Assembly: GCA_913051705.1 (NCBI GenBank)
Contig: CAJXCW010000009.1
Span: 1 to 45,243, forward strand
Direction: 5' to 3'
Origin: an uncultured bacterium
GTDB taxonomy: Bacteria > JAAXHH01
DNA: 45,243 bases
Shown here one piece after another: positions 1 through 45,243 of this stretch. A model generated the notes under the pieces. It did no database searches, was not told the DNA's origin, and saw only the letters and a list, made by a program, of their open reading frames with translations. Within the stretch, counting starts at the first letter, position 1; every line of letters begins with the position of its first letter. A program made the position numbers and the translations under genes.

Positions 1-11
1 TCGTTTGACGT

Positions 12-1145
12 TTGAGCGTGAGCCGCCACCGACAAAGCGTTTACATTGAGGGGAGACGTATCCGCAAACGTGTTGGCACAAATAAAAAACGGGCAATGGA
101 AATTGAAAGAGAATTGAAAAAGAAGATTAATCGGGGAGAATACCGCACGGTATCCGTCCAGATCACCTTATCTTCCCTATCGGCTGAATATCTGGTCTAT
201 TCACAAGCTAATAAATCATTGAAATCGTACCAGAGAGATAAAGGAATATTAGAGAAATACCTGATCCCCGAGTTCGGCAGGAAGAAGCTCACCAAAATAA
301 AAGTACTACAGGTGGATCGGTATCGAGCGACCAGACTCAGCTCTGCAAACCCAGCCACCGTAAACAAAGAGGTTAACTGCTTGAAGGCTATGCTCAATAA
401 GGCTGTTGAATGGGGTTATATCCCTGGCAACCCGTTGAGCGGGTTCAAACAACTTAAAGTGCATCCGGGTAGGGTCAGATACCTGGAACCGGATGAATTA
501 AATCAACTGCTGGATGCCTGCAAAGACCGTACGGATCTATGGAAAGTGGTCCAGATTGCTCTTCATACCGGGATGCGTCGCGGTGAAATCCTATCGCTTG
601 ATTGGAATCTCATAGACCTCAAACGCCGATTAATTGTTCTGGAGATCACCAAGAACAACGAACGGCGTGCTGTGCCCATCAATGACACCTTATATGAGAT
701 CCTATGTGACCATAGAAACGAAGTGAAGAAAGGGAAACTGTTCCCTGATCTCAATGGCAATATGGTGTCGATGGCATTCCGTAGAGCATGCAAGAAGGCA
801 GGGATCGAAGACTTCCGTTTTCATGACCTGCGTCATACCTTTGCTTCTCATCTCTCGATGTCAGGTTCCAACCAGCGTACGGTCCAGCAACTCCTCGGTC
901 ATAAAGATGCTCGTATGACCGTCAGATATTCGCACCTGTCCGAGACGCATCTGCATCATGCTGTCGAGATCCTCGATAAGGTGTATAATACGATAGAAGA
1001 TGAGGAACCTTCAGGCAAAGTTCAGGAAAAATGTGGACATAAAATGGACACCAATACCGTTCAAGTCCAAAATAAAAAAGGGATTACATCTCTGCAATCC
1101 CTTGTACTCCAATTAGTTGTGAAACATGACCCCAACGGGATTTGA
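12..1145 (+). CDS. Tyrosine recombinase/integrase at the edge of an integrated element
   Basis: Site-specific recombinase of the phage-integrase family, expected to cut and join DNA at the neighbouring tRNA. An N-terminal SAM-like core-binding domain (about 45-140) precedes the catalytic domain (about 155-325). The catalytic set is visible: R189 in TGMRRGE, H271 and R274 in HDLRH, H297 in LLGH, and nucleophile Y306 in RYSHL. An in-frame TGA at 6-8 means translation must start at TTG 12 or GTG 18, so the usual first 10-15 residues look short and the 5' end may be damaged. The last codons (HDPNGI plus stop) are supplied by the 3' end of the opposite-strand tRNA-Glu gene, as expected for an element integrated into a tRNA 3' end. 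The rest of the element would lie left of the window. The family is certain; whether it is active is not known. Confidence 0.88.
   Translation: MSVSRHRQSVYIEGRRIRKRVGTNKKRAMEIERELKKKINRGEYRTVSVQITLSSLSAEYLVYSQANKSLKSYQRDKGILEKYLIPEFGRKKLTKIKVLQVDRYRATRLSSANPATVNKEVNCLKAMLNKAVEWGYIPGNPLSGFKQLKVHPGRVRYLEPDELNQLLDACKDRTDLWKVVQIALHTGMRRGEILSLDWNLIDLKRRLIVLEITKNNERRAVPINDTLYEILCDHRNEVKKGKLFPDLNGNMVSMAFRRACKKAGIEDFRFHDLRHTFASHLSMSGSNQRTVQQLLGHKDARMTVRYSHLSETHLHHAVEILDKVYNTIEDEEPSGKVQEKCGHKMDTNTVQVQNKKGITSLQSLVLQLVVKHDPNGI
1072..1103 (-). terminator. Rho-independent terminator of tRNA-Glu, inside the integrase gene
   Basis: A perfect 8-bp stem (AAGGGATT at 1078-1085 with AATCCCTT at 1096-1103, 10-nt loop) is followed on the minus strand by a T-rich tract (complement of AATAAAAAA). 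It lies 24 nt past the 3' end of tRNA-Glu. The same bases encode integrase residues near its C terminus, so one stretch has two roles. The plus strand has no T-run, so it should act only on minus-strand transcripts. Confidence 0.7.
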
Positions 1146-1201
1146 ACCCGTGTTGCCGCCGTGAAAGGGCGGTGTCCTTGGCCAGGCTAGACGATAGGGT
1201 C
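1127..1201 (-). tRNA. tRNA-Glu (UUC)
   Basis: A full cloverleaf can be drawn on the minus strand. The 7-bp acceptor pairs GACCCTA (from 1201) with TGGGGTC (ending at 1128). The anticodon stem is CCGCC/GGCGG with loop CTTTCAC, giving anticodon UUC. The T-arm contains GGTTCAAATCC. The discriminator base at 1127 is A. CCA is not encoded. The 3' end overlaps the last codons of the convergent integrase and is the probable attachment site. Confidence 0.93.
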
Positions 1202-1235
1202 GGGCTGTCTCTGACTGTTTTTCAACAGACGGTAT

Positions 1236-1264
1236 AGAATACAGGATTGGACGTGGAAAAGCAA
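1236..1264 (-). promoter_or_regulatory. Sigma-70-type promoter for tRNA-Glu
   Basis: On the minus strand, TTGCTT (complement of 1259-1264), a 17-nt spacer and TATTCT (complement of 1236-1241) lie about 35 nt upstream of the mature tRNA 5' end at 1201. Spacing and position suit a stable-RNA promoter. The match is by eye only. Confidence 0.5.
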
Positions 1265-1296
1265 GCGTTTTTTAGCAAGATGCCTACCGGCCAATT

Positions 1297-1344
1297 TGGT
1301 GATTTAGTGATGGCCTCCGGACACAGGCCATCACTAAATCACCA
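1297..1344. repeat. Perfect 20-bp hairpin, GGTGATT word family
   Basis: Arms 1297-1316 and 1325-1344 are exact reverse complements around an 8-nt loop. The outer part carries GGTGATT/AATCACC, the unit seen in tandem at 10291-10354 and 36785-36854. It begins 7 nt past the stop codon of the oxidoreductase on the minus strand. It has no T-run, so it is not a classical terminator. Confidence 0.85.
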
Positions 1345-1351
1345 TTTACCC

Positions 1352-2320
1352 TCACTCATACCCAATCTCTTTCCACACCTTACGAGCATAGGCGACGCTT
1401 TCCGGGCTCGGTTCGGGTGTACCGAGAATGCTCGGTGGCGGCTGGCCGGGACCGGTGTGATCGGGCCAGGGGGACCAGTGGTCGTCTTCATACGGTTTGC
1501 GGGCGACTTCATCGCTGAAGTCGGGCACTTCGAAGGGGCGACCGTCTTCGAGGGCGCTCTTCCAGGCCAGGATGCCGACCGATGACATGGCGACACCACG
1601 GTAGACATCCAGAAAAGGGGGCGTGCCCGAGCGAACGGCGTTGGCGAAGTGAAAATTCGTCCAGAAATCCCCACCGCCGTGGCCGGCCTGCCGGGCCATG
1701 TCGCCGTGTTCGGGCCAATCGGGTGTGTAGACGCGTTCAGCCTCTTCGTCCGGTTTCCTGTCCCATTCCTCGTGCCATACCCGCACCTGCCCCGGCCCGA
1801 AGTACCCGCCGCCTCGGGTGATCTCCATGGCGCCTCTTGTCCCATGTACCCGATACCAGTTACTGTGGCCGGGAAGGGTCAGGCCAAAGAGGCGGAAGAC
1901 GGCGCCGTTATCCATGCGGCACAGGATCACCGAACCAGGATCGGCTATACGGACGGTCTTCTTGTCCACATCGCGGTTGACGATCGACAGCCCATTGACT
2001 TTGACCGGTCTGGTTCCTGTGATATAGACCAGCGGCGCGAGCGCATGGGTGCAGTAATACGTCGAGGGAATCCATGCCCGCCAGTGGTTCAGCCCCGGTG
2101 AGATACGCAGGACGTCTTCCAGATCCATCGGGTGGTTGTACTCCCCTTCCGCATAGGTGACCTCCCCGATCTCCCCAGTGCGGTACAGCCGCTGCATCTC
2201 CTGGCTGAAGGCGGTGTATGGATAGTTTTCCGCCAGCATATAGATGCGGCCTGTTTCCTCGACTGCCCGGCACAGGGCCACGCCTTCGGCCAGGGTGGTG
2301 TTGGACGCGGTCTCGCTCAC
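1352..2320 (-). CDS. Gfo/Idh/MocA oxidoreductase, C-terminal part (frameshifted)
   Basis: This is the C-terminal three quarters of a Gfo/Idh/MocA NAD(P)-dependent sugar or cyclitol oxidoreductase. It reads on from the N-terminal fragment at 2317-2586 after a one-base shift: the first piece ends GKHV and this one begins with SETAS, which lines up with the family's GKHVxxEK region. The usual Lys of the EKP motif is Thr here. The alpha/beta substrate domain continues through HWRAWIPSTYYCTH and FWTNFHFANAV to a normal-looking C terminus. Joined, the two pieces give about 410 residues, typical for the family. Substrate cannot be assigned. GTG at 2320 could in theory act as a coupled start, but a protein without its Rossmann fold would be inactive. 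Confidence 0.8.
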   Translation of the reverse strand: MSETASNTTLAEGVALCRAVEETGRIYMLAENYPYTAFSQEMQRLYRTGEIGEVTYAEGEYNHPMDLEDVLRISPGLNHWRAWIPSTYYCTHALAPLVYITGTRPVKVNGLSIVNRDVDKKTVRIADPGSVILCRMDNGAVFRLFGLTLPGHSNWYRVHGTRGAMEITRGGGYFGPGQVRVWHEEWDRKPDEEAERVYTPDWPEHGDMARQAGHGGGDFWTNFHFANAVRSGTPPFLDVYRGVAMSSVGILAWKSALEDGRPFEVPDFSDEVARKPYEDDHWSPWPDHTGPGQPPPSILGTPEPSPESVAYARKVWKEIGYE

Positions 2321-2586
2321 ACATGCTTGCCCGCCTCGAGCGCCTTAACGGCAAACGGCGCATGCTCATGGAAATAATTGGCCAGGATGACCGCATCCAT
2401 ATCGTGTTCGAGAAACGACTCGTAATCGGTGTAGGCGGCCACATGGTGTTGGCCGGCCAGGTCGTGAAGACGCTCTTCCCAGATATCGCACAGCGCCACG
2501 AGCTTCATCCCGGCCGCCTCGGTGGCGCCCTCCACAAAACTCTGACCGCGGCCCACGCCGACGACGCGGATGAGATCTTTTGTCAT
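2317..2586 (-). CDS. Gfo/Idh/MocA oxidoreductase, N-terminal Rossmann part (frameshifted)
   Basis: 89 residues holding the NAD(P)-binding Rossmann half of the oxidoreductase continued at 1352-2320. The dinucleotide loop reads VVGVGRGQSF near residues 8-17, followed by the beta2 strand LVALCDIW and the family element ANYFHEHAPFAVKALEAGKH. A TGA then stops the frame exactly where the family reads on into its SE/EK motif. A single-base deletion at about 2317-2323, a sequencing error or a -1 slip would explain it. The start is supported by GAGGA eight bases upstream. It is either a recent pseudogene or an assembly error. Confidence 0.8.
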   Translation of the reverse strand: MTKDLIRVVGVGRGQSFVEGATEAAGMKLVALCDIWEERLHDLAGQHHVAAYTDYESFLEHDMDAVILANYFHEHAPFAVKALEAGKHV

Positions 2587-2606
2587 GGTTTGTCCTCGTG
2601 AAGAAC

Positions 2607-2646
2607 AATTATGAAGGATGAATTATGAATGATGAATTATAAATTG
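2607..2646. repeat. Tandem word repeat, AATTATGAATGATG family
   Basis: Three successive 12-14 nt units beginning AATTAT (at 2607, 2621 and 2635) fill the space between the creatininase stop (minus strand) and the oxidoreductase ribosome-binding site. The same words recur at 3533-3702 and 37830-37918. Confidence 0.75.
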
Positions 2647-3519
2647 TTAACCCCGTGATTGCAATCCCCAGGGCATCGGCATATCGGGCGTACGAACATG
2701 GTGGTCCACCCGCGAACTCTTAGGGCGGCCATGGAAGAAGAGGACCAGGCGGCCGAACTGTTTGACGGCCTCTTCGAATGCTTCCTGCCCTTTCTCCGCG
2801 GTAGCGAGCTCGGATTCGCCGCACACGCCGCTCTGCGTGTAGGTGCTGGTCCAGGTGGTGATGGGCGCGATACCGGCAGCAAACAGGTCTACCCAGTTGA
2901 ATTCACTTTCAAAGTTGTGCGAAGCAATTTCGCTTTTGTTCAGGTCCCGGCGAACATGGTCACCATCGAGATAGAGATACATAGCCGTTTCAAGTTCACC
3001 GGCATGGGCACAACCACCCGGCGTCTTGCTCTCCCGCCAGCGGGGAAGGAACGTCTTGTCCACGGTGAGCAGCATCCACCAGGGCAGAGCTATGCATTCC
3101 GCGGTGGTCTCCAGATTGGTGCGGCGGGCGACCAGATCCAGATTGGGCATATTCGAACCGTGGCCGTTCAACAGAATGATTTTTTTAAATCCGTGATACG
3201 CCAGGGATCTCGTGATATCGAGTACATGCTGAATAAAATGGTCGAAGTCGATATTGATGGTGCCGGGAAAATCCATGACATGGGCGGTGTACCCGTAGGA
3301 CACCGTCGGTAAAACCAGCATTTTATCGGGCATCGTTCGTCCCACCGACCGGGGGATCTTCGTCGGGGCAAGCACATCCATATCAAGCGGGAGGTGATGC
3401 CCATGCTGTTCAATCGCCCCGACCGGAACGACACAGATCTGTTCCTGTTCTACGGCCTCGTTGATCTCAGGCCAGGTCAGCTTTTCATACCGGTATTCCG
3501 TTTTGGCGATGCAGTGCAT
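2647..3519 (-). CDS. Creatininase family amidohydrolase
   Basis: Metal-dependent amidohydrolase of the creatininase/MftE/FAPy-deformylase fold, likely cytosolic. Diagnostic motifs are all present: VGAIEQHGHHLPL with E37, H39 and D48 as expected metal ligands, the glycine-rich NGHGSN at 118-123, and HAGELET at 172-178. At 290 residues it is slightly longer than creatininase itself (about 260). The reading NGHG rather than the creatininase NGHYE makes true creatinine hydrolysis unlikely, and the family also acts on cyclic amides and peptides. The start has a GGAG site at proper distance. Neighbours (Gfo/Idh/MocA, PhyH) point to catabolism of small amides or modified sugars, but that is inference. 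Confidence 0.88.
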   Translation of the reverse strand: MHCIAKTEYRYEKLTWPEINEAVEQEQICVVPVGAIEQHGHHLPLDMDVLAPTKIPRSVGRTMPDKMLVLPTVSYGYTAHVMDFPGTINIDFDHFIQHVLDITRSLAYHGFKKIILLNGHGSNMPNLDLVARRTNLETTAECIALPWWMLLTVDKTFLPRWRESKTPGGCAHAGELETAMYLYLDGDHVRRDLNKSEIASHNFESEFNWVDLFAAGIAPITTWTSTYTQSGVCGESELATAEKGQEAFEEAVKQFGRLVLFFHGRPKSSRVDHHVRTPDMPMPWGLQSRG

Positions 3520-3532
3520 AGAGACTCCTTTA

Positions 3533-3702
3533 TTTATGATTTTTTGAATTGTAAGTTTTGAATTATGGTAAAAACCTTATAACTTTCAATCAGTTACAAA
3601 TAACAGTATATGATCTATATGGTTTATTACAGGCTATTGGTATAGCGGGGTGGAAGCTATACGGTTTTCAATCATAATTCAAAAATCATAAGTCAAAATT
3701 TG
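3533..3702. repeat. Inverted pair of ATGATTTTTGAATTATG words
   Basis: The gap between PhyH and creatininase is framed by a left block (3533-3568) and a right block (3669-3702) that are imperfect reverse complements, built from ATGATTTTTTGAATT-type words. About 100 AT-rich bases lie between. The words match those at 37830-37918. Confidence 0.6.
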
Positions 3703-3704
3703 GT

Positions 3705-4577
3705 TTACGCTCCCACGGGCATATCAAGCGTTCTACAACGGGCCTTCCAGTCTTCCCAGCCGTCGCTGCCGGATAAGAGGGGCTTCAGGTGATCCGGGAG
3801 GCGCTCCAGGAAGGCCGGACTGGGTTGATAGCCGTTCCATGCCTGGAACATGGTAGGCGCGTACGCGCCAATGATGATGGTCCGCTCCTGATCGGTACAG
3901 ATCTGTCCTGTCGCATGGATCAACGATTCTGCGAACAGCAACGTGGATCCTGCGGGCGCCACGACCTGATGGATGAGTGAACGGTCTTCGTAGGCAGCCG
4001 CGATCATGGGCGCTTCGGGCAACTGCATTTTATGGCTGCCCGCAATGACCACCGTACCGCCATCGTCCGGACCCAGCTCAGTCAGATTGGTCAGCGTTTT
4101 GACGAAATGACAGTGGAACAGACCGTTTTCCTCATACGTCCCGAATTCTGATCTGGTTCCCCTGTGAAAGCCGTATCGGGGGTTATCTTCGACCGGCTTA
4201 TCCGGATTTCGAGCGTTGATGATTGCTTCAGCCTCGGTGAGTCGTGTGGCGCCGCCCACCACCTCATCCACCATACCCACCAGCCGCGGATGCGCATAAT
4301 AATCGAGAAAAGCCGGCATCGATTCAATGATATGGCCGAACCCATATATAAAAGGCTCATCCGGGTCCATAAACGCGCCTCGAACCGGCTTTAGGGCCGG
4401 GTCACCTGTGGCCAGCAGATCCTCTTTAAGGGCATGAAGCGCGTCATATAACGTCCGTGTTTCATCTGCAGTCAGCGTGTTTTCGATGACGACATATCCG
4501 TTGACATCAAAATGGTACCGCTGCGCAGGGGTCAGGGCAGGAAAAGGACGAGGGAAGGGAAGGGGGGAATCTGTCAT
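3705..4577 (-). CDS. Phytanoyl-CoA dioxygenase (PhyH) family protein
   Basis: 290-residue cupin-fold protein of the PhyH family (Fe(II)/2-oxoglutarate oxygenases that hydroxylate small molecules). Visible landmarks are the N-terminal FDVNGYVVIENTLT strand-helix, DDGGTVVIAGSHK at 171-183, and the distal H221 (SLIHATGQ) and R232 (ERTIII), which in active members bind iron and 2-oxoglutarate. The proximal HxD iron motif is not obvious: the expected strand reads FHCHFVK (H155, H157) with no Asp two residues after a His. It may therefore be a divergent branch or not a standard oxygenase. Substrate unknown. It lies between two repeat-filled gaps and is probably a single transcription unit. Confidence 0.82.
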   Translation of the reverse strand: MTDSPLPFPRPFPALTPAQRYHFDVNGYVVIENTLTADETRTLYDALHALKEDLLATGDPALKPVRGAFMDPDEPFIYGFGHIIESMPAFLDYYAHPRLVGMVDEVVGGATRLTEAEAIINARNPDKPVEDNPRYGFHRGTRSEFGTYEENGLFHCHFVKTLTNLTELGPDDGGTVVIAGSHKMQLPEAPMIAAAYEDRSLIHQVVAPAGSTLLFAESLIHATGQICTDQERTIIIGAYAPTMFQAWNGYQPSPAFLERLPDHLKPLLSGSDGWEDWKARCRTLDMPVGA

Positions 4578-4621
4578 GGTCTGGGTCCTGTTAAGAGAGT
4601 GGATTTCGGATTGAAAAGTTA

Positions 4622-4698
4622 TTTTGTTTCAACAAACCCTGTTCCAACAAATTATGTTTTAACAAGTTTATTATGCCACCCGCCACAAGCTACCCGCC
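4622..4698. repeat. Word repeats upstream of PhyH (TGTTnnAACAA and CCACCCGCC)
   Basis: Three near-copies of a TGTTTCAACAAA-like word lie at 4624-4667, followed by CCACCCGCCACAAGCTACCCGCC-type words to 4698. The second set contributes the final codons and stop of the HAD gene on the minus strand. No Shine-Dalgarno role is seen. Confidence 0.55.
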
Positions 4699-5403
4699 GT
4701 TCTCAATCCCCACATACCGGGGGATGTCAGTTAACTGCCGAATAGAAGGGAGCCGGTACCTCGTGTGTTTGTCGTAACGGTCGATAAGAAGCGCGTCAAC
4801 ACCTATCTGCTGTGCGGGATGGATGTCCTCTTCCGGATGGTCGCCGATATACAGAATACGGTCGTAGGGCGTGTCGGCACGCGACATGGTGATATCGAAA
4901 ATACGCCCGTCCGGTTTTTCGCAACCAACTTCGGCGGAAATGACCGTGAAGGCGAAATAGTTGCTGAGATCGAACCGATCCAGAATATCAGTCAGATGTT
5001 CCGACCAGTTGGAGAGTAGGCCCAGGCGAATTCCATGGGCGGAAAGCGTATCCAGCGTAGGCCGGACATCGCTGTAGACTTCCAGGAAACGGCCTTCCTG
5101 AAACCGGTCGTAGAACTGCTCCAACCCCCTCTTCAAATCCCCATTGACCCCGGCTTCGTTCAACACGCTGCCGTACAGTTTTACCCAGAACCGGCGTGCC
5201 TGATCGGGCGTACTCATACGGTCTTTTTGGCGTCTTCTGTCAGGATGATCTAAATGCCGCCCCATGGCCGCCTTGACCTGCTCAAGCGTGATCGTATGCC
5301 CGACCTCCCGCGCCGCAATGACAAAAAACTCCTCGAAGTAATCTGGCGTCTCCCGGCCCAGCAGCGTTCCGGCCGCATCGAATATGACGGTGTCGTAGAA
5401 CAT
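4690..5403 (-). CDS. HAD superfamily hydrolase (haloacid dehalogenase/REG-2-like)
   Basis: 237-residue HAD hydrolase. Motif I reads FDAAGTLL with nucleophile D9; the second motif I acid common in phosphatases is Ala, as in haloacid-dehalogenase-like and REG-2/HDHD3-like branches. Motif II is LLSNWSEH, motif III CEKPDGRIF and motif IV YIGDHPEEDI. A helical cap lies between motifs I and II. I place the start at 5403 (MFYDTVIF). A longer frame to 5436 exists, but its extra residues are encoded by the intergenic repeat at 5409-5518. No Shine-Dalgarno is seen because the repeat abuts the ATG. The physiological substrate cannot be read from sequence. Confidence 0.86.
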   Translation of the reverse strand: MFYDTVIFDAAGTLLGRETPDYFEEFFVIAAREVGHTITLEQVKAAMGRHLDHPDRRRQKDRMSTPDQARRFWVKLYGSVLNEAGVNGDLKRGLEQFYDRFQEGRFLEVYSDVRPTLDTLSAHGIRLGLLSNWSEHLTDILDRFDLSNYFAFTVISAEVGCEKPDGRIFDITMSRADTPYDRILYIGDHPEEDIHPAQQIGVDALLIDRYDKHTRYRLPSIRQLTDIPRYVGIENGG

Positions 5404-5408
5404 GGGAA

Positions 5409-5518
5409 GGGAAGATACGAAACGACGAAACAACAAAGCTACGAATCAAATTCTACGGATCTTTTGTCTCGTCTTCTCACGATTCGTAGTTTCGCGATTA
5501 GTCGTTTCGTAACTTCCC
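5409..5518. repeat. Large imperfect hairpin, TACGAAACGACGAAAC family
   Basis: The left arm 5409-5447 (starting GGGAAGATACGAAACGACG) and right arm 5481-5518 (ending CGTTTCGTAACTTCCC) are imperfect reverse complements over about 38 bp with a 33-nt loop. The same words in the same arrangement recur 34 kb away at 39630-39718, and in part at 6584-6606. The element starts 5 nt before the HAD start codon. Confidence 0.85.
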
Positions 5519-6055
5519 TCATCCTCCCCCCCGCTGACGCTGCTGTCGTAAGCGGCGTCTCCGGTAAGATGATGGAAGTCGGGTAGATGGGTAATTTCAG
5601 GATAAACGTGGTGCCCTGACCGACCGTGCTGGTGACCTCTATATCTCCCGAGTGTTTTTGTACGATGGCATAGCTGGTATACAGGCCGCTGCGCACACGA
5701 ACCCGTGTTCCGGTGGTCACAAATCCGGGCTCGAAAAGGTGCTCCAGGAGATCAGGGGGAATCCCTGAACCGGTAGAGGCTACCGTCAGGGAGAGCCATT
5801 GATCATCCGCCTCGGTCCTGATGGTGATCTCACCTGTATCCGGCTATACTGTATGACATTTGTCAACAGATTCATGAAAACCTGATTCAGCCGGGCGGGA
5901 TAGCCGTAGATATCAGGTATGTCGCCATAATGCTTATGGACGGTGATCCGATCCCGCAGTTCGTGATCGAGAAGGATAATCGTGCTTTCCAATCCTTCAT
6001 GGACATCGAACTGCTGGTAATCTGATTCATCCAGACGTATAAAATTGGTAAGACT
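5439..6055 (-). pseudogene. Decayed histidine kinase (ATPase domain remnant)
   Basis: Remains of a two-component sensor kinase. From 6055 the minus strand reads SLTNFIRLDESDY, then a DVHEGLESTIILLDHEL segment and the N-box LNQVFMNLLTNVIQYS. After a frameshift near 5840 the ATPase domain continues as EITIRTEADDQWLSL, with a degenerate G1 box (ASTGSGIPPD, Asp lost), FEPGFVTTGT, a degraded G2 box, and the terminal strand VGQGTTFILKLP ending about 5580. The sensor, HAMP and phospho-acceptor His regions are missing. The front end is fused onto the 3' end of the DinB gene, so a deletion probably joined them. Loss of frame, of catalytic residues and of the 5' half together indicate a pseudogene. Confidence 0.8.
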
Positions 6056-6566
6056 CCTGATACCGTTCCTTGACAACCTGTATATGATGGATGATATGGC
6101 CAACCTGGATATAGAGAATGCTCTGTACGGTGATGTCTTTCCCGTCGGCCATACCGGAACGAGCCAGCGTGTCCTCATCCATGCTGCTGAACAAAATGAT
6201 ATTGGCCTGTCTTTGCAGGATAAACTCATCTAACAAGCTGTCCACTGAGCGGTTCTGGAACTCGCCGGAGGTGACGTAGGTGTCCTGATCAAAACCGGGC
6301 AGATTCGTTCTGTCGCTCCGGGCAAAACGAAGGGCGCGGTATGCGAAAATGCGTTCGCCGTCGGCCAGATGCCCCAGGATATCTTTAAGACTCCATTTAT
6401 CAGGGGCATAACGATACTCGGCCTGTTCCGGTGTCAATGCACCGAAACAGTGACGCATGTCCTCTATCTGATTCGATAATTGCTGAAGAATATCCCCTTC
6501 CGGCACCTTGTCGACGTAGGTGGCAAAGAAAGGCGGATATTCGGATGCAGCCGGTCGGGGTATCAT
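6027..6566 (-). CDS. DinB family protein (putative metal-dependent thiol transferase fold)
   Basis: 179-residue DinB/YfiT-type four-helix bundle. The His triad that binds metal in this family is visible: H in DILGHLADGE, and two His in YIQVGHIIHHIQVV near the C terminus. The DKWSLKDILGHLADGE segment is typical of the family. The last dozen residues (ESYQFYTSG) are encoded by sequence shared with the histidine-kinase remnant, so the natural C terminus was probably replaced when the two were joined. The start is supported by AGGAGT a few bases upstream. Family members act as bacillithiol or mycothiol transferases or have no known role; nothing here narrows it. Confidence 0.85.
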   Translation of the reverse strand: MIPRPAASEYPPFFATYVDKVPEGDILQQLSNQIEDMRHCFGALTPEQAEYRYAPDKWSLKDILGHLADGERIFAYRALRFARSDRTNLPGFDQDTYVTSGEFQNRSVDSLLDEFILQRQANIILFSSMDEDTLARSGMADGKDITVQSILYIQVGHIIHHIQVVKERYQESYQFYTSG

Positions 6567-6583
6567 GGGGACTCCTTGAGGAA

Positions 6584-6606
6584 AGCTACGAAAGGACGAA
6601 AGGACG
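6584..6606. repeat. Short copy of the CTACGAAAGGACGAAAGGACG words
   Basis: Two and a half ACGAAAGG words between the enolase-superfamily stop (minus) and the DinB ribosome-binding site, related to the family at 5409-5518 and 39630-39718. Confidence 0.5.
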
Positions 6607-6608
6607 TC

Positions 6609-7748
6609 TCACCTCACCGCCACCCGGTGTTTCTCAAAATAATCCCGGTCCCATTCGGCGCCCCAGCCGGGTGTGTCGGGCGGAGTGATATGGCCCTCAT
6701 GGGGCAGGGGCGGATTGGTGAGGCCTATGGTTTTACCTTTTTCATCGCGTGAACCGCCCGGGAAATATTCGTAATAGCTTGTATTTTGAATAGCACACAC
6801 CAGATGGGCGTGGACCAGGCCGAAGAGGCCTCCTGGACCGTTTAACTCGATGGTGGTCCCATGCATCTCCGTCATGTGGGCGAGCTTGAGCAATGGGGTA
6901 ACCCCGTGACGGGCGTTACCGCGCAGCAGATCGGTGGCGCCGCTCCGAACCCATTGGGCGCAGAGGCTATGATCATGCATCAACGACTCAGCCGCCAGAA
7001 CAGGTATATCAAGCAGGTTGCACAGCCGCTGCAGTTCTTGCTGACTTCGGTCCGGCAGCGGTTCTTCAAGCCAGCTTACCCCCAGATCACCCATCGCTCG
7101 GCCGACTCGCAGCGCCTCTTCAAACGTGTAATCGGATCCAACGGCATCATGCAGCAGATCAACTTCATCTCCCACGGTCTCGCGTACCGCCGTGCACCAA
7201 TCGATGTTGACTTCCGCCGTCTCCGAGAAATGATCTTTTATCGCTGAAAACCCCAGTGAAAGCGCCTCTTGTGCATCATCCACTACGGCATCTCTGGTGT
7301 TTCCTCTGATGTTATAGTACGCAGGGCAGGATGCCCGTGCACGGCCGAGCAACGCGTAAACCGGTAATCCGGTGGCCTTGCCGGCAATGTCCCACAGACA
7401 ATTATCGAACGCCCCGAACCATCCGGGACGGGTGAACATAAACCGGGTGGCCGCGTCCAGTTTATGGTTCAATCGCTCCCGGTCGAACGGATCTTCGCCG
7501 ATCGTCAGGATACGCAAATGATCCAGATCATCTGGTCGCATGGTCGTATACCGGGCATCACCGACGGTACAGATTCCTTCGATCCCGTCACTTGTGCCCA
7601 CGTGCAACACATGCACTTCTTCCGTCACCGCCCCATCTCGGGTCGCCTGCCACCGGGTGCGTCGCCCATACGGCACTTCTTCCAGAATCAACCTCGGCGT
7701 ATTGCCCGGCAGTTCAAAAATGGATAGGGTGATAGACTCGATCGTCAT
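6609..7748 (-). CDS. Enolase superfamily (mandelate racemase/muconate lactonizing enzyme type)
   Basis: 379-residue TIM-barrel enzyme with an N-terminal capping domain. Mg2+ ligands of the superfamily are visible: D201 in LLHDAVGSD, E228/E229 in WLEEPL and E254 in LAAES. K171 (SAIKDH) and H281 are candidate acid/base residues. Such enzymes abstract a proton alpha to a carboxylate, usually racemising or dehydrating acid sugars. I start at 7748 (MTIESITL); an upstream ATG at 7793 would overlap the dehydrogenase gene and add residues unlike the family. It follows the D-2-hydroxyacid dehydrogenase by 26 nt on the same strand, so the pair may process one acid-sugar substrate. Exact activity not assignable. 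Confidence 0.88.
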   Translation of the reverse strand: MTIESITLSIFELPGNTPRLILEEVPYGRRTRWQATRDGAVTEEVHVLHVGTSDGIEGICTVGDARYTTMRPDDLDHLRILTIGEDPFDRERLNHKLDAATRFMFTRPGWFGAFDNCLWDIAGKATGLPVYALLGRARASCPAYYNIRGNTRDAVVDDAQEALSLGFSAIKDHFSETAEVNIDWCTAVRETVGDEVDLLHDAVGSDYTFEEALRVGRAMGDLGVSWLEEPLPDRSQQELQRLCNLLDIPVLAAESLMHDHSLCAQWVRSGATDLLRGNARHGVTPLLKLAHMTEMHGTTIELNGPGGLFGLVHAHLVCAIQNTSYYEYFPGGSRDEKGKTIGLTNPPLPHEGHITPPDTPGWGAEWDRDYFEKHRVAVR

Positions 7749-7774
7749 AGTGTGTACTCTGTACTCATCATGCC

Positions 7775-8788
7775 TTATCCAGGCATCCCCCATTTTTCAG
7801 CAGCCAGCGGTTTAACGGCCGGATTGACCAGACCGTCTTCCGGCCACCGGCCGCTGAGGATGTCGACAAGTTGCCCGCCGGCCTTTTTATGACGTTCTAC
7901 GGAACCCCGTTCCGATGAAGAGGCATAATGTGGCGTCAGGGTAACCTGGTCCATCTTTAATAACGGATTGTCAGGGGCCGGTGGTTCCTTTTCCAGCACA
8001 TCCAGCCCGGCGCCGGCGATCCAACCTTCCTGCAATGCTTTGATCAAGGCGGCCTCATCCACGACCGGACCACGACCGGTATTGATGAAATGGGCGGAAG
8101 ATTTCATATGCCTGAAATCCTGTTCGCCGATCAGATGGTACGTGCCTGTGGTCAAGGGGGCATGGCAGGAGACAAAATCGGATTCTTTGAACAGCGTCTC
8201 CTGGTCCACCATGGTGACACCGTATGCGTCCGCGATATCCTGAGAAACAAAAGGATCGAAGGCCAGGATATTAAATTCAAATCCGGCGGCTATCTTCGCC
8301 ATGGCCCGTCCGATATTGCCGAAAGAAACCAGGCCGAGTGTCTGGCCGTACAGATGCTGAATGGTGCCCCGTTTAATCGAACCATCCCGGGTCAGCATGG
8401 CCTTGTTGATAGGCAGCAACTGGCGCGCCTGGGCCAGCAGCAACATCATGGCCTGATGGGCGACTTCCCGTTCGAACACACCGATGATATTATACACGAT
8501 GATACCACGCTCTGTCGCCGCGTCCACATCGACGAAATCAACGCCGATACCGCCGGAGCCGATGACCCGGACACGCTCAGGAAGGGCTTCAACAATGTGC
8601 CGGGGATACGACACGCCGCCGCCCTGGGTGACGCCATCTACATCCTGGATGGCCTCAAAGAGCTCTTCATCTGTTCTGTACGATCGTAATTTCAGTTCTG
8701 CATCGACTGTTTTGAGAAGATCCATGATGATTTGATTAAACCCGGGGTGGTCAGGGTCACCAGATCCGAGTATGGTAAAGCGAGGCAT
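7775..8788 (-). CDS. D-isomer-specific 2-hydroxyacid dehydrogenase
   Basis: 337-residue NAD-dependent dehydrogenase of the D-3-phosphoglycerate/D-lactate dehydrogenase family. The nucleotide-binding segment reads GLVSFGNIGRAMA (152-164, second glycine of the usual motif replaced by Ser). Catalytic R239 lies in NTGRGPVVDE, Glu in LDVLEKEP, and H287 in LTPHYAS. It would interconvert a 2-keto acid and a D-2-hydroxy acid in the cytosol. The start at 8788 is chosen because AAAGGAG stands at proper distance; a further in-frame ATG at 8809 lies upstream of that site. Likely cotranscribed with the enolase-superfamily gene downstream. Confidence 0.9.
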   Translation of the reverse strand: MPRFTILGSGDPDHPGFNQIIMDLLKTVDAELKLRSYRTDEELFEAIQDVDGVTQGGGVSYPRHIVEALPERVRVIGSGGIGVDFVDVDAATERGIIVYNIIGVFEREVAHQAMMLLLAQARQLLPINKAMLTRDGSIKRGTIQHLYGQTLGLVSFGNIGRAMAKIAAGFEFNILAFDPFVSQDIADAYGVTMVDQETLFKESDFVSCHAPLTTGTYHLIGEQDFRHMKSSAHFINTGRGPVVDEAALIKALQEGWIAGAGLDVLEKEPPAPDNPLLKMDQVTLTPHYASSSERGSVERHKKAGGQLVDILSGRWPEDGLVNPAVKPLAAEKWGMPG

Positions 8789-8888
8789 GCGGGCTCCTTT
8801 TGTAAACATTTCCGATGGATGGTTCCCTTCAGGAACGCATCGAGTACTTCGTGGTTGCGGATTTTGGATTACGGATCAGGAAAAAACC

Positions 8889-8917
8889 TTGCCAATTGAT
8901 ATCATAAAACGTAGGAT
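8889..8917 (+). promoter_or_regulatory. Possible promoter for the M19 dipeptidase
   Basis: TTGCCA (8889-8894), 17-nt spacer, TAGGAT (8912-8917), about 95 nt upstream of the gene start in an AT-rich divergent region. Found by eye; other -10-like sequences occur nearby. Confidence 0.35.
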
Positions 8918-9010
8918 TTATCATCAGCATTTCGAATTGAAGATATATAAAAAAATCGGTGATAGCAACCTGCAATATTGAGGGTTGGTATAAAACTTTG
9001 GAGGTATTCT

Positions 9011-10285
9011 ATGTTTCGGATTCTATTGTTTTTATTGGGTAGTATGATCATAACCGGCTCTATAGCATGCGCGCCTGCTGAAGAGCCGTTGCCGGATGAC
9101 CCTGTGGAGCGGGCAAGGGCGTTACACAAGCTGGTGCCGTTGACAGATGGGCACAACGATTTGCCGTGGCAGTATCGCAACGACGCTGACCGGGATGTCT
9201 GGGCCCGGGATATCAGTCAGTCGCAACCTGAGTGGCATACCGATATCCCGCGACTTCGGGAAGGACAACTCGGCGCCCAGTTCTGGTCCGTCTATGTACC
9301 GGCGTCCATGCAGGGTAAAGGAGCGGTTCGGGCGACCATGGAAGAAATCGATATCGTATATCAGCTTCTTCAACGTTATCCTGACACCTTCCAATTAACC
9401 CTGACAGCTGATGAGGTCGAAGCCGCATTTAAGGAGGGGAAGATCGCCTCCATGATCGGGATCGAGGGTGGTCATTCGATCGACTCGTCTATGGGTGCCC
9501 TGCGCATGTTCCACAAGCTCGGCGCAGGCTATATGACCCTGACACACGGTACCAATGTCCCATGGGCAGACGCCTCGACCGATACCGCGCAAGCGGACGG
9601 CCTGACCAAATTCGGTGAAGAGGTCGTTCGGGAAATGAACCGGCTCGGGATGCTGGTAGACCTGTCTCACGTAGCTCCCGCAACGATGCACGATGCGCTG
9701 GATGTCAGCGAGGCGCCCATTATTTTCAGTCATTCTTCATCTCGGGCGAAGTGTGACCACGTGCGTAACGTGCCGGATGAGGTCCTCAAACGCCTTTCTC
9801 AAAACGGTGGGGTGATCATGGCCACCTTTGTCACTTCGTTTATCTCCGAAGAGGTTCGCCAGCACGACATCCAACGGGGTGAGGAAGCAGACCGTCTACG
9901 GGCTATGCGCGGCAGTACGGAGGAATCTGTACAGACCGGTCTCGCTGCATGGATTGAAACGCATCCTACGCCGAAGGCCACCCTGGCTCAGGTAGCCGAT
10001 CATATCGATCATATCCGACAGACAGCCGGTATCGATCATATTGGCATCGGTGGGGATTTCGATGGCATTACCAGCGTGCCGGTAGGTCTGGAAGACGTCT
10101 CCACCTACCCCATGTTAACGGCGGAGTTAATCCGTCGCGGATACAGTGATGAAGATGTCATGAAAATCCTGGGCAACAATATCCTTCGGGTCATGCGTAA
10201 GGCAGAAGAAGTAGCCGCCCGTTTACAGAAGGAACGGAATCCTTCGAGCGCACGAATTGAGGTGCTGGACGGAGGAGAGGAGTAG
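9011..10285 (+). CDS. Membrane dipeptidase (M19) lipoprotein
   Basis: 424-residue zinc dipeptidase of the renal-dipeptidase family, which cleaves dipeptides including D-amino-acid forms. A lipoprotein signal peptide ends in GSIAC (C20), so it is membrane anchored, probably facing the periplasm. Metal ligands of the family are all present: H48 and D50 in DGHNDLPW, E152 in GIEGGHS, H220 in DLSHVA and H241 in FSHSSSRA. The start at 9011 follows TTGGAGG at ideal distance; a TTG at 8978 in the same frame would push the signal peptide inward and is rejected. It is the first plus-strand gene after the minus-strand cluster. Confidence 0.93.
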   Translation: MFRILLFLLGSMIITGSIACAPAEEPLPDDPVERARALHKLVPLTDGHNDLPWQYRNDADRDVWARDISQSQPEWHTDIPRLREGQLGAQFWSVYVPASMQGKGAVRATMEEIDIVYQLLQRYPDTFQLTLTADEVEAAFKEGKIASMIGIEGGHSIDSSMGALRMFHKLGAGYMTLTHGTNVPWADASTDTAQADGLTKFGEEVVREMNRLGMLVDLSHVAPATMHDALDVSEAPIIFSHSSSRAKCDHVRNVPDEVLKRLSQNGGVIMATFVTSFISEEVRQHDIQRGEEADRLRAMRGSTEESVQTGLAAWIETHPTPKATLAQVADHIDHIRQTAGIDHIGIGGDFDGITSVPVGLEDVSTYPMLTAELIRRGYSDEDVMKILGNNILRVMRKAEEVAARLQKERNPSSARIEVLDGGEE

Positions 10286-10290
10286 AGCAT

Positions 10291-10354
10291 TTGGTGATTG
10301 GTGATTGGTGATTGAAAGGTCAAAACCAATCACCAATCACCAATCACCAATCAC
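10291..10354. repeat. Tandem GGTGATT array with inverted copy (24-bp perfect hairpin)
   Basis: Left arm: three GGTGATT heptamers (10291-10314). Right arm: four AATCACC heptamers (10326-10354). The 24 nt of the left arm pair exactly with the right arm. It begins 5 nt after the dipeptidase stop and ends 8 nt before the larB ATG, so it occupies nearly all of the intergenic space and leaves no Shine-Dalgarno for larB. Confidence 0.95.
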
Positions 10355-10362
10355 AATTTTCT

Positions 10363-11109
<747 letters not shown>

Positions 11110-11159
11110 GCAAGTTGCGATGGACAATATGTATATTTGCCCATTGAATCCTAAAAACT

Positions 11160-12299
11160 ATGTTGGCTTACTGTGATCATCTTTCCGGTTTAACCGGATG
11201 TTTACTGCTGGGGGCGTTGATAGATGCCGGGGCGGACCGGACCGTTATAGAGACCGGACTATCTGAGCATGCCGGTCTGGACCTTACGATTACCTCGCAT
11301 CGTCACCGTGTTGCGGAAGTAGACGCTGTTTGTGCATCGATAAAGGGGGCCGGGGGTTCTACGCTTTCGACATTCAAGGACGCCCTGACGATAGGCCGTG
11401 CGGCGCCCGGTCAGACGCGTATGGCGGAGGTGCTTGGTCGGCTGGGAGAAGCGGGCGGACAGATATACGGGGTCGCCCCTGAAGAGCTGACGCTCGACCA
11501 GGTGGGTGGTCCGGAGACGGTGTTTGAAATCATGGCTGTCTGCACCGCGCTGGACCACTTGCATATCACGCAACTTTTCCATACTACGATCCCGCTCACA
11601 GGAGGACTGGCACGGACCACTCCGCTCATGGCGGCCTTGCTCCGGAATATCCGCATACATATGGTTGATCAGGCTCCGATGGACCTCGCCGGAACGGCGC
11701 TCTTGACGACGCTTTCATCATCTGGTGAAGCACCGGCGTTCACACTCCATGAAATCGGATATGGTGGTCATCCGGGAGAAGACACCTCATCATCCGCCCT
11801 GCTTCGATTATGTATCGGTGAAACAGATACAAACGGATCGGATGATTCAGATTCTATCCAGGTCATCGAAACACAGATAGATGATATGAATCCGCAGTAC
11901 TACGGTTACCTGGTCGACCGGTTACTGGATGCCGGGGCGCTGGATGCTTTTCTTACGCCGGTCATTATGAAAAAAGGCCGACCGGGAACCTTGCTTACGG
12001 TTCTGGCCGGCAGGGATCATCTGAAAGATATAACCGCCCTTATCCTTCGTGAAACCACCACGATAGGGGTAAGAACCTATCCCGCCAAACGCCATATTCT
12101 GCCCAGACGCATCGTGGCGGTCGATACCGCTTATGGCGCCATTCGAATTAAAATCGTTCGTCACGGCGATCGCCGGCGTTATACGCCGGAATTCGATGAC
12201 TGCGTTCATGCCGCTCAGGGCGCCGGCGTGCCGCTTACCGACGTGTATGCTGCCGTCCATGCCGCGGCAGAACATATTGATCTGGACAGCCTCCTGTGA
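11160..12299 (+). CDS. larC: Nickel insertion protein LarC (DUF111)
   Basis: 379 residues matching LarC, the CTP-dependent cyclometallase that inserts nickel into the pincer cofactor. Landmarks are the glycine-rich start LSGLTGCLLLGALIDAG, a central histidine-rich GYGGHPGED, and ETQIDDMNPQYYGYL with IMKKGRPGTLL, which is the conserved C-terminal core. The N-terminal loop normally reads SGDM; here it is TGCL, so one otherwise conserved acidic residue is lost, which may mean altered metal handling. It overlaps the next gene by GTGA (12296-12299), implying translational coupling with the ECF ATPase. It sits directly behind larB, as is usual. Confidence 0.88.
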   Translation: MLAYCDHLSGLTGCLLLGALIDAGADRTVIETGLSEHAGLDLTITSHRHRVAEVDAVCASIKGAGGSTLSTFKDALTIGRAAPGQTRMAEVLGRLGEAGGQIYGVAPEELTLDQVGGPETVFEIMAVCTALDHLHITQLFHTTIPLTGGLARTTPLMAALLRNIRIHMVDQAPMDLAGTALLTTLSSSGEAPAFTLHEIGYGGHPGEDTSSSALLRLCIGETDTNGSDDSDSIQVIETQIDDMNPQYYGYLVDRLLDAGALDAFLTPVIMKKGRPGTLLTVLAGRDHLKDITALILRETTTIGVRTYPAKRHILPRRIVAVDTAYGAIRIKIVRHGDRRRYTPEFDDCVHAAQGAGVPLTDVYAAVHAAAEHIDLDSLL

Positions 12300-14038
12300 T
12301 TGTCGTCGAAGATGTCCATTACCAGTATACCACCGGCGACAAGACCTCTCCCGCGCTGAACGGTATTTCTTTAACGATAACAGAGGCGGACTGCCTGGGC
12401 ATTATCGGCCCCAATGGTTCCGGCAAGAGTACCCTGGCGCGCTGCCTGAATGGCCTGATCCACCCGACGGACGGACGGGTAATGATCAACGGCCTGGATA
12501 CGTCCGATCCCACGCACAGCTGGGAGATCTACCGCCAGGTCGGTATGATTTTTCAGAATCCGGATAATCAGCTCATCAGTACTACGGTAGAACGGGAACT
12601 GGCCTTTGGTCTGGAAAATATTGGCCTGCCCACCCGTGAGATTCATGAACGCGTCGAATGGGCGTTAGATCGATTCCATCTGATAGAATACCGTCTGTAT
12701 CCGCCACATCGATTGTCCGGGGGAGAGAAGCAGCGTCTCGCCATTGCTGCTGTGGTGGCTATGCATCCCCGGTATCTGGTATGTGATGAGCCGACCGCCT
12801 TGCTTGATCCCACCACCCGGTCTGAAATCATGTCTCTTATCCTGTCCTTGAGACATGAATATCAGATGGGGATCGTATATATTACGCAATATCCTGAAGA
12901 AGCGGTTATGATGGACCATACCATTTTAATGGCGGAAGGACGTATTGTGGTTGATGCCGAACCGGCCATCGTATTTGGAGATGCGGAAAGACTGGCACGT
13001 TATGGCCTGGATGCGCCCCTTGCCATACGCCTGGCCAAAGCGCTTCGAACCCGTCAACTTGATGTTCCCGATGACATCGTTTTAACGGAGACTCTGATCG
13101 ATCATATCAGCCAATGGACACCTGTGGACAAAGCGCCCGATATCAGGGAACCGACGATGCCGGTCATAAACGATACCAAGGAACCGGTGGTCGAATTTCA
13201 GGATATTACGTATACCTATTCACCGGACACCATACTTGCTGCGCCTGCCCTTCGCGGCGTGTCTGTACGCATATATCCCGGTGAATGTGTGGCCCTGATT
13301 GGACCTAACGGTTCCGGGAAATCCACTTTCATTCAGCACATTAACCGTCTTCTGACCCCGGCGTCCGGGACGGTGCATATCAACGGAATGGATTTATCTG
13401 ATCCGGCCATTGATTTACGCCATATCCGGCAACAGGTGGGGTTGATCTTCCAGTTTCCGGAAGCCCAGTTGTTTGAAGACCGTGTCTTCGATGATGTCGC
13501 CTTTGGTCCGAGAAATATGGGCGTACCGGAAGACGTGATCTCCGAGCGGGTGCATCAGGCTCTGGTGCAGGTACATCTTGATCCGGAGCGTTTTGCAGAC
13601 CGGCATCCCTTTTCCCTGAGCGGCGGTGAAAAGCGCCGGGCAGCTATTGCCGGCATCCTGGCGATGGAGCCTGACATTCTCGCCCTTGACGAGCCGACGG
13701 CCGGTCTTGATCCAGAGGGTATCCGGCAGATTGAAACGATATTCAGAACGTATCGTGATACAGGCGCCACTCTTTTATTGATCTCACATGACATGGATCT
13801 GGTTGCCCGGCTGGCAGACCGGGTTATCGTTATGAAAGATGGCCAAATCATTGCAGATGATGTCCCCCATCGTCTCTTTACAGATGATATACATATAGAA
13901 AATTGGTCTCTTGAAAGGCCGATTTTGTGCCATCTATTGGCTGCTGTTCGTTCGTCAGGCATACCGGTCTCAGCCGGCTTTTTTGATGTGGAAGAAGCGG
14001 CGGACATGATTCGAAGATCTGTGACGGATGGTGTATAA
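12296..14038 (+). CDS. Fused double ABC ATPase of an energy-coupling-factor (ECF) transporter
   Basis: 580 residues with two complete CbiO/EcfA-type ATPases in one chain. Domain 1 (about 1-235) has Walker A GPNGSGKST near 37-45, Q-loop GMIFQNPDNQL, signature LSGGEKQ near 141 and Walker B CDEPTALLDP near 163. Domain 2 (about 290-530) has GPNGSGKST near 336, FQFPEAQLFED, LSGGEKR near 440 and LALDEPTAGLDP near 464. ECF modules power vitamin or metal-ion uptake with EcfT and an S component, neither of which is in the window. The coupled start behind larC (4-nt overlap, GTG) suggests nickel or cobalt as cargo, as lar operons elsewhere include a Ni transporter. Cargo is inference; ATPase identity is firm. 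Confidence 0.92.
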   Translation: MIVVEDVHYQYTTGDKTSPALNGISLTITEADCLGIIGPNGSGKSTLARCLNGLIHPTDGRVMINGLDTSDPTHSWEIYRQVGMIFQNPDNQLISTTVERELAFGLENIGLPTREIHERVEWALDRFHLIEYRLYPPHRLSGGEKQRLAIAAVVAMHPRYLVCDEPTALLDPTTRSEIMSLILSLRHEYQMGIVYITQYPEEAVMMDHTILMAEGRIVVDAEPAIVFGDAERLARYGLDAPLAIRLAKALRTRQLDVPDDIVLTETLIDHISQWTPVDKAPDIREPTMPVINDTKEPVVEFQDITYTYSPDTILAAPALRGVSVRIYPGECVALIGPNGSGKSTFIQHINRLLTPASGTVHINGMDLSDPAIDLRHIRQQVGLIFQFPEAQLFEDRVFDDVAFGPRNMGVPEDVISERVHQALVQVHLDPERFADRHPFSLSGGEKRRAAIAGILAMEPDILALDEPTAGLDPEGIRQIETIFRTYRDTGATLLLISHDMDLVARLADRVIVMKDGQIIADDVPHRLFTDDIHIENWSLERPILCHLLAAVRSSGIPVSAGFFDVEEAADMIRRSVTDGV

Positions 14039-14062
14039 AATATGGAAGTGAGGACCAAATTC

Positions 14063-14956
14063 ATGCTCGTTGATATGCATACTAACTTGATGTGGTATCC
14101 GGACCATATGTCGGATGAATTTGTAGAATTTGCCTATGCGGCGAAGAAGGCTAAGATGCGATTGTCGCCGGATGTCTATTACACAGCCCATGAAAATGAA
14201 TATAAGAATGCGTTTGATTCTACGCCGGAAGCGTTGCTGGAAGCCACCGAACATTGTGATAAGGTGATTGTCTTCGGATTGAAAGCGCCGCACTGCGGTG
14301 TCAACGTCCCTCAGGAGCTGGTTGCTGAATTTGTGCGTCGGCATCAGACCCGGTTTGTCGGCTGGTGTTCTGTTGATCCGAATGATGAGGATTGTGTCGA
14401 ACAGTTGGAATACAATGTAAAGGAGCTGGGCTTGCGCGGTTTGAAGGTGGCCCCGATTTATCAGAACTTTGATCCTCAGGACCCTAAGCACCTGCCCTTG
14501 TTTAAAAGGGCGGAAGCATTAGATATACCTACGATCTGGCACCAGGGAACCTCCTTCGTACGGCCCGGTCCGCTCAAATGGGCGAATCCGATCCAGCTTG
14601 AAGACATCGCGCTCGCCTGTCCCGACCTCCGGATGATGATCGCCCACATGGGGCATCCCTGGGAAGATGAGTGTGTGGTGTTGATCCGTAAACATCCGAA
14701 TCTGTATGCCAATATATCGGCTTTACACTATCGACCACTGCGGCATTATATGGCGTTTATGTCGGCTATGGAATATGGGGTGGAACATAAACTTATCTTC
14801 GGGTCCGACTTCCCATCGGCTACACCGGACCAGGTTATTTCCGGCCAATGGAAGGTCAATGATATCGTTGAGGGCACGAATCTACCGAAGTTTCCAGAAG
14901 AGGCGATTCATAACATCATCTATGAAAACTGGAAACAGTTTATACAGTTTGAGTAA
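14063..14956 (+). CDS. Amidohydrolase-2 family TIM-barrel protein
   Basis: 297-residue metal-dependent hydrolase/decarboxylase fold. Ligand motifs of the family are DMHTNLMW at the N terminus, IWHQGTS mid-barrel, MIAHMGHPW, and IFGSDFPSATP near the end. The first motif is usually HxH; here the second His is Asn (HTN), so the binuclear site is altered, as in single-metal members. Two starts are possible: ATG 14042, three bases after the ECF stop, or ATG 14063, preceded by GAGG at good spacing; I prefer 14063. It is cotranscribed with the larBC-ECF group by position, though a link in function is not evident. Its stop is only 6 nt from the convergent pal gene stop. Confidence 0.82.
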   Translation: MLVDMHTNLMWYPDHMSDEFVEFAYAAKKAKMRLSPDVYYTAHENEYKNAFDSTPEALLEATEHCDKVIVFGLKAPHCGVNVPQELVAEFVRRHQTRFVGWCSVDPNDEDCVEQLEYNVKELGLRGLKVAPIYQNFDPQDPKHLPLFKRAEALDIPTIWHQGTSFVRPGPLKWANPIQLEDIALACPDLRMMIAHMGHPWEDECVVLIRKHPNLYANISALHYRPLRHYMAFMSAMEYGVEHKLIFGSDFPSATPDQVISGQWKVNDIVEGTNLPKFPEEAIHNIIYENWKQFIQFE

Positions 14957-14962
14957 GAAGAG

Positions 14963-15592
14963 CTACAGCTCGGTTCTTTTAAGCTCTACTCGTCTGTTTT
15001 TTGACCACGCCTGTTCATCATGTCCCATATCCGCCGGTTTTTCTTCACCATAGCTGATGATCTCGATACGGCTTTCGTCAAGACCGCCATCACCGAGGTA
15101 GCTTTTTACAGCCCCCGCCCGCCGTTCACCGAGCGCCAGGTTGTATTCAAGCGTGCCCCGTTCATCGCAATGGCCTTCAATGAGGATACGGTCTTCAGGC
15201 CTGAACTCACGTAATTTTTGCACATTTTCGTCTAGAGATAAGAACTGGTCGTCGCGGAATTTATACTCATCATAATCAAAATAGATGGTGCTGAGCAGTG
15301 CCATACGGCGGAGTTCTTCCGCCGATGCCTCTTGCCTCTGGGCCTCCCTATCCTCTACAAGCCGACGCTCAACCGACTGTCGACGACGGCGTTCTTCCGC
15401 CTGGCGGGCCAATTGTTCCGCCTCCTGTGCAGTCCGAATGGAATCTTCCTGTACTCTGTGTCGTCGCTGGGATTCTCTACGGGCGAGTTCTTCGAGGGTA
15501 ATCTCTTGAGGATTTATGCAGCCCGTGATCCAGACAGGTCCGATGATCATGATACTGAGCACAAGGATTGAAGCTATCGACCACCGCATCAT
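14963..15592 (-). CDS. pal: Peptidoglycan-associated lipoprotein Pal, copy 1
   Basis: 209-residue outer-membrane lipoprotein. Signal peptide with lipobox ITGC (C25), a highly charged coiled-coil stretch of about 70 residues (ELARRESQRRHR and similar), then an OmpA-like peptidoglycan-binding domain with YFDYDEYKF, EGHCDERGTLEYNLALGERRA and SYGEEKPAD. Pal ties the outer membrane to the wall as part of Tol-Pal. It is the second of two tandem copies downstream of tolQRAB-cpoB. It has its own GGAG and its own likely promoter beyond the terminator of copy 2, so it can be expressed separately. Confidence 0.9.
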   Translation of the reverse strand: MMRWSIASILVLSIMIIGPVWITGCINPQEITLEELARRESQRRHRVQEDSIRTAQEAEQLARQAEERRRRQSVERRLVEDREAQRQEASAEELRRMALLSTIYFDYDEYKFRDDQFLSLDENVQKLREFRPEDRILIEGHCDERGTLEYNLALGERRAGAVKSYLGDGGLDESRIEIISYGEEKPADMGHDEQAWSKNRRVELKRTEL

Positions 15593-15686
15593 GGACCGCT
15601 CCTTTCATGAAAAAACCGTGCAGGATACGTATACCGCTACGGCAAGAATCATAAGTGATGGTTTATCTAACATCCTACGATACATG

Positions 15687-15715
15687 AAAATACTACTGGA
15701 CTGCCCAATTAGCAA
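15687..15715 (-). promoter_or_regulatory. pal: Probable promoter of pal copy 1
   Basis: Minus strand: TTGCTA (complement of 15710-15715), 17-nt spacer, TATTTT (complement of 15687-15692). It lies between the terminator of pal copy 2 and the start of pal copy 1, where a new promoter is needed. Confidence 0.45.
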
Positions 15716-15730
15716 GTGTAATTATTTCAT

Positions 15731-15764
15731 AAAAAGGGGATGAGCAACACCTGCTCATCCCCTT
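15731..15764 (-). terminator. Rho-independent terminator of pal copy 2
   Basis: A 13-bp perfect stem (15734-15746 with 15752-15764, containing GGGGATGAGCA) and 5-nt loop, followed on the minus strand by TTTTT. It lies 25 nt past the stop of the upstream pal copy. It is the clearest terminator in the window. Confidence 0.9.
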
Positions 15765-15789
15765 CAAAGTGTTCGGTCTATCGAAAGCG

Positions 15790-16407
15790 TTATTTACGCT
15801 TGATTTCTGCACGCCGGTTCTTCGACCAGGCGTTTTCGTCGTGCCCCATAGACGCCGGTCGTTCTTCGCCGTAGCTGATCGTCTCAAGACGGGTTTCAGC
15901 TACCCCGCCATCAGTAAGAAAACTCTTCACAGTGCTGGCCCGCCGTTCACCGAGCGCCAGGTTGTATTCAACCGTGCCCCGTTCATCACAATGGCCTTCA
16001 ACGAGTACATTGTCTTCAGGCTGATATTCACGCAACTTACGGCCATTTTCATTCAGCGTAGCCATCTGATCTGCTCGTAATTCCGACTCATCATAATCGA
16101 AATAGATGCTGCTGAGCGTGGCCATACGACGGGCTTCTTCTACAGCGCGACGTTGGGCTTCTTCTGCCTCACGGCGACGGCGATCTTCCTCTTCGCGCAC
16201 GCGTTGTTCTTCCGCCTGAGCGGCCAGGCGGGTGGCTTCCTCTGCCGCGCGGACCGAATCCTCCTGTGCGCTGCGACGGCGTTCCGTTTCAATGGCGGCC
16301 AGTTCCGCCTGGGTGGGACCTTTAGGACCGGCACAGGCTCCGATAAAAAGTGGTGCCGAAATCAACCCGGCGAGGACTAAAATTGAAGCCCTGGACAATC
16401 GCTTCAT
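15790..16407 (-). CDS. pal: Peptidoglycan-associated lipoprotein Pal, copy 2
   Basis: 205 residues, same plan as the neighbouring copy: lipobox IGAC with C25, a charged coiled coil rich in EERR repeats, and an OmpA-like domain with YFDYDESEL, EGHCDERGTVEYNLALGERRAS and SYGEERPAS. It is closer to the tol genes, so it may be the original Pal. The start at 16407 has AAAGGAGA in front; a longer frame to 16461 is disfavoured because it buries the signal peptide. It ends in a strong terminator. Confidence 0.92.
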   Translation of the reverse strand: MKRLSRASILVLAGLISAPLFIGACAGPKGPTQAELAAIETERRRSAQEDSVRAAEEATRLAAQAEEQRVREEEDRRRREAEEAQRRAVEEARRMATLSSIYFDYDESELRADQMATLNENGRKLREYQPEDNVLVEGHCDERGTVEYNLALGERRASTVKSFLTDGGVAETRLETISYGEERPASMGHDENAWSKNRRAEIKRK

Positions 16408-16565
16408 GAATCTCTCCTTTCGTACAGAAGGGAACAGTACATTGACAGTATTATGTCGCACCAGCGTAATTCAAAAACTTATTCTCTGACATCATTTTTT
16501 GAATATAGAATCATTTTATATATAACATAGCGACGCATAGAGGCAAGGAAAAAGTATAATTTTTA

Positions 16566-17336
16566 TTATTCAGGCATCAGTTCCAGTCGCATTTGCGCTA
16601 ATTTAGCCTCCTCTGTATTTGGATACGTCTCGATGACTCGATTCAAAAAAATGCGAGCGGCCCTATTATCTTTTTGGGCGATTTTTGTAAAAGCAATTTT
16701 CAACAAGGTGGTCGGCACCTTATTCCCTCTGGGATATTTATCCAACAGGCCTTCATACGAATCCAGCGCCTGAGTATACTGACTCTGTGTATAATAGCAG
16801 TCCCCGATGTAATATTGAGCATCGTCGGCAAGTTCTGAGTTCGGGAAGTAATCAAGATACTGCCTGAATTGCCGAATGGCAAGCTCATAATTTCCTCTCT
16901 GGTAATCGGTCAACGCCAGATTGTATAGATCTTCAGGATCGACCGCGCGTATATTTAAGGAATCGGCCCTTGGCGCGGTCCCCAATTGTGCTTTTACGCC
17001 TTCCATCTTCTGGCTCAGGCGGGAAAACAGCCGTTCGCTTTCAGCAATCTTCGCCTCAAGGATCTGAATATGGTCGTCGAGCCCCGAAATCCGGTGATTT
17101 AAATCCGCCCGCATGTTCCAGAGCAGGTCCATTTGCTCATGAGCGAGCGCCTCAAGCCGACTGATGTGGGCATGTAATGAATCGACATCCGCCCGGATCG
17201 CAATCCGATCCTGCAACACCTGTAATTGCGCCCGCAAGTGAATCGTATCATCTTTCAGGCCGGTCAAACCGGCTTGGGAGCCACAACCTCCCAGGATAAC
17301 CAGCATGCAGAGAAGCATGCGTCGTAATGCCATCAT
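16566..17336 (-). CDS. cpoB: Tol-Pal accessory protein CpoB/YbgF
   Basis: About 256-residue envelope protein. Signal peptide with lipobox-like LGGC, a long coiled coil (residues about 25-125, HLRAQLQVLQDRI and following), then TPR repeats (DLYNLALTDYQRGNYELAI, AQYYIGDCYYTQSQYTQAL, LKIAFTKIAQKDNRAA), which is the CpoB/YbgF design. CpoB coordinates Tol-Pal with wall synthesis in E. coli. The LGGC suggests a lipid anchor, unlike the soluble E. coli protein. The start is ATG 17336 or 17333, just past the tolB stop, with GGGGAT in front. It lies in the expected place behind tolB. Confidence 0.88.
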   Translation of the reverse strand: MMALRRMLLCMLVILGGCGSQAGLTGLKDDTIHLRAQLQVLQDRIAIRADVDSLHAHISRLEALAHEQMDLLWNMRADLNHRISGLDDHIQILEAKIAESERLFSRLSQKMEGVKAQLGTAPRADSLNIRAVDPEDLYNLALTDYQRGNYELAIRQFRQYLDYFPNSELADDAQYYIGDCYYTQSQYTQALDSYEGLLDKYPRGNKVPTTLLKIAFTKIAQKDNRAARIFLNRVIETYPNTEEAKLAQMRLELMPE

Positions 17337-17358
17337 TGTATCCCCATCGGTTCTCAGT

Positions 17359-18744
17359 TCAGGGACGAGGTCCCCATGAGGGTTGCCTGTTATTACTGTC
17401 GCCAATGACACGATAGATTTCCGTTCCATCCCAACTCATCACATAGAGGTTATAGCGGCCGATTTCATCTCGGTCAGAACTGAAGAGGAGATGCAAACCA
17501 TCTGGAGACCAGCTTGGATTGACGTTATCCCCTTCAATCCCGTTATTGCCAGTGATCTTCATCAAATTCCCCCCATTCACATCGCAAGTATAAATGTTGA
17601 ATATGCGTTCCAGTCTGCCCGTTTCCTGACGTAATGTATCCCCGGAAACAAAGGCGATCCGGTCACCCCGGGGTGACCAGGCGGGAGATCCGTTATATTT
17701 GCCTTCAAAGGTAATCCGATGGTCATCAGATCCGTCTACATTGACGACATACACATGTTTATCCCTCAGCCGATCTGACATATAAGCTACTTGATCCCCC
17801 CTTGGGGACCATGAGGGGGAGATGTTTATCCCATAGCTGGTGATCAATGGTTTCAGGTCAGCACCATCCAGCCCGCTGAGAAACAGCTTTGATAACCCGT
17901 CTATCACCAGACCGATGACCAGGTGGTGCCCACCTGGCGACCATCTGGGAGCCAGGGTCGTTTTACCGCCGAACGGCACTTTATGGGTCTCTCCGGTCTG
18001 TAGATCGATTATGTACAATTCATGGGGACCGTCCCGGTACGATGTATAGGCGATTTTTGTTCCATCGGGCGACCAGTTCGGTGAATATTTACGTGCCCTA
18101 TCGTTAGTCAACTGACGTATATTGTACCCGTCATAGTCGGCGACAAACAATTCCGGAGCGCCGGTACGCTGTGAAGTGAAAACCATCCGCGTTTGTGCCA
18201 CGCCCCGTTCTCCGGTCATCTGCAGAACAATATCATCAGCAACGCGGTGTATCACGCGACGCAGGGTCAAATCAAAGGCGGCGTATCCCTTTTCGGTGAT
18301 CTTTCGCTGGGTGACCACATCCGTCAGTTCCAGGTTCATTTCTATCTGAGATTCCCGGACTTCAAACGTCCCTGAGACCATGATCTGTACGGATAGTTTA
18401 CGAAGCAGGCTGAGATCCGCTTCACCGGACTCATCCAGAAAAGCGGCGACGGATTCACCTGCTTCGTCGGTCAGTTTAACCGACAAATCCCGCACGGCAA
18501 ACACACCGGACACTTTCATGTCACGAACCAGGACCTGATTAATGGTATCCCGGATAGCGGCATGCAGCCGGGTTCCTGTTTTTTCAACAAAAGGTTTAAA
18601 GGCAATCGAAATTTTGGGGGTGATCCTGGCCTGAATGCGTAAACGAACTTCATCCTGAGCTTGCGATGCCCCAACAAGTCCGAAAGACAGGATCAGCAGG
18701 AATACGGTCAGACATTTATAGAGGTTATATACAAATTTTTTCAT
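17359..18744 (-). CDS. tolB: Tol-Pal translocation protein TolB
   Basis: 461-residue periplasmic TolB. Signal peptide (cleavage near ASQAQDE), an N-terminal alpha/beta domain (about 35-190) and a six-bladed beta-propeller with repeated PNWSPDGTKIAYTS-type blades, each with the WSPxG signature. TolB links the inner-membrane TolQRA motor to Pal. It starts 5 nt after the tolA/tonB-like stop and is followed by cpoB. Length and order match classical tol-pal operons. Confidence 0.95.
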   Translation of the reverse strand: MKKFVYNLYKCLTVFLLILSFGLVGASQAQDEVRLRIQARITPKISIAFKPFVEKTGTRLHAAIRDTINQVLVRDMKVSGVFAVRDLSVKLTDEAGESVAAFLDESGEADLSLLRKLSVQIMVSGTFEVRESQIEMNLELTDVVTQRKITEKGYAAFDLTLRRVIHRVADDIVLQMTGERGVAQTRMVFTSQRTGAPELFVADYDGYNIRQLTNDRARKYSPNWSPDGTKIAYTSYRDGPHELYIIDLQTGETHKVPFGGKTTLAPRWSPGGHHLVIGLVIDGLSKLFLSGLDGADLKPLITSYGINISPSWSPRGDQVAYMSDRLRDKHVYVVNVDGSDDHRITFEGKYNGSPAWSPRGDRIAFVSGDTLRQETGRLERIFNIYTCDVNGGNLMKITGNNGIEGDNVNPSWSPDGLHLLFSSDRDEIGRYNLYVMSWDGTEIYRVIGDSNNRQPSWGPRP

Positions 18745-18749
18745 TGGTA

Positions 18750-19373
18750 CTACGGGTTATATTCGAAAGCGAAATGCACCCCTAAATAATCCTCCTCATA
18801 AGTGTCCGGCAAGGGCGGTAGCGGGTTGGACGAATCCAAGGCCCGTTGCGCCGTCAGATCGAAAACAGGATGCCTGGACTCCCGTTCTAAAATAATATGG
18901 TGTATGCGGCCTTTACGATCAATCTTAAAGTAGACAATAGCTTCCAGTTGTTTAACACCCGGCATACGTGGTACGACAAAATGCTGCTGTATTTTTCGCT
19001 GTATAACGCCCAGATAATAGGGAAACTCGAATTCTTTTACATCAAGACGCACCCTCGACATATCCGTCTCAAAGGATGGGGGCGTGACCGGCCCCTTATT
19101 CGGTTCTTCCGATACCAGACGGGGCGTCCGTTTCAGCGCCATGGAAGCCTCTTGCTGCGGTGCAGCGGCTTCCTTACGGGATACCACTTTATACGGACCA
19201 TCTACAAGGCGTGCTTGCTGTTTTTCCGGCGGCGCCGGCAGCGTGACCAGATTTACATAGTAGGTCTGCCGCCCCGTTGAAGATACCGGACGTGTCCACA
19301 GCATATTTAAAAATATAAAACCGCCCAGTACGATAATATGTAATAGGCCGGATGTCCAGATCATGTGCGTCAT
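18750..19373 (-). CDS. TolA/TonB-like energy transducer
   Basis: 207-residue protein with an N-terminal membrane anchor (LLHIIVLGGFIFLNMLW), a short proline/charged linker (about 40-105) and a C-terminal TonB-type domain (about 110-207) with AIVYFKIDRKGRIHHI and the FDLTAQRAL helix. In this position it should play the TolA part, reaching across the periplasm to TolB/Pal. The linker is far shorter than in E. coli TolA and the C-terminal domain is TonB-type. Its start overlaps the tolR stop by ATGA. Confidence 0.85.
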   Translation of the reverse strand: MTHMIWTSGLLHIIVLGGFIFLNMLWTRPVSSTGRQTYYVNLVTLPAPPEKQQARLVDGPYKVVSRKEAAAPQQEASMALKRTPRLVSEEPNKGPVTPPSFETDMSRVRLDVKEFEFPYYLGVIQRKIQQHFVVPRMPGVKQLEAIVYFKIDRKGRIHHIILERESRHPVFDLTAQRALDSSNPLPPLPDTYEEDYLGVHFAFEYNP

Positions 19374-19792
19374 TTTTGAGCCGGTTGAAGGCCGGTAGCC
19401 AACCCTATCCTGGTTACACCGTGTCCCTTAAGCTTATCAATAACCGTAATTACAGCCTTGTAAGACACCTGCTCATCTCCCCGAATGAATACCGGACGTT
19501 CATCCTCTTTTGTATAAACTGCCTGAAAAACTGCATCAAACTGACTGGGAGACAGATGCCGCTCTTCCAGGTATACCGAACCATCCTGCGTAATCGTAAT
19601 GACCAGTCCCTCATCCAAATCAGGCGCGGTGGCTCTGGCTTTGGGCAGTTCCACCTGAACGCCGCTCTGGATCATCGGTGTCGTAATCATAAATATAATA
19701 AGCAAAACCGTCATGACATCGACGAGCGAGGTGACATTGATCTCCGATAAAGCCCTATGTGAACCTGCGCCGTTAAAGTCGAATGATTTCAT
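19370..19792 (-). CDS. tolR: Biopolymer transport protein TolR/ExbD
   Basis: 140 residues with one N-terminal membrane helix containing the proton-path Asp (D25 in NVTSLVDVMTVLLIIFMI), then a periplasmic domain with PVFIRGDEQVSYKAV and VTRIGLAT. It forms the proton-driven motor with TolQ. It overlaps TolQ upstream and the TolA-like gene downstream by 4 nt each, showing tight translational coupling. Confidence 0.93.
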   Translation of the reverse strand: MKSFDFNGAGSHRALSEINVTSLVDVMTVLLIIFMITTPMIQSGVQVELPKARATAPDLDEGLVITITQDGSVYLEERHLSPSQFDAVFQAVYTKEDERPVFIRGDEQVSYKAVITVIDKLKGHGVTRIGLATGLQPAQK

Positions 19793-20478
19793 GAGGAACG
19801 GCCTCGTAACTGCAATATATTTAATACCGTTGTAGACAGGTCTTCCAGATCCAACCCCAGATGACGGGATCGTTGAACAAAATAATTATAGGCGACTACG
19901 GCAGGGATGGCCACCGCCAGGCCTGCAATCGTCGTAATCAGGGCTTCTGCAATACCGGGCGCCACCACGACGATGCTGGTTGATCCCCTCGTGCTGATGT
20001 CCAGAAAGGCCGTCATAACACCCCAGACCGTACCGAACAGTCCGAGAAATGGACACACACTGCCGGCTGTTGCCAGCAGTGGCAGGCGCTGTTCGAATTT
20101 AGCCAACTCCACATGGGATGCTCGATCCAATTCCCGATATACTGATTCGACCAAATCCTGATGCGTCACGTGTGATCCGGTTGAAACGCTCTGATCGGAA
20201 AAGGCGTCCCTGTGTTTTTCGTAAACCGCCCGGAATACATTTGCCACCGGGCTATCCGGCCATTGAGAAGCTGACTCATGGACTTTTTCAAAATCGTTCT
20301 GTGTGCGGAATAAATTTAAAAAACGGCGGGATTGATCCTGTGCTCGTCGAAAATAACGCCACCGCTCTGCGATCGTTGCCCAGGAGGCGGTAGAAAAAAC
20401 AAGTAAAATAAAAATAACAATTTTAGCGACGATACCCAAATTCAATATTAGATTCAGGACATTTGTTTCGGTTGGCAA
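19789..20478 (-). CDS. tolQ: Motor protein TolQ/ExbB (MotA/TolQ/ExbB family)
   Basis: 229 residues with an N-terminal helix (IVAKIVIFILLVFSTASW) and the family's pair of C-terminal helices (LLATAGSVCPFLGLFGTVWGVM and EALITTIAGLAVAIPAVVAYNYF), whose GLFGTVWG motif is diagnostic. It is the first gene of the tol operon. The start is a TTG at 20478 with AGGATAGGG about 9 nt upstream; there is no in-frame ATG nearby. The weak start codon may set TolQ levels. Confidence 0.93.
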   Translation of the reverse strand: MPTETNVLNLILNLGIVAKIVIFILLVFSTASWATIAERWRYFRRAQDQSRRFLNLFRTQNDFEKVHESASQWPDSPVANVFRAVYEKHRDAFSDQSVSTGSHVTHQDLVESVYRELDRASHVELAKFEQRLPLLATAGSVCPFLGLFGTVWGVMTAFLDISTRGSTSIVVVAPGIAEALITTIAGLAVAIPAVVAYNYFVQRSRHLGLDLEDLSTTVLNILQLRGRSS

Positions 20479-20546
20479 AAAGAGACCCTATCCTTTCTGT
20501 CCGACCAACCGGACCGCTCCATTAATGTTTGCTTTTTCAAGACGAC

Positions 20547-20575
20547 AATGTAGAGGCGGTCCTGGTCTTTGTCAA
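20547..20575 (-). promoter_or_regulatory. Strong sigma-70-type promoter of the tol operon
   Basis: Minus strand: TTGACA (complement of 20570-20575, a perfect -35), 17-nt spacer, TACATT (complement of 20547-20552). It lies about 70 nt upstream of tolQ. The best -35 box in this part of the window. Confidence 0.7.
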
Positions 20576-20663
20576 GTATTATCAATACATTAGTTAGAAA
20601 ATTGAAAGCCCTGTTATGCTTCATTAAAACAAATATTGCCCACTTGCCCACCAGCTGCTTTAC

Positions 20664-21842
20664 TCACATCACCTGTATCACCAGGCACTTTAAATAGTGC
20701 GTTTCCGGCGCGGCCAGTAAGACCGGATGATCCGGCGCCTGGGTGCGAAAATCGGCCACCCGAACCGTACGATCTGCATCACAGGCAGCATCCAGTACAA
20801 CGTCACGAAATAAATCGTCCGTCATATGATAGGAGCAGGAACAGGTCACCAGATATCCGCCCGGTGAGAGCAACCGAATGGCTCTCAGGTTGATATCTTT
20901 ATAGCCGCGCACCGCCCCGGGCAGGCTCGATTTGCCTCTGGTAAATGCCGGGGGATCAAGGATAATCAGATCGAATTGATCCTGGTTTTTATTATATACG
21001 CGGAGGCAATCAAATATGTTCCCTTCGATGAATTGGCAACAGGCATCCATCGCATTGTGCGCTGCGTTCTTCCGGGCAAGCATCAGCGCGTCAGCCGAGG
21101 TGTCGACACCTATCACCTCCCTGGCGCCGCCTTTTGCTGCGGCCAGCGTAAATCCCCCTGTATGACAGCAACCATCCAACACCCTTGCTCCATCGGCCAG
21201 TGCGGCGACGACCTGGCGGTTTTCCCGCTGATCCAGAAAAAATCCGGTTTTTTGACCATTCATTACATCCACCAGATACGAACGATCATATTCCTGAATG
21301 TCGATTAACTCGGGACAGTCGCCACGCAGAACGGATTTAACGGATGATAACCCTTCATGACGGCGGATGGGGGTGTCACTGCGTTCAATGATACCCTTCG
21401 GGTGGAAATGATCTTCCAGAATATCAATAACAGCTTCTTTCCAACGATCCATGCCGAGGGTAAGAAACTGTACAACCAGATAGTCGCCATAGCGATCTAC
21501 GATCAGGCCGGGCAGCAGGTCCGATTCAGAATATACAGCCCGACAGGCGTTCGTATGATGCACCCATTGATCTCGATACGAACAGGCGTTCAATAGACGA
21601 TCTCGAAAAAACGAGGCATCTATGGTCTGGCGTTCTGTAGTCAGAAGGCGCGCAACGATTCGGGACTGCGTGTTGGCATATCCCCGACCCAGAAAACGAC
21701 CTCGATGATCCTGGAAATCTACGATATCACCATCCGTGAAATCTCCTTCGATCCGGTCGATTTCTGTCTTATAGATCCAGGGATGACCGTTTAATAATCG
21801 CTTTTCTTTCCGGGGTTTAAAAATGAGTGCAGGCGTTTTCAT
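20664..21842 (-). CDS. RlmI-like 23S rRNA (cytosine-C5) methyltransferase
   Basis: 392-residue class I SAM methyltransferase of the RlmI/YccW type. A PUA domain (1-80, starting LIFKPRKEKRLLNGHPWIYKTEI) precedes the RlmI central region (QKTGFFLDQRENR near 197-209), the SAM site VLDGCCHTGGFTLAAAKGGA, ILDPPAF at 294-300 and the catalytic-Cys segment TCSCSYHM at 333-340. E. coli RlmI makes m5C1962; the same site is likely but not proven here. The start overlaps the stop of the MDR gene by 4 nt, so they are coexpressed. Confidence 0.9.
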   Translation of the reverse strand: MKTPALIFKPRKEKRLLNGHPWIYKTEIDRIEGDFTDGDIVDFQDHRGRFLGRGYANTQSRIVARLLTTERQTIDASFFRDRLLNACSYRDQWVHHTNACRAVYSESDLLPGLIVDRYGDYLVVQFLTLGMDRWKEAVIDILEDHFHPKGIIERSDTPIRRHEGLSSVKSVLRGDCPELIDIQEYDRSYLVDVMNGQKTGFFLDQRENRQVVAALADGARVLDGCCHTGGFTLAAAKGGAREVIGVDTSADALMLARKNAAHNAMDACCQFIEGNIFDCLRVYNKNQDQFDLIILDPPAFTRGKSSLPGAVRGYKDINLRAIRLLSPGGYLVTCSCSYHMTDDLFRDVVLDAACDADRTVRVADFRTQAPDHPVLLAAPETHYLKCLVIQVM

Positions 21843-22813
21843 TTATGTGGGGTCCTGGGGTCGGAATCCTGAGTCAGTGCTACTTTGACAGTTCTATTGG
21901 GATCTTTATGGATCAGATCAAAGGCTTCCCTGGCGCGATGGAGTGGAAAGACATGGGTTAATAGTGGGCGGAGGCGCACGGCGCCGATCTCTACAAGTTT
22001 CAATCCGCGTTCTACCAGTAATCGGGTGTCCTTGGTTTGTTCTCGTCCCATGGTCAATCGGAGGGACCGGTCAGCCCAATCATGCATATCGATGGTCAGT
22101 GGCCCTCGCATGGTCCCTAGCATGACCAACATACCATGCGGCCGGAGGCAGGCTTCGCACTGTCTGAAAGAAACCTCTTCACTCGTGCATTCTATGCTGA
22201 CCTCCACACCCTGCCCTCCAGTTTCATCCAGGATACGCCGATTTACATCTTCCGTGGAGGCGTTTATCCCTGTATCAGCAGCCAGGTCGATGGCACGGCG
22301 CAATCGTAGCGCATGCAAGTCCGATATGATAATATTTGACGCCCCGGATAGGCGGGCTACCTGGGCACAAAGCAGACCGGTTGACCCGGCGCCGCTGATA
22401 AAAACGGTTTTATCCTCTACCTGGGCTTGATCTATGCCGTAAATTACAGACGAGAGACGGAGGGCAATAGCGCCTTCTTCATAACTGATGCCATCAGGCA
22501 GAGCCACGACCTGATGTGCCGGCAGACTAAGATATTCTGCGAACCCCGCATCCGTACGACAAACAAGAACCCGATCTCCAGGCGTTACGGAGGTCACCTT
22601 TGATCCCCTGTATTCTACGATACCTGTAAGGCCCTGCCCGAGGCGTCCGGACAGGCCATTCTGTTGGGATTGAACGCCGGTATAGAGGTCCATGTCCCGT
22701 CGAGTCAGCACACATGCCCGGATTTGAACCAGCACTTCATCCTCTCCACAATCGGGAACGACTTCGTCATATACGTCCGGTTCACCGGCGGCATTCAGAA
22801 TCAGCGCTTGCAT
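21839..22813 (-). CDS. Medium-chain dehydrogenase/reductase lacking zinc ligands
   Basis: 324-residue MDR-fold oxidoreductase. The nucleotide-binding segment is VFISGAGSTGLLCAQVARLSGA. The zinc-ADH marks are absent: the CGSD region reads CVLTRRDMD, the GHE region reads GQGLTGIVE, and there is no four-Cys lobe, so it is probably a zinc-free reductase of the quinone-oxidoreductase type. The start at 22813 (MQALIL) has AAGG seven bases upstream; an ATG two codons earlier sits too close to that site. It is coupled to the rRNA methyltransferase gene downstream, with no evident functional link. Confidence 0.82.
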   Translation of the reverse strand: MQALILNAAGEPDVYDEVVPDCGEDEVLVQIRACVLTRRDMDLYTGVQSQQNGLSGRLGQGLTGIVEYRGSKVTSVTPGDRVLVCRTDAGFAEYLSLPAHQVVALPDGISYEEGAIALRLSSVIYGIDQAQVEDKTVFISGAGSTGLLCAQVARLSGASNIIISDLHALRLRRAIDLAADTGINASTEDVNRRILDETGGQGVEVSIECTSEEVSFRQCEACLRPHGMLVMLGTMRGPLTIDMHDWADRSLRLTMGREQTKDTRLLVERGLKLVEIGAVRLRPLLTHVFPLHRAREAFDLIHKDPNRTVKVALTQDSDPRTPHK

Positions 22814-23013
22814 ATACATTCCTTAAAAGAACGATTTGTTAATCAGAACCCTTTTGAAATGCCTGTCCAGTAGATTGCTATTTCAAAGTGGATACAATTA
22901 ATAGATCTCCATCAAATACGCAACCAAAAATCCTGCGTAGATGAAGCTGAATCGCATATGGTCTTGCGGTCAGTCGTAGTTCACGGGGCATTGGCGTCTT
23001 TATCACAACTCGG

Positions 23014-23042
23014 TTGACACCACGATATCCTTTATATACAAT
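23014..23042 (+). promoter_or_regulatory. Near-consensus promoter of the tungstate transporter operon
   Basis: TTGACA (23014-23019), 17-nt spacer, TACAAT (23037-23042), about 55 nt upstream of the permease start. One of the two best promoters in the window. The rest of the gap back to 22814 shows no gene and in particular no substrate-binding protein. Confidence 0.72.
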
Positions 23043-23097
23043 AAATTGTTTACACGACCAATTTGCTTTTTACCCATAATTTACCCATTTGATCAAC

Positions 23098-23790
23098 ATG
23101 AACTATCTGACCCGCGGGTTTCAGGAGGCCTTCCGTTTACTGGTAACCGGAGATGCTGGTGTCTATGATATTGTCGGTGTCTCCCTGTTGGTCGCCCTGG
23201 CGTCCACGCTGCTGGCCGCCAGCCTGGGGTTGCCCACAGGGTATGTGCTGGCCACCCGACGTTTTCCTGGACGACGCCTGGTCATCACGGTACTCAACAC
23301 GCTACTGGCTTTGCCTACGGTCGTCGTCGGATTATCCGTGTATGCGATGCTGTCACGGCGGGGGCCGTTTGGTTTTCTTGATCTGTTGTATACCCCCGGC
23401 GCCATGATTACCGGTGAAACGCTACTGGCCATTCCTATCGTGGCGGCTTTTACACTTTCGGCTTTCCGAAGTATCGATCCGCGGGTTACAGATACCGCGT
23501 TGACGCTGGGGGCGACGCCTTTCCAGACGCTCCGTTTGTTGATTTCCGAAGCCCGTTTCGGGATTCTGGCAGCTATCGTCGCCAGCTTCGGCCGCGTGAT
23601 CGCCGAAGTAGGTGCAGCCATGATGCTCGGGGGAAACATCAAAGGCAGCACGCGGACGATGACCACGGCGATTGCCCTCGAAACCAACAAAGGGGAATTC
23701 GGACTGGCCATCGCTCTGGGGTTGATTTTATTGTGTACAGCTTTCGGGGCGAACATCCTGTTTCACTGGCTTCAAGGATTCAGCGACTGA
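23098..23790 (+). CDS. tupB: Tungstate ABC transporter permease TupB-like
   Basis: About 230 residues with five to six membrane helices and the ABC permease EAA-like loop (TLGATPFQTLRLLISEARFGI). The segments ALPTVVVGLSVYAMLSRRGPFG and GRVIAEVGAAMMLGGNIKGSTRTMTTAIALETNKGEF are characteristic of TupB/WtpB-type tungstate permeases. The start is ATG 23098 or TTG 23089; no clear Shine-Dalgarno helps to choose. The stop overlaps the ATPase start by one base (TGATG). The usual partner, binding protein TupA, is not next to it. Confidence 0.85.
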   Translation: MNYLTRGFQEAFRLLVTGDAGVYDIVGVSLLVALASTLLAASLGLPTGYVLATRRFPGRRLVITVLNTLLALPTVVVGLSVYAMLSRRGPFGFLDLLYTPGAMITGETLLAIPIVAAFTLSAFRSIDPRVTDTALTLGATPFQTLRLLISEARFGILAAIVASFGRVIAEVGAAMMLGGNIKGSTRTMTTAIALETNKGEFGLAIALGLILLCTAFGANILFHWLQGFSD

Positions 23791-24806
23791 TGGCAGAGCC
23801 GATTCTACAGGTTGAAAACCTATCGCATCAGTATCAGGACGGATTTAGTTTACAGGTCGAGCATTTCGTCTTATATCCTGGACGGGCGTATGCGCTTACC
23901 GGTCCCAACGGTTCCGGTAAATCTACGCTGTTACATATTCTGGGCCTGTTGACGGCGCCTCATCAAGGACGTTTTACATTCGAAGGGAGGCCGCTTTCGA
24001 TGTCTGACGGCGCAAGCGTGCGGCATTATCGTCGTCAGGTTACGCTGGTCATGCAACCGGCCTATTTATTCCGAACCAGCGTATTTAACAATGTGGCATA
24101 TGGCTTGAGGGTACGCGGCCTGACTGACGACCTGACACAGATCCGCGTCTCTCACGCGCTATCGAAAGTCGGGCTGACAGGTTATGAAACCCGTCATGCG
24201 CACCGATTATCGGGCGGTGAAACGCAGCGCGTGGCTCTGGCCCGAGCTCTGGTTCTGGAGCCGAAGATCCTGCTGCTCGATGAACCCACAGCAAACATCG
24301 ACGTTGATTATGTCGCTCGAATCGAATCCTTTATTGCAGAAACCCGCATGGAACGTCAGATGACGATGGTGGTATCTACCCACCAGGTTGATCAGGCCTA
24401 CCGAATGGCAGACGAGGTGCTGAGCCTGAGAGATGGTCACATGCTAAAAGCAGGGCCGGCCAACCTGTTTCAAGGGGTGATAGAGGCTTCGCCGGAAGGT
24501 CCCAGGGTCCATATAGAAGGTGGCTTCCAGCTATATACGACAGCCTCTCAGCGCGGATTAGCCCATATCCGGATATCGCCGGATGACATTCTCGTCTCTA
24601 AAAATCTTCTGTCTTCAAGCGCTCGGAACTCATTGAAGGGTACGATCTCCAAGGCCTCTGTTGAAGAGGATCGAATTCGTCTGGACTTGGATGCCGGCAT
24701 CCAACTTACCATCCACATTACCCGGCAGTCTTTTGCCGGTTTGAATCTAACCGTAGGCGATGATATATACGCGACGTTTAAAGCTTCGGCCGTGCGGGTC
24801 GTTTAA
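23790..24806 (+). CDS. Tungstate/molybdate ABC transporter ATP-binding protein TupC-like
   Basis: 338-residue ABC ATPase: Walker A TGPNGSGKST, Q-loop LVMQPAYLF, signature LSGGETQRVALARAL, Walker B ILLLDEPTANID. A C-terminal MOP-like domain (about 275-338, LKGTISKASVEEDRIRL) is the kind that binds molybdate or tungstate and regulates transport. Together with the TupB-type permease it predicts tungstate uptake for W- or Mo-cofactor enzymes. The overlapping start gives tight coupling. Tungstate rather than molybdate is inferred from the permease. Confidence 0.87.
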   Translation: MAEPILQVENLSHQYQDGFSLQVEHFVLYPGRAYALTGPNGSGKSTLLHILGLLTAPHQGRFTFEGRPLSMSDGASVRHYRRQVTLVMQPAYLFRTSVFNNVAYGLRVRGLTDDLTQIRVSHALSKVGLTGYETRHAHRLSGGETQRVALARALVLEPKILLLDEPTANIDVDYVARIESFIAETRMERQMTMVVSTHQVDQAYRMADEVLSLRDGHMLKAGPANLFQGVIEASPEGPRVHIEGGFQLYTTASQRGLAHIRISPDDILVSKNLLSSSARNSLKGTISKASVEEDRIRLDLDAGIQLTIHITRQSFAGLNLTVGDDIYATFKASAVRVV

Positions 24807-24844
24807 TTCATTAATGACGTTCAACAACGAACAGGAACATGATC

Positions 24845-25732
24845 ATGAAATTAATGATGGGACAGGATGAACTGGAACTAGGGGGTAAATATCTATCTAC
24901 CCTCAGGGATGCCAACGACCTGATTGACGATATGGACGCCATACATCGTCGCATGGATGAAGACGGCTATCTGTTGATTCGTGGACTGCAGAATACGGAA
25001 AAGGTCAAAGCGGCGAGACAGGTCGTATTGGACAATCTCAAAGCCAATGACCAGCTCGATCTGGATCAACCGGCAGACATCGGTGTCGCGGCCCCGGGAA
25101 AGAAGGGCCGTTTTCTCGGCGGCGCCAAGCAGGTGACGCATACGCCCGAATTTCTCTCTGTGGTCGAATCGCCGGAGATCATGAAGTTCTTCGAAGGATT
25201 TCTGGACGGTCCGGTGTTGACATACGACTATAAATGGCTGAGAGCCGTAGGACCTGGAGACAACACCGGCGCCCATTATGACGTTGTGTACATGGGGCGC
25301 GGCACCAAAAGTTTGTATACGGTATGGACGCCGTTAGGGGAGGTGTCGTATGATATGGGGCCTCTGGTTATCCTTGTCGGCTCTCATCAATTCGATGCGG
25401 TAAAAGAGACGTACGGAAAAATGGACGTAGACAGGGATCATGTGACCGGACATTTTACCAACGAACCGATTGACATGGTGAATCAGTATGGTGGTCAGTG
25501 GCAGACCAGCGAGTTCCATCCGGGTGATGTGATTATCATGGGTATATATACGATGCATGGGTCCTTAAATAATTTAACGAATCGATATCGTATCAGCACC
25601 GACACCCGGTATCAACTGGAAACCGAGCCGGTCGACGAACGCTGGATCGGCCAAGATCCGATAGCCCACTATGCCTGGACGGAAGGGGCGACGGTGTCGA
25701 TGGAAGAGGCGCGCAAGCAATGGGGGGTTTAG
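24845..25732 (+). CDS. Phytanoyl-CoA dioxygenase (PhyH) family protein
   Basis: About 295 residues. Unlike the family member at 3705-4577, the Fe(II) triad is complete: HxD in GAHYDVVYMG (H144, D146) and the distal His in YTMHGSLNNLTNRYR (H238), with R249 for 2-oxoglutarate. The N-terminal MDEDGYLLIRGL is the usual PhyH opening. A non-haem iron hydroxylase of unknown substrate. The start at 24845 has AGGA eight bases before; an ATG at 24839 is too close to it. It follows the tungstate genes by 38 nt and may be read through from them. Confidence 0.88.
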   Translation: MKLMMGQDELELGGKYLSTLRDANDLIDDMDAIHRRMDEDGYLLIRGLQNTEKVKAARQVVLDNLKANDQLDLDQPADIGVAAPGKKGRFLGGAKQVTHTPEFLSVVESPEIMKFFEGFLDGPVLTYDYKWLRAVGPGDNTGAHYDVVYMGRGTKSLYTVWTPLGEVSYDMGPLVILVGSHQFDAVKETYGKMDVDRDHVTGHFTNEPIDMVNQYGGQWQTSEFHPGDVIIMGIYTMHGSLNNLTNRYRISTDTRYQLETEPVDERWIGQDPIAHYAWTEGATVSMEEARKQWGV

Positions 25733-25740
25733 GGAGTGTA

Positions 25741-25836
25741 GCGTAGTAAGTGCACAATGCAGAGTACAATCTTTTAAACACTCTGTGCCTTTTCTGTGCT
25801 CTCCGTGATTACGTCTATTAAGGATAGTAGATTGTA
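25741..25836. repeat. Word-like intergenic sequence of CTCTGTG/GCAGAGTAC type
   Basis: The gap is filled with related short words (AGTGCACAATGCAGAGTAC, CACTCTGTGCC, TTCTGTGCTCTCCGTG) resembling those at 40833-40884. The repeat structure is looser than in the other families. Confidence 0.45.
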
Positions 25837-25839
25837 CTT

Positions 25840-26553
25840 ATGATTATTCTGTATAAAGGGGGCCGGCGGGCATCCTGGCATGGGTTGTCTCAGAAAGAGC
25901 AGGACGCCAGTTCCCAGGCGCATGTCGATTTGATGCTGACTGTGGCAGAGCAACACGGGTTGCAGCGTATCGAAGGGTTCAAGCTTCTGGGGCCACAGGA
26001 GGACTGGGAACGGTTCTGGATTATGGCGTTTCCGACACTGGCCGGTGCGGAAGCCTGGATAACGGCGGAAATGGCGCCGTCTTACGGTCTGTATGGGTAT
26101 TATGAATATGATCTGGCCAGGGCTGAATCGAATCCTCTGACAGATGCCAATCGGCCTTCACATCCTTCCCATCCGGCAGACGCTGATCCGCGTCGGATTC
26201 CGGCGCTTTCTGTAGATACTTTAAGTTTTATTGTAATCCTGTTTGAACGCCTCCTGCCCGGTATAGAGGCCTCAGAAGATATAGAGTATCTGAATGATAT
26301 GAAGTTGATTACCCCCGAACATCACATGATCCGTCTGGAATGCTTTGCTCTATTATCGCCTCGAGAGGCATGGCATCGCGTATGGATCGCAGAATTCCCG
26401 ACACTCGAAGGCGCAGAAGCATGGATGGAATCTGAGACCCGTCCCGAACGACGACGCACGCATCAACAAACGATCCATCTGGCCAGGAAATGGGCTCCGT
26501 CCTATTTTGCCCAATGGGTTAATCCAATTGACATGGTATCGCACCCCGGCTAA
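25840..26553 (+). CDS. Unknown protein with two tandem small alpha/beta domains
   Basis: 237 residues, no family recognised with certainty. The chain is an internal duplication: residues about 45-95 (FKLLGPQEDWERFWIMAFPT, then GAEAWITAE) match about 170-220 (FALLSPREAWHRVWIAEFPT, then GAEAWMESE), joined by a proline/His-rich linker (SHPSHPADADPRR). The size and the FPTLxGAEAW element suggest a dimeric alpha/beta-barrel (ferredoxin-like) fold duplicated to form its own dimer. No signal peptide, so cytosolic. No good Shine-Dalgarno; the start is the first ATG after the repeat. Function unknown. Confidence 0.75.
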   Translation: MIILYKGGRRASWHGLSQKEQDASSQAHVDLMLTVAEQHGLQRIEGFKLLGPQEDWERFWIMAFPTLAGAEAWITAEMAPSYGLYGYYEYDLARAESNPLTDANRPSHPSHPADADPRRIPALSVDTLSFIVILFERLLPGIEASEDIEYLNDMKLITPEHHMIRLECFALLSPREAWHRVWIAEFPTLEGAEAWMESETRPERRRTHQQTIHLARKWAPSYFAQWVNPIDMVSHPG

Positions 26554-26622
26554 TGTAATCGAACCGGGTGTTGATTTTTCCTTTCTCATTCATTAATTTT
26601 TCAATCCAGAAACCGACTATAT

Positions 26623-29600
26623 ATGCGATCTTTCTATTCCAAACTATCTCTTGGTCTTGTCCTTTTATTACCCTCTATAGCCTGTCAATCGAGCGATATA
26701 CGTACCGGTCCATTTGATATAGAGGATCTGTCAGATATCGGGCAGGTCACATCGATTGTAGATTCGGTCCACATCCGGCAGACCATCACAGACCTGGCCG
26801 GTTTCGGCACGCGTCTGGCCGGTTATCCAGGCGCTACCGAGGCCGCAAATTATCTGGCTGATCGTTTCCGTACTATTGGGCTCGAAAATGTAAAGCTGGA
26901 AGATTTCATAGCATCTGTTCCGCTGGACGAAGGCGGGGCGTTAACGATTCTTGATTCTCCTTCCACCCTACCATCCCTCCAGCCCACCATCCCGCTCTAC
27001 TCCGTCTGGCCCAATCTGGTTCGAACCTCGACTACGCCGCCGGAAGGCATTACAGGCAAGCTATACTATGTCGGCGAAGGCGATTGGGTGGATTTTAACG
27101 ATATCGACCCGACCGGCGCCATCCTTATGATGGATTTCAATTCAGGAATCAACTGGCAGAACGCCGCCAATCTGGGTGCTCGGGCGGTTATTTTCGCTGA
27201 ACCGGATCGTACCACCCGCATTGATGGAGAAGAGAAATATTTGCAGGTGCCGATAAATTTTCCGCGCTTCTGGATGAAGAAAGAACAGGCCAGACCGCTC
27301 ATTGAACATCTGAAGAGCGCCGGTCCGTTGAATGTGCGGGCTAAAGCACGCATGACATGGAAACGTCTGCCGGCCTACAATGTGTTAGGAAAGATCACCG
27401 GCACCCATCCGATTTTGAAGCACGAAGTGATCGTATTGGAGTCCTATTACGATTCCATGTCGCCTGTGCCCGCCGTCTCTCCCGGCGCCAACCAGGCCGC
27501 GGGCGTGGCTACTCTTGTCGAAATGGCCCGATATTTCAAAGCGCATCCTCCGGCACGGACCATCTACTTTCTGGCGACATCGGGTCATTTCCTCTCGCTC
27601 AGTGGGGTGAACGATTTTACCAATCGTCATACGCGTAAAGCCAAATATTTCGCTGAAAAGCTGGAGGAGCCGATCAACATGAAACTGTTTATCGGTCTTG
27701 ATTTATCAAGTGCACGGAATCAGGTCGGTGTGAATTACGCCGGTATCCTCTTTGCCGGAAACTCGTTCGAAAAGCAACGATTCTTTACGCCGTTCGGAAA
27801 AACATTTATGAGGCATGCGGCGGCGCTCAGTCGGTTCGGTGGATTTGCGTCCGACATGCTGATGAATGTGATCACTCCCTCACAAGGTATACTATCCACT
27901 AATTTTTTCCCGGCTGGTGACATTGCGGTAGACGCGGAACTGGTTTTCTGGACCGGCTTTCCGGCGTTGACTTTCGCCACGATTTTCGATGGCAGAGAAT
28001 ATGTAGACACACCGCTGGATATCGTAGACCGTGTCAATATACGTAATGTGTATATGCAGGCGACTTTTTTAACAGGTCTGTTCGCCAAAGGAGTCAATGA
28101 TCCTAACCTGTTTCCGGATTTCAAGATGCAGCTTGACGACCGCTTCGTCAGAGGCCGGATCAAAGTCGTGGAGTTTGATCCAACAGAAAATTATATCCCC
28201 AGCAAACCCAAGCCGGGCGCTGTGGTTCGTTTTCGTCGGTATAATAAAAGCATCAGCGGCGTTAAAAACGAGATATTCATCGTGGCCGATAGTAACGGCG
28301 TAGCGGAAAGCACCGAATTGGAGGCGGGACGCACCTATCCCACAGAGGGATATGTTCTTGATGAAGAATCCGGGGATATCATCTACGCGCCGGATCGAGG
28401 GCCGTATGGCGCAGGCGCTTATCCGCTTGAAATCACGATGGACTGGGTGGATAAGCAGAAGCCGACGGTCGTATTCCGCAGTGAAGCTACCAATATCTAC
28501 GATCTGGTGGACCCGCGATTTTTAACCCGACTCAATGAAGCGGTTCTTCTGGACGAATCCGGCAGTCCCCCACTCGAATGGGGCATGACATTTCAAGACG
28601 GCGGATGGACGTCGGGCAATACCTATGAGGAAGATACGGCCGTGTTGTTTACGCGGCCCGATAGCCGGTTCAAGGTAACCATGTCGACCGGCCTCCTGGG
28701 GCGTCGTCTGATACTGACCAATGCCGATGAAAATAATCCGGAAGGTATCGGTTTTTTATCAGGCCGGCGGGCCATTCCGATGACGTCTTATCAGGTGGCC
28801 TGGGACATGTGGCACCTGGACGAAGCACGCATAAAAGCCCTGGAAAGCGCCGGCGTCCATAGCGACCGGTTGGAATCGTTTCATCTTGAAGCAAAACGGC
28901 TGTTGGAAAAAGCCGATGTGGCCAGGCAGTCTTTGCAATGGGACACCTTTATAAAATACGCTCGGGCAGCATGGGGTTATGAATCCCGGGCCTATCCGGA
29001 CGCGACAGCCACGGCCAATGATGTGATGAAGGGCGTTCTCTTTTACATGTTCCTCGTGATTCCGTTCGCCTATGCCCTGGAACGGCTTCTCTTCGGATAT
29101 GTTAATATTCATAAACGGATCGGTGCAACGGTCGGCATCTTCCTAACCGCATATCTCGTCCTGCGGCTTAGCCATCCTGCTTTTCAGATCAGCGCAGCGC
29201 CCGATATTGTATTACTGGCATTTATTACCCTTACGCTCGCTATTGTCGTCATCTGGCTGATATCCGGACGATTCAGTCAGACGATGCATCAACTCAAACA
29301 AACAAACAGAGGCGTCCACACCACCGATGTACAGAGATCAAGTGCACTCGCTACGGCCTTTACATTGGGCATCGGCAATATGCGTAAAAGAAAAGCCCGG
29401 ACCTTATTGACTTGTTCAACGTTGGTTCTCTTGGTTTTCACTGTCCTGTCGTTTACCTCTGTCCAGACCTATCTCCGGATCCAGAAGGTGAACAAGGACA
29501 CAGAGGCCGGCTATACCGGTTTCCTGGTGCGTAATACGAACTGGGCGCCGTTACAGAAGCAAACCTATCAGTATGTGCTTTCCGAATTCAACTCCTCTGA

Positions 29601-31182
29601 ACCAGAAGATGAAGACATCATCATCGTCCCCCGTTCCTGGTATGCCGCCAGCACGCCGGGCGTAAAAACCTTCATCAAAGTCGAAAAAGAAGATGTTGAT
29701 TCTACGGATCTGGAACAGGGCAGCACGAATCCTGCAAGCCTCAACCCGAAACCTCCACGCTCCACCTACGCCTCGGCCATCCTGGGCGTCCTGCCGGAAG
29801 AACGCGACGTCACCCATATCGACCAGGCTTTGATTACAGGAAGATGGTTTGAGCCACAAGAACGGGATGTGTGTATGATCCCGACGGAGATGGCTGAATT
29901 ACTCGATATCACCTCCGCCGATATAGGCCAGGTTGATATCTATATTTTCGGGCAGCCGTTCAAGGTGATCGGCCTGTTCGATGAACAGGTTTTCGGTACG
30001 ATCATGGACCTGGACGGCGAACCTCTAACGCCGGTCGATTTTACGGCGGCCGGCCAGGAACTGCTTACCCAGCTTGCGGCCAAAGACTACGGGGAGGAAC
30101 CGGTCGACATGGTTCAATTCGATCATCTGCAAGCGGCGAATATGATCCTGGCGCCGCAGTCCTATGTCAATGATCTGGGTGGTTCCTTGCGGTCTGTCGC
30201 CGTTCGTTTTCCCTCGGATGCGATGGCGGATGCACGGATAGAGCGGTTTATGCAGCGGCTTGGGATACCCGTTGTCGCCAGCGTCAGAGGAGAAGTGGCC
30301 GTGTACAGCGCTATGGCCCTCAGTTCACTTTCCGGTGTCGGCAATCTGTTTATTCCGCTGGTGATCGCCGCGCTGATCATTCTGAATACTATGATGAACG
30401 CTGTGTATGAGCGGTTCCGGGAAATCGCTGTGTACAGTGCTGTCGGTCTGGCCCCGGTACACATCGGCACCCTGTTCATGGCTGAAGCATGCATGTATGC
30501 GGTCATCGGCGGCATGGCGGGCTATCTGATCGGCCAGACCGTCGCCCAGGGGATTACCACCTATCACCTTCTTGAGGGGTTGACTCTGAATTATTCCTCC
30601 CTGTCTGCGGTTGCTTCCACGATGATGGTGATGGCCGTCGTACTCCTTTCCACCATCTATCCGGCCAGAAAAGCCTCGCAGATGGCCGTACCGGATGTGA
30701 ACCGGCAATGGTCTTTCCCCGAACCTGATGGCGACCTGTGGAGCTTCGAATTTCCATTTACCATAGGTCGGTTGGAAGCCCTCGGCTTGTATACCTATCT
30801 GACCAGACTGTTCGAATCATACGAAGAAAGTGCCCTGGGGACTTTCATGACCGATGAAGTAAAATTAACGGCCATACAAACCGATGCGGTGGAGACGTAT
30901 ACCATTACTATGAAATCCTGGCTGGCGCCGTACGACATGGGCGTCAGTCAACGCGTGACGTTAAGCGCAGCGCCTGCTGAGATGGAACACAATCTATACG
31001 CGGTATGGGTGGACATCGAGCGGGAGAGCGGGGACGTCGATTCCTGGCAACGCCTCAACCGGCGCTTTCTCAATACCTTACGAAAACAATTCCTGATCTG
31101 GCGTACGGTCGATCAGGGTGTTAAAGATGACTATACGAAAGAGGGACGTATAATATTAGGTGTCGATACGGCTGTAAGATGA
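26623..31182 (+). CDS. Lipoprotein pseudo-M28 peptidase fused to an FtsX-type permease (1519 aa)
   Basis: A very large envelope protein. N terminus: lipoprotein signal with SIAC (C21). Residues about 40-480 have the M28 aminopeptidase fold (PA-like insert, then VIVLESYYDS at 269-278, PGANQAAGVA at 287-296, FLATSGHFLSLSG at 316-328), but metal ligands are lost: the ligand His is Y275, the bridging Asp is N290 and the catalytic Glu pair is HF. Residues about 505-640 look beta-rich. Two or three helices follow at about 800-890, one at 925-948, a periplasmic MacB-like domain, and FtsX helices at about 1240-1355 ending in TIYPARKASQMAVPDV. So a dead peptidase is joined to an ABC permease. No ATPase partner is adjacent. 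Domain identities are well supported; role unknown. Confidence 0.82.
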   Translation: MRSFYSKLSLGLVLLLPSIACQSSDIRTGPFDIEDLSDIGQVTSIVDSVHIRQTITDLAGFGTRLAGYPGATEAANYLADRFRTIGLENVKLEDFIASVPLDEGGALTILDSPSTLPSLQPTIPLYSVWPNLVRTSTTPPEGITGKLYYVGEGDWVDFNDIDPTGAILMMDFNSGINWQNAANLGARAVIFAEPDRTTRIDGEEKYLQVPINFPRFWMKKEQARPLIEHLKSAGPLNVRAKARMTWKRLPAYNVLGKITGTHPILKHEVIVLESYYDSMSPVPAVSPGANQAAGVATLVEMARYFKAHPPARTIYFLATSGHFLSLSGVNDFTNRHTRKAKYFAEKLEEPINMKLFIGLDLSSARNQVGVNYAGILFAGNSFEKQRFFTPFGKTFMRHAAALSRFGGFASDMLMNVITPSQGILSTNFFPAGDIAVDAELVFWTGFPALTFATIFDGREYVDTPLDIVDRVNIRNVYMQATFLTGLFAKGVNDPNLFPDFKMQLDDRFVRGRIKVVEFDPTENYIPSKPKPGAVVRFRRYNKSISGVKNEIFIVADSNGVAESTELEAGRTYPTEGYVLDEESGDIIYAPDRGPYGAGAYPLEITMDWVDKQKPTVVFRSEATNIYDLVDPRFLTRLNEAVLLDESGSPPLEWGMTFQDGGWTSGNTYEEDTAVLFTRPDSRFKVTMSTGLLGRRLILTNADENNPEGIGFLSGRRAIPMTSYQVAWDMWHLDEARIKALESAGVHSDRLESFHLEAKRLLEKADVARQSLQWDTFIKYARAAWGYESRAYPDATATANDVMKGVLFYMFLVIPFAYALERLLFGYVNIHKRIGATVGIFLTAYLVLRLSHPAFQISAAPDIVLLAFITLTLAIVVIWLISGRFSQTMHQLKQTNRGVHTTDVQRSSALATAFTLGIGNMRKRKARTLLTCSTLVLLVFTVLSFTSVQTYLRIQKVNKDTEAGYTGFLVRNTNWAPLQKQTYQYVLSEFNSSEPEDEDIIIVPRSWYAASTPGVKTFIKVEKEDVDSTDLEQGSTNPASLNPKPPRSTYASAILGVLPEERDVTHIDQALITGRWFEPQERDVCMIPTEMAELLDITSADIGQVDIYIFGQPFKVIGLFDEQVFGTIMDLDGEPLTPVDFTAAGQELLTQLAAKDYGEEPVDMVQFDHLQAANMILAPQSYVNDLGGSLRSVAVRFPSDAMADARIERFMQRLGIPVVASVRGEVAVYSAMALSSLSGVGNLFIPLVIAALIILNTMMNAVYERFREIAVYSAVGLAPVHIGTLFMAEACMYAVIGGMAGYLIGQTVAQGITTYHLLEGLTLNYSSLSAVASTMMVMAVVLLSTIYPARKASQMAVPDVNRQWSFPEPDGDLWSFEFPFTIGRLEALGLYTYLTRLFESYEESALGTFMTDEVKLTAIQTDAVETYTITMKSWLAPYDMGVSQRVTLSAAPAEMEHNLYAVWVDIERESGDVDSWQRLNRRFLNTLRKQFLIWRTVDQGVKDDYTKEGRIILGVDTAVR

Positions 31183-31803
31183 TATTAAACAATATTTTGT
31201 ACACTTTTATATGAAATGGATTTTGGGTTTTTCGACGATGAATTTTGTCGTGTACTTATGGAGATTTTTATAAATAATATTACTATTCACCTGAAATCCG
31301 CCGCATATGGGCAAAGGCGAACTTTCATCCATCATCTATTACATGCAGCATCCAAAGTCGCCAATGCCTCTATGGCAAATTGGATAGCCGGTTATCATGT
31401 CTATACGATAGCATATCAGGACAATGCCCTGTGATATGGAAGACTGGGACACGCCTGTAACATAGAAGAAGTATGCGGGTATCGTACTTGTCATCCACAG
31501 CCACTGTTCAGCAACGCTCTAGTTTACTTTTGAAACAGAAGCGGATAATATCTTAACTTGTTGCCGGATATAGACGAGGAACATGCTTCTCCGTTTCGTG
31601 GTTGCATTCAAAACAGGTTACAAGAAATGTCTTGTGTCCTCATGATCAGATCCCTATCTTCATCATCGGATGATAGACATTATGTAATAAGACTTTCAGC
31701 CAATACCCTCCACAGGAAACGTATCAGCCCCTGATGGACCCCCAAGCGATTACGGTCCGTTTGCCTGGGAACATGGTAAGCGATAACAGAAGAGATACCG
31801 TCC
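31183..31803. other. 621-nt AT-rich gap, no gene recognised
   Basis: The space between the fusion gene and the antiporter holds a 72-codon open frame at 31216-31434 with no ribosome-binding site and no family resemblance; I do not call it. No RNA gene, clear promoter, terminator or word-type repeat was seen. Confidence 0.4.
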
Positions 31804-34311
31804 ATGGAAGAAGCTCATCATATAGGTGAAGTGGTAGGTGGGGTTACCGCCTTGTTACTTATCGCGGCCGGTGTGCTTGCCTTCACCAAAAAGGTCAAAG
31901 TGCCGTTTACGGTTTTACTGGTGATCGTCGGTATGATCTTAAGGGCTATAAGTGAGGCTTATCCCCATCTTCTGCCGGGTATTGCCGAATTTGAAATCTC
32001 GCCCGGTTTGATCCTATTTGTTTTTCTGCCTACGCTCATATTCGAGTCGGCCTTCAATCTGGACGCCCGGCATCTCGGACACAATCTGGGGCCGGTCTTG
32101 ACCCTTGCCGTGCCGGGACTTCTCGCATCCACGTTTGTCATAGGCGGGATCGTCTGGTTCCTTACTTCTCTCCTGGATGCTACCATCCCCTTTTCTTCGG
32201 CCTTGCTTCTGGGCGCCATTCTGAGCGCCACAGACCCGGTCTCTGTGGTGTCGCTCTTCAAAAAGCTGGGTGTGCCGGAACGTTTAACCATTCTGGTAGA
32301 AGGGGAGAGTCTGTTTAATGACGCTACCTCCATTGTGCTGGCTGCTATTCTGACCGACATTGTGGTTAAATCCGGCGCGTTGACCGCCGGCACCGTGCTG
32401 GACGGTGTGACCACGTTTTTCATTGTGTTTTTAGGTGGTCTGGTGGTTGGCGGCCTCATGGCCTATGTTGCAGGCATTGTCCTCGGAAAAGTGGAAGAAG
32501 ACCCGTCTATAGAAATTACTTTAACCACGGTATTGGCCTATTTGTCGTTCTTCGTAGCAGAGGCCATCTTTCATGTCAGCGGCGTTATGGCCGTCATCGC
32601 CGCCGGGTTGCTGCTCGGGGGTTGGGGTCGTATGAAGATCTCTGTCAAAGTACGTAATTATCTGGAGCATTTCTGGGAGTATATCGCATTCGTCGCCAAT
32701 GCCCTGATCTTCCTGCTGGTCGGCCTGCGTGTCGATTTACATGAACTTTGGAGCGCCATTGCCATTGTTGGCATCGTTATCCTGGCCATGCTTATTTCCC
32801 GCACCGGAGTAGTATATGGCCTGACACCGATTGTAGGCCGCCTGCCCGGTGTGGAGCCTGTTGAAACCAGGTATCAGCATATCATGTTCTGGGGCGGGTT
32901 GCGCGGTGCTATCGCCCTGGCGATCGTATTGAGCCTCCCGGAAGAGTTTGCTCTGCGGGAGCTGTTTATCACCCTGGTCATCGGGGCGGTGTTGTTCACG
33001 CTGCTGGTCCCAGGTTTGACCATCGAATTCCTGGTACGTAAACTGGGGCTGGATGTCGCCCCTCTGCCGGATCGCGTTGCCAGTCTGGAAGGCGAAGGCG
33101 TTGCGAAGCAACATGCCCTGGATCGTCTGCCCGAACTATTAAAAGGTGGCCTTTTTTCCATGTCCATAGCCGAAGAGCTCCAGGAGTACTGTACTGAGGA
33201 TCTGGAGGAAACACATCATCAGATGGAGAAAATCCGTGCGCAAGAACTGGATCATGAAACAGAGGGCCAACTGGCCATCTTACGGGCGTTTGCAGAAGAA
33301 AAATCCGTGTACATACATTTGTTTAATGAAGGGCAGATCAGTGAACGAACCTTTAGAGATATGATCGCGGAGTTAACCTTTCAAGTGGACGCGATCAGGC
33401 ATACCGAGCAGATTGAAAATGTTCACTCTCACCGATTCTCCCGGCGGCGTGTTGAGAGCTTTTTCCTGAATTTGTTTGACCGTTTACCGGGCTTATCGCG
33501 CGTTGCCGAACGGGCACGCCTGGCGCATATCGCCAGTGATTACGAACGGGCCTGGGCCCATTGTCAGGGCAGCGCCAGTGTGCTTGAGATGATCGACAAC
33601 CTGGCACAAATGGAATCCTTGCCTGATGATATCCGGGACACTTTACATGCGCGATACGAAAGGTGGCATGAAACAGCGGTGCGCCAGTTGGATCAGACCG
33701 CCGGCCAATATCCTGAATTCGTAGCCAGCCTTCAAGGACGCCAGGGACGGCGCATCGTCCTGCTTGCTCAGGTGGAGACCATTGAAGAACAGGAAGAGTA
33801 CGGCACCTTACCTCGACCTGTTGCCGAGACGTTGATAGAGGATATTAACCACCAGTTGAGCCACCTGAGGCGCAGTGTGGAAGTATCCCAACTGCGTGTG
33901 GAGCCAACCGAATTGCTAAGGAAAGTCCCTTTTTTCCAGGGTGTTCCTCCTGATGAATTCACGGACATTGCGAACAAAATGCGCTCCCGGACCTTTACCG
34001 AAGGCAGTACAATCATTCAACAGGACACCAAAGGGGATTCCATGTTTCTGATCGCTCGCGGTGTGGTGCGTGTTTCGAGAGAAGACGACGGCGTTTCCCG
34101 TGATCTGGCAACCTTGATGGCCGGTGAGTTCTTTGGGGAGATGGCCCTCCTCCATGGTGAACCTCGTACGGCGACCGTCCGGGCCATTACTCCGTCCTCC
34201 CTCTATGAATTGAATCGGGATGATCTGGATGAAGTGATCGAAAAATACCCCGATATGCAGGCCGCGTTGCATCAGGCATCGGAAGAGCGTAAAGTGCAAA
34301 TGGCGGGATAA
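31804..34311 (+). CDS. CPA1-type Na+/H+ antiporter with C-terminal cNMP-binding domain
   Basis: 835 residues. The membrane part (1-415) has about a dozen helices and the CPA1/NhaP marks LFVFLPTLIFESAF, LSATDPVSVVSLF (ion-binding Asp) and EGESLFNDATSIV. Residues about 420-690 are cytosolic and mostly helical. Residues about 698-825 form a cyclic-nucleotide-binding domain with LLRKVPFFQGVPPDEF and the phosphate-binding cassette GEFFGEMALLHGEPRTATV, in which E and R contact the nucleotide. This layout (antiporter, long helical region, cNMP domain) resembles sperm NHE-type and some bacterial exchangers. It should exchange Na+ or K+ for H+ under second-messenger control. No neighbouring cyclase. 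Confidence 0.93.
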   Translation: MEEAHHIGEVVGGVTALLLIAAGVLAFTKKVKVPFTVLLVIVGMILRAISEAYPHLLPGIAEFEISPGLILFVFLPTLIFESAFNLDARHLGHNLGPVLTLAVPGLLASTFVIGGIVWFLTSLLDATIPFSSALLLGAILSATDPVSVVSLFKKLGVPERLTILVEGESLFNDATSIVLAAILTDIVVKSGALTAGTVLDGVTTFFIVFLGGLVVGGLMAYVAGIVLGKVEEDPSIEITLTTVLAYLSFFVAEAIFHVSGVMAVIAAGLLLGGWGRMKISVKVRNYLEHFWEYIAFVANALIFLLVGLRVDLHELWSAIAIVGIVILAMLISRTGVVYGLTPIVGRLPGVEPVETRYQHIMFWGGLRGAIALAIVLSLPEEFALRELFITLVIGAVLFTLLVPGLTIEFLVRKLGLDVAPLPDRVASLEGEGVAKQHALDRLPELLKGGLFSMSIAEELQEYCTEDLEETHHQMEKIRAQELDHETEGQLAILRAFAEEKSVYIHLFNEGQISERTFRDMIAELTFQVDAIRHTEQIENVHSHRFSRRRVESFFLNLFDRLPGLSRVAERARLAHIASDYERAWAHCQGSASVLEMIDNLAQMESLPDDIRDTLHARYERWHETAVRQLDQTAGQYPEFVASLQGRQGRRIVLLAQVETIEEQEEYGTLPRPVAETLIEDINHQLSHLRRSVEVSQLRVEPTELLRKVPFFQGVPPDEFTDIANKMRSRTFTEGSTIIQQDTKGDSMFLIARGVVRVSREDDGVSRDLATLMAGEFFGEMALLHGEPRTATVRAITPSSLYELNRDDLDEVIEKYPDMQAALHQASEERKVQMAG

Positions 34312-34386
34312 AGAACAAGTATGTGTCTAACGATATAAGGAATCACGAATTCACTAAGGGTATTTTCATCTTTTGGAGGTGGGTAT

Positions 34387-35013
34387 ATGTCTAGTTTGGA
34401 ACAACGAATCGAAAAGCTGGAAAAGCAAGCCCGTTTTTACAAACTCGGGTTTTTCGGCCTGTGTCTTATCATTACCGCAATGACGACGATGGCCGCACAG
34501 ATGCCTGCCGCCGACATTGATGCGCAGGTGATCACCTGCACGGAACTACGGGTTCTGGGTGAAGACAATAAACCGGCCGTGATTATCTTTGGTGCAGAGG
34601 GTGGGAATGTGGGGGTTTACAATACGGAAGAAAAACTGGTGGCAGGCATCGGCACTGGTGAGCGAGGCGGATATGTAGAAACATATGACAATGAAGAAAA
34701 GATGGTCGCAGACATGAAAGCCGGCGTCCGGGGCGGGGTGTTGTCGATCTACAACGATAGGGAAAAGACGGTTTCCCGGCTATTTGCCGTCGAATTCGGC
34801 GGTTCAATAGATCTGGCAAACAATCAAGGAGAAAATGTCGTAGATATATATTCCGGTGAATTCGGCGGGGTGTCCATATTAGCGAATACAGAGGGGCTGG
34901 AAGTCGTCCAATTACGGGCGGATGGAGCAGGGCACGGCGAGGTCAGCCTATGGGACCGAAACAACTTCGGTCGGACCTTAACACCTTTTGCCTGGTACAG
35001 ATGGCAGCGGTAG
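34387..35013 (+). CDS. Membrane-anchored protein of 22-residue GG repeats
   Basis: 208 residues. A short coiled coil (SLEQRIEKLEKQARFY) leads into a signal anchor (LGFFGLCLIITAMTTMAA), then a linker (IDAQVITCTELRVLGEDNKP). From residue 69 the chain is five units of exactly 22 residues plus a partial sixth (69-90, 91-112, 113-134, 135-156, 157-178, 179 on), pattern xxxGGxVxxYxNxxxxxVxxxx. Such a regular beta-turn-beta pattern predicts a beta-solenoid or stacked sheet outside the inner membrane. TTGGAGG stands at the right place before the ATG. Function unknown; similar repeats are familiar in proteins of uncultured lineages. Confidence 0.8.
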   Translation: MSSLEQRIEKLEKQARFYKLGFFGLCLIITAMTTMAAQMPAADIDAQVITCTELRVLGEDNKPAVIIFGAEGGNVGVYNTEEKLVAGIGTGERGGYVETYDNEEKMVADMKAGVRGGVLSIYNDREKTVSRLFAVEFGGSIDLANNQGENVVDIYSGEFGGVSILANTEGLEVVQLRADGAGHGEVSLWDRNNFGRTLTPFAWYRWQR

Positions 35014-35019
35014 AGCAGC

Positions 35020-35106
35020 ATGTTAGAGGCTGTCAGAGAAGTTCATCCTGACGTCAAACGAATGCTCGATTTTATCCAAAGTAAGGATCAGACATACAGG
35101 CCATGA
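35020..35106 (+). CDS. Possible 28-residue leader peptide overlapping glnS
   Basis: A small open frame ([20 protein letters not shown] and eight more residues) whose stop overlaps the glnS start as ATGA (35103-35106). The purine-rich GGTAGAGCAGC before its ATG could serve as a weak ribosome-binding site, and glnS has none of its own, so glnS may be translated by coupling from it. No family known; it could also be chance. Confidence 0.35.
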
Positions 35107-36779
35107 GCGAAACAGTCGTTTCAAAAGATTTTATACGAGAAATTATTAATGAGGATATAAACACCGGGAAATTTGATGGCCGGGTCATGACCCGTTTTCC
35201 TCCTGAACCGAATGGCTATCTACATCTTGGCCATGCCAAATCCATCTGTTTGAATTTCGGTGTGGCCGAAGAATATCATGGGCTTTATAATCTCCGTTTC
35301 GATGATACCAATCCAGTCAAGGAAGACGACGAATTTGTCGAAGGCATAAAACGGGATATCCAATGGTTGGGGTTCGATTGGGGCGATCGTCTATATTTTG
35401 CTTCGGATTATTTTGACCAGCTATACGAATTCGCGCTCCAGTTGATCAGAAAAGAAAAAGCGTATGTAGATAGTCTGAATCAGGAGGAGATGCGCGCCTA
35501 TCGCGGGACGCCGCATGAGCCGGGACGAAACAGCCCGCATCGTGTTCGTTCTATTGAAGAGAACCTGAACCTTTTCAAACAAATGCAGGCCGGAGAATTT
35601 CCGGATGGCGCACATGTGCTGCGGGCCAAAATAGATATGGCCCATCCTAATCTGACCATGAGGGACCCGGTATTATACCGTATTCGCCATGCTGATCACC
35701 ATCGTACAGGGGACAGGTGGTGTGTATATCCGATGTATGATTTCACGCATTGCATTTCGGATTCCATCGAAGGGGTCACACATTCTCTCTGCACCTGGGA
35801 ATTTGAGAACAATCGACCGCTGTACGACTGGATACTGGATGAGCTGGATATATATCATCCGCAGCAGATCGAGTTCGCCCCATTGAACCTGGCCTATACA
35901 GTGCTCTCGAAACGATTATATCGTCCGCTTATTGAGCAAGGCATTTTATCCGGGTGGGACGATCCCCGGATGCCTACCTTTGCCGGCTTACGACGACGGG
36001 GTTACACGCCGGAGGCGATCAGGGCTTTCTGTGGGCGTATCGGCGTGGCTAAAAAACATAATTTAATCGATATAGCGCTGTTGGAGTTCACCATTCGGGA
36101 AGATCTGAACAAACGGGCGCCACGCGTCATGGGGGTACTCGACCCGTTAAAAGTGGTGATTACCAATTATAGTGTAGATAAGACGGAGAAGATGGAAGCT
36201 GTCAATAATCCGGAAGACGAAAGCCAGGGGAAGCGGGAGGTACCGTTTACCCGTGAAATTCATATCGAGCGGAATGACTTCATGGAAGATCCACCCAGAA
36301 AATTCTTCCGTCTGGCGCTGGGGCGTGAAGTACGGCTACGGTATGGCTATTACATCACCTGTACCGATGTGATTAAGAATGATCAGGGCCGCGTGGTTGA
36401 ATTGCGTTGCACGTATGATCCCGAATCCCATGGGGGCTCAACACCTGACGGTCGCAAAGTACGCGGCACCATACACTGGGTGTCGGCCGCCCATGCGCTC
36501 GATGCAGAAGTCCGACTATACGACCGCCTGTTTAATGACCCGGAGCCGGATACGAGTGAAGATACGACGCTCGAAAACCTGTTGAATCCTCATTCCCTTC
36601 AAATATTAACCGGATGTAAACTGGAACCCGGCCTGGTCGATGCCGAACCGGGCCACATTTTCCAATTTGAGCGTTTAGGCTATTTCTGCGTCGATACCGT
36701 CGATTCGAAACCCGGAGCCCCGATATTCAACCGTACAATCACCCTGCGGGATACCTGGGCAAAGAAGCAGAAGATATAA
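35103..36779 (+). CDS. glnS: Glutamine--tRNA ligase
   Basis: 558-residue class I synthetase charging tRNA-Gln. The HIGH-type motif is [16 protein letters not shown] (about 31-46), followed by [13 protein letters not shown], and the KMSKS-type motif is VLSKRLY (about 263-269). The C-terminal anticodon-binding beta-barrels include [11 protein letters not shown] and [12 protein letters not shown]. GlnRS instead of the Glu-tRNA(Gln) amidotransferase route is found in only part of the bacteria, so direct charging is likely here. The ATG overlaps the stop of a possible 28-residue leader frame. A repeat hairpin follows the stop. Confidence 0.97.
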
Positions 36780-36784
36780 AACAT

Positions 36785-36854
36785 TTGTTGATTTGCTGAT
36801 TTGGTGATTTAAAAAGCGCATTACCAATCACCAATCACCAATCACCATTCACCA
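36785..36854. repeat. GGTGATT word hairpin between glnS and the PfkB kinase
   Basis: The left arm 36785-36810 (TTGATTTGCTGATTTGGTGA words) and right arm 36822-36854 (ACCAATCACC repeats) are imperfect reverse complements. The right arm runs to the base before the kinase ATG, so no Shine-Dalgarno remains. Same family as 10291-10354 and 1297-1344. Confidence 0.88.
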
Positions 36855-37832
36855 ATGAACAATCCCCTCCTCCAGGCCGTTCATCGTTTTTCCACCATGA
36901 AAGTCGTTGTCGTGGGTGATGTGATGCTCGATATGTATGAGCATTGCTATACGGCGCAGAGCAAACCCATAGATTCGGAAAAACCGGGACGACGTGCGTA
37001 TACGGCACAGGCAATGCATCGGCATCCGGGTGGGGCAGGCAACGTGGCTGCGAACCTGACAGCATTCGGTGTAACGACCAGCCTGATCGGGGTAACCGGC
37101 AATGATGGGCATCATCTCACCCTGCAGCAACTGGCCGATGAACGTGGCATACGATGCCGACTTGTGCGCGATGCCCAACGACAGACGACGACGAAAAATC
37201 GGCTCTACCTGGATGATGACTATATACTCCGGCGCGATGATGAGTGTACGGATCCGATCCCGGAGGCGATAGCAGACATGGTGTTGCATGAGGTAATGTG
37301 TGAGTTGGTCGGTGCTGACGCGATGATTTTAAGCGATTATGCCAAGGGCGTCTTTTCGGAGTCCTTGGCCCAGGCTATTATATCCACCTGTCGTTCCCGT
37401 TCGATACCGGTGATTGTGGACTTCAAACCGTCCAACAGATCCATGTTCAGACAAGCCGATATCATTGCCCCGAATGCCGGTGAGGCGAAAGCTTTGCTCC
37501 CTGGATTTAATACAGCAGATACCCTTGATACCGACACCCGTGAATTGTATGCGCATCTTCAGTCCCGAAATATAATCATCACACTGGGCAGTCAGGGCAT
37601 TTGCGGTTTTGACGGTCAAACTTTTTTCCATCATCCCGCTCATCAGGTGACTGTAGTGGATACCGTAGGATGCGGCGATACCGTTCGCGCCGGTTTAGCC
37701 ACCGGCTATTCTGCCGGTCTCTCTCTGGAAGAGTCGGCCGTGCTTGCCAACCAGGCCGCGTCTCTGGTTTGTAAAAAACAGGGGACCGCCAGTGTGTCGG
37801 CGGATGAATTGCTTGCGGACTTAGTCCGATGA
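36855..37832 (+). CDS. PfkB-family sugar kinase, RfaE1/HldE-kinase-like
   Basis: 325-residue ribokinase-fold enzyme. It opens with VVVGDVMLDMYEHCY, the glycine turn GGAGNVAANLTAFG, a substrate lid region RQTTTKNRLYLDDDYILRRDDE, DAMILSDYAKGVF, and the catalytic loop VDTVGCGDTVRAG (base Asp in GCGD; the usual GAGD has Ala, here Cys). The GDVMLD start and SDYAKG are typical of the heptose-7-phosphate kinase branch (RfaE1), which would fit LPS core synthesis. However, no other heptose genes are nearby, so another sugar is possible. The start codon directly follows a repeat, with no Shine-Dalgarno. The stop lies in the next repeat's first word. Confidence 0.87.
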   Translation: MNNPLLQAVHRFSTMKVVVVGDVMLDMYEHCYTAQSKPIDSEKPGRRAYTAQAMHRHPGGAGNVAANLTAFGVTTSLIGVTGNDGHHLTLQQLADERGIRCRLVRDAQRQTTTKNRLYLDDDYILRRDDECTDPIPEAIADMVLHEVMCELVGADAMILSDYAKGVFSESLAQAIISTCRSRSIPVIVDFKPSNRSMFRQADIIAPNAGEAKALLPGFNTADTLDTDTRELYAHLQSRNIIITLGSQGICGFDGQTFFHHPAHQVTVVDTVGCGDTVRAGLATGYSAGLSLEESAVLANQAASLVCKKQGTASVSADELLADLVR

Positions 37833-37918
37833 ATTATGATTTTTGAGTTATGAATGAGGAACTATATTGTGATGATAATAAAAAATCATAAATCATCATT
37901 CATAATTCATCATTCCAT
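37830..37918. repeat. Inverted AATTATGA word repeat before the M28 peptidase
   Basis: The left block (GATGAATTATGATTTTTGAG) supplies the stop codon of the kinase gene. The right block (about 37884-37916, CATAAATCATCATTCATAAT and on) is its imperfect reverse complement. The same words occur at 2607-2646 and 3533-3702. Confidence 0.8.
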
Positions 37919-37924
37919 GTGATC

Positions 37925-39631
37925 ATGTCTCTTCAATCGATTCTTTCCGATTCGTCTGTTGAACGAGCCTGGGACCATCTGCAGTGGATCCAGGAAAATG
38001 CCCCTGTACGGATTAATGGCGCCGGAGATGACCTGCGGGCTGCCGAATACTTCGCGGAACAACTCGATACATACGGTCTGGAAGCGCATCTTGATCAGTT
38101 TACCACCTACCGCAGTGCGCCGCTGCGGGGCGACTTGCGCATACTGACGTCTGAGACGATGGATATCGCCTGTGAGGCTTGCGGCCATATCGTTTCTACC
38201 TCGGATATTGGGATCGAAGCCGACCTGATTTTCGTTGGCCCGGGTGCCCCGGCGGATTATGAGAACAAAGACGTCCGCGGCCGGATTGTATTAACGGATA
38301 TCACCTCAGGACCTGCTCGCCCTGAAAAGGCACGCATTGCGGTCGATCATCAGGCTGCCGGTATCATTTTTATAAATATGGGTCCGCCTGAGCATCATAA
38401 CATTCCGATGGGCGCCATTAAATCGGTCTGGGGGAACCCCACCCGTGCGTCTATGGCCGAAATACCTCAAATACCGGCGATCGGTATTACCCGGGCTGAT
38501 GGGGACAGGCTCAACGCCCTGTGTGGTAGAGGCCGGGTTCACATTCGTATGATCGCCCAGGCCTCACGGGACTGGGGCCCTCTGCCGCAAACCTGGGGAC
38601 GTCTTCAAGGGGGCGCTTCAAATGGAGATGTGCTGATCGTAGGCGGCCATTTCGACGCCTGGGAACCTGGTATGTCGGATAATGCCGCGGGAAACGCGCT
38701 GATTCTGGAACTCGCCGAGCGGATCTATCCCCTGAGAGACCAACTGAAACGCGATATTATATTCGCCTTCTGGAACGGCCATGAGATTGGTGAGATCGCC
38801 GGTTCAACCTGGTTTCTGGATACCCATTGGGACGAGATCGATGAACGAGGCATCGCCTATTTTAATGTGGATTCGGTAGGATTTACCCGTACCAGCCACT
38901 TCGAGACGGCCAGTACGACGGACCTGATCCGGTTTCATCAGGATGTGGAAAGCCGGGTCATTGGCAGCCCGGCACATCGGAAGAAACTCACGCGGGGCAA
39001 CGAGCAACCATTCATTCCGATCGGCCTGCCCTCGCTGGAAGGCAGCTATCGCTACAGCGAACAACAGATTGCGGCGTGGAACGGCGCTGGTGGCGGTTGG
39101 TGGTGGCACAGTACGGCGGACACGCTGGACAAGGTCGATCCCGAACGCTATCGGCAGACCCGAGGGATCTATGCCGGATATATTCTGGAGATGTGCATGC
39201 GGCCCATCTTACCGTTTAACTATGCCGATGTCGCCGAAAATCTGAAAGACCGTATAATGCAGGTAGATCAGCATTATGCGATGGACCTGCGTGTTGATGC
39301 GTTCTGTGACGCGGCTGAATCGCTTATGAATCGAATATCCGACGAGCCGAATCCGGTTGATCCAGACCGGTTCAATCATACGCTGAAACGCCTGAGTCGT
39401 ATTTTGATGCCTGTATTCGAAACCTTCGGTGGACGGTACGACCAGGATCGGGTCGCCCACCCGGCCTTATCCAGCCCGATTCCGATACTGCACGAACTTC
39501 AGGATTATCTTGATCTTCCGGAGGACGACGAACAGCGTCATCTTATGGATACGGAATTACTCCGTGGCAGAAATCAGTTGTCAGATACATTACGCAGAGC
39601 AACAGAAGAGATATATCGAGGGTTAGCATAG
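37925..39631 (+). CDS. M28 family zinc metallopeptidase with PA domain
   Basis: 568 residues, no signal peptide. A PA domain insert (about 75-215, DLIFVGPGAPADYENKDVRG) lies in the M28 fold. The zinc ligands are kept: H242 in VGGHFDAWEPG, D252 in MSDNAAG, E287 in WNGHEIG, D316 in FNVDSVG and H395 in WWWHSTADTLDKVD. The Glu that normally acts as general base, just before E287, is His (GHE instead of GEE), so catalysis may differ. The C-terminal 150 residues are helical. The start is ATG 37925; GTG 37919 is in the same frame. It is an exopeptidase or similar amidohydrolase, probably cytosolic. Confidence 0.87.
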   Translation: MSLQSILSDSSVERAWDHLQWIQENAPVRINGAGDDLRAAEYFAEQLDTYGLEAHLDQFTTYRSAPLRGDLRILTSETMDIACEACGHIVSTSDIGIEADLIFVGPGAPADYENKDVRGRIVLTDITSGPARPEKARIAVDHQAAGIIFINMGPPEHHNIPMGAIKSVWGNPTRASMAEIPQIPAIGITRADGDRLNALCGRGRVHIRMIAQASRDWGPLPQTWGRLQGGASNGDVLIVGGHFDAWEPGMSDNAAGNALILELAERIYPLRDQLKRDIIFAFWNGHEIGEIAGSTWFLDTHWDEIDERGIAYFNVDSVGFTRTSHFETASTTDLIRFHQDVESRVIGSPAHRKKLTRGNEQPFIPIGLPSLEGSYRYSEQQIAAWNGAGGGWWWHSTADTLDKVDPERYRQTRGIYAGYILEMCMRPILPFNYADVAENLKDRIMQVDQHYAMDLRVDAFCDAAESLMNRISDEPNPVDPDRFNHTLKRLSRILMPVFETFGGRYDQDRVAHPALSSPIPILHELQDYLDLPEDDEQRHLMDTELLRGRNQLSDTLRRATEEIYRGLA

Positions 39632-39718
39632 CTACGAAGCTACGAAACGGCGAAGCTACGAAAATTGAGGCATACAATGGCCTTTCGCGATTCGTTGTTT
39701 CGTCGTTTCGTAACTTCC
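39630..39718. repeat. CTACGAAACGACGAAAC word hairpin before the DUF4432 gene
   Basis: The left arm 39630-39664 (GCTACGAAGCTACGAAACGG and on) and right arm 39681-39718 (ending CGTCGTTTCGTAACTTCCC) are imperfect reverse complements. The right arm is nearly identical to the arm at 5481-5518. The first base overlaps the M28 stop codon. Here 17 bases with a good AAGGAG separate it from the next ATG. Confidence 0.88.
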
Positions 39719-39735
39719 CCATCAAGGAGACGAAC

Positions 39736-40809
39736 ATGGCTCATCTTTTCGATCAAACATATACCCGTCGTGAGCTACTCGACCTGATTGGTGACATGAG
39801 TCAGGTGGCCCATGCGCGTAAGGCCGAGCTTACGGAAGGCAATGAACGCGGGGCGGATCTTATCGAGGTTTTCAACGCGTCGGGGCTTTGTTTTTCCGTA
39901 CTACCGGGACGGGCGCTGGACATCGCCTCTGCGCACTATAAGGGGATATCGCTCTGTTTCCGAGGGAACACCGGCGATGTCGGGCCTGCCTTTTATGAAC
40001 CGCAGGGCTACGGATGGATGCGCGGATTCTATGGCGGCCTGGTCCTGACGTGTGGCATGACGTTTACCGGACATCCGGAGACCGATCCTGAAGAGGAGAA
40101 TGAAGAATTAGGGCTTCATGGCCGTGCCTCCTTTCTGCCAGCCAAACAGGTGTATACCGGCGGCGCCTGGGAAGGAGATGAGTATGTTGTTCGTGTATGT
40201 GGCAAAATGAGAGAAGCGGTCGTCTTCGGGACGAACCTCGAGTTGACGCGGGAAATCTCAACCGTGTTGGGAGAGAAATGTCTTCGGATCCACGATCGGA
40301 TTCACAACCAATCTGTGGATCGGTCGCCGCTGATGTTCGTGTACCACTGCAATCCAGGATTTCCAATTCTGGATGAAGGATCACGGGTCGTCGTCAACAG
40401 TGAAAAGACAACAGAATGGCTCGAAGACCAAGTCGTCGGTCCGGAGGCCTATGCCACAGCTACCTCACCGGTCCCCGAGGCCCACGACGATGTGTACGTC
40501 CACCGGCCTGTTGCCGATGCTGATGGCAACGCGCATGTTGCTCTGATCAATGATCGATTGGCCCTCGGTATCTACTGGACTTTCCCTCAATCGGAGATGC
40601 CTCTCATCTCCAACTGGCGGCATTTCCATCGTGGGACGTATGTCATGGGCATCGAGCCGGGTAATGTGAGTATGCTCGGCCGGGCGTGGAACCGGGAGAA
40701 TGGCTATCTCCAGCACATCGAACCGGATGAGGTCCGTGAATTTCATATGGAGATCGGCATTCTGGACGGTGAAGAAGAGATCAAAGCGTTTGAGGCGAAA
40801 GTGGGATAA
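39736..40809 (+). CDS. DUF4432 family protein (aldose-1-epimerase-like)
   Basis: 357 residues of the galactose-mutarotase-like beta-sandwich family known as DUF4432. Features are FSVLPGRALDIASAHYKG near 54, GFYGGLVLTCGM near 97, ELGLHGRASFLPAK (His candidate for catalysis), and VYHCNPGFPILDEGSRV in the second half. Such proteins accompany sugar-acid catabolism and probably rework anomers or ketose isomers. AAGGAG precedes the ATG at ideal distance. No close partner gene, though oxidoreductases for polyols lie 2 kb downstream on the other strand. Confidence 0.85.
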   Translation: MAHLFDQTYTRRELLDLIGDMSQVAHARKAELTEGNERGADLIEVFNASGLCFSVLPGRALDIASAHYKGISLCFRGNTGDVGPAFYEPQGYGWMRGFYGGLVLTCGMTFTGHPETDPEEENEELGLHGRASFLPAKQVYTGGAWEGDEYVVRVCGKMREAVVFGTNLELTREISTVLGEKCLRIHDRIHNQSVDRSPLMFVYHCNPGFPILDEGSRVVVNSEKTTEWLEDQVVGPEAYATATSPVPEAHDDVYVHRPVADADGNAHVALINDRLALGIYWTFPQSEMPLISNWRHFHRGTYVMGIEPGNVSMLGRAWNRENGYLQHIEPDEVREFHMEIGILDGEEEIKAFEAKVG

Positions 40810-40832
40810 GCTGACTCGGAAAATCTGGTTTT

Positions 40833-40884
40833 AATCACGAAGGGCACAGAGAGCAAGGCATTTGAAAATTCAACGGAGTACGGA
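40833..40884. repeat. Word-like CACAGAGAGCA/ACGGAGTACGGAG sequence
   Basis: Short words (ATCACGAAGGGCACAGAGAG, ACGGAGTACGGAG) after the DUF4432 gene, similar in style to 25741-25836. They lead directly into the kinase remnant. Confidence 0.4.
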
Positions 40885-40965
40885 GTGAAAAGCGGACAAA
40901 TTATAGGGCATTATAAAGTTCTTAGGCTCCTCGGCAAAGGTGGCATGGGGGAGCAACGGTATTAA
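40885..40965 (+). pseudogene. N-terminal stub of a Hanks-type Ser/Thr kinase
   Basis: Reads SGQIIGHYKVLRLLGKGGMG and then stops (TAA at 40963) after three further residues. GxYKVLxxLGxGGMG is the ATP-binding glycine loop that begins bacterial PknB-type kinases. Nothing of the VAIK lysine, catalytic loop or C lobe follows, so it is a remnant of a deleted kinase gene. Homology is clear despite the short length. Confidence 0.75.
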
Positions 40966-41056
40966 AAGTCAAGGTATTTTTGTGGAAAGCACCTGTTATT
41001 TTGGTATCCCCATTTCCGGTTGCCAATGGCTATGATCGCGGATCATAGCATTGAGC

Positions 41057-41866
41057 ATGACGAGTAATTTTCTCATACAGGCGGTCATGGCCACTTTATG
41101 CTATTTTGATATCGGCTATCTGGCCAACATGAAACGAGAGAACAAGGCGCTTACGAATCGGGAACAGGTGTTGAATCAGCGGACCGGGTTTTATCAAAAA
41201 CAAATGAAAGCGTTAGTGCAACGGGAAGTGGAATCGCGTATTATCGCCGGTTTGCCTGAAATCCATCCTGATATTCGTAAGCTGGGCATCGGTGGCGAGG
41301 GGCCGCCCTTATATTCCAACATGGATACCGATACCTTGATGATATTAACCGACCGAATTCAAATTGATCTGGATCGATTACTTCGCCAGGTCCGTCTGGA
41401 ACAGGCGAGTTTCGTCTCTGTTGCTGAAAAGGTCAAAGAAGATAATAGAATCCGGCTTCATCTACCTACGATTCAACCCGTAGCCGGACGTACCACGAGC
41501 AGGTCCGGTATGCGCAGCGATCCGATGACCGGTTTTCGGCGCATGCACTCCGGGGTGGATATAGCCGCCCGGCATGGAAATGACGTACAAGCTACGGCCG
41601 CAGGTGTCGTTGTTTACACGGGCCTGGGTAAAAACTACGGTAAGTTAGTAGATATAGATCATCAGAATGGATATACCACCCGATACGGTCATCTCTCCAG
41701 GATTACCATACAAAAAAATACGCAGATTAACCGTGGTGATATCATTGGTCTGGTAGGTAAGACCGGACGAACGACGGGTTATCATCTCCATTACGAAATA
41801 CGCCGCAATAATCGTGTGATTGATCCATTGTTGTATTTTTATCCTGAAAAACAGATTCTTGATTAG
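41057..41866 (+). CDS. M23 (LytM-type) peptidoglycan endopeptidase
   Basis: About 269 residues (numbering from TTG 41051). A short hydrophobic start (LIQAVMATLCYFDIGYL) is followed by a coiled coil (ANMKRENKALTNREQVLNQ) and the M23 domain (about 145-265). Zinc and catalytic residues are H166 and D170 in RMHSGVDIAA, H214 in RYGHLS, and H245/H247 in GYHLHYEI. It cleaves peptide cross-bridges of the wall, or activates amidases if inactive; here the residues look intact. The membrane segment seems truncated compared with relatives that have about 40 residues before it, and the sequence just upstream carries a kinase remnant, so the 5' end may have been altered by deletion. No good Shine-Dalgarno. 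Confidence 0.85.
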   Translation: MTSNFLIQAVMATLCYFDIGYLANMKRENKALTNREQVLNQRTGFYQKQMKALVQREVESRIIAGLPEIHPDIRKLGIGGEGPPLYSNMDTDTLMILTDRIQIDLDRLLRQVRLEQASFVSVAEKVKEDNRIRLHLPTIQPVAGRTTSRSGMRSDPMTGFRRMHSGVDIAARHGNDVQATAAGVVVYTGLGKNYGKLVDIDHQNGYTTRYGHLSRITIQKNTQINRGDIIGLVGKTGRTTGYHLHYEIRRNNRVIDPLLYFYPEKQILD

Positions 41867-41873
41867 TATGAAA

Positions 41874-42893
41874 TCAATCAGGTACAATCATCGCCTTGAT
41901 GACCTGATCTGAATATCCATCGACCAGATCGAAGGCTTTCTGCGTTTCCGACAGGTGGAAGGTGTGAGTGAGCATGAAAGAACAATCGATATCGCTACGT
42001 TGCACGAGGTCGATCGCTGCGGGGATGCAGCCGTTTTGGCGGCGTACATTTTTGATCGTCACTTCCCGGCGGCGTAAAATATGGGGATCCAGCAGGATAT
42101 GAGCTGTCTCCGGGATGCCAACGAGCACCAGCGTGCCGCCCGGATTTAATCTATGGCAGGCTTCGTCCAGGATGTCGGGCTCACCGCAGCAATCGAAGAC
42201 CACATCATACGTCTGTCCGGAGGGCGGCTTATGGTTCATCGGATCGAATGCGTAAGAAAGACCGTGTTCTTCGGCGATCTGCCGGCGATAGGCCAGGGGG
42301 TCTACACCGGCGATCTGCGTGATACCGATTGCCCGGGCCGCGAGCATAACAGACAGCCCTATCGGCCCCAATCCATAAATACCAATCGCCCTGCCGGGCG
42401 TCAGCCCGCCCTGCCGGGCGGCATAGCAACCGATAGACAACGGCTCTACCAGCGCAGCCCATGCCGGTGAAAGATCATCAGATACCGGAAAACAGCACGA
42501 CTCGGGCAGGACGTAATATCCACTCAAACACCCATCCAACTGACCGGGACAGCCCATAAAACGCAGGTCTCTACAGGTATGCGTCCGCCCGGTCCGGCAT
42601 TGATCGCATACCCCGCAGCTTACCGCCGGATCCACTGCGATCCGGTCGCCCGGTTTGATTCTGGTCACGCCGGCGCCTGTTTCGACCACCGTGCCTGAGC
42701 ACTCGTGGCCGACCAGAAAAGGAAAGGTGATCTGTTGGTCACCGATCCGTCCGGTGCGATAATAATGGATATCGGAACCGCAAACGCCCACCGCGTCTAC
42801 GCGGAAAAGAACATCTGTTTCATGTATAATTTCCGGTTCAGCGAGATCCGCTGGGGCAAAATGGCGGATAGCGGTTAAGGGCATTGATTTCAT
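41874..42893 (-). CDS. Zinc-dependent alcohol/polyol dehydrogenase (MDR)
   Basis: 339 residues of the sorbitol/threonine-dehydrogenase group. Catalytic zinc: C38 in GVCGSDIHYY, H63-E64 in VGHECSG and E150. Structural zinc: Cys 93, 96, 99 and 107 (CGVCDQCRTGRTHTC). The Rossmann motif is IYGLGPIGLSVMLAAR. It oxidises a secondary alcohol of a polyol or sugar with NAD(P). The start is placed at 42893; a longer frame to 42947 is coded by the word repeat. The SDR gene upstream on the same strand may be a partner in the same pathway. Its stop is 7 nt from the convergent M23 gene. Confidence 0.92.
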   Translation of the reverse strand: MKSMPLTAIRHFAPADLAEPEIIHETDVLFRVDAVGVCGSDIHYYRTGRIGDQQITFPFLVGHECSGTVVETGAGVTRIKPGDRIAVDPAVSCGVCDQCRTGRTHTCRDLRFMGCPGQLDGCLSGYYVLPESCCFPVSDDLSPAWAALVEPLSIGCYAARQGGLTPGRAIGIYGLGPIGLSVMLAARAIGITQIAGVDPLAYRRQIAEEHGLSYAFDPMNHKPPSGQTYDVVFDCCGEPDILDEACHRLNPGGTLVLVGIPETAHILLDPHILRRREVTIKNVRRQNGCIPAAIDLVQRSDIDCSFMLTHTFHLSETQKAFDLVDGYSDQVIKAMIVPD

Positions 42894-42958
42894 AAGAGAT
42901 AAGGGGCGGGCAGGTAAGAGATAAGGGTTTATTGCCCACTTGCCCACCTGCCCGTTGA
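42894..42958. repeat. TAAGAGATAAGG / GCCCACTTGCCCACCTGCCC word repeat
   Basis: Two TAAGAGATAAGG words and the pair CGGGCAGGT (42907-42915) / ACCTGCCCG (42946-42954) fill the gap between the SDR stop and the dehydrogenase ATG. The word GCCCACTTGCCCACC also occurs at 20637-20652 between rlmI and tolQ. Confidence 0.75.
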
Positions 42959-42959
42959 C

Positions 42960-43730
42960 TCATATCGCCGGCATCACATTACCGCCGCATACGGGAATAT
43001 AGGCGCCGGTGATAAAGCCGGCCAGATCGGATGCCAGGAACACGACGGTATGGGCGATTTCCTGGTCTTCACCACGTCGTCTTAAAGGAACACTTTTAGC
43101 ATACGGATTTCGCCGCGGTATCAAGGGTTTGTAATTACGCTCTTTATCGCTGATCGTCCATCCCGGCGCCACCTGATTCACTGTGATGTGGTGCTCGCCT
43201 ATTTCCCTGGCCAGTACCCTCAGTACGCCATCCATCCCGCGTTTGCCGGACACATAGGCGGATTGACCGGGCAAGTTCTGCATGGAACATTCGGAGTTGA
43301 TCGCAATGATACGGCCGTATTTCTCTTTTATCATATCCGGTGTAAAGGCTTTTGCCATCAAGACATTCTGCAGGACGCAGGAACGAAACTGGCTCTCATA
43401 GTCATCGATGGACTGTTCGAGTACACTCGACCAGGGATACTGTATAACGGCATTGTTGACGATAATATGCGGGCTGCCGAGGGTTCCTTTTATCGCGTCG
43501 CGCATGGCGAATACGGATTCTTCTTCCGTGATATCCGCCTGAACTTTCATCGCTCGAACGCCCATCTCCTGTACTTCGTTCAGCAAACTGTCCGCCTGTT
43601 CGGAGTTAGCATGATAGTGTATGGCCACATCCGCGCCGCTACGGGCCAGCGTTCGGACCATCACCCGGCCCAGCTCACCTGTACCGCCTGTAACAACCGC
43701 TATTTTTCCGGATAAATCGATTTGAATCAT
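42960..43730 (-). CDS. Short-chain dehydrogenase/reductase (SDR)
   Basis: 256-residue classical SDR. The cofactor loop is VVTGGTGELG (12-21), followed by VNNA at 91-94, the active-site Ser in AINSECS (146 or 149) and YxxxK with Y159 and K163 (AYVSGK). The C terminus (VFLASDLAGFITGAYIPVCGG) matches 3-oxoacyl-ACP-reductase-like members. An Arg/His-rich cofactor pocket is not evident, so NAD versus NADP is open. GAGGAG precedes the ATG. Probably cotranscribed with the zinc dehydrogenase. Confidence 0.92.
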   Translation of the reverse strand: MIQIDLSGKIAVVTGGTGELGRVMVRTLARSGADVAIHYHANSEQADSLLNEVQEMGVRAMKVQADITEEESVFAMRDAIKGTLGSPHIIVNNAVIQYPWSSVLEQSIDDYESQFRSCVLQNVLMAKAFTPDMIKEKYGRIIAINSECSMQNLPGQSAYVSGKRGMDGVLRVLAREIGEHHITVNQVAPGWTISDKERNYKPLIPRRNPYAKSVPLRRRGEDQEIAHTVVFLASDLAGFITGAYIPVCGGNVMPAI

Positions 43731-44207
43731 GGATCTCCTCTTATTTCAAGTTCCGAGGTCAGAGTTCCGCGTTCGCGCACGGTGCGACGCGCGCGTTAAC
43801 ATTAAGTAAAAGAGATAAAAATGTCCAGAGTATCGAGTGCTCAGGATACCACTAATTCTGTATCTCCTGTTATGCAATCGCGCTTATGGGCAATCTTTAC
43901 ACCGGACGGGCTGAATGTATATCGATGACAAATCGAAGCCTCTTTGATAGAATATACATGTTGGACAATCGGCACAGCAAATGCTTTCAGGCAATGAAGT
44001 AAAAAGTGAAGTGTGAAGCGTGAAGAGTAAAAGATAGTTCTGAGTTCCGAGTAGAAAGTTCCGGGTAAAAGATAGTACAGAGTGGCGCGTGCAGAGTGAA
44101 TTTCAGATGATCTATATATCGCTTGACAAATGTGTGGTACGGCGCTTAGTTTGCATGAATATTCCGCTTTACCGACGACAATTCTACTTAGAGGTTTCGG
44201 AGATGTT
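43731..44207. other. 477-nt gap with word repeats, no gene recognised
   Basis: Holds TTCCGAGGTCAGAGTTCCGC words near 43750-43780 and a richer block at 43995-44098 (GTGAAGTGTGAAGCGTGAAG, then GAGTTCCGAGTAGAAAGTTC). Open frames here have no family resemblance. The promoter at 44123-44151 lies at its right end. Confidence 0.55.
44123..44151 (+). promoter_or_regulatory. Probable promoter of the truncated lipoprotein gene
   Basis: TTGACA (44123-44128), 17-nt spacer, TTAGTT (44146-44151). The -35 is perfect, the -10 weak. It is 57 nt before the start codon. Confidence 0.5.
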
Positions 44208-44715
44208 ATGCCGTGTTGTATCACGTATCCAGGTGGATTTCTGCGGTTGTTTGTCCCTGTATTTTTAACCGGACTAACCGTAGTCGGGTGTTCCCATACG
44301 CATACCTTTACCCCCAACGATGCAGACGGATATTATGAACGGATCAATAAAGCGGGCCAGACTCAGAATATCCTGATCCGGTTGGATGGAGGAGACGAGC
44401 GGCGAGGTGCGAATATACATGTCGGTGCAGATTCTGTGACCTGGATGACGCCCGATCCTTTCACCCGTCGTTTTACGAGGCGACGCGGTGTACCAACCGG
44501 TCAAGTATCAGAAATCGTCGTAACAAATCGGACCAAAAGCGGCCTGATAGGTACGGGTCTCGGGATGCTGGCAGGCGGCCTTCTGGGCGTTTTTCCCGAT
44601 ATGGTCAACAGGATCAAGGGCAATCAGTTTGATGCCGGACGCACCCTATTCTTCGGTGGCCTCTTGGCTGCTTTCGGAGGGATCGTCGGCGGCGTAGCAC
44701 CAGAGGAAACCGCCG
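44208..44715 (+). pseudogene. Lipoprotein with glycine-rich membrane segments, cut at its 3' end
   Basis: Starts at ATG 44208 with GGAG five bases before. Signal peptide with lipobox VVGC (C28), then a beta-rich part (NILIRLDGGDERRGANIHVG and on) and glycine-rich hydrophobic stretches (TGLGMLAGGLLGVF, FFGGLLAAFGGIVGGV) like those of many glycine-zipper lipoproteins. After about 44700 the frame stays open but reads as the antisense of a lysA gene, so the true C terminus is missing. The end coordinate is an estimate of the junction. No function known. Confidence 0.7.
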
Positions 44716-44727
44716 GGGGAGTCGGGC

Positions 44728-45243
44728 GCGAAGAACTCCTCGAAGGCCCGCTTGACCGACTCGCCCACGAGTTGCAGGTCGGTGGCGGTTTCGTCACTCA
44801 TCCGAGCCACCTTGAAGCCACCGCCCAGACTCAACACGCGCACGTGCTCGATGCGCTCGGCGATATAGAGGGAGAGCTTTGCGCAATGGACCCACATCTC
44901 GGGGTCGGCCCCCGAACCGATGTGCGTGTGCATGCCGGTGACTTTCACATTGTGCTCTGCGGCGATAGAAAGCACCTCGTCGAGATGCGCGTGCCAAATG
45001 CCGAAACTCGAGGACGGGCCGCCGACGTTTGTTCGATTGCTGTGTCCAGAGCCGAGGCCGGGGTTAATACGGACCGAGACTTCTCCGCCCGGATATAGCG
45101 CGCAATACTGCTGCAATTGGTGCAGGGAACAGGCGTTGAAGCGAACTCCCTGGTCCACCAATGCCTGTAAATTGGCGGGAAGCTGTTGCGCGGTGATTTG
45201 GGTTCGCTCGGGGGCAACGCCCGCGAGGAGGGCACGCTCGGCC
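44728..45243 (-). CDS. lysA: Diaminopimelate decarboxylase fragment (lysA)
   Basis: Middle part of LysA, the PLP enzyme making lysine from meso-DAP. The minus strand is open to the window edge, so the 5' end is beyond it. Visible parts are NACSLHQL, SVRINPGLGSGH, GMHTHIGSGADPEMW (PLP barrel), and VLSLGGGFKVARMSDE with the glycine-rich phosphate site. After EEFFA (about 44727) similarity stops where the family would continue with its EPG motif. The region is visibly GC-richer than the rest of the window and joins an unrelated gene, so it is probably a foreign or mis-joined piece. Confidence 0.82.

Follow-up and report, generated by a model that had tools for sequence, protein, structure and literature searches.

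A pseudo-M28 ectodomain fused to an FtsX-type permease as a probable architectural variant of the Type VII ABC complex

The 1519-residue protein encoded at positions 26623–31182 (+) of the window, i.e., the whole 45,243-nucleotide stretch of DNA from an uncultured bacterium that was analyzed here, is best explained as part of a Type VII (mechanotransmission) ABC complex with a variant architecture. In our reading, to which we assign a probability of roughly 0.6, this fusion would be the ectodomain-bearing half of the permease, acting together with a small FtsX protein of ~215 aa that has no ectodomain (mini-FtsX) and with a LolD-like ATPase, and its dead M28 domain would serve for recognition or as a clamp. 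This reading builds on the established architecture of the protein, its dead peptidase site, an operon present in other genomes and the co-occurrence of its genes.

The gene is a single ORF with an ATG start, in which a PA/M28-fold ectodomain is joined to an FtsX permease. In Pfam searches, Peptidase_M28 (PF04389) matched residues 253–367 (E = 2.8e-10; 40.7 bits, cut-off 21.3), FtsX (PF02687) matched residues 1243–1354 (E = 2.1e-13; 50.8 bits, cut-off 25.5) and the PA domain gave a weak match at residues 144–200. This bears out the sequence-only reading, in which one 1519-residue gene had been described as combining an M28 fold with an FtsX/MacB-like permease. Family-averaged hydropathy indicated an N-terminal signal, three transmembrane (TM) helices at ~803–882, TM1 at ~925–948 and TM2–4 at ~1236–1346. 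The region between TM1 and TM2 aligned weakly to MacB when the family profile was used, and MacB_PCD exceeded its Pfam cut-off only in the homologues L110 and L111, just ahead of the FtsX core. The FtsX coupling-helix residues R1264, E1267, G1275 and E1288 are invariant in the family alignment and kept in the fusion. The resulting features of the window are as follows:

23089–25732 (+): syntenic neighbours, namely a BPD permease (23089–23790), a tungstate/molybdate-like ATPase (23733–24806) and a PhyH gene (24839–25732)
26623–31182 (+): coding sequence of the pseudo-M28/FtsX fusion, 1519 aa (Pfam, full-length homologues)
26623–26685 (+): N-terminal signal with a possible lipobox, Cys21 codon at 26683–26685, lipidation putative (translation, alignment, hydropathy)
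26740–28137 (+): PA-like and pseudo-M28 ectodomain, residues 40–505 (Pfam, profile search against solved structures)
27445–27447 (+): Y275, which replaces zinc ligand H97 in AAP numbering (family and profile alignments)
27493–27495 (+): Q291, at or next to the site where the bridging ligand D117 is deleted (alignments)
27586–27591 (+): H322-F323, which replace the general base E151 and ligand E152 (alignments)
27700–27702 (+): D360, the kept equivalent of ligand D179 (family alignment)
27934–27936 (+): A438, which replaces ligand H256 (family alignment and a second, weak part of the alignment to 2ek8)
29029–29268 (+): three extra predicted TM helices ahead of the FtsX core, residues ~803–882 (family-averaged hydropathy)
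29395–29466 (+): FtsX TM1, residues ~925–948 (MacB alignment and hydropathy)
29470–30312 (+): putative periplasmic domain of MacB type, linking TM1 to TM2, residues ~950–1230 (weak alignment to MacB 5lil; MacB_PCD in L110 and L111)
30349–30684 (+): C-terminal core of the FtsX permease, including the coupling-helix motif, residues 1243–1354 (PF02687, invariant residues)
30736–31167 (+): conserved C-terminal domain, predicted cytosolic, alpha/beta, residues ~1372–1515 (model pLDDT about 70–86)

AlphaFold models of the window and L011 sequences were unusable for the ectodomain (mean pLDDT 30) and poor for the permease, the C-terminal domain being the only confidently modelled part of the fusion. 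A fold search with the model of this domain returned no match at E ≤ 0.001 and only sub-threshold START/SRPBCC-like hints. As for the N-terminus, the protein had been called a lipoprotein; Cys21 is indeed present in the window clade and in the C19 paralogue, whereas in other clades the N-terminus is a hydrophobic anchor that lacks this Cys, and lipidation is therefore no family trait.

With regard to the peptidase site, the loss of individual residues was read from the family alignment, in 25 representative members, and from a profile alignment with M28 aminopeptidases of solved structure (2ek8, 6hc6 and 1amp relatives), using as reference the M28 zinc and catalytic residues H97, D117, E151, E152, D179 and H256 in AAP numbering. 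Five of six catalytic or zinc residues are lost in the window protein. H97 is replaced by Y275 (Y, F, P or H in other members, with His kept in three clades), E151 by H322 (His in all those inspected except L114), E152 by F323 and H256 by A438 (His in L050, L061 and L105 among the members shown), and D117 corresponds to Q291 or to a one-residue deletion. Kept are D277, the equivalent of D99, and D360, the equivalent of D179, the latter in all members inspected except L114. Since none of the 25 representatives retains D117, E151 or E152, the peptidase appears to be ancestrally dead, and these alignments point to an ancestral pseudo-enzyme in which the general base and two ligands are gone in every clade. 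The domain belongs to M28 by its fold, as recognized from sequence, and its zinc ligands and general base are intact in neither the family nor the profile alignment. The earlier proposal of lost ligands is upheld for Y275 and H322-F323, whereas N290, named as a third replaced position, lies one residue away from that of D117. H322, D277 and D360 are almost invariant across the family alignment, which may reflect a structural role or a new ligand site.

The distribution of the fusion was determined in 384 sampled genomes, 16 from the phylum of the window and 368 others. It was found in 29 of them, as a single ORF of about 1460–2526 aa, comprising all 16 genomes of the phylum and 13 of the 368 others, which come from 11 other families; a thirtieth match (G202) spans only an FtsX core and was left out of the count. 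Furthermore, the fusion is near-universal in two other phyla (82/85 and 5/5 genomes), and every partial copy stops at a contig edge. The window genome itself carries full-length paralogues on contigs C19 (49%) and C86 (42%). A further piece on C75 and another on C105, each running up to a contig edge, probably belong to a single gene.

Related ATPases are encoded beside homologues of the fusion in other groups. In nine genomes outside the phylum, a LolD-like ATPase lies near the fusion (downstream in eight, upstream in L110), and genes for a PqqD-like protein and a ~310-aa protein variously lie between the two, joined in six loci by the gene for mini-FtsX. Mini-FtsX was detected in 28 of the 29 genomes with the fusion and in none of the 355 without it, a pattern consistent in all 11 families outside the phylum, although kinship among genomes of one family makes these counts non-independent. 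The one fusion genome in which mini-FtsX was not detected, G014, has a completeness of 83%, and one extra match (G070), which covers part of a 415-aa FtsX frame, was not counted. Of the 16 genomes of the phylum, 15 carry a single mini-FtsX. In L111–L113, mini-FtsX is located away from the fusion. The 310-aa family was found in 23 genomes, all of them carrying the fusion.

No cognate ATPase adjoins the gene in the window, as had been stated, and the expectation that it is encoded elsewhere in the genome is answered by a candidate module on contig C7, where genes for mini-FtsX, a LolD-like ATPase, a PqqD-like protein and the ~310-aa protein form an operon-like cluster at about C7:13544–16504 (L117:7545–10505) that adjoins no fusion gene seen in this genome. 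The C7 ATPase is 80% identical to the module ATPase of the out-of-phylum locus L102, the next ATPase of the window genome (G000) reaching 48%. In the phylogenetic tree, 13 module ATPases group together with a support of 99/95; long branches leave the relations outside this group unsure. Against the LolD model TIGR02211, the C7 protein scored 238.3 bits, below the cut-off of 307.75, and it is hence LolD-like, not a LolD equivalog. We regard it as a strong candidate for the motor of the fusion.

Other ATPases were considered and rejected. The one encoded two genes upstream (23733–24806) is, together with the PhyH gene, syntenic with the window-clade fusion; it is not of the LolD type, scores best as a tungstate/molybdate-like importer ATPase and adjoins its own permease, and the syntenic neighbours at 23089–25732 are probably outside the machine. 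The LolD-like ATPases on C103 and C163 were discarded because they share only 40–48% identity with the module ATPase of L102 and do not cluster with the module ATPases; their contigs hold no FtsX match.

The comparison with known systems revealed partial likeness to several of them. MacB, from MacAB-TolC, resembles the fusion in its FtsX core, its periplasmic domain between TM1 and TM2 has a putative counterpart in the fusion, and its structure 5lil is the best PDB relative of the permease part (E = 3.2e-14). However, MacB is one ATPase-permease polypeptide that forms a homodimer, whereas the candidate ATPase of the fusion is separate, and the permease of the fusion is preceded by a PA/M28 ectodomain plus three additional predicted TM helices and followed by a conserved C-terminal domain; the fusion holds no ATPase domain and scored 25.5 bits against MacB PRK10535 (cut-off 966). 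LolCDE combines a permease with a separate LolD-like ATPase, as the fusion complex would, and NCBIfam lolCE (TIGR02212) was the top match of the fusion, although at 27.9 bits it stayed far below the cut-off of 362.45, and a LolC/E-like permease and a LolD-like ATPase are encoded separately on C59 of the window genome. FtsEX has in common with the fusion an FtsX-type permease and probably an FtsE/LolD-like ATPase but differs in ectodomain, size and partners, the score against the cell-division FtsX model TIGR00439 being 19 bits (cut-off 255). YbbAP-TesA and BceAB are Type VII systems with an envelope partner, as the fusion complex would be; their permease halves, however, are one polypeptide, whereas here they apparently come from two genes, with a dead M28 ectodomain fused to one. 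A precedent for permease asymmetry is BceB, with one large periplasmic domain versus two in YbbP (PMC12646458).

For the ectodomain, the M28 aminopeptidases 2ek8 (E = 1.3e-20 in the profile search), YwaD (6hc6) and AAP (1amp) have the same order of PA and M28 domains, but they are zinc enzymes without a permease, and their catalytic residues are lost in the fusion. The same search matched transferrin receptor 1 and nicalin, two M28 relatives that are not peptidases and that, unlike the fusion, are eukaryotic and not ABC proteins. Transferrin receptor 1 is a membrane protein in which a non-peptidase M28 fold is used for binding or assembly. In the membrane-protein complex of nicalin, the M28 fold serves binding or assembly (PMC7505659). 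By analogy with these precedents, the pseudo-peptidase may bind a substrate.

From this body of evidence, we infer for the fusion complex how its subunits pair, its ATP-driven motion, its membrane orientation and a role in substrate or ligand handling. The fusion would most likely pair with the separate mini-FtsX, although it could form a homodimer instead, and a dimer of the LolD-like ATPase would be bound beneath the permease pair. ATP-driven closure at the cytosolic side would then move the periplasmic stalk and the dead PA/M28 domain, which may act as a recognition or clamp element for a peptide, protein or lipid ligand, with an OPT/DUF6785-like membrane protein as a frequent partner. In the window genome, one C7 module would serve about four fusion paralogues, which would therefore be exchangeable ectodomain subunits.

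Other functions can be envisaged for the same set of genes. The complex might be a Bce-like sensor or transporter partner that detects peptides or loads them for an adjacent OPT/DUF6785-like transporter, since every out-of-phylum locus read has such a gene directly 3' of the fusion, several paralogues within the phylum are flanked by one, and the PqqD-like protein comes from a peptide-chaperone family. Nevertheless, the window paralogue has no such neighbour, the OPT-like family is uncharacterized, and the 29 DUF6785 matches in the window genome mean that the linkage to the fusion may be loose; we consider this function rather unlikely.

The FtsX-type fold would also suit an FtsEX-like regulator without transport, in which ATP-driven movement of the ectodomain switches on a wall hydrolase or some other enzyme of the envelope and the dead M28 domain is a docking platform. 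Such a role would fit the inserts seen in certain ectodomains, LysM domains in some homologues and an F5/8 type C domain in another, which point to contact of the ectodomain with the wall or glycan. In the neighbourhoods read, however, no gene for a hydrolase appears repeatedly next to the fusion, the recurring partner being the OPT/DUF6785-like transporter, and this makes the regulator an unlikely explanation.

It is very improbable that the ectodomain is a working enzyme with an active site rebuilt on H322, D277 and D360: the near-invariance of these residues and the His found at H97 in three clades and at H256 in some members would agree with it, but D117, E151 and E152 are missing from every member inspected. 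Finally, despite the 405 contigs of the draft window genome, the idea that an error of assembly or sequencing joined two genes can be dismissed with near certainty, since the homologues are not two separate genes but the same single ORF, conserved in many independent genomes of several phyla, including assemblies of 7 and 9 contigs.

Our literature search found no paper on the fusion, on DUF6785, on FtsX with M28 or on PqqD with FtsX; most subscription journals were outside its reach, and the term undescribed is therefore provisional. With this proviso, the fusion and its module look like a conserved system of the cell envelope that is undescribed and is shared by several bacterial groups that have been little studied, and what seemed an odd fusion becomes one member of a defined set of genes for which a candidate motor can be traced. 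More tentatively, and with somewhat less than even odds in our estimation, they may represent a new class of Type VII ABC systems, near-universal in at least three bacterial phyla, that combines a fused dead-M28 permease half, a shared module of mini-FtsX, LolD-like and PqqD-like proteins and an OPT-like transporter, so that one motor drives several exchangeable ectodomain subunits. If the Type VII reading is true, the idea of a dead M28 domain as receptor or scaffold, known from eukaryotic membrane proteins, would enter a bacterial ABC machine, and the family would offer a testable case of a single ATPase module serving several permease paralogues.

Upstream of the fusion gene, whose 1519-residue product joins a pseudo-M28 ectodomain to an FtsX permease, the window carries genes for a tungstate/molybdate-like ATPase and a PhyH protein (23089-25732), and this synteny 5' of fusions from the window protein's own branch was observed in many genomes of the phylum. 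Among homologues, the ectodomain itself was found to harbor insertions, namely LysM in the relatives L111 and L112 and F5/8 type C in L110, and the fusion ORF reached a length of up to 2526 aa in L113.

A second M28 homologue, not fused to a permease, is encoded at 37919-39631 of the window. It retains the motifs HFD, SDNAAG and NVDS, and, as judged by eye, its NGHEIGE stretch presents His-Glu in contrast to the Glu-Glu of active enzymes. From the sequence, this His-Glu is possibly a natural E151H replacement (aminopeptidase numbering) of the general base.

With regard to the four-gene module on contig C7 of the window's genome (L117:7545-10505), a gene for a PgsA-like CDP-alcohol phosphatidyltransferase (L117:6898-7548) lies directly 5' of it, and a gene of similar appearance occupies the same position in L119 and L120.

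At six loci (L050, L053, L056, L066, L070 and L078), where the fusion is the paralogue of 1522 aa or one of its relatives, the flanking DUF6785 gene adjoins an MMPL-family gene. A PF20581 search of the whole genome to which the window belongs returned 29 DUF6785 matches, compared to none in 14 control genomes; this uncharacterised transporter-like family is greatly expanded in this genome.
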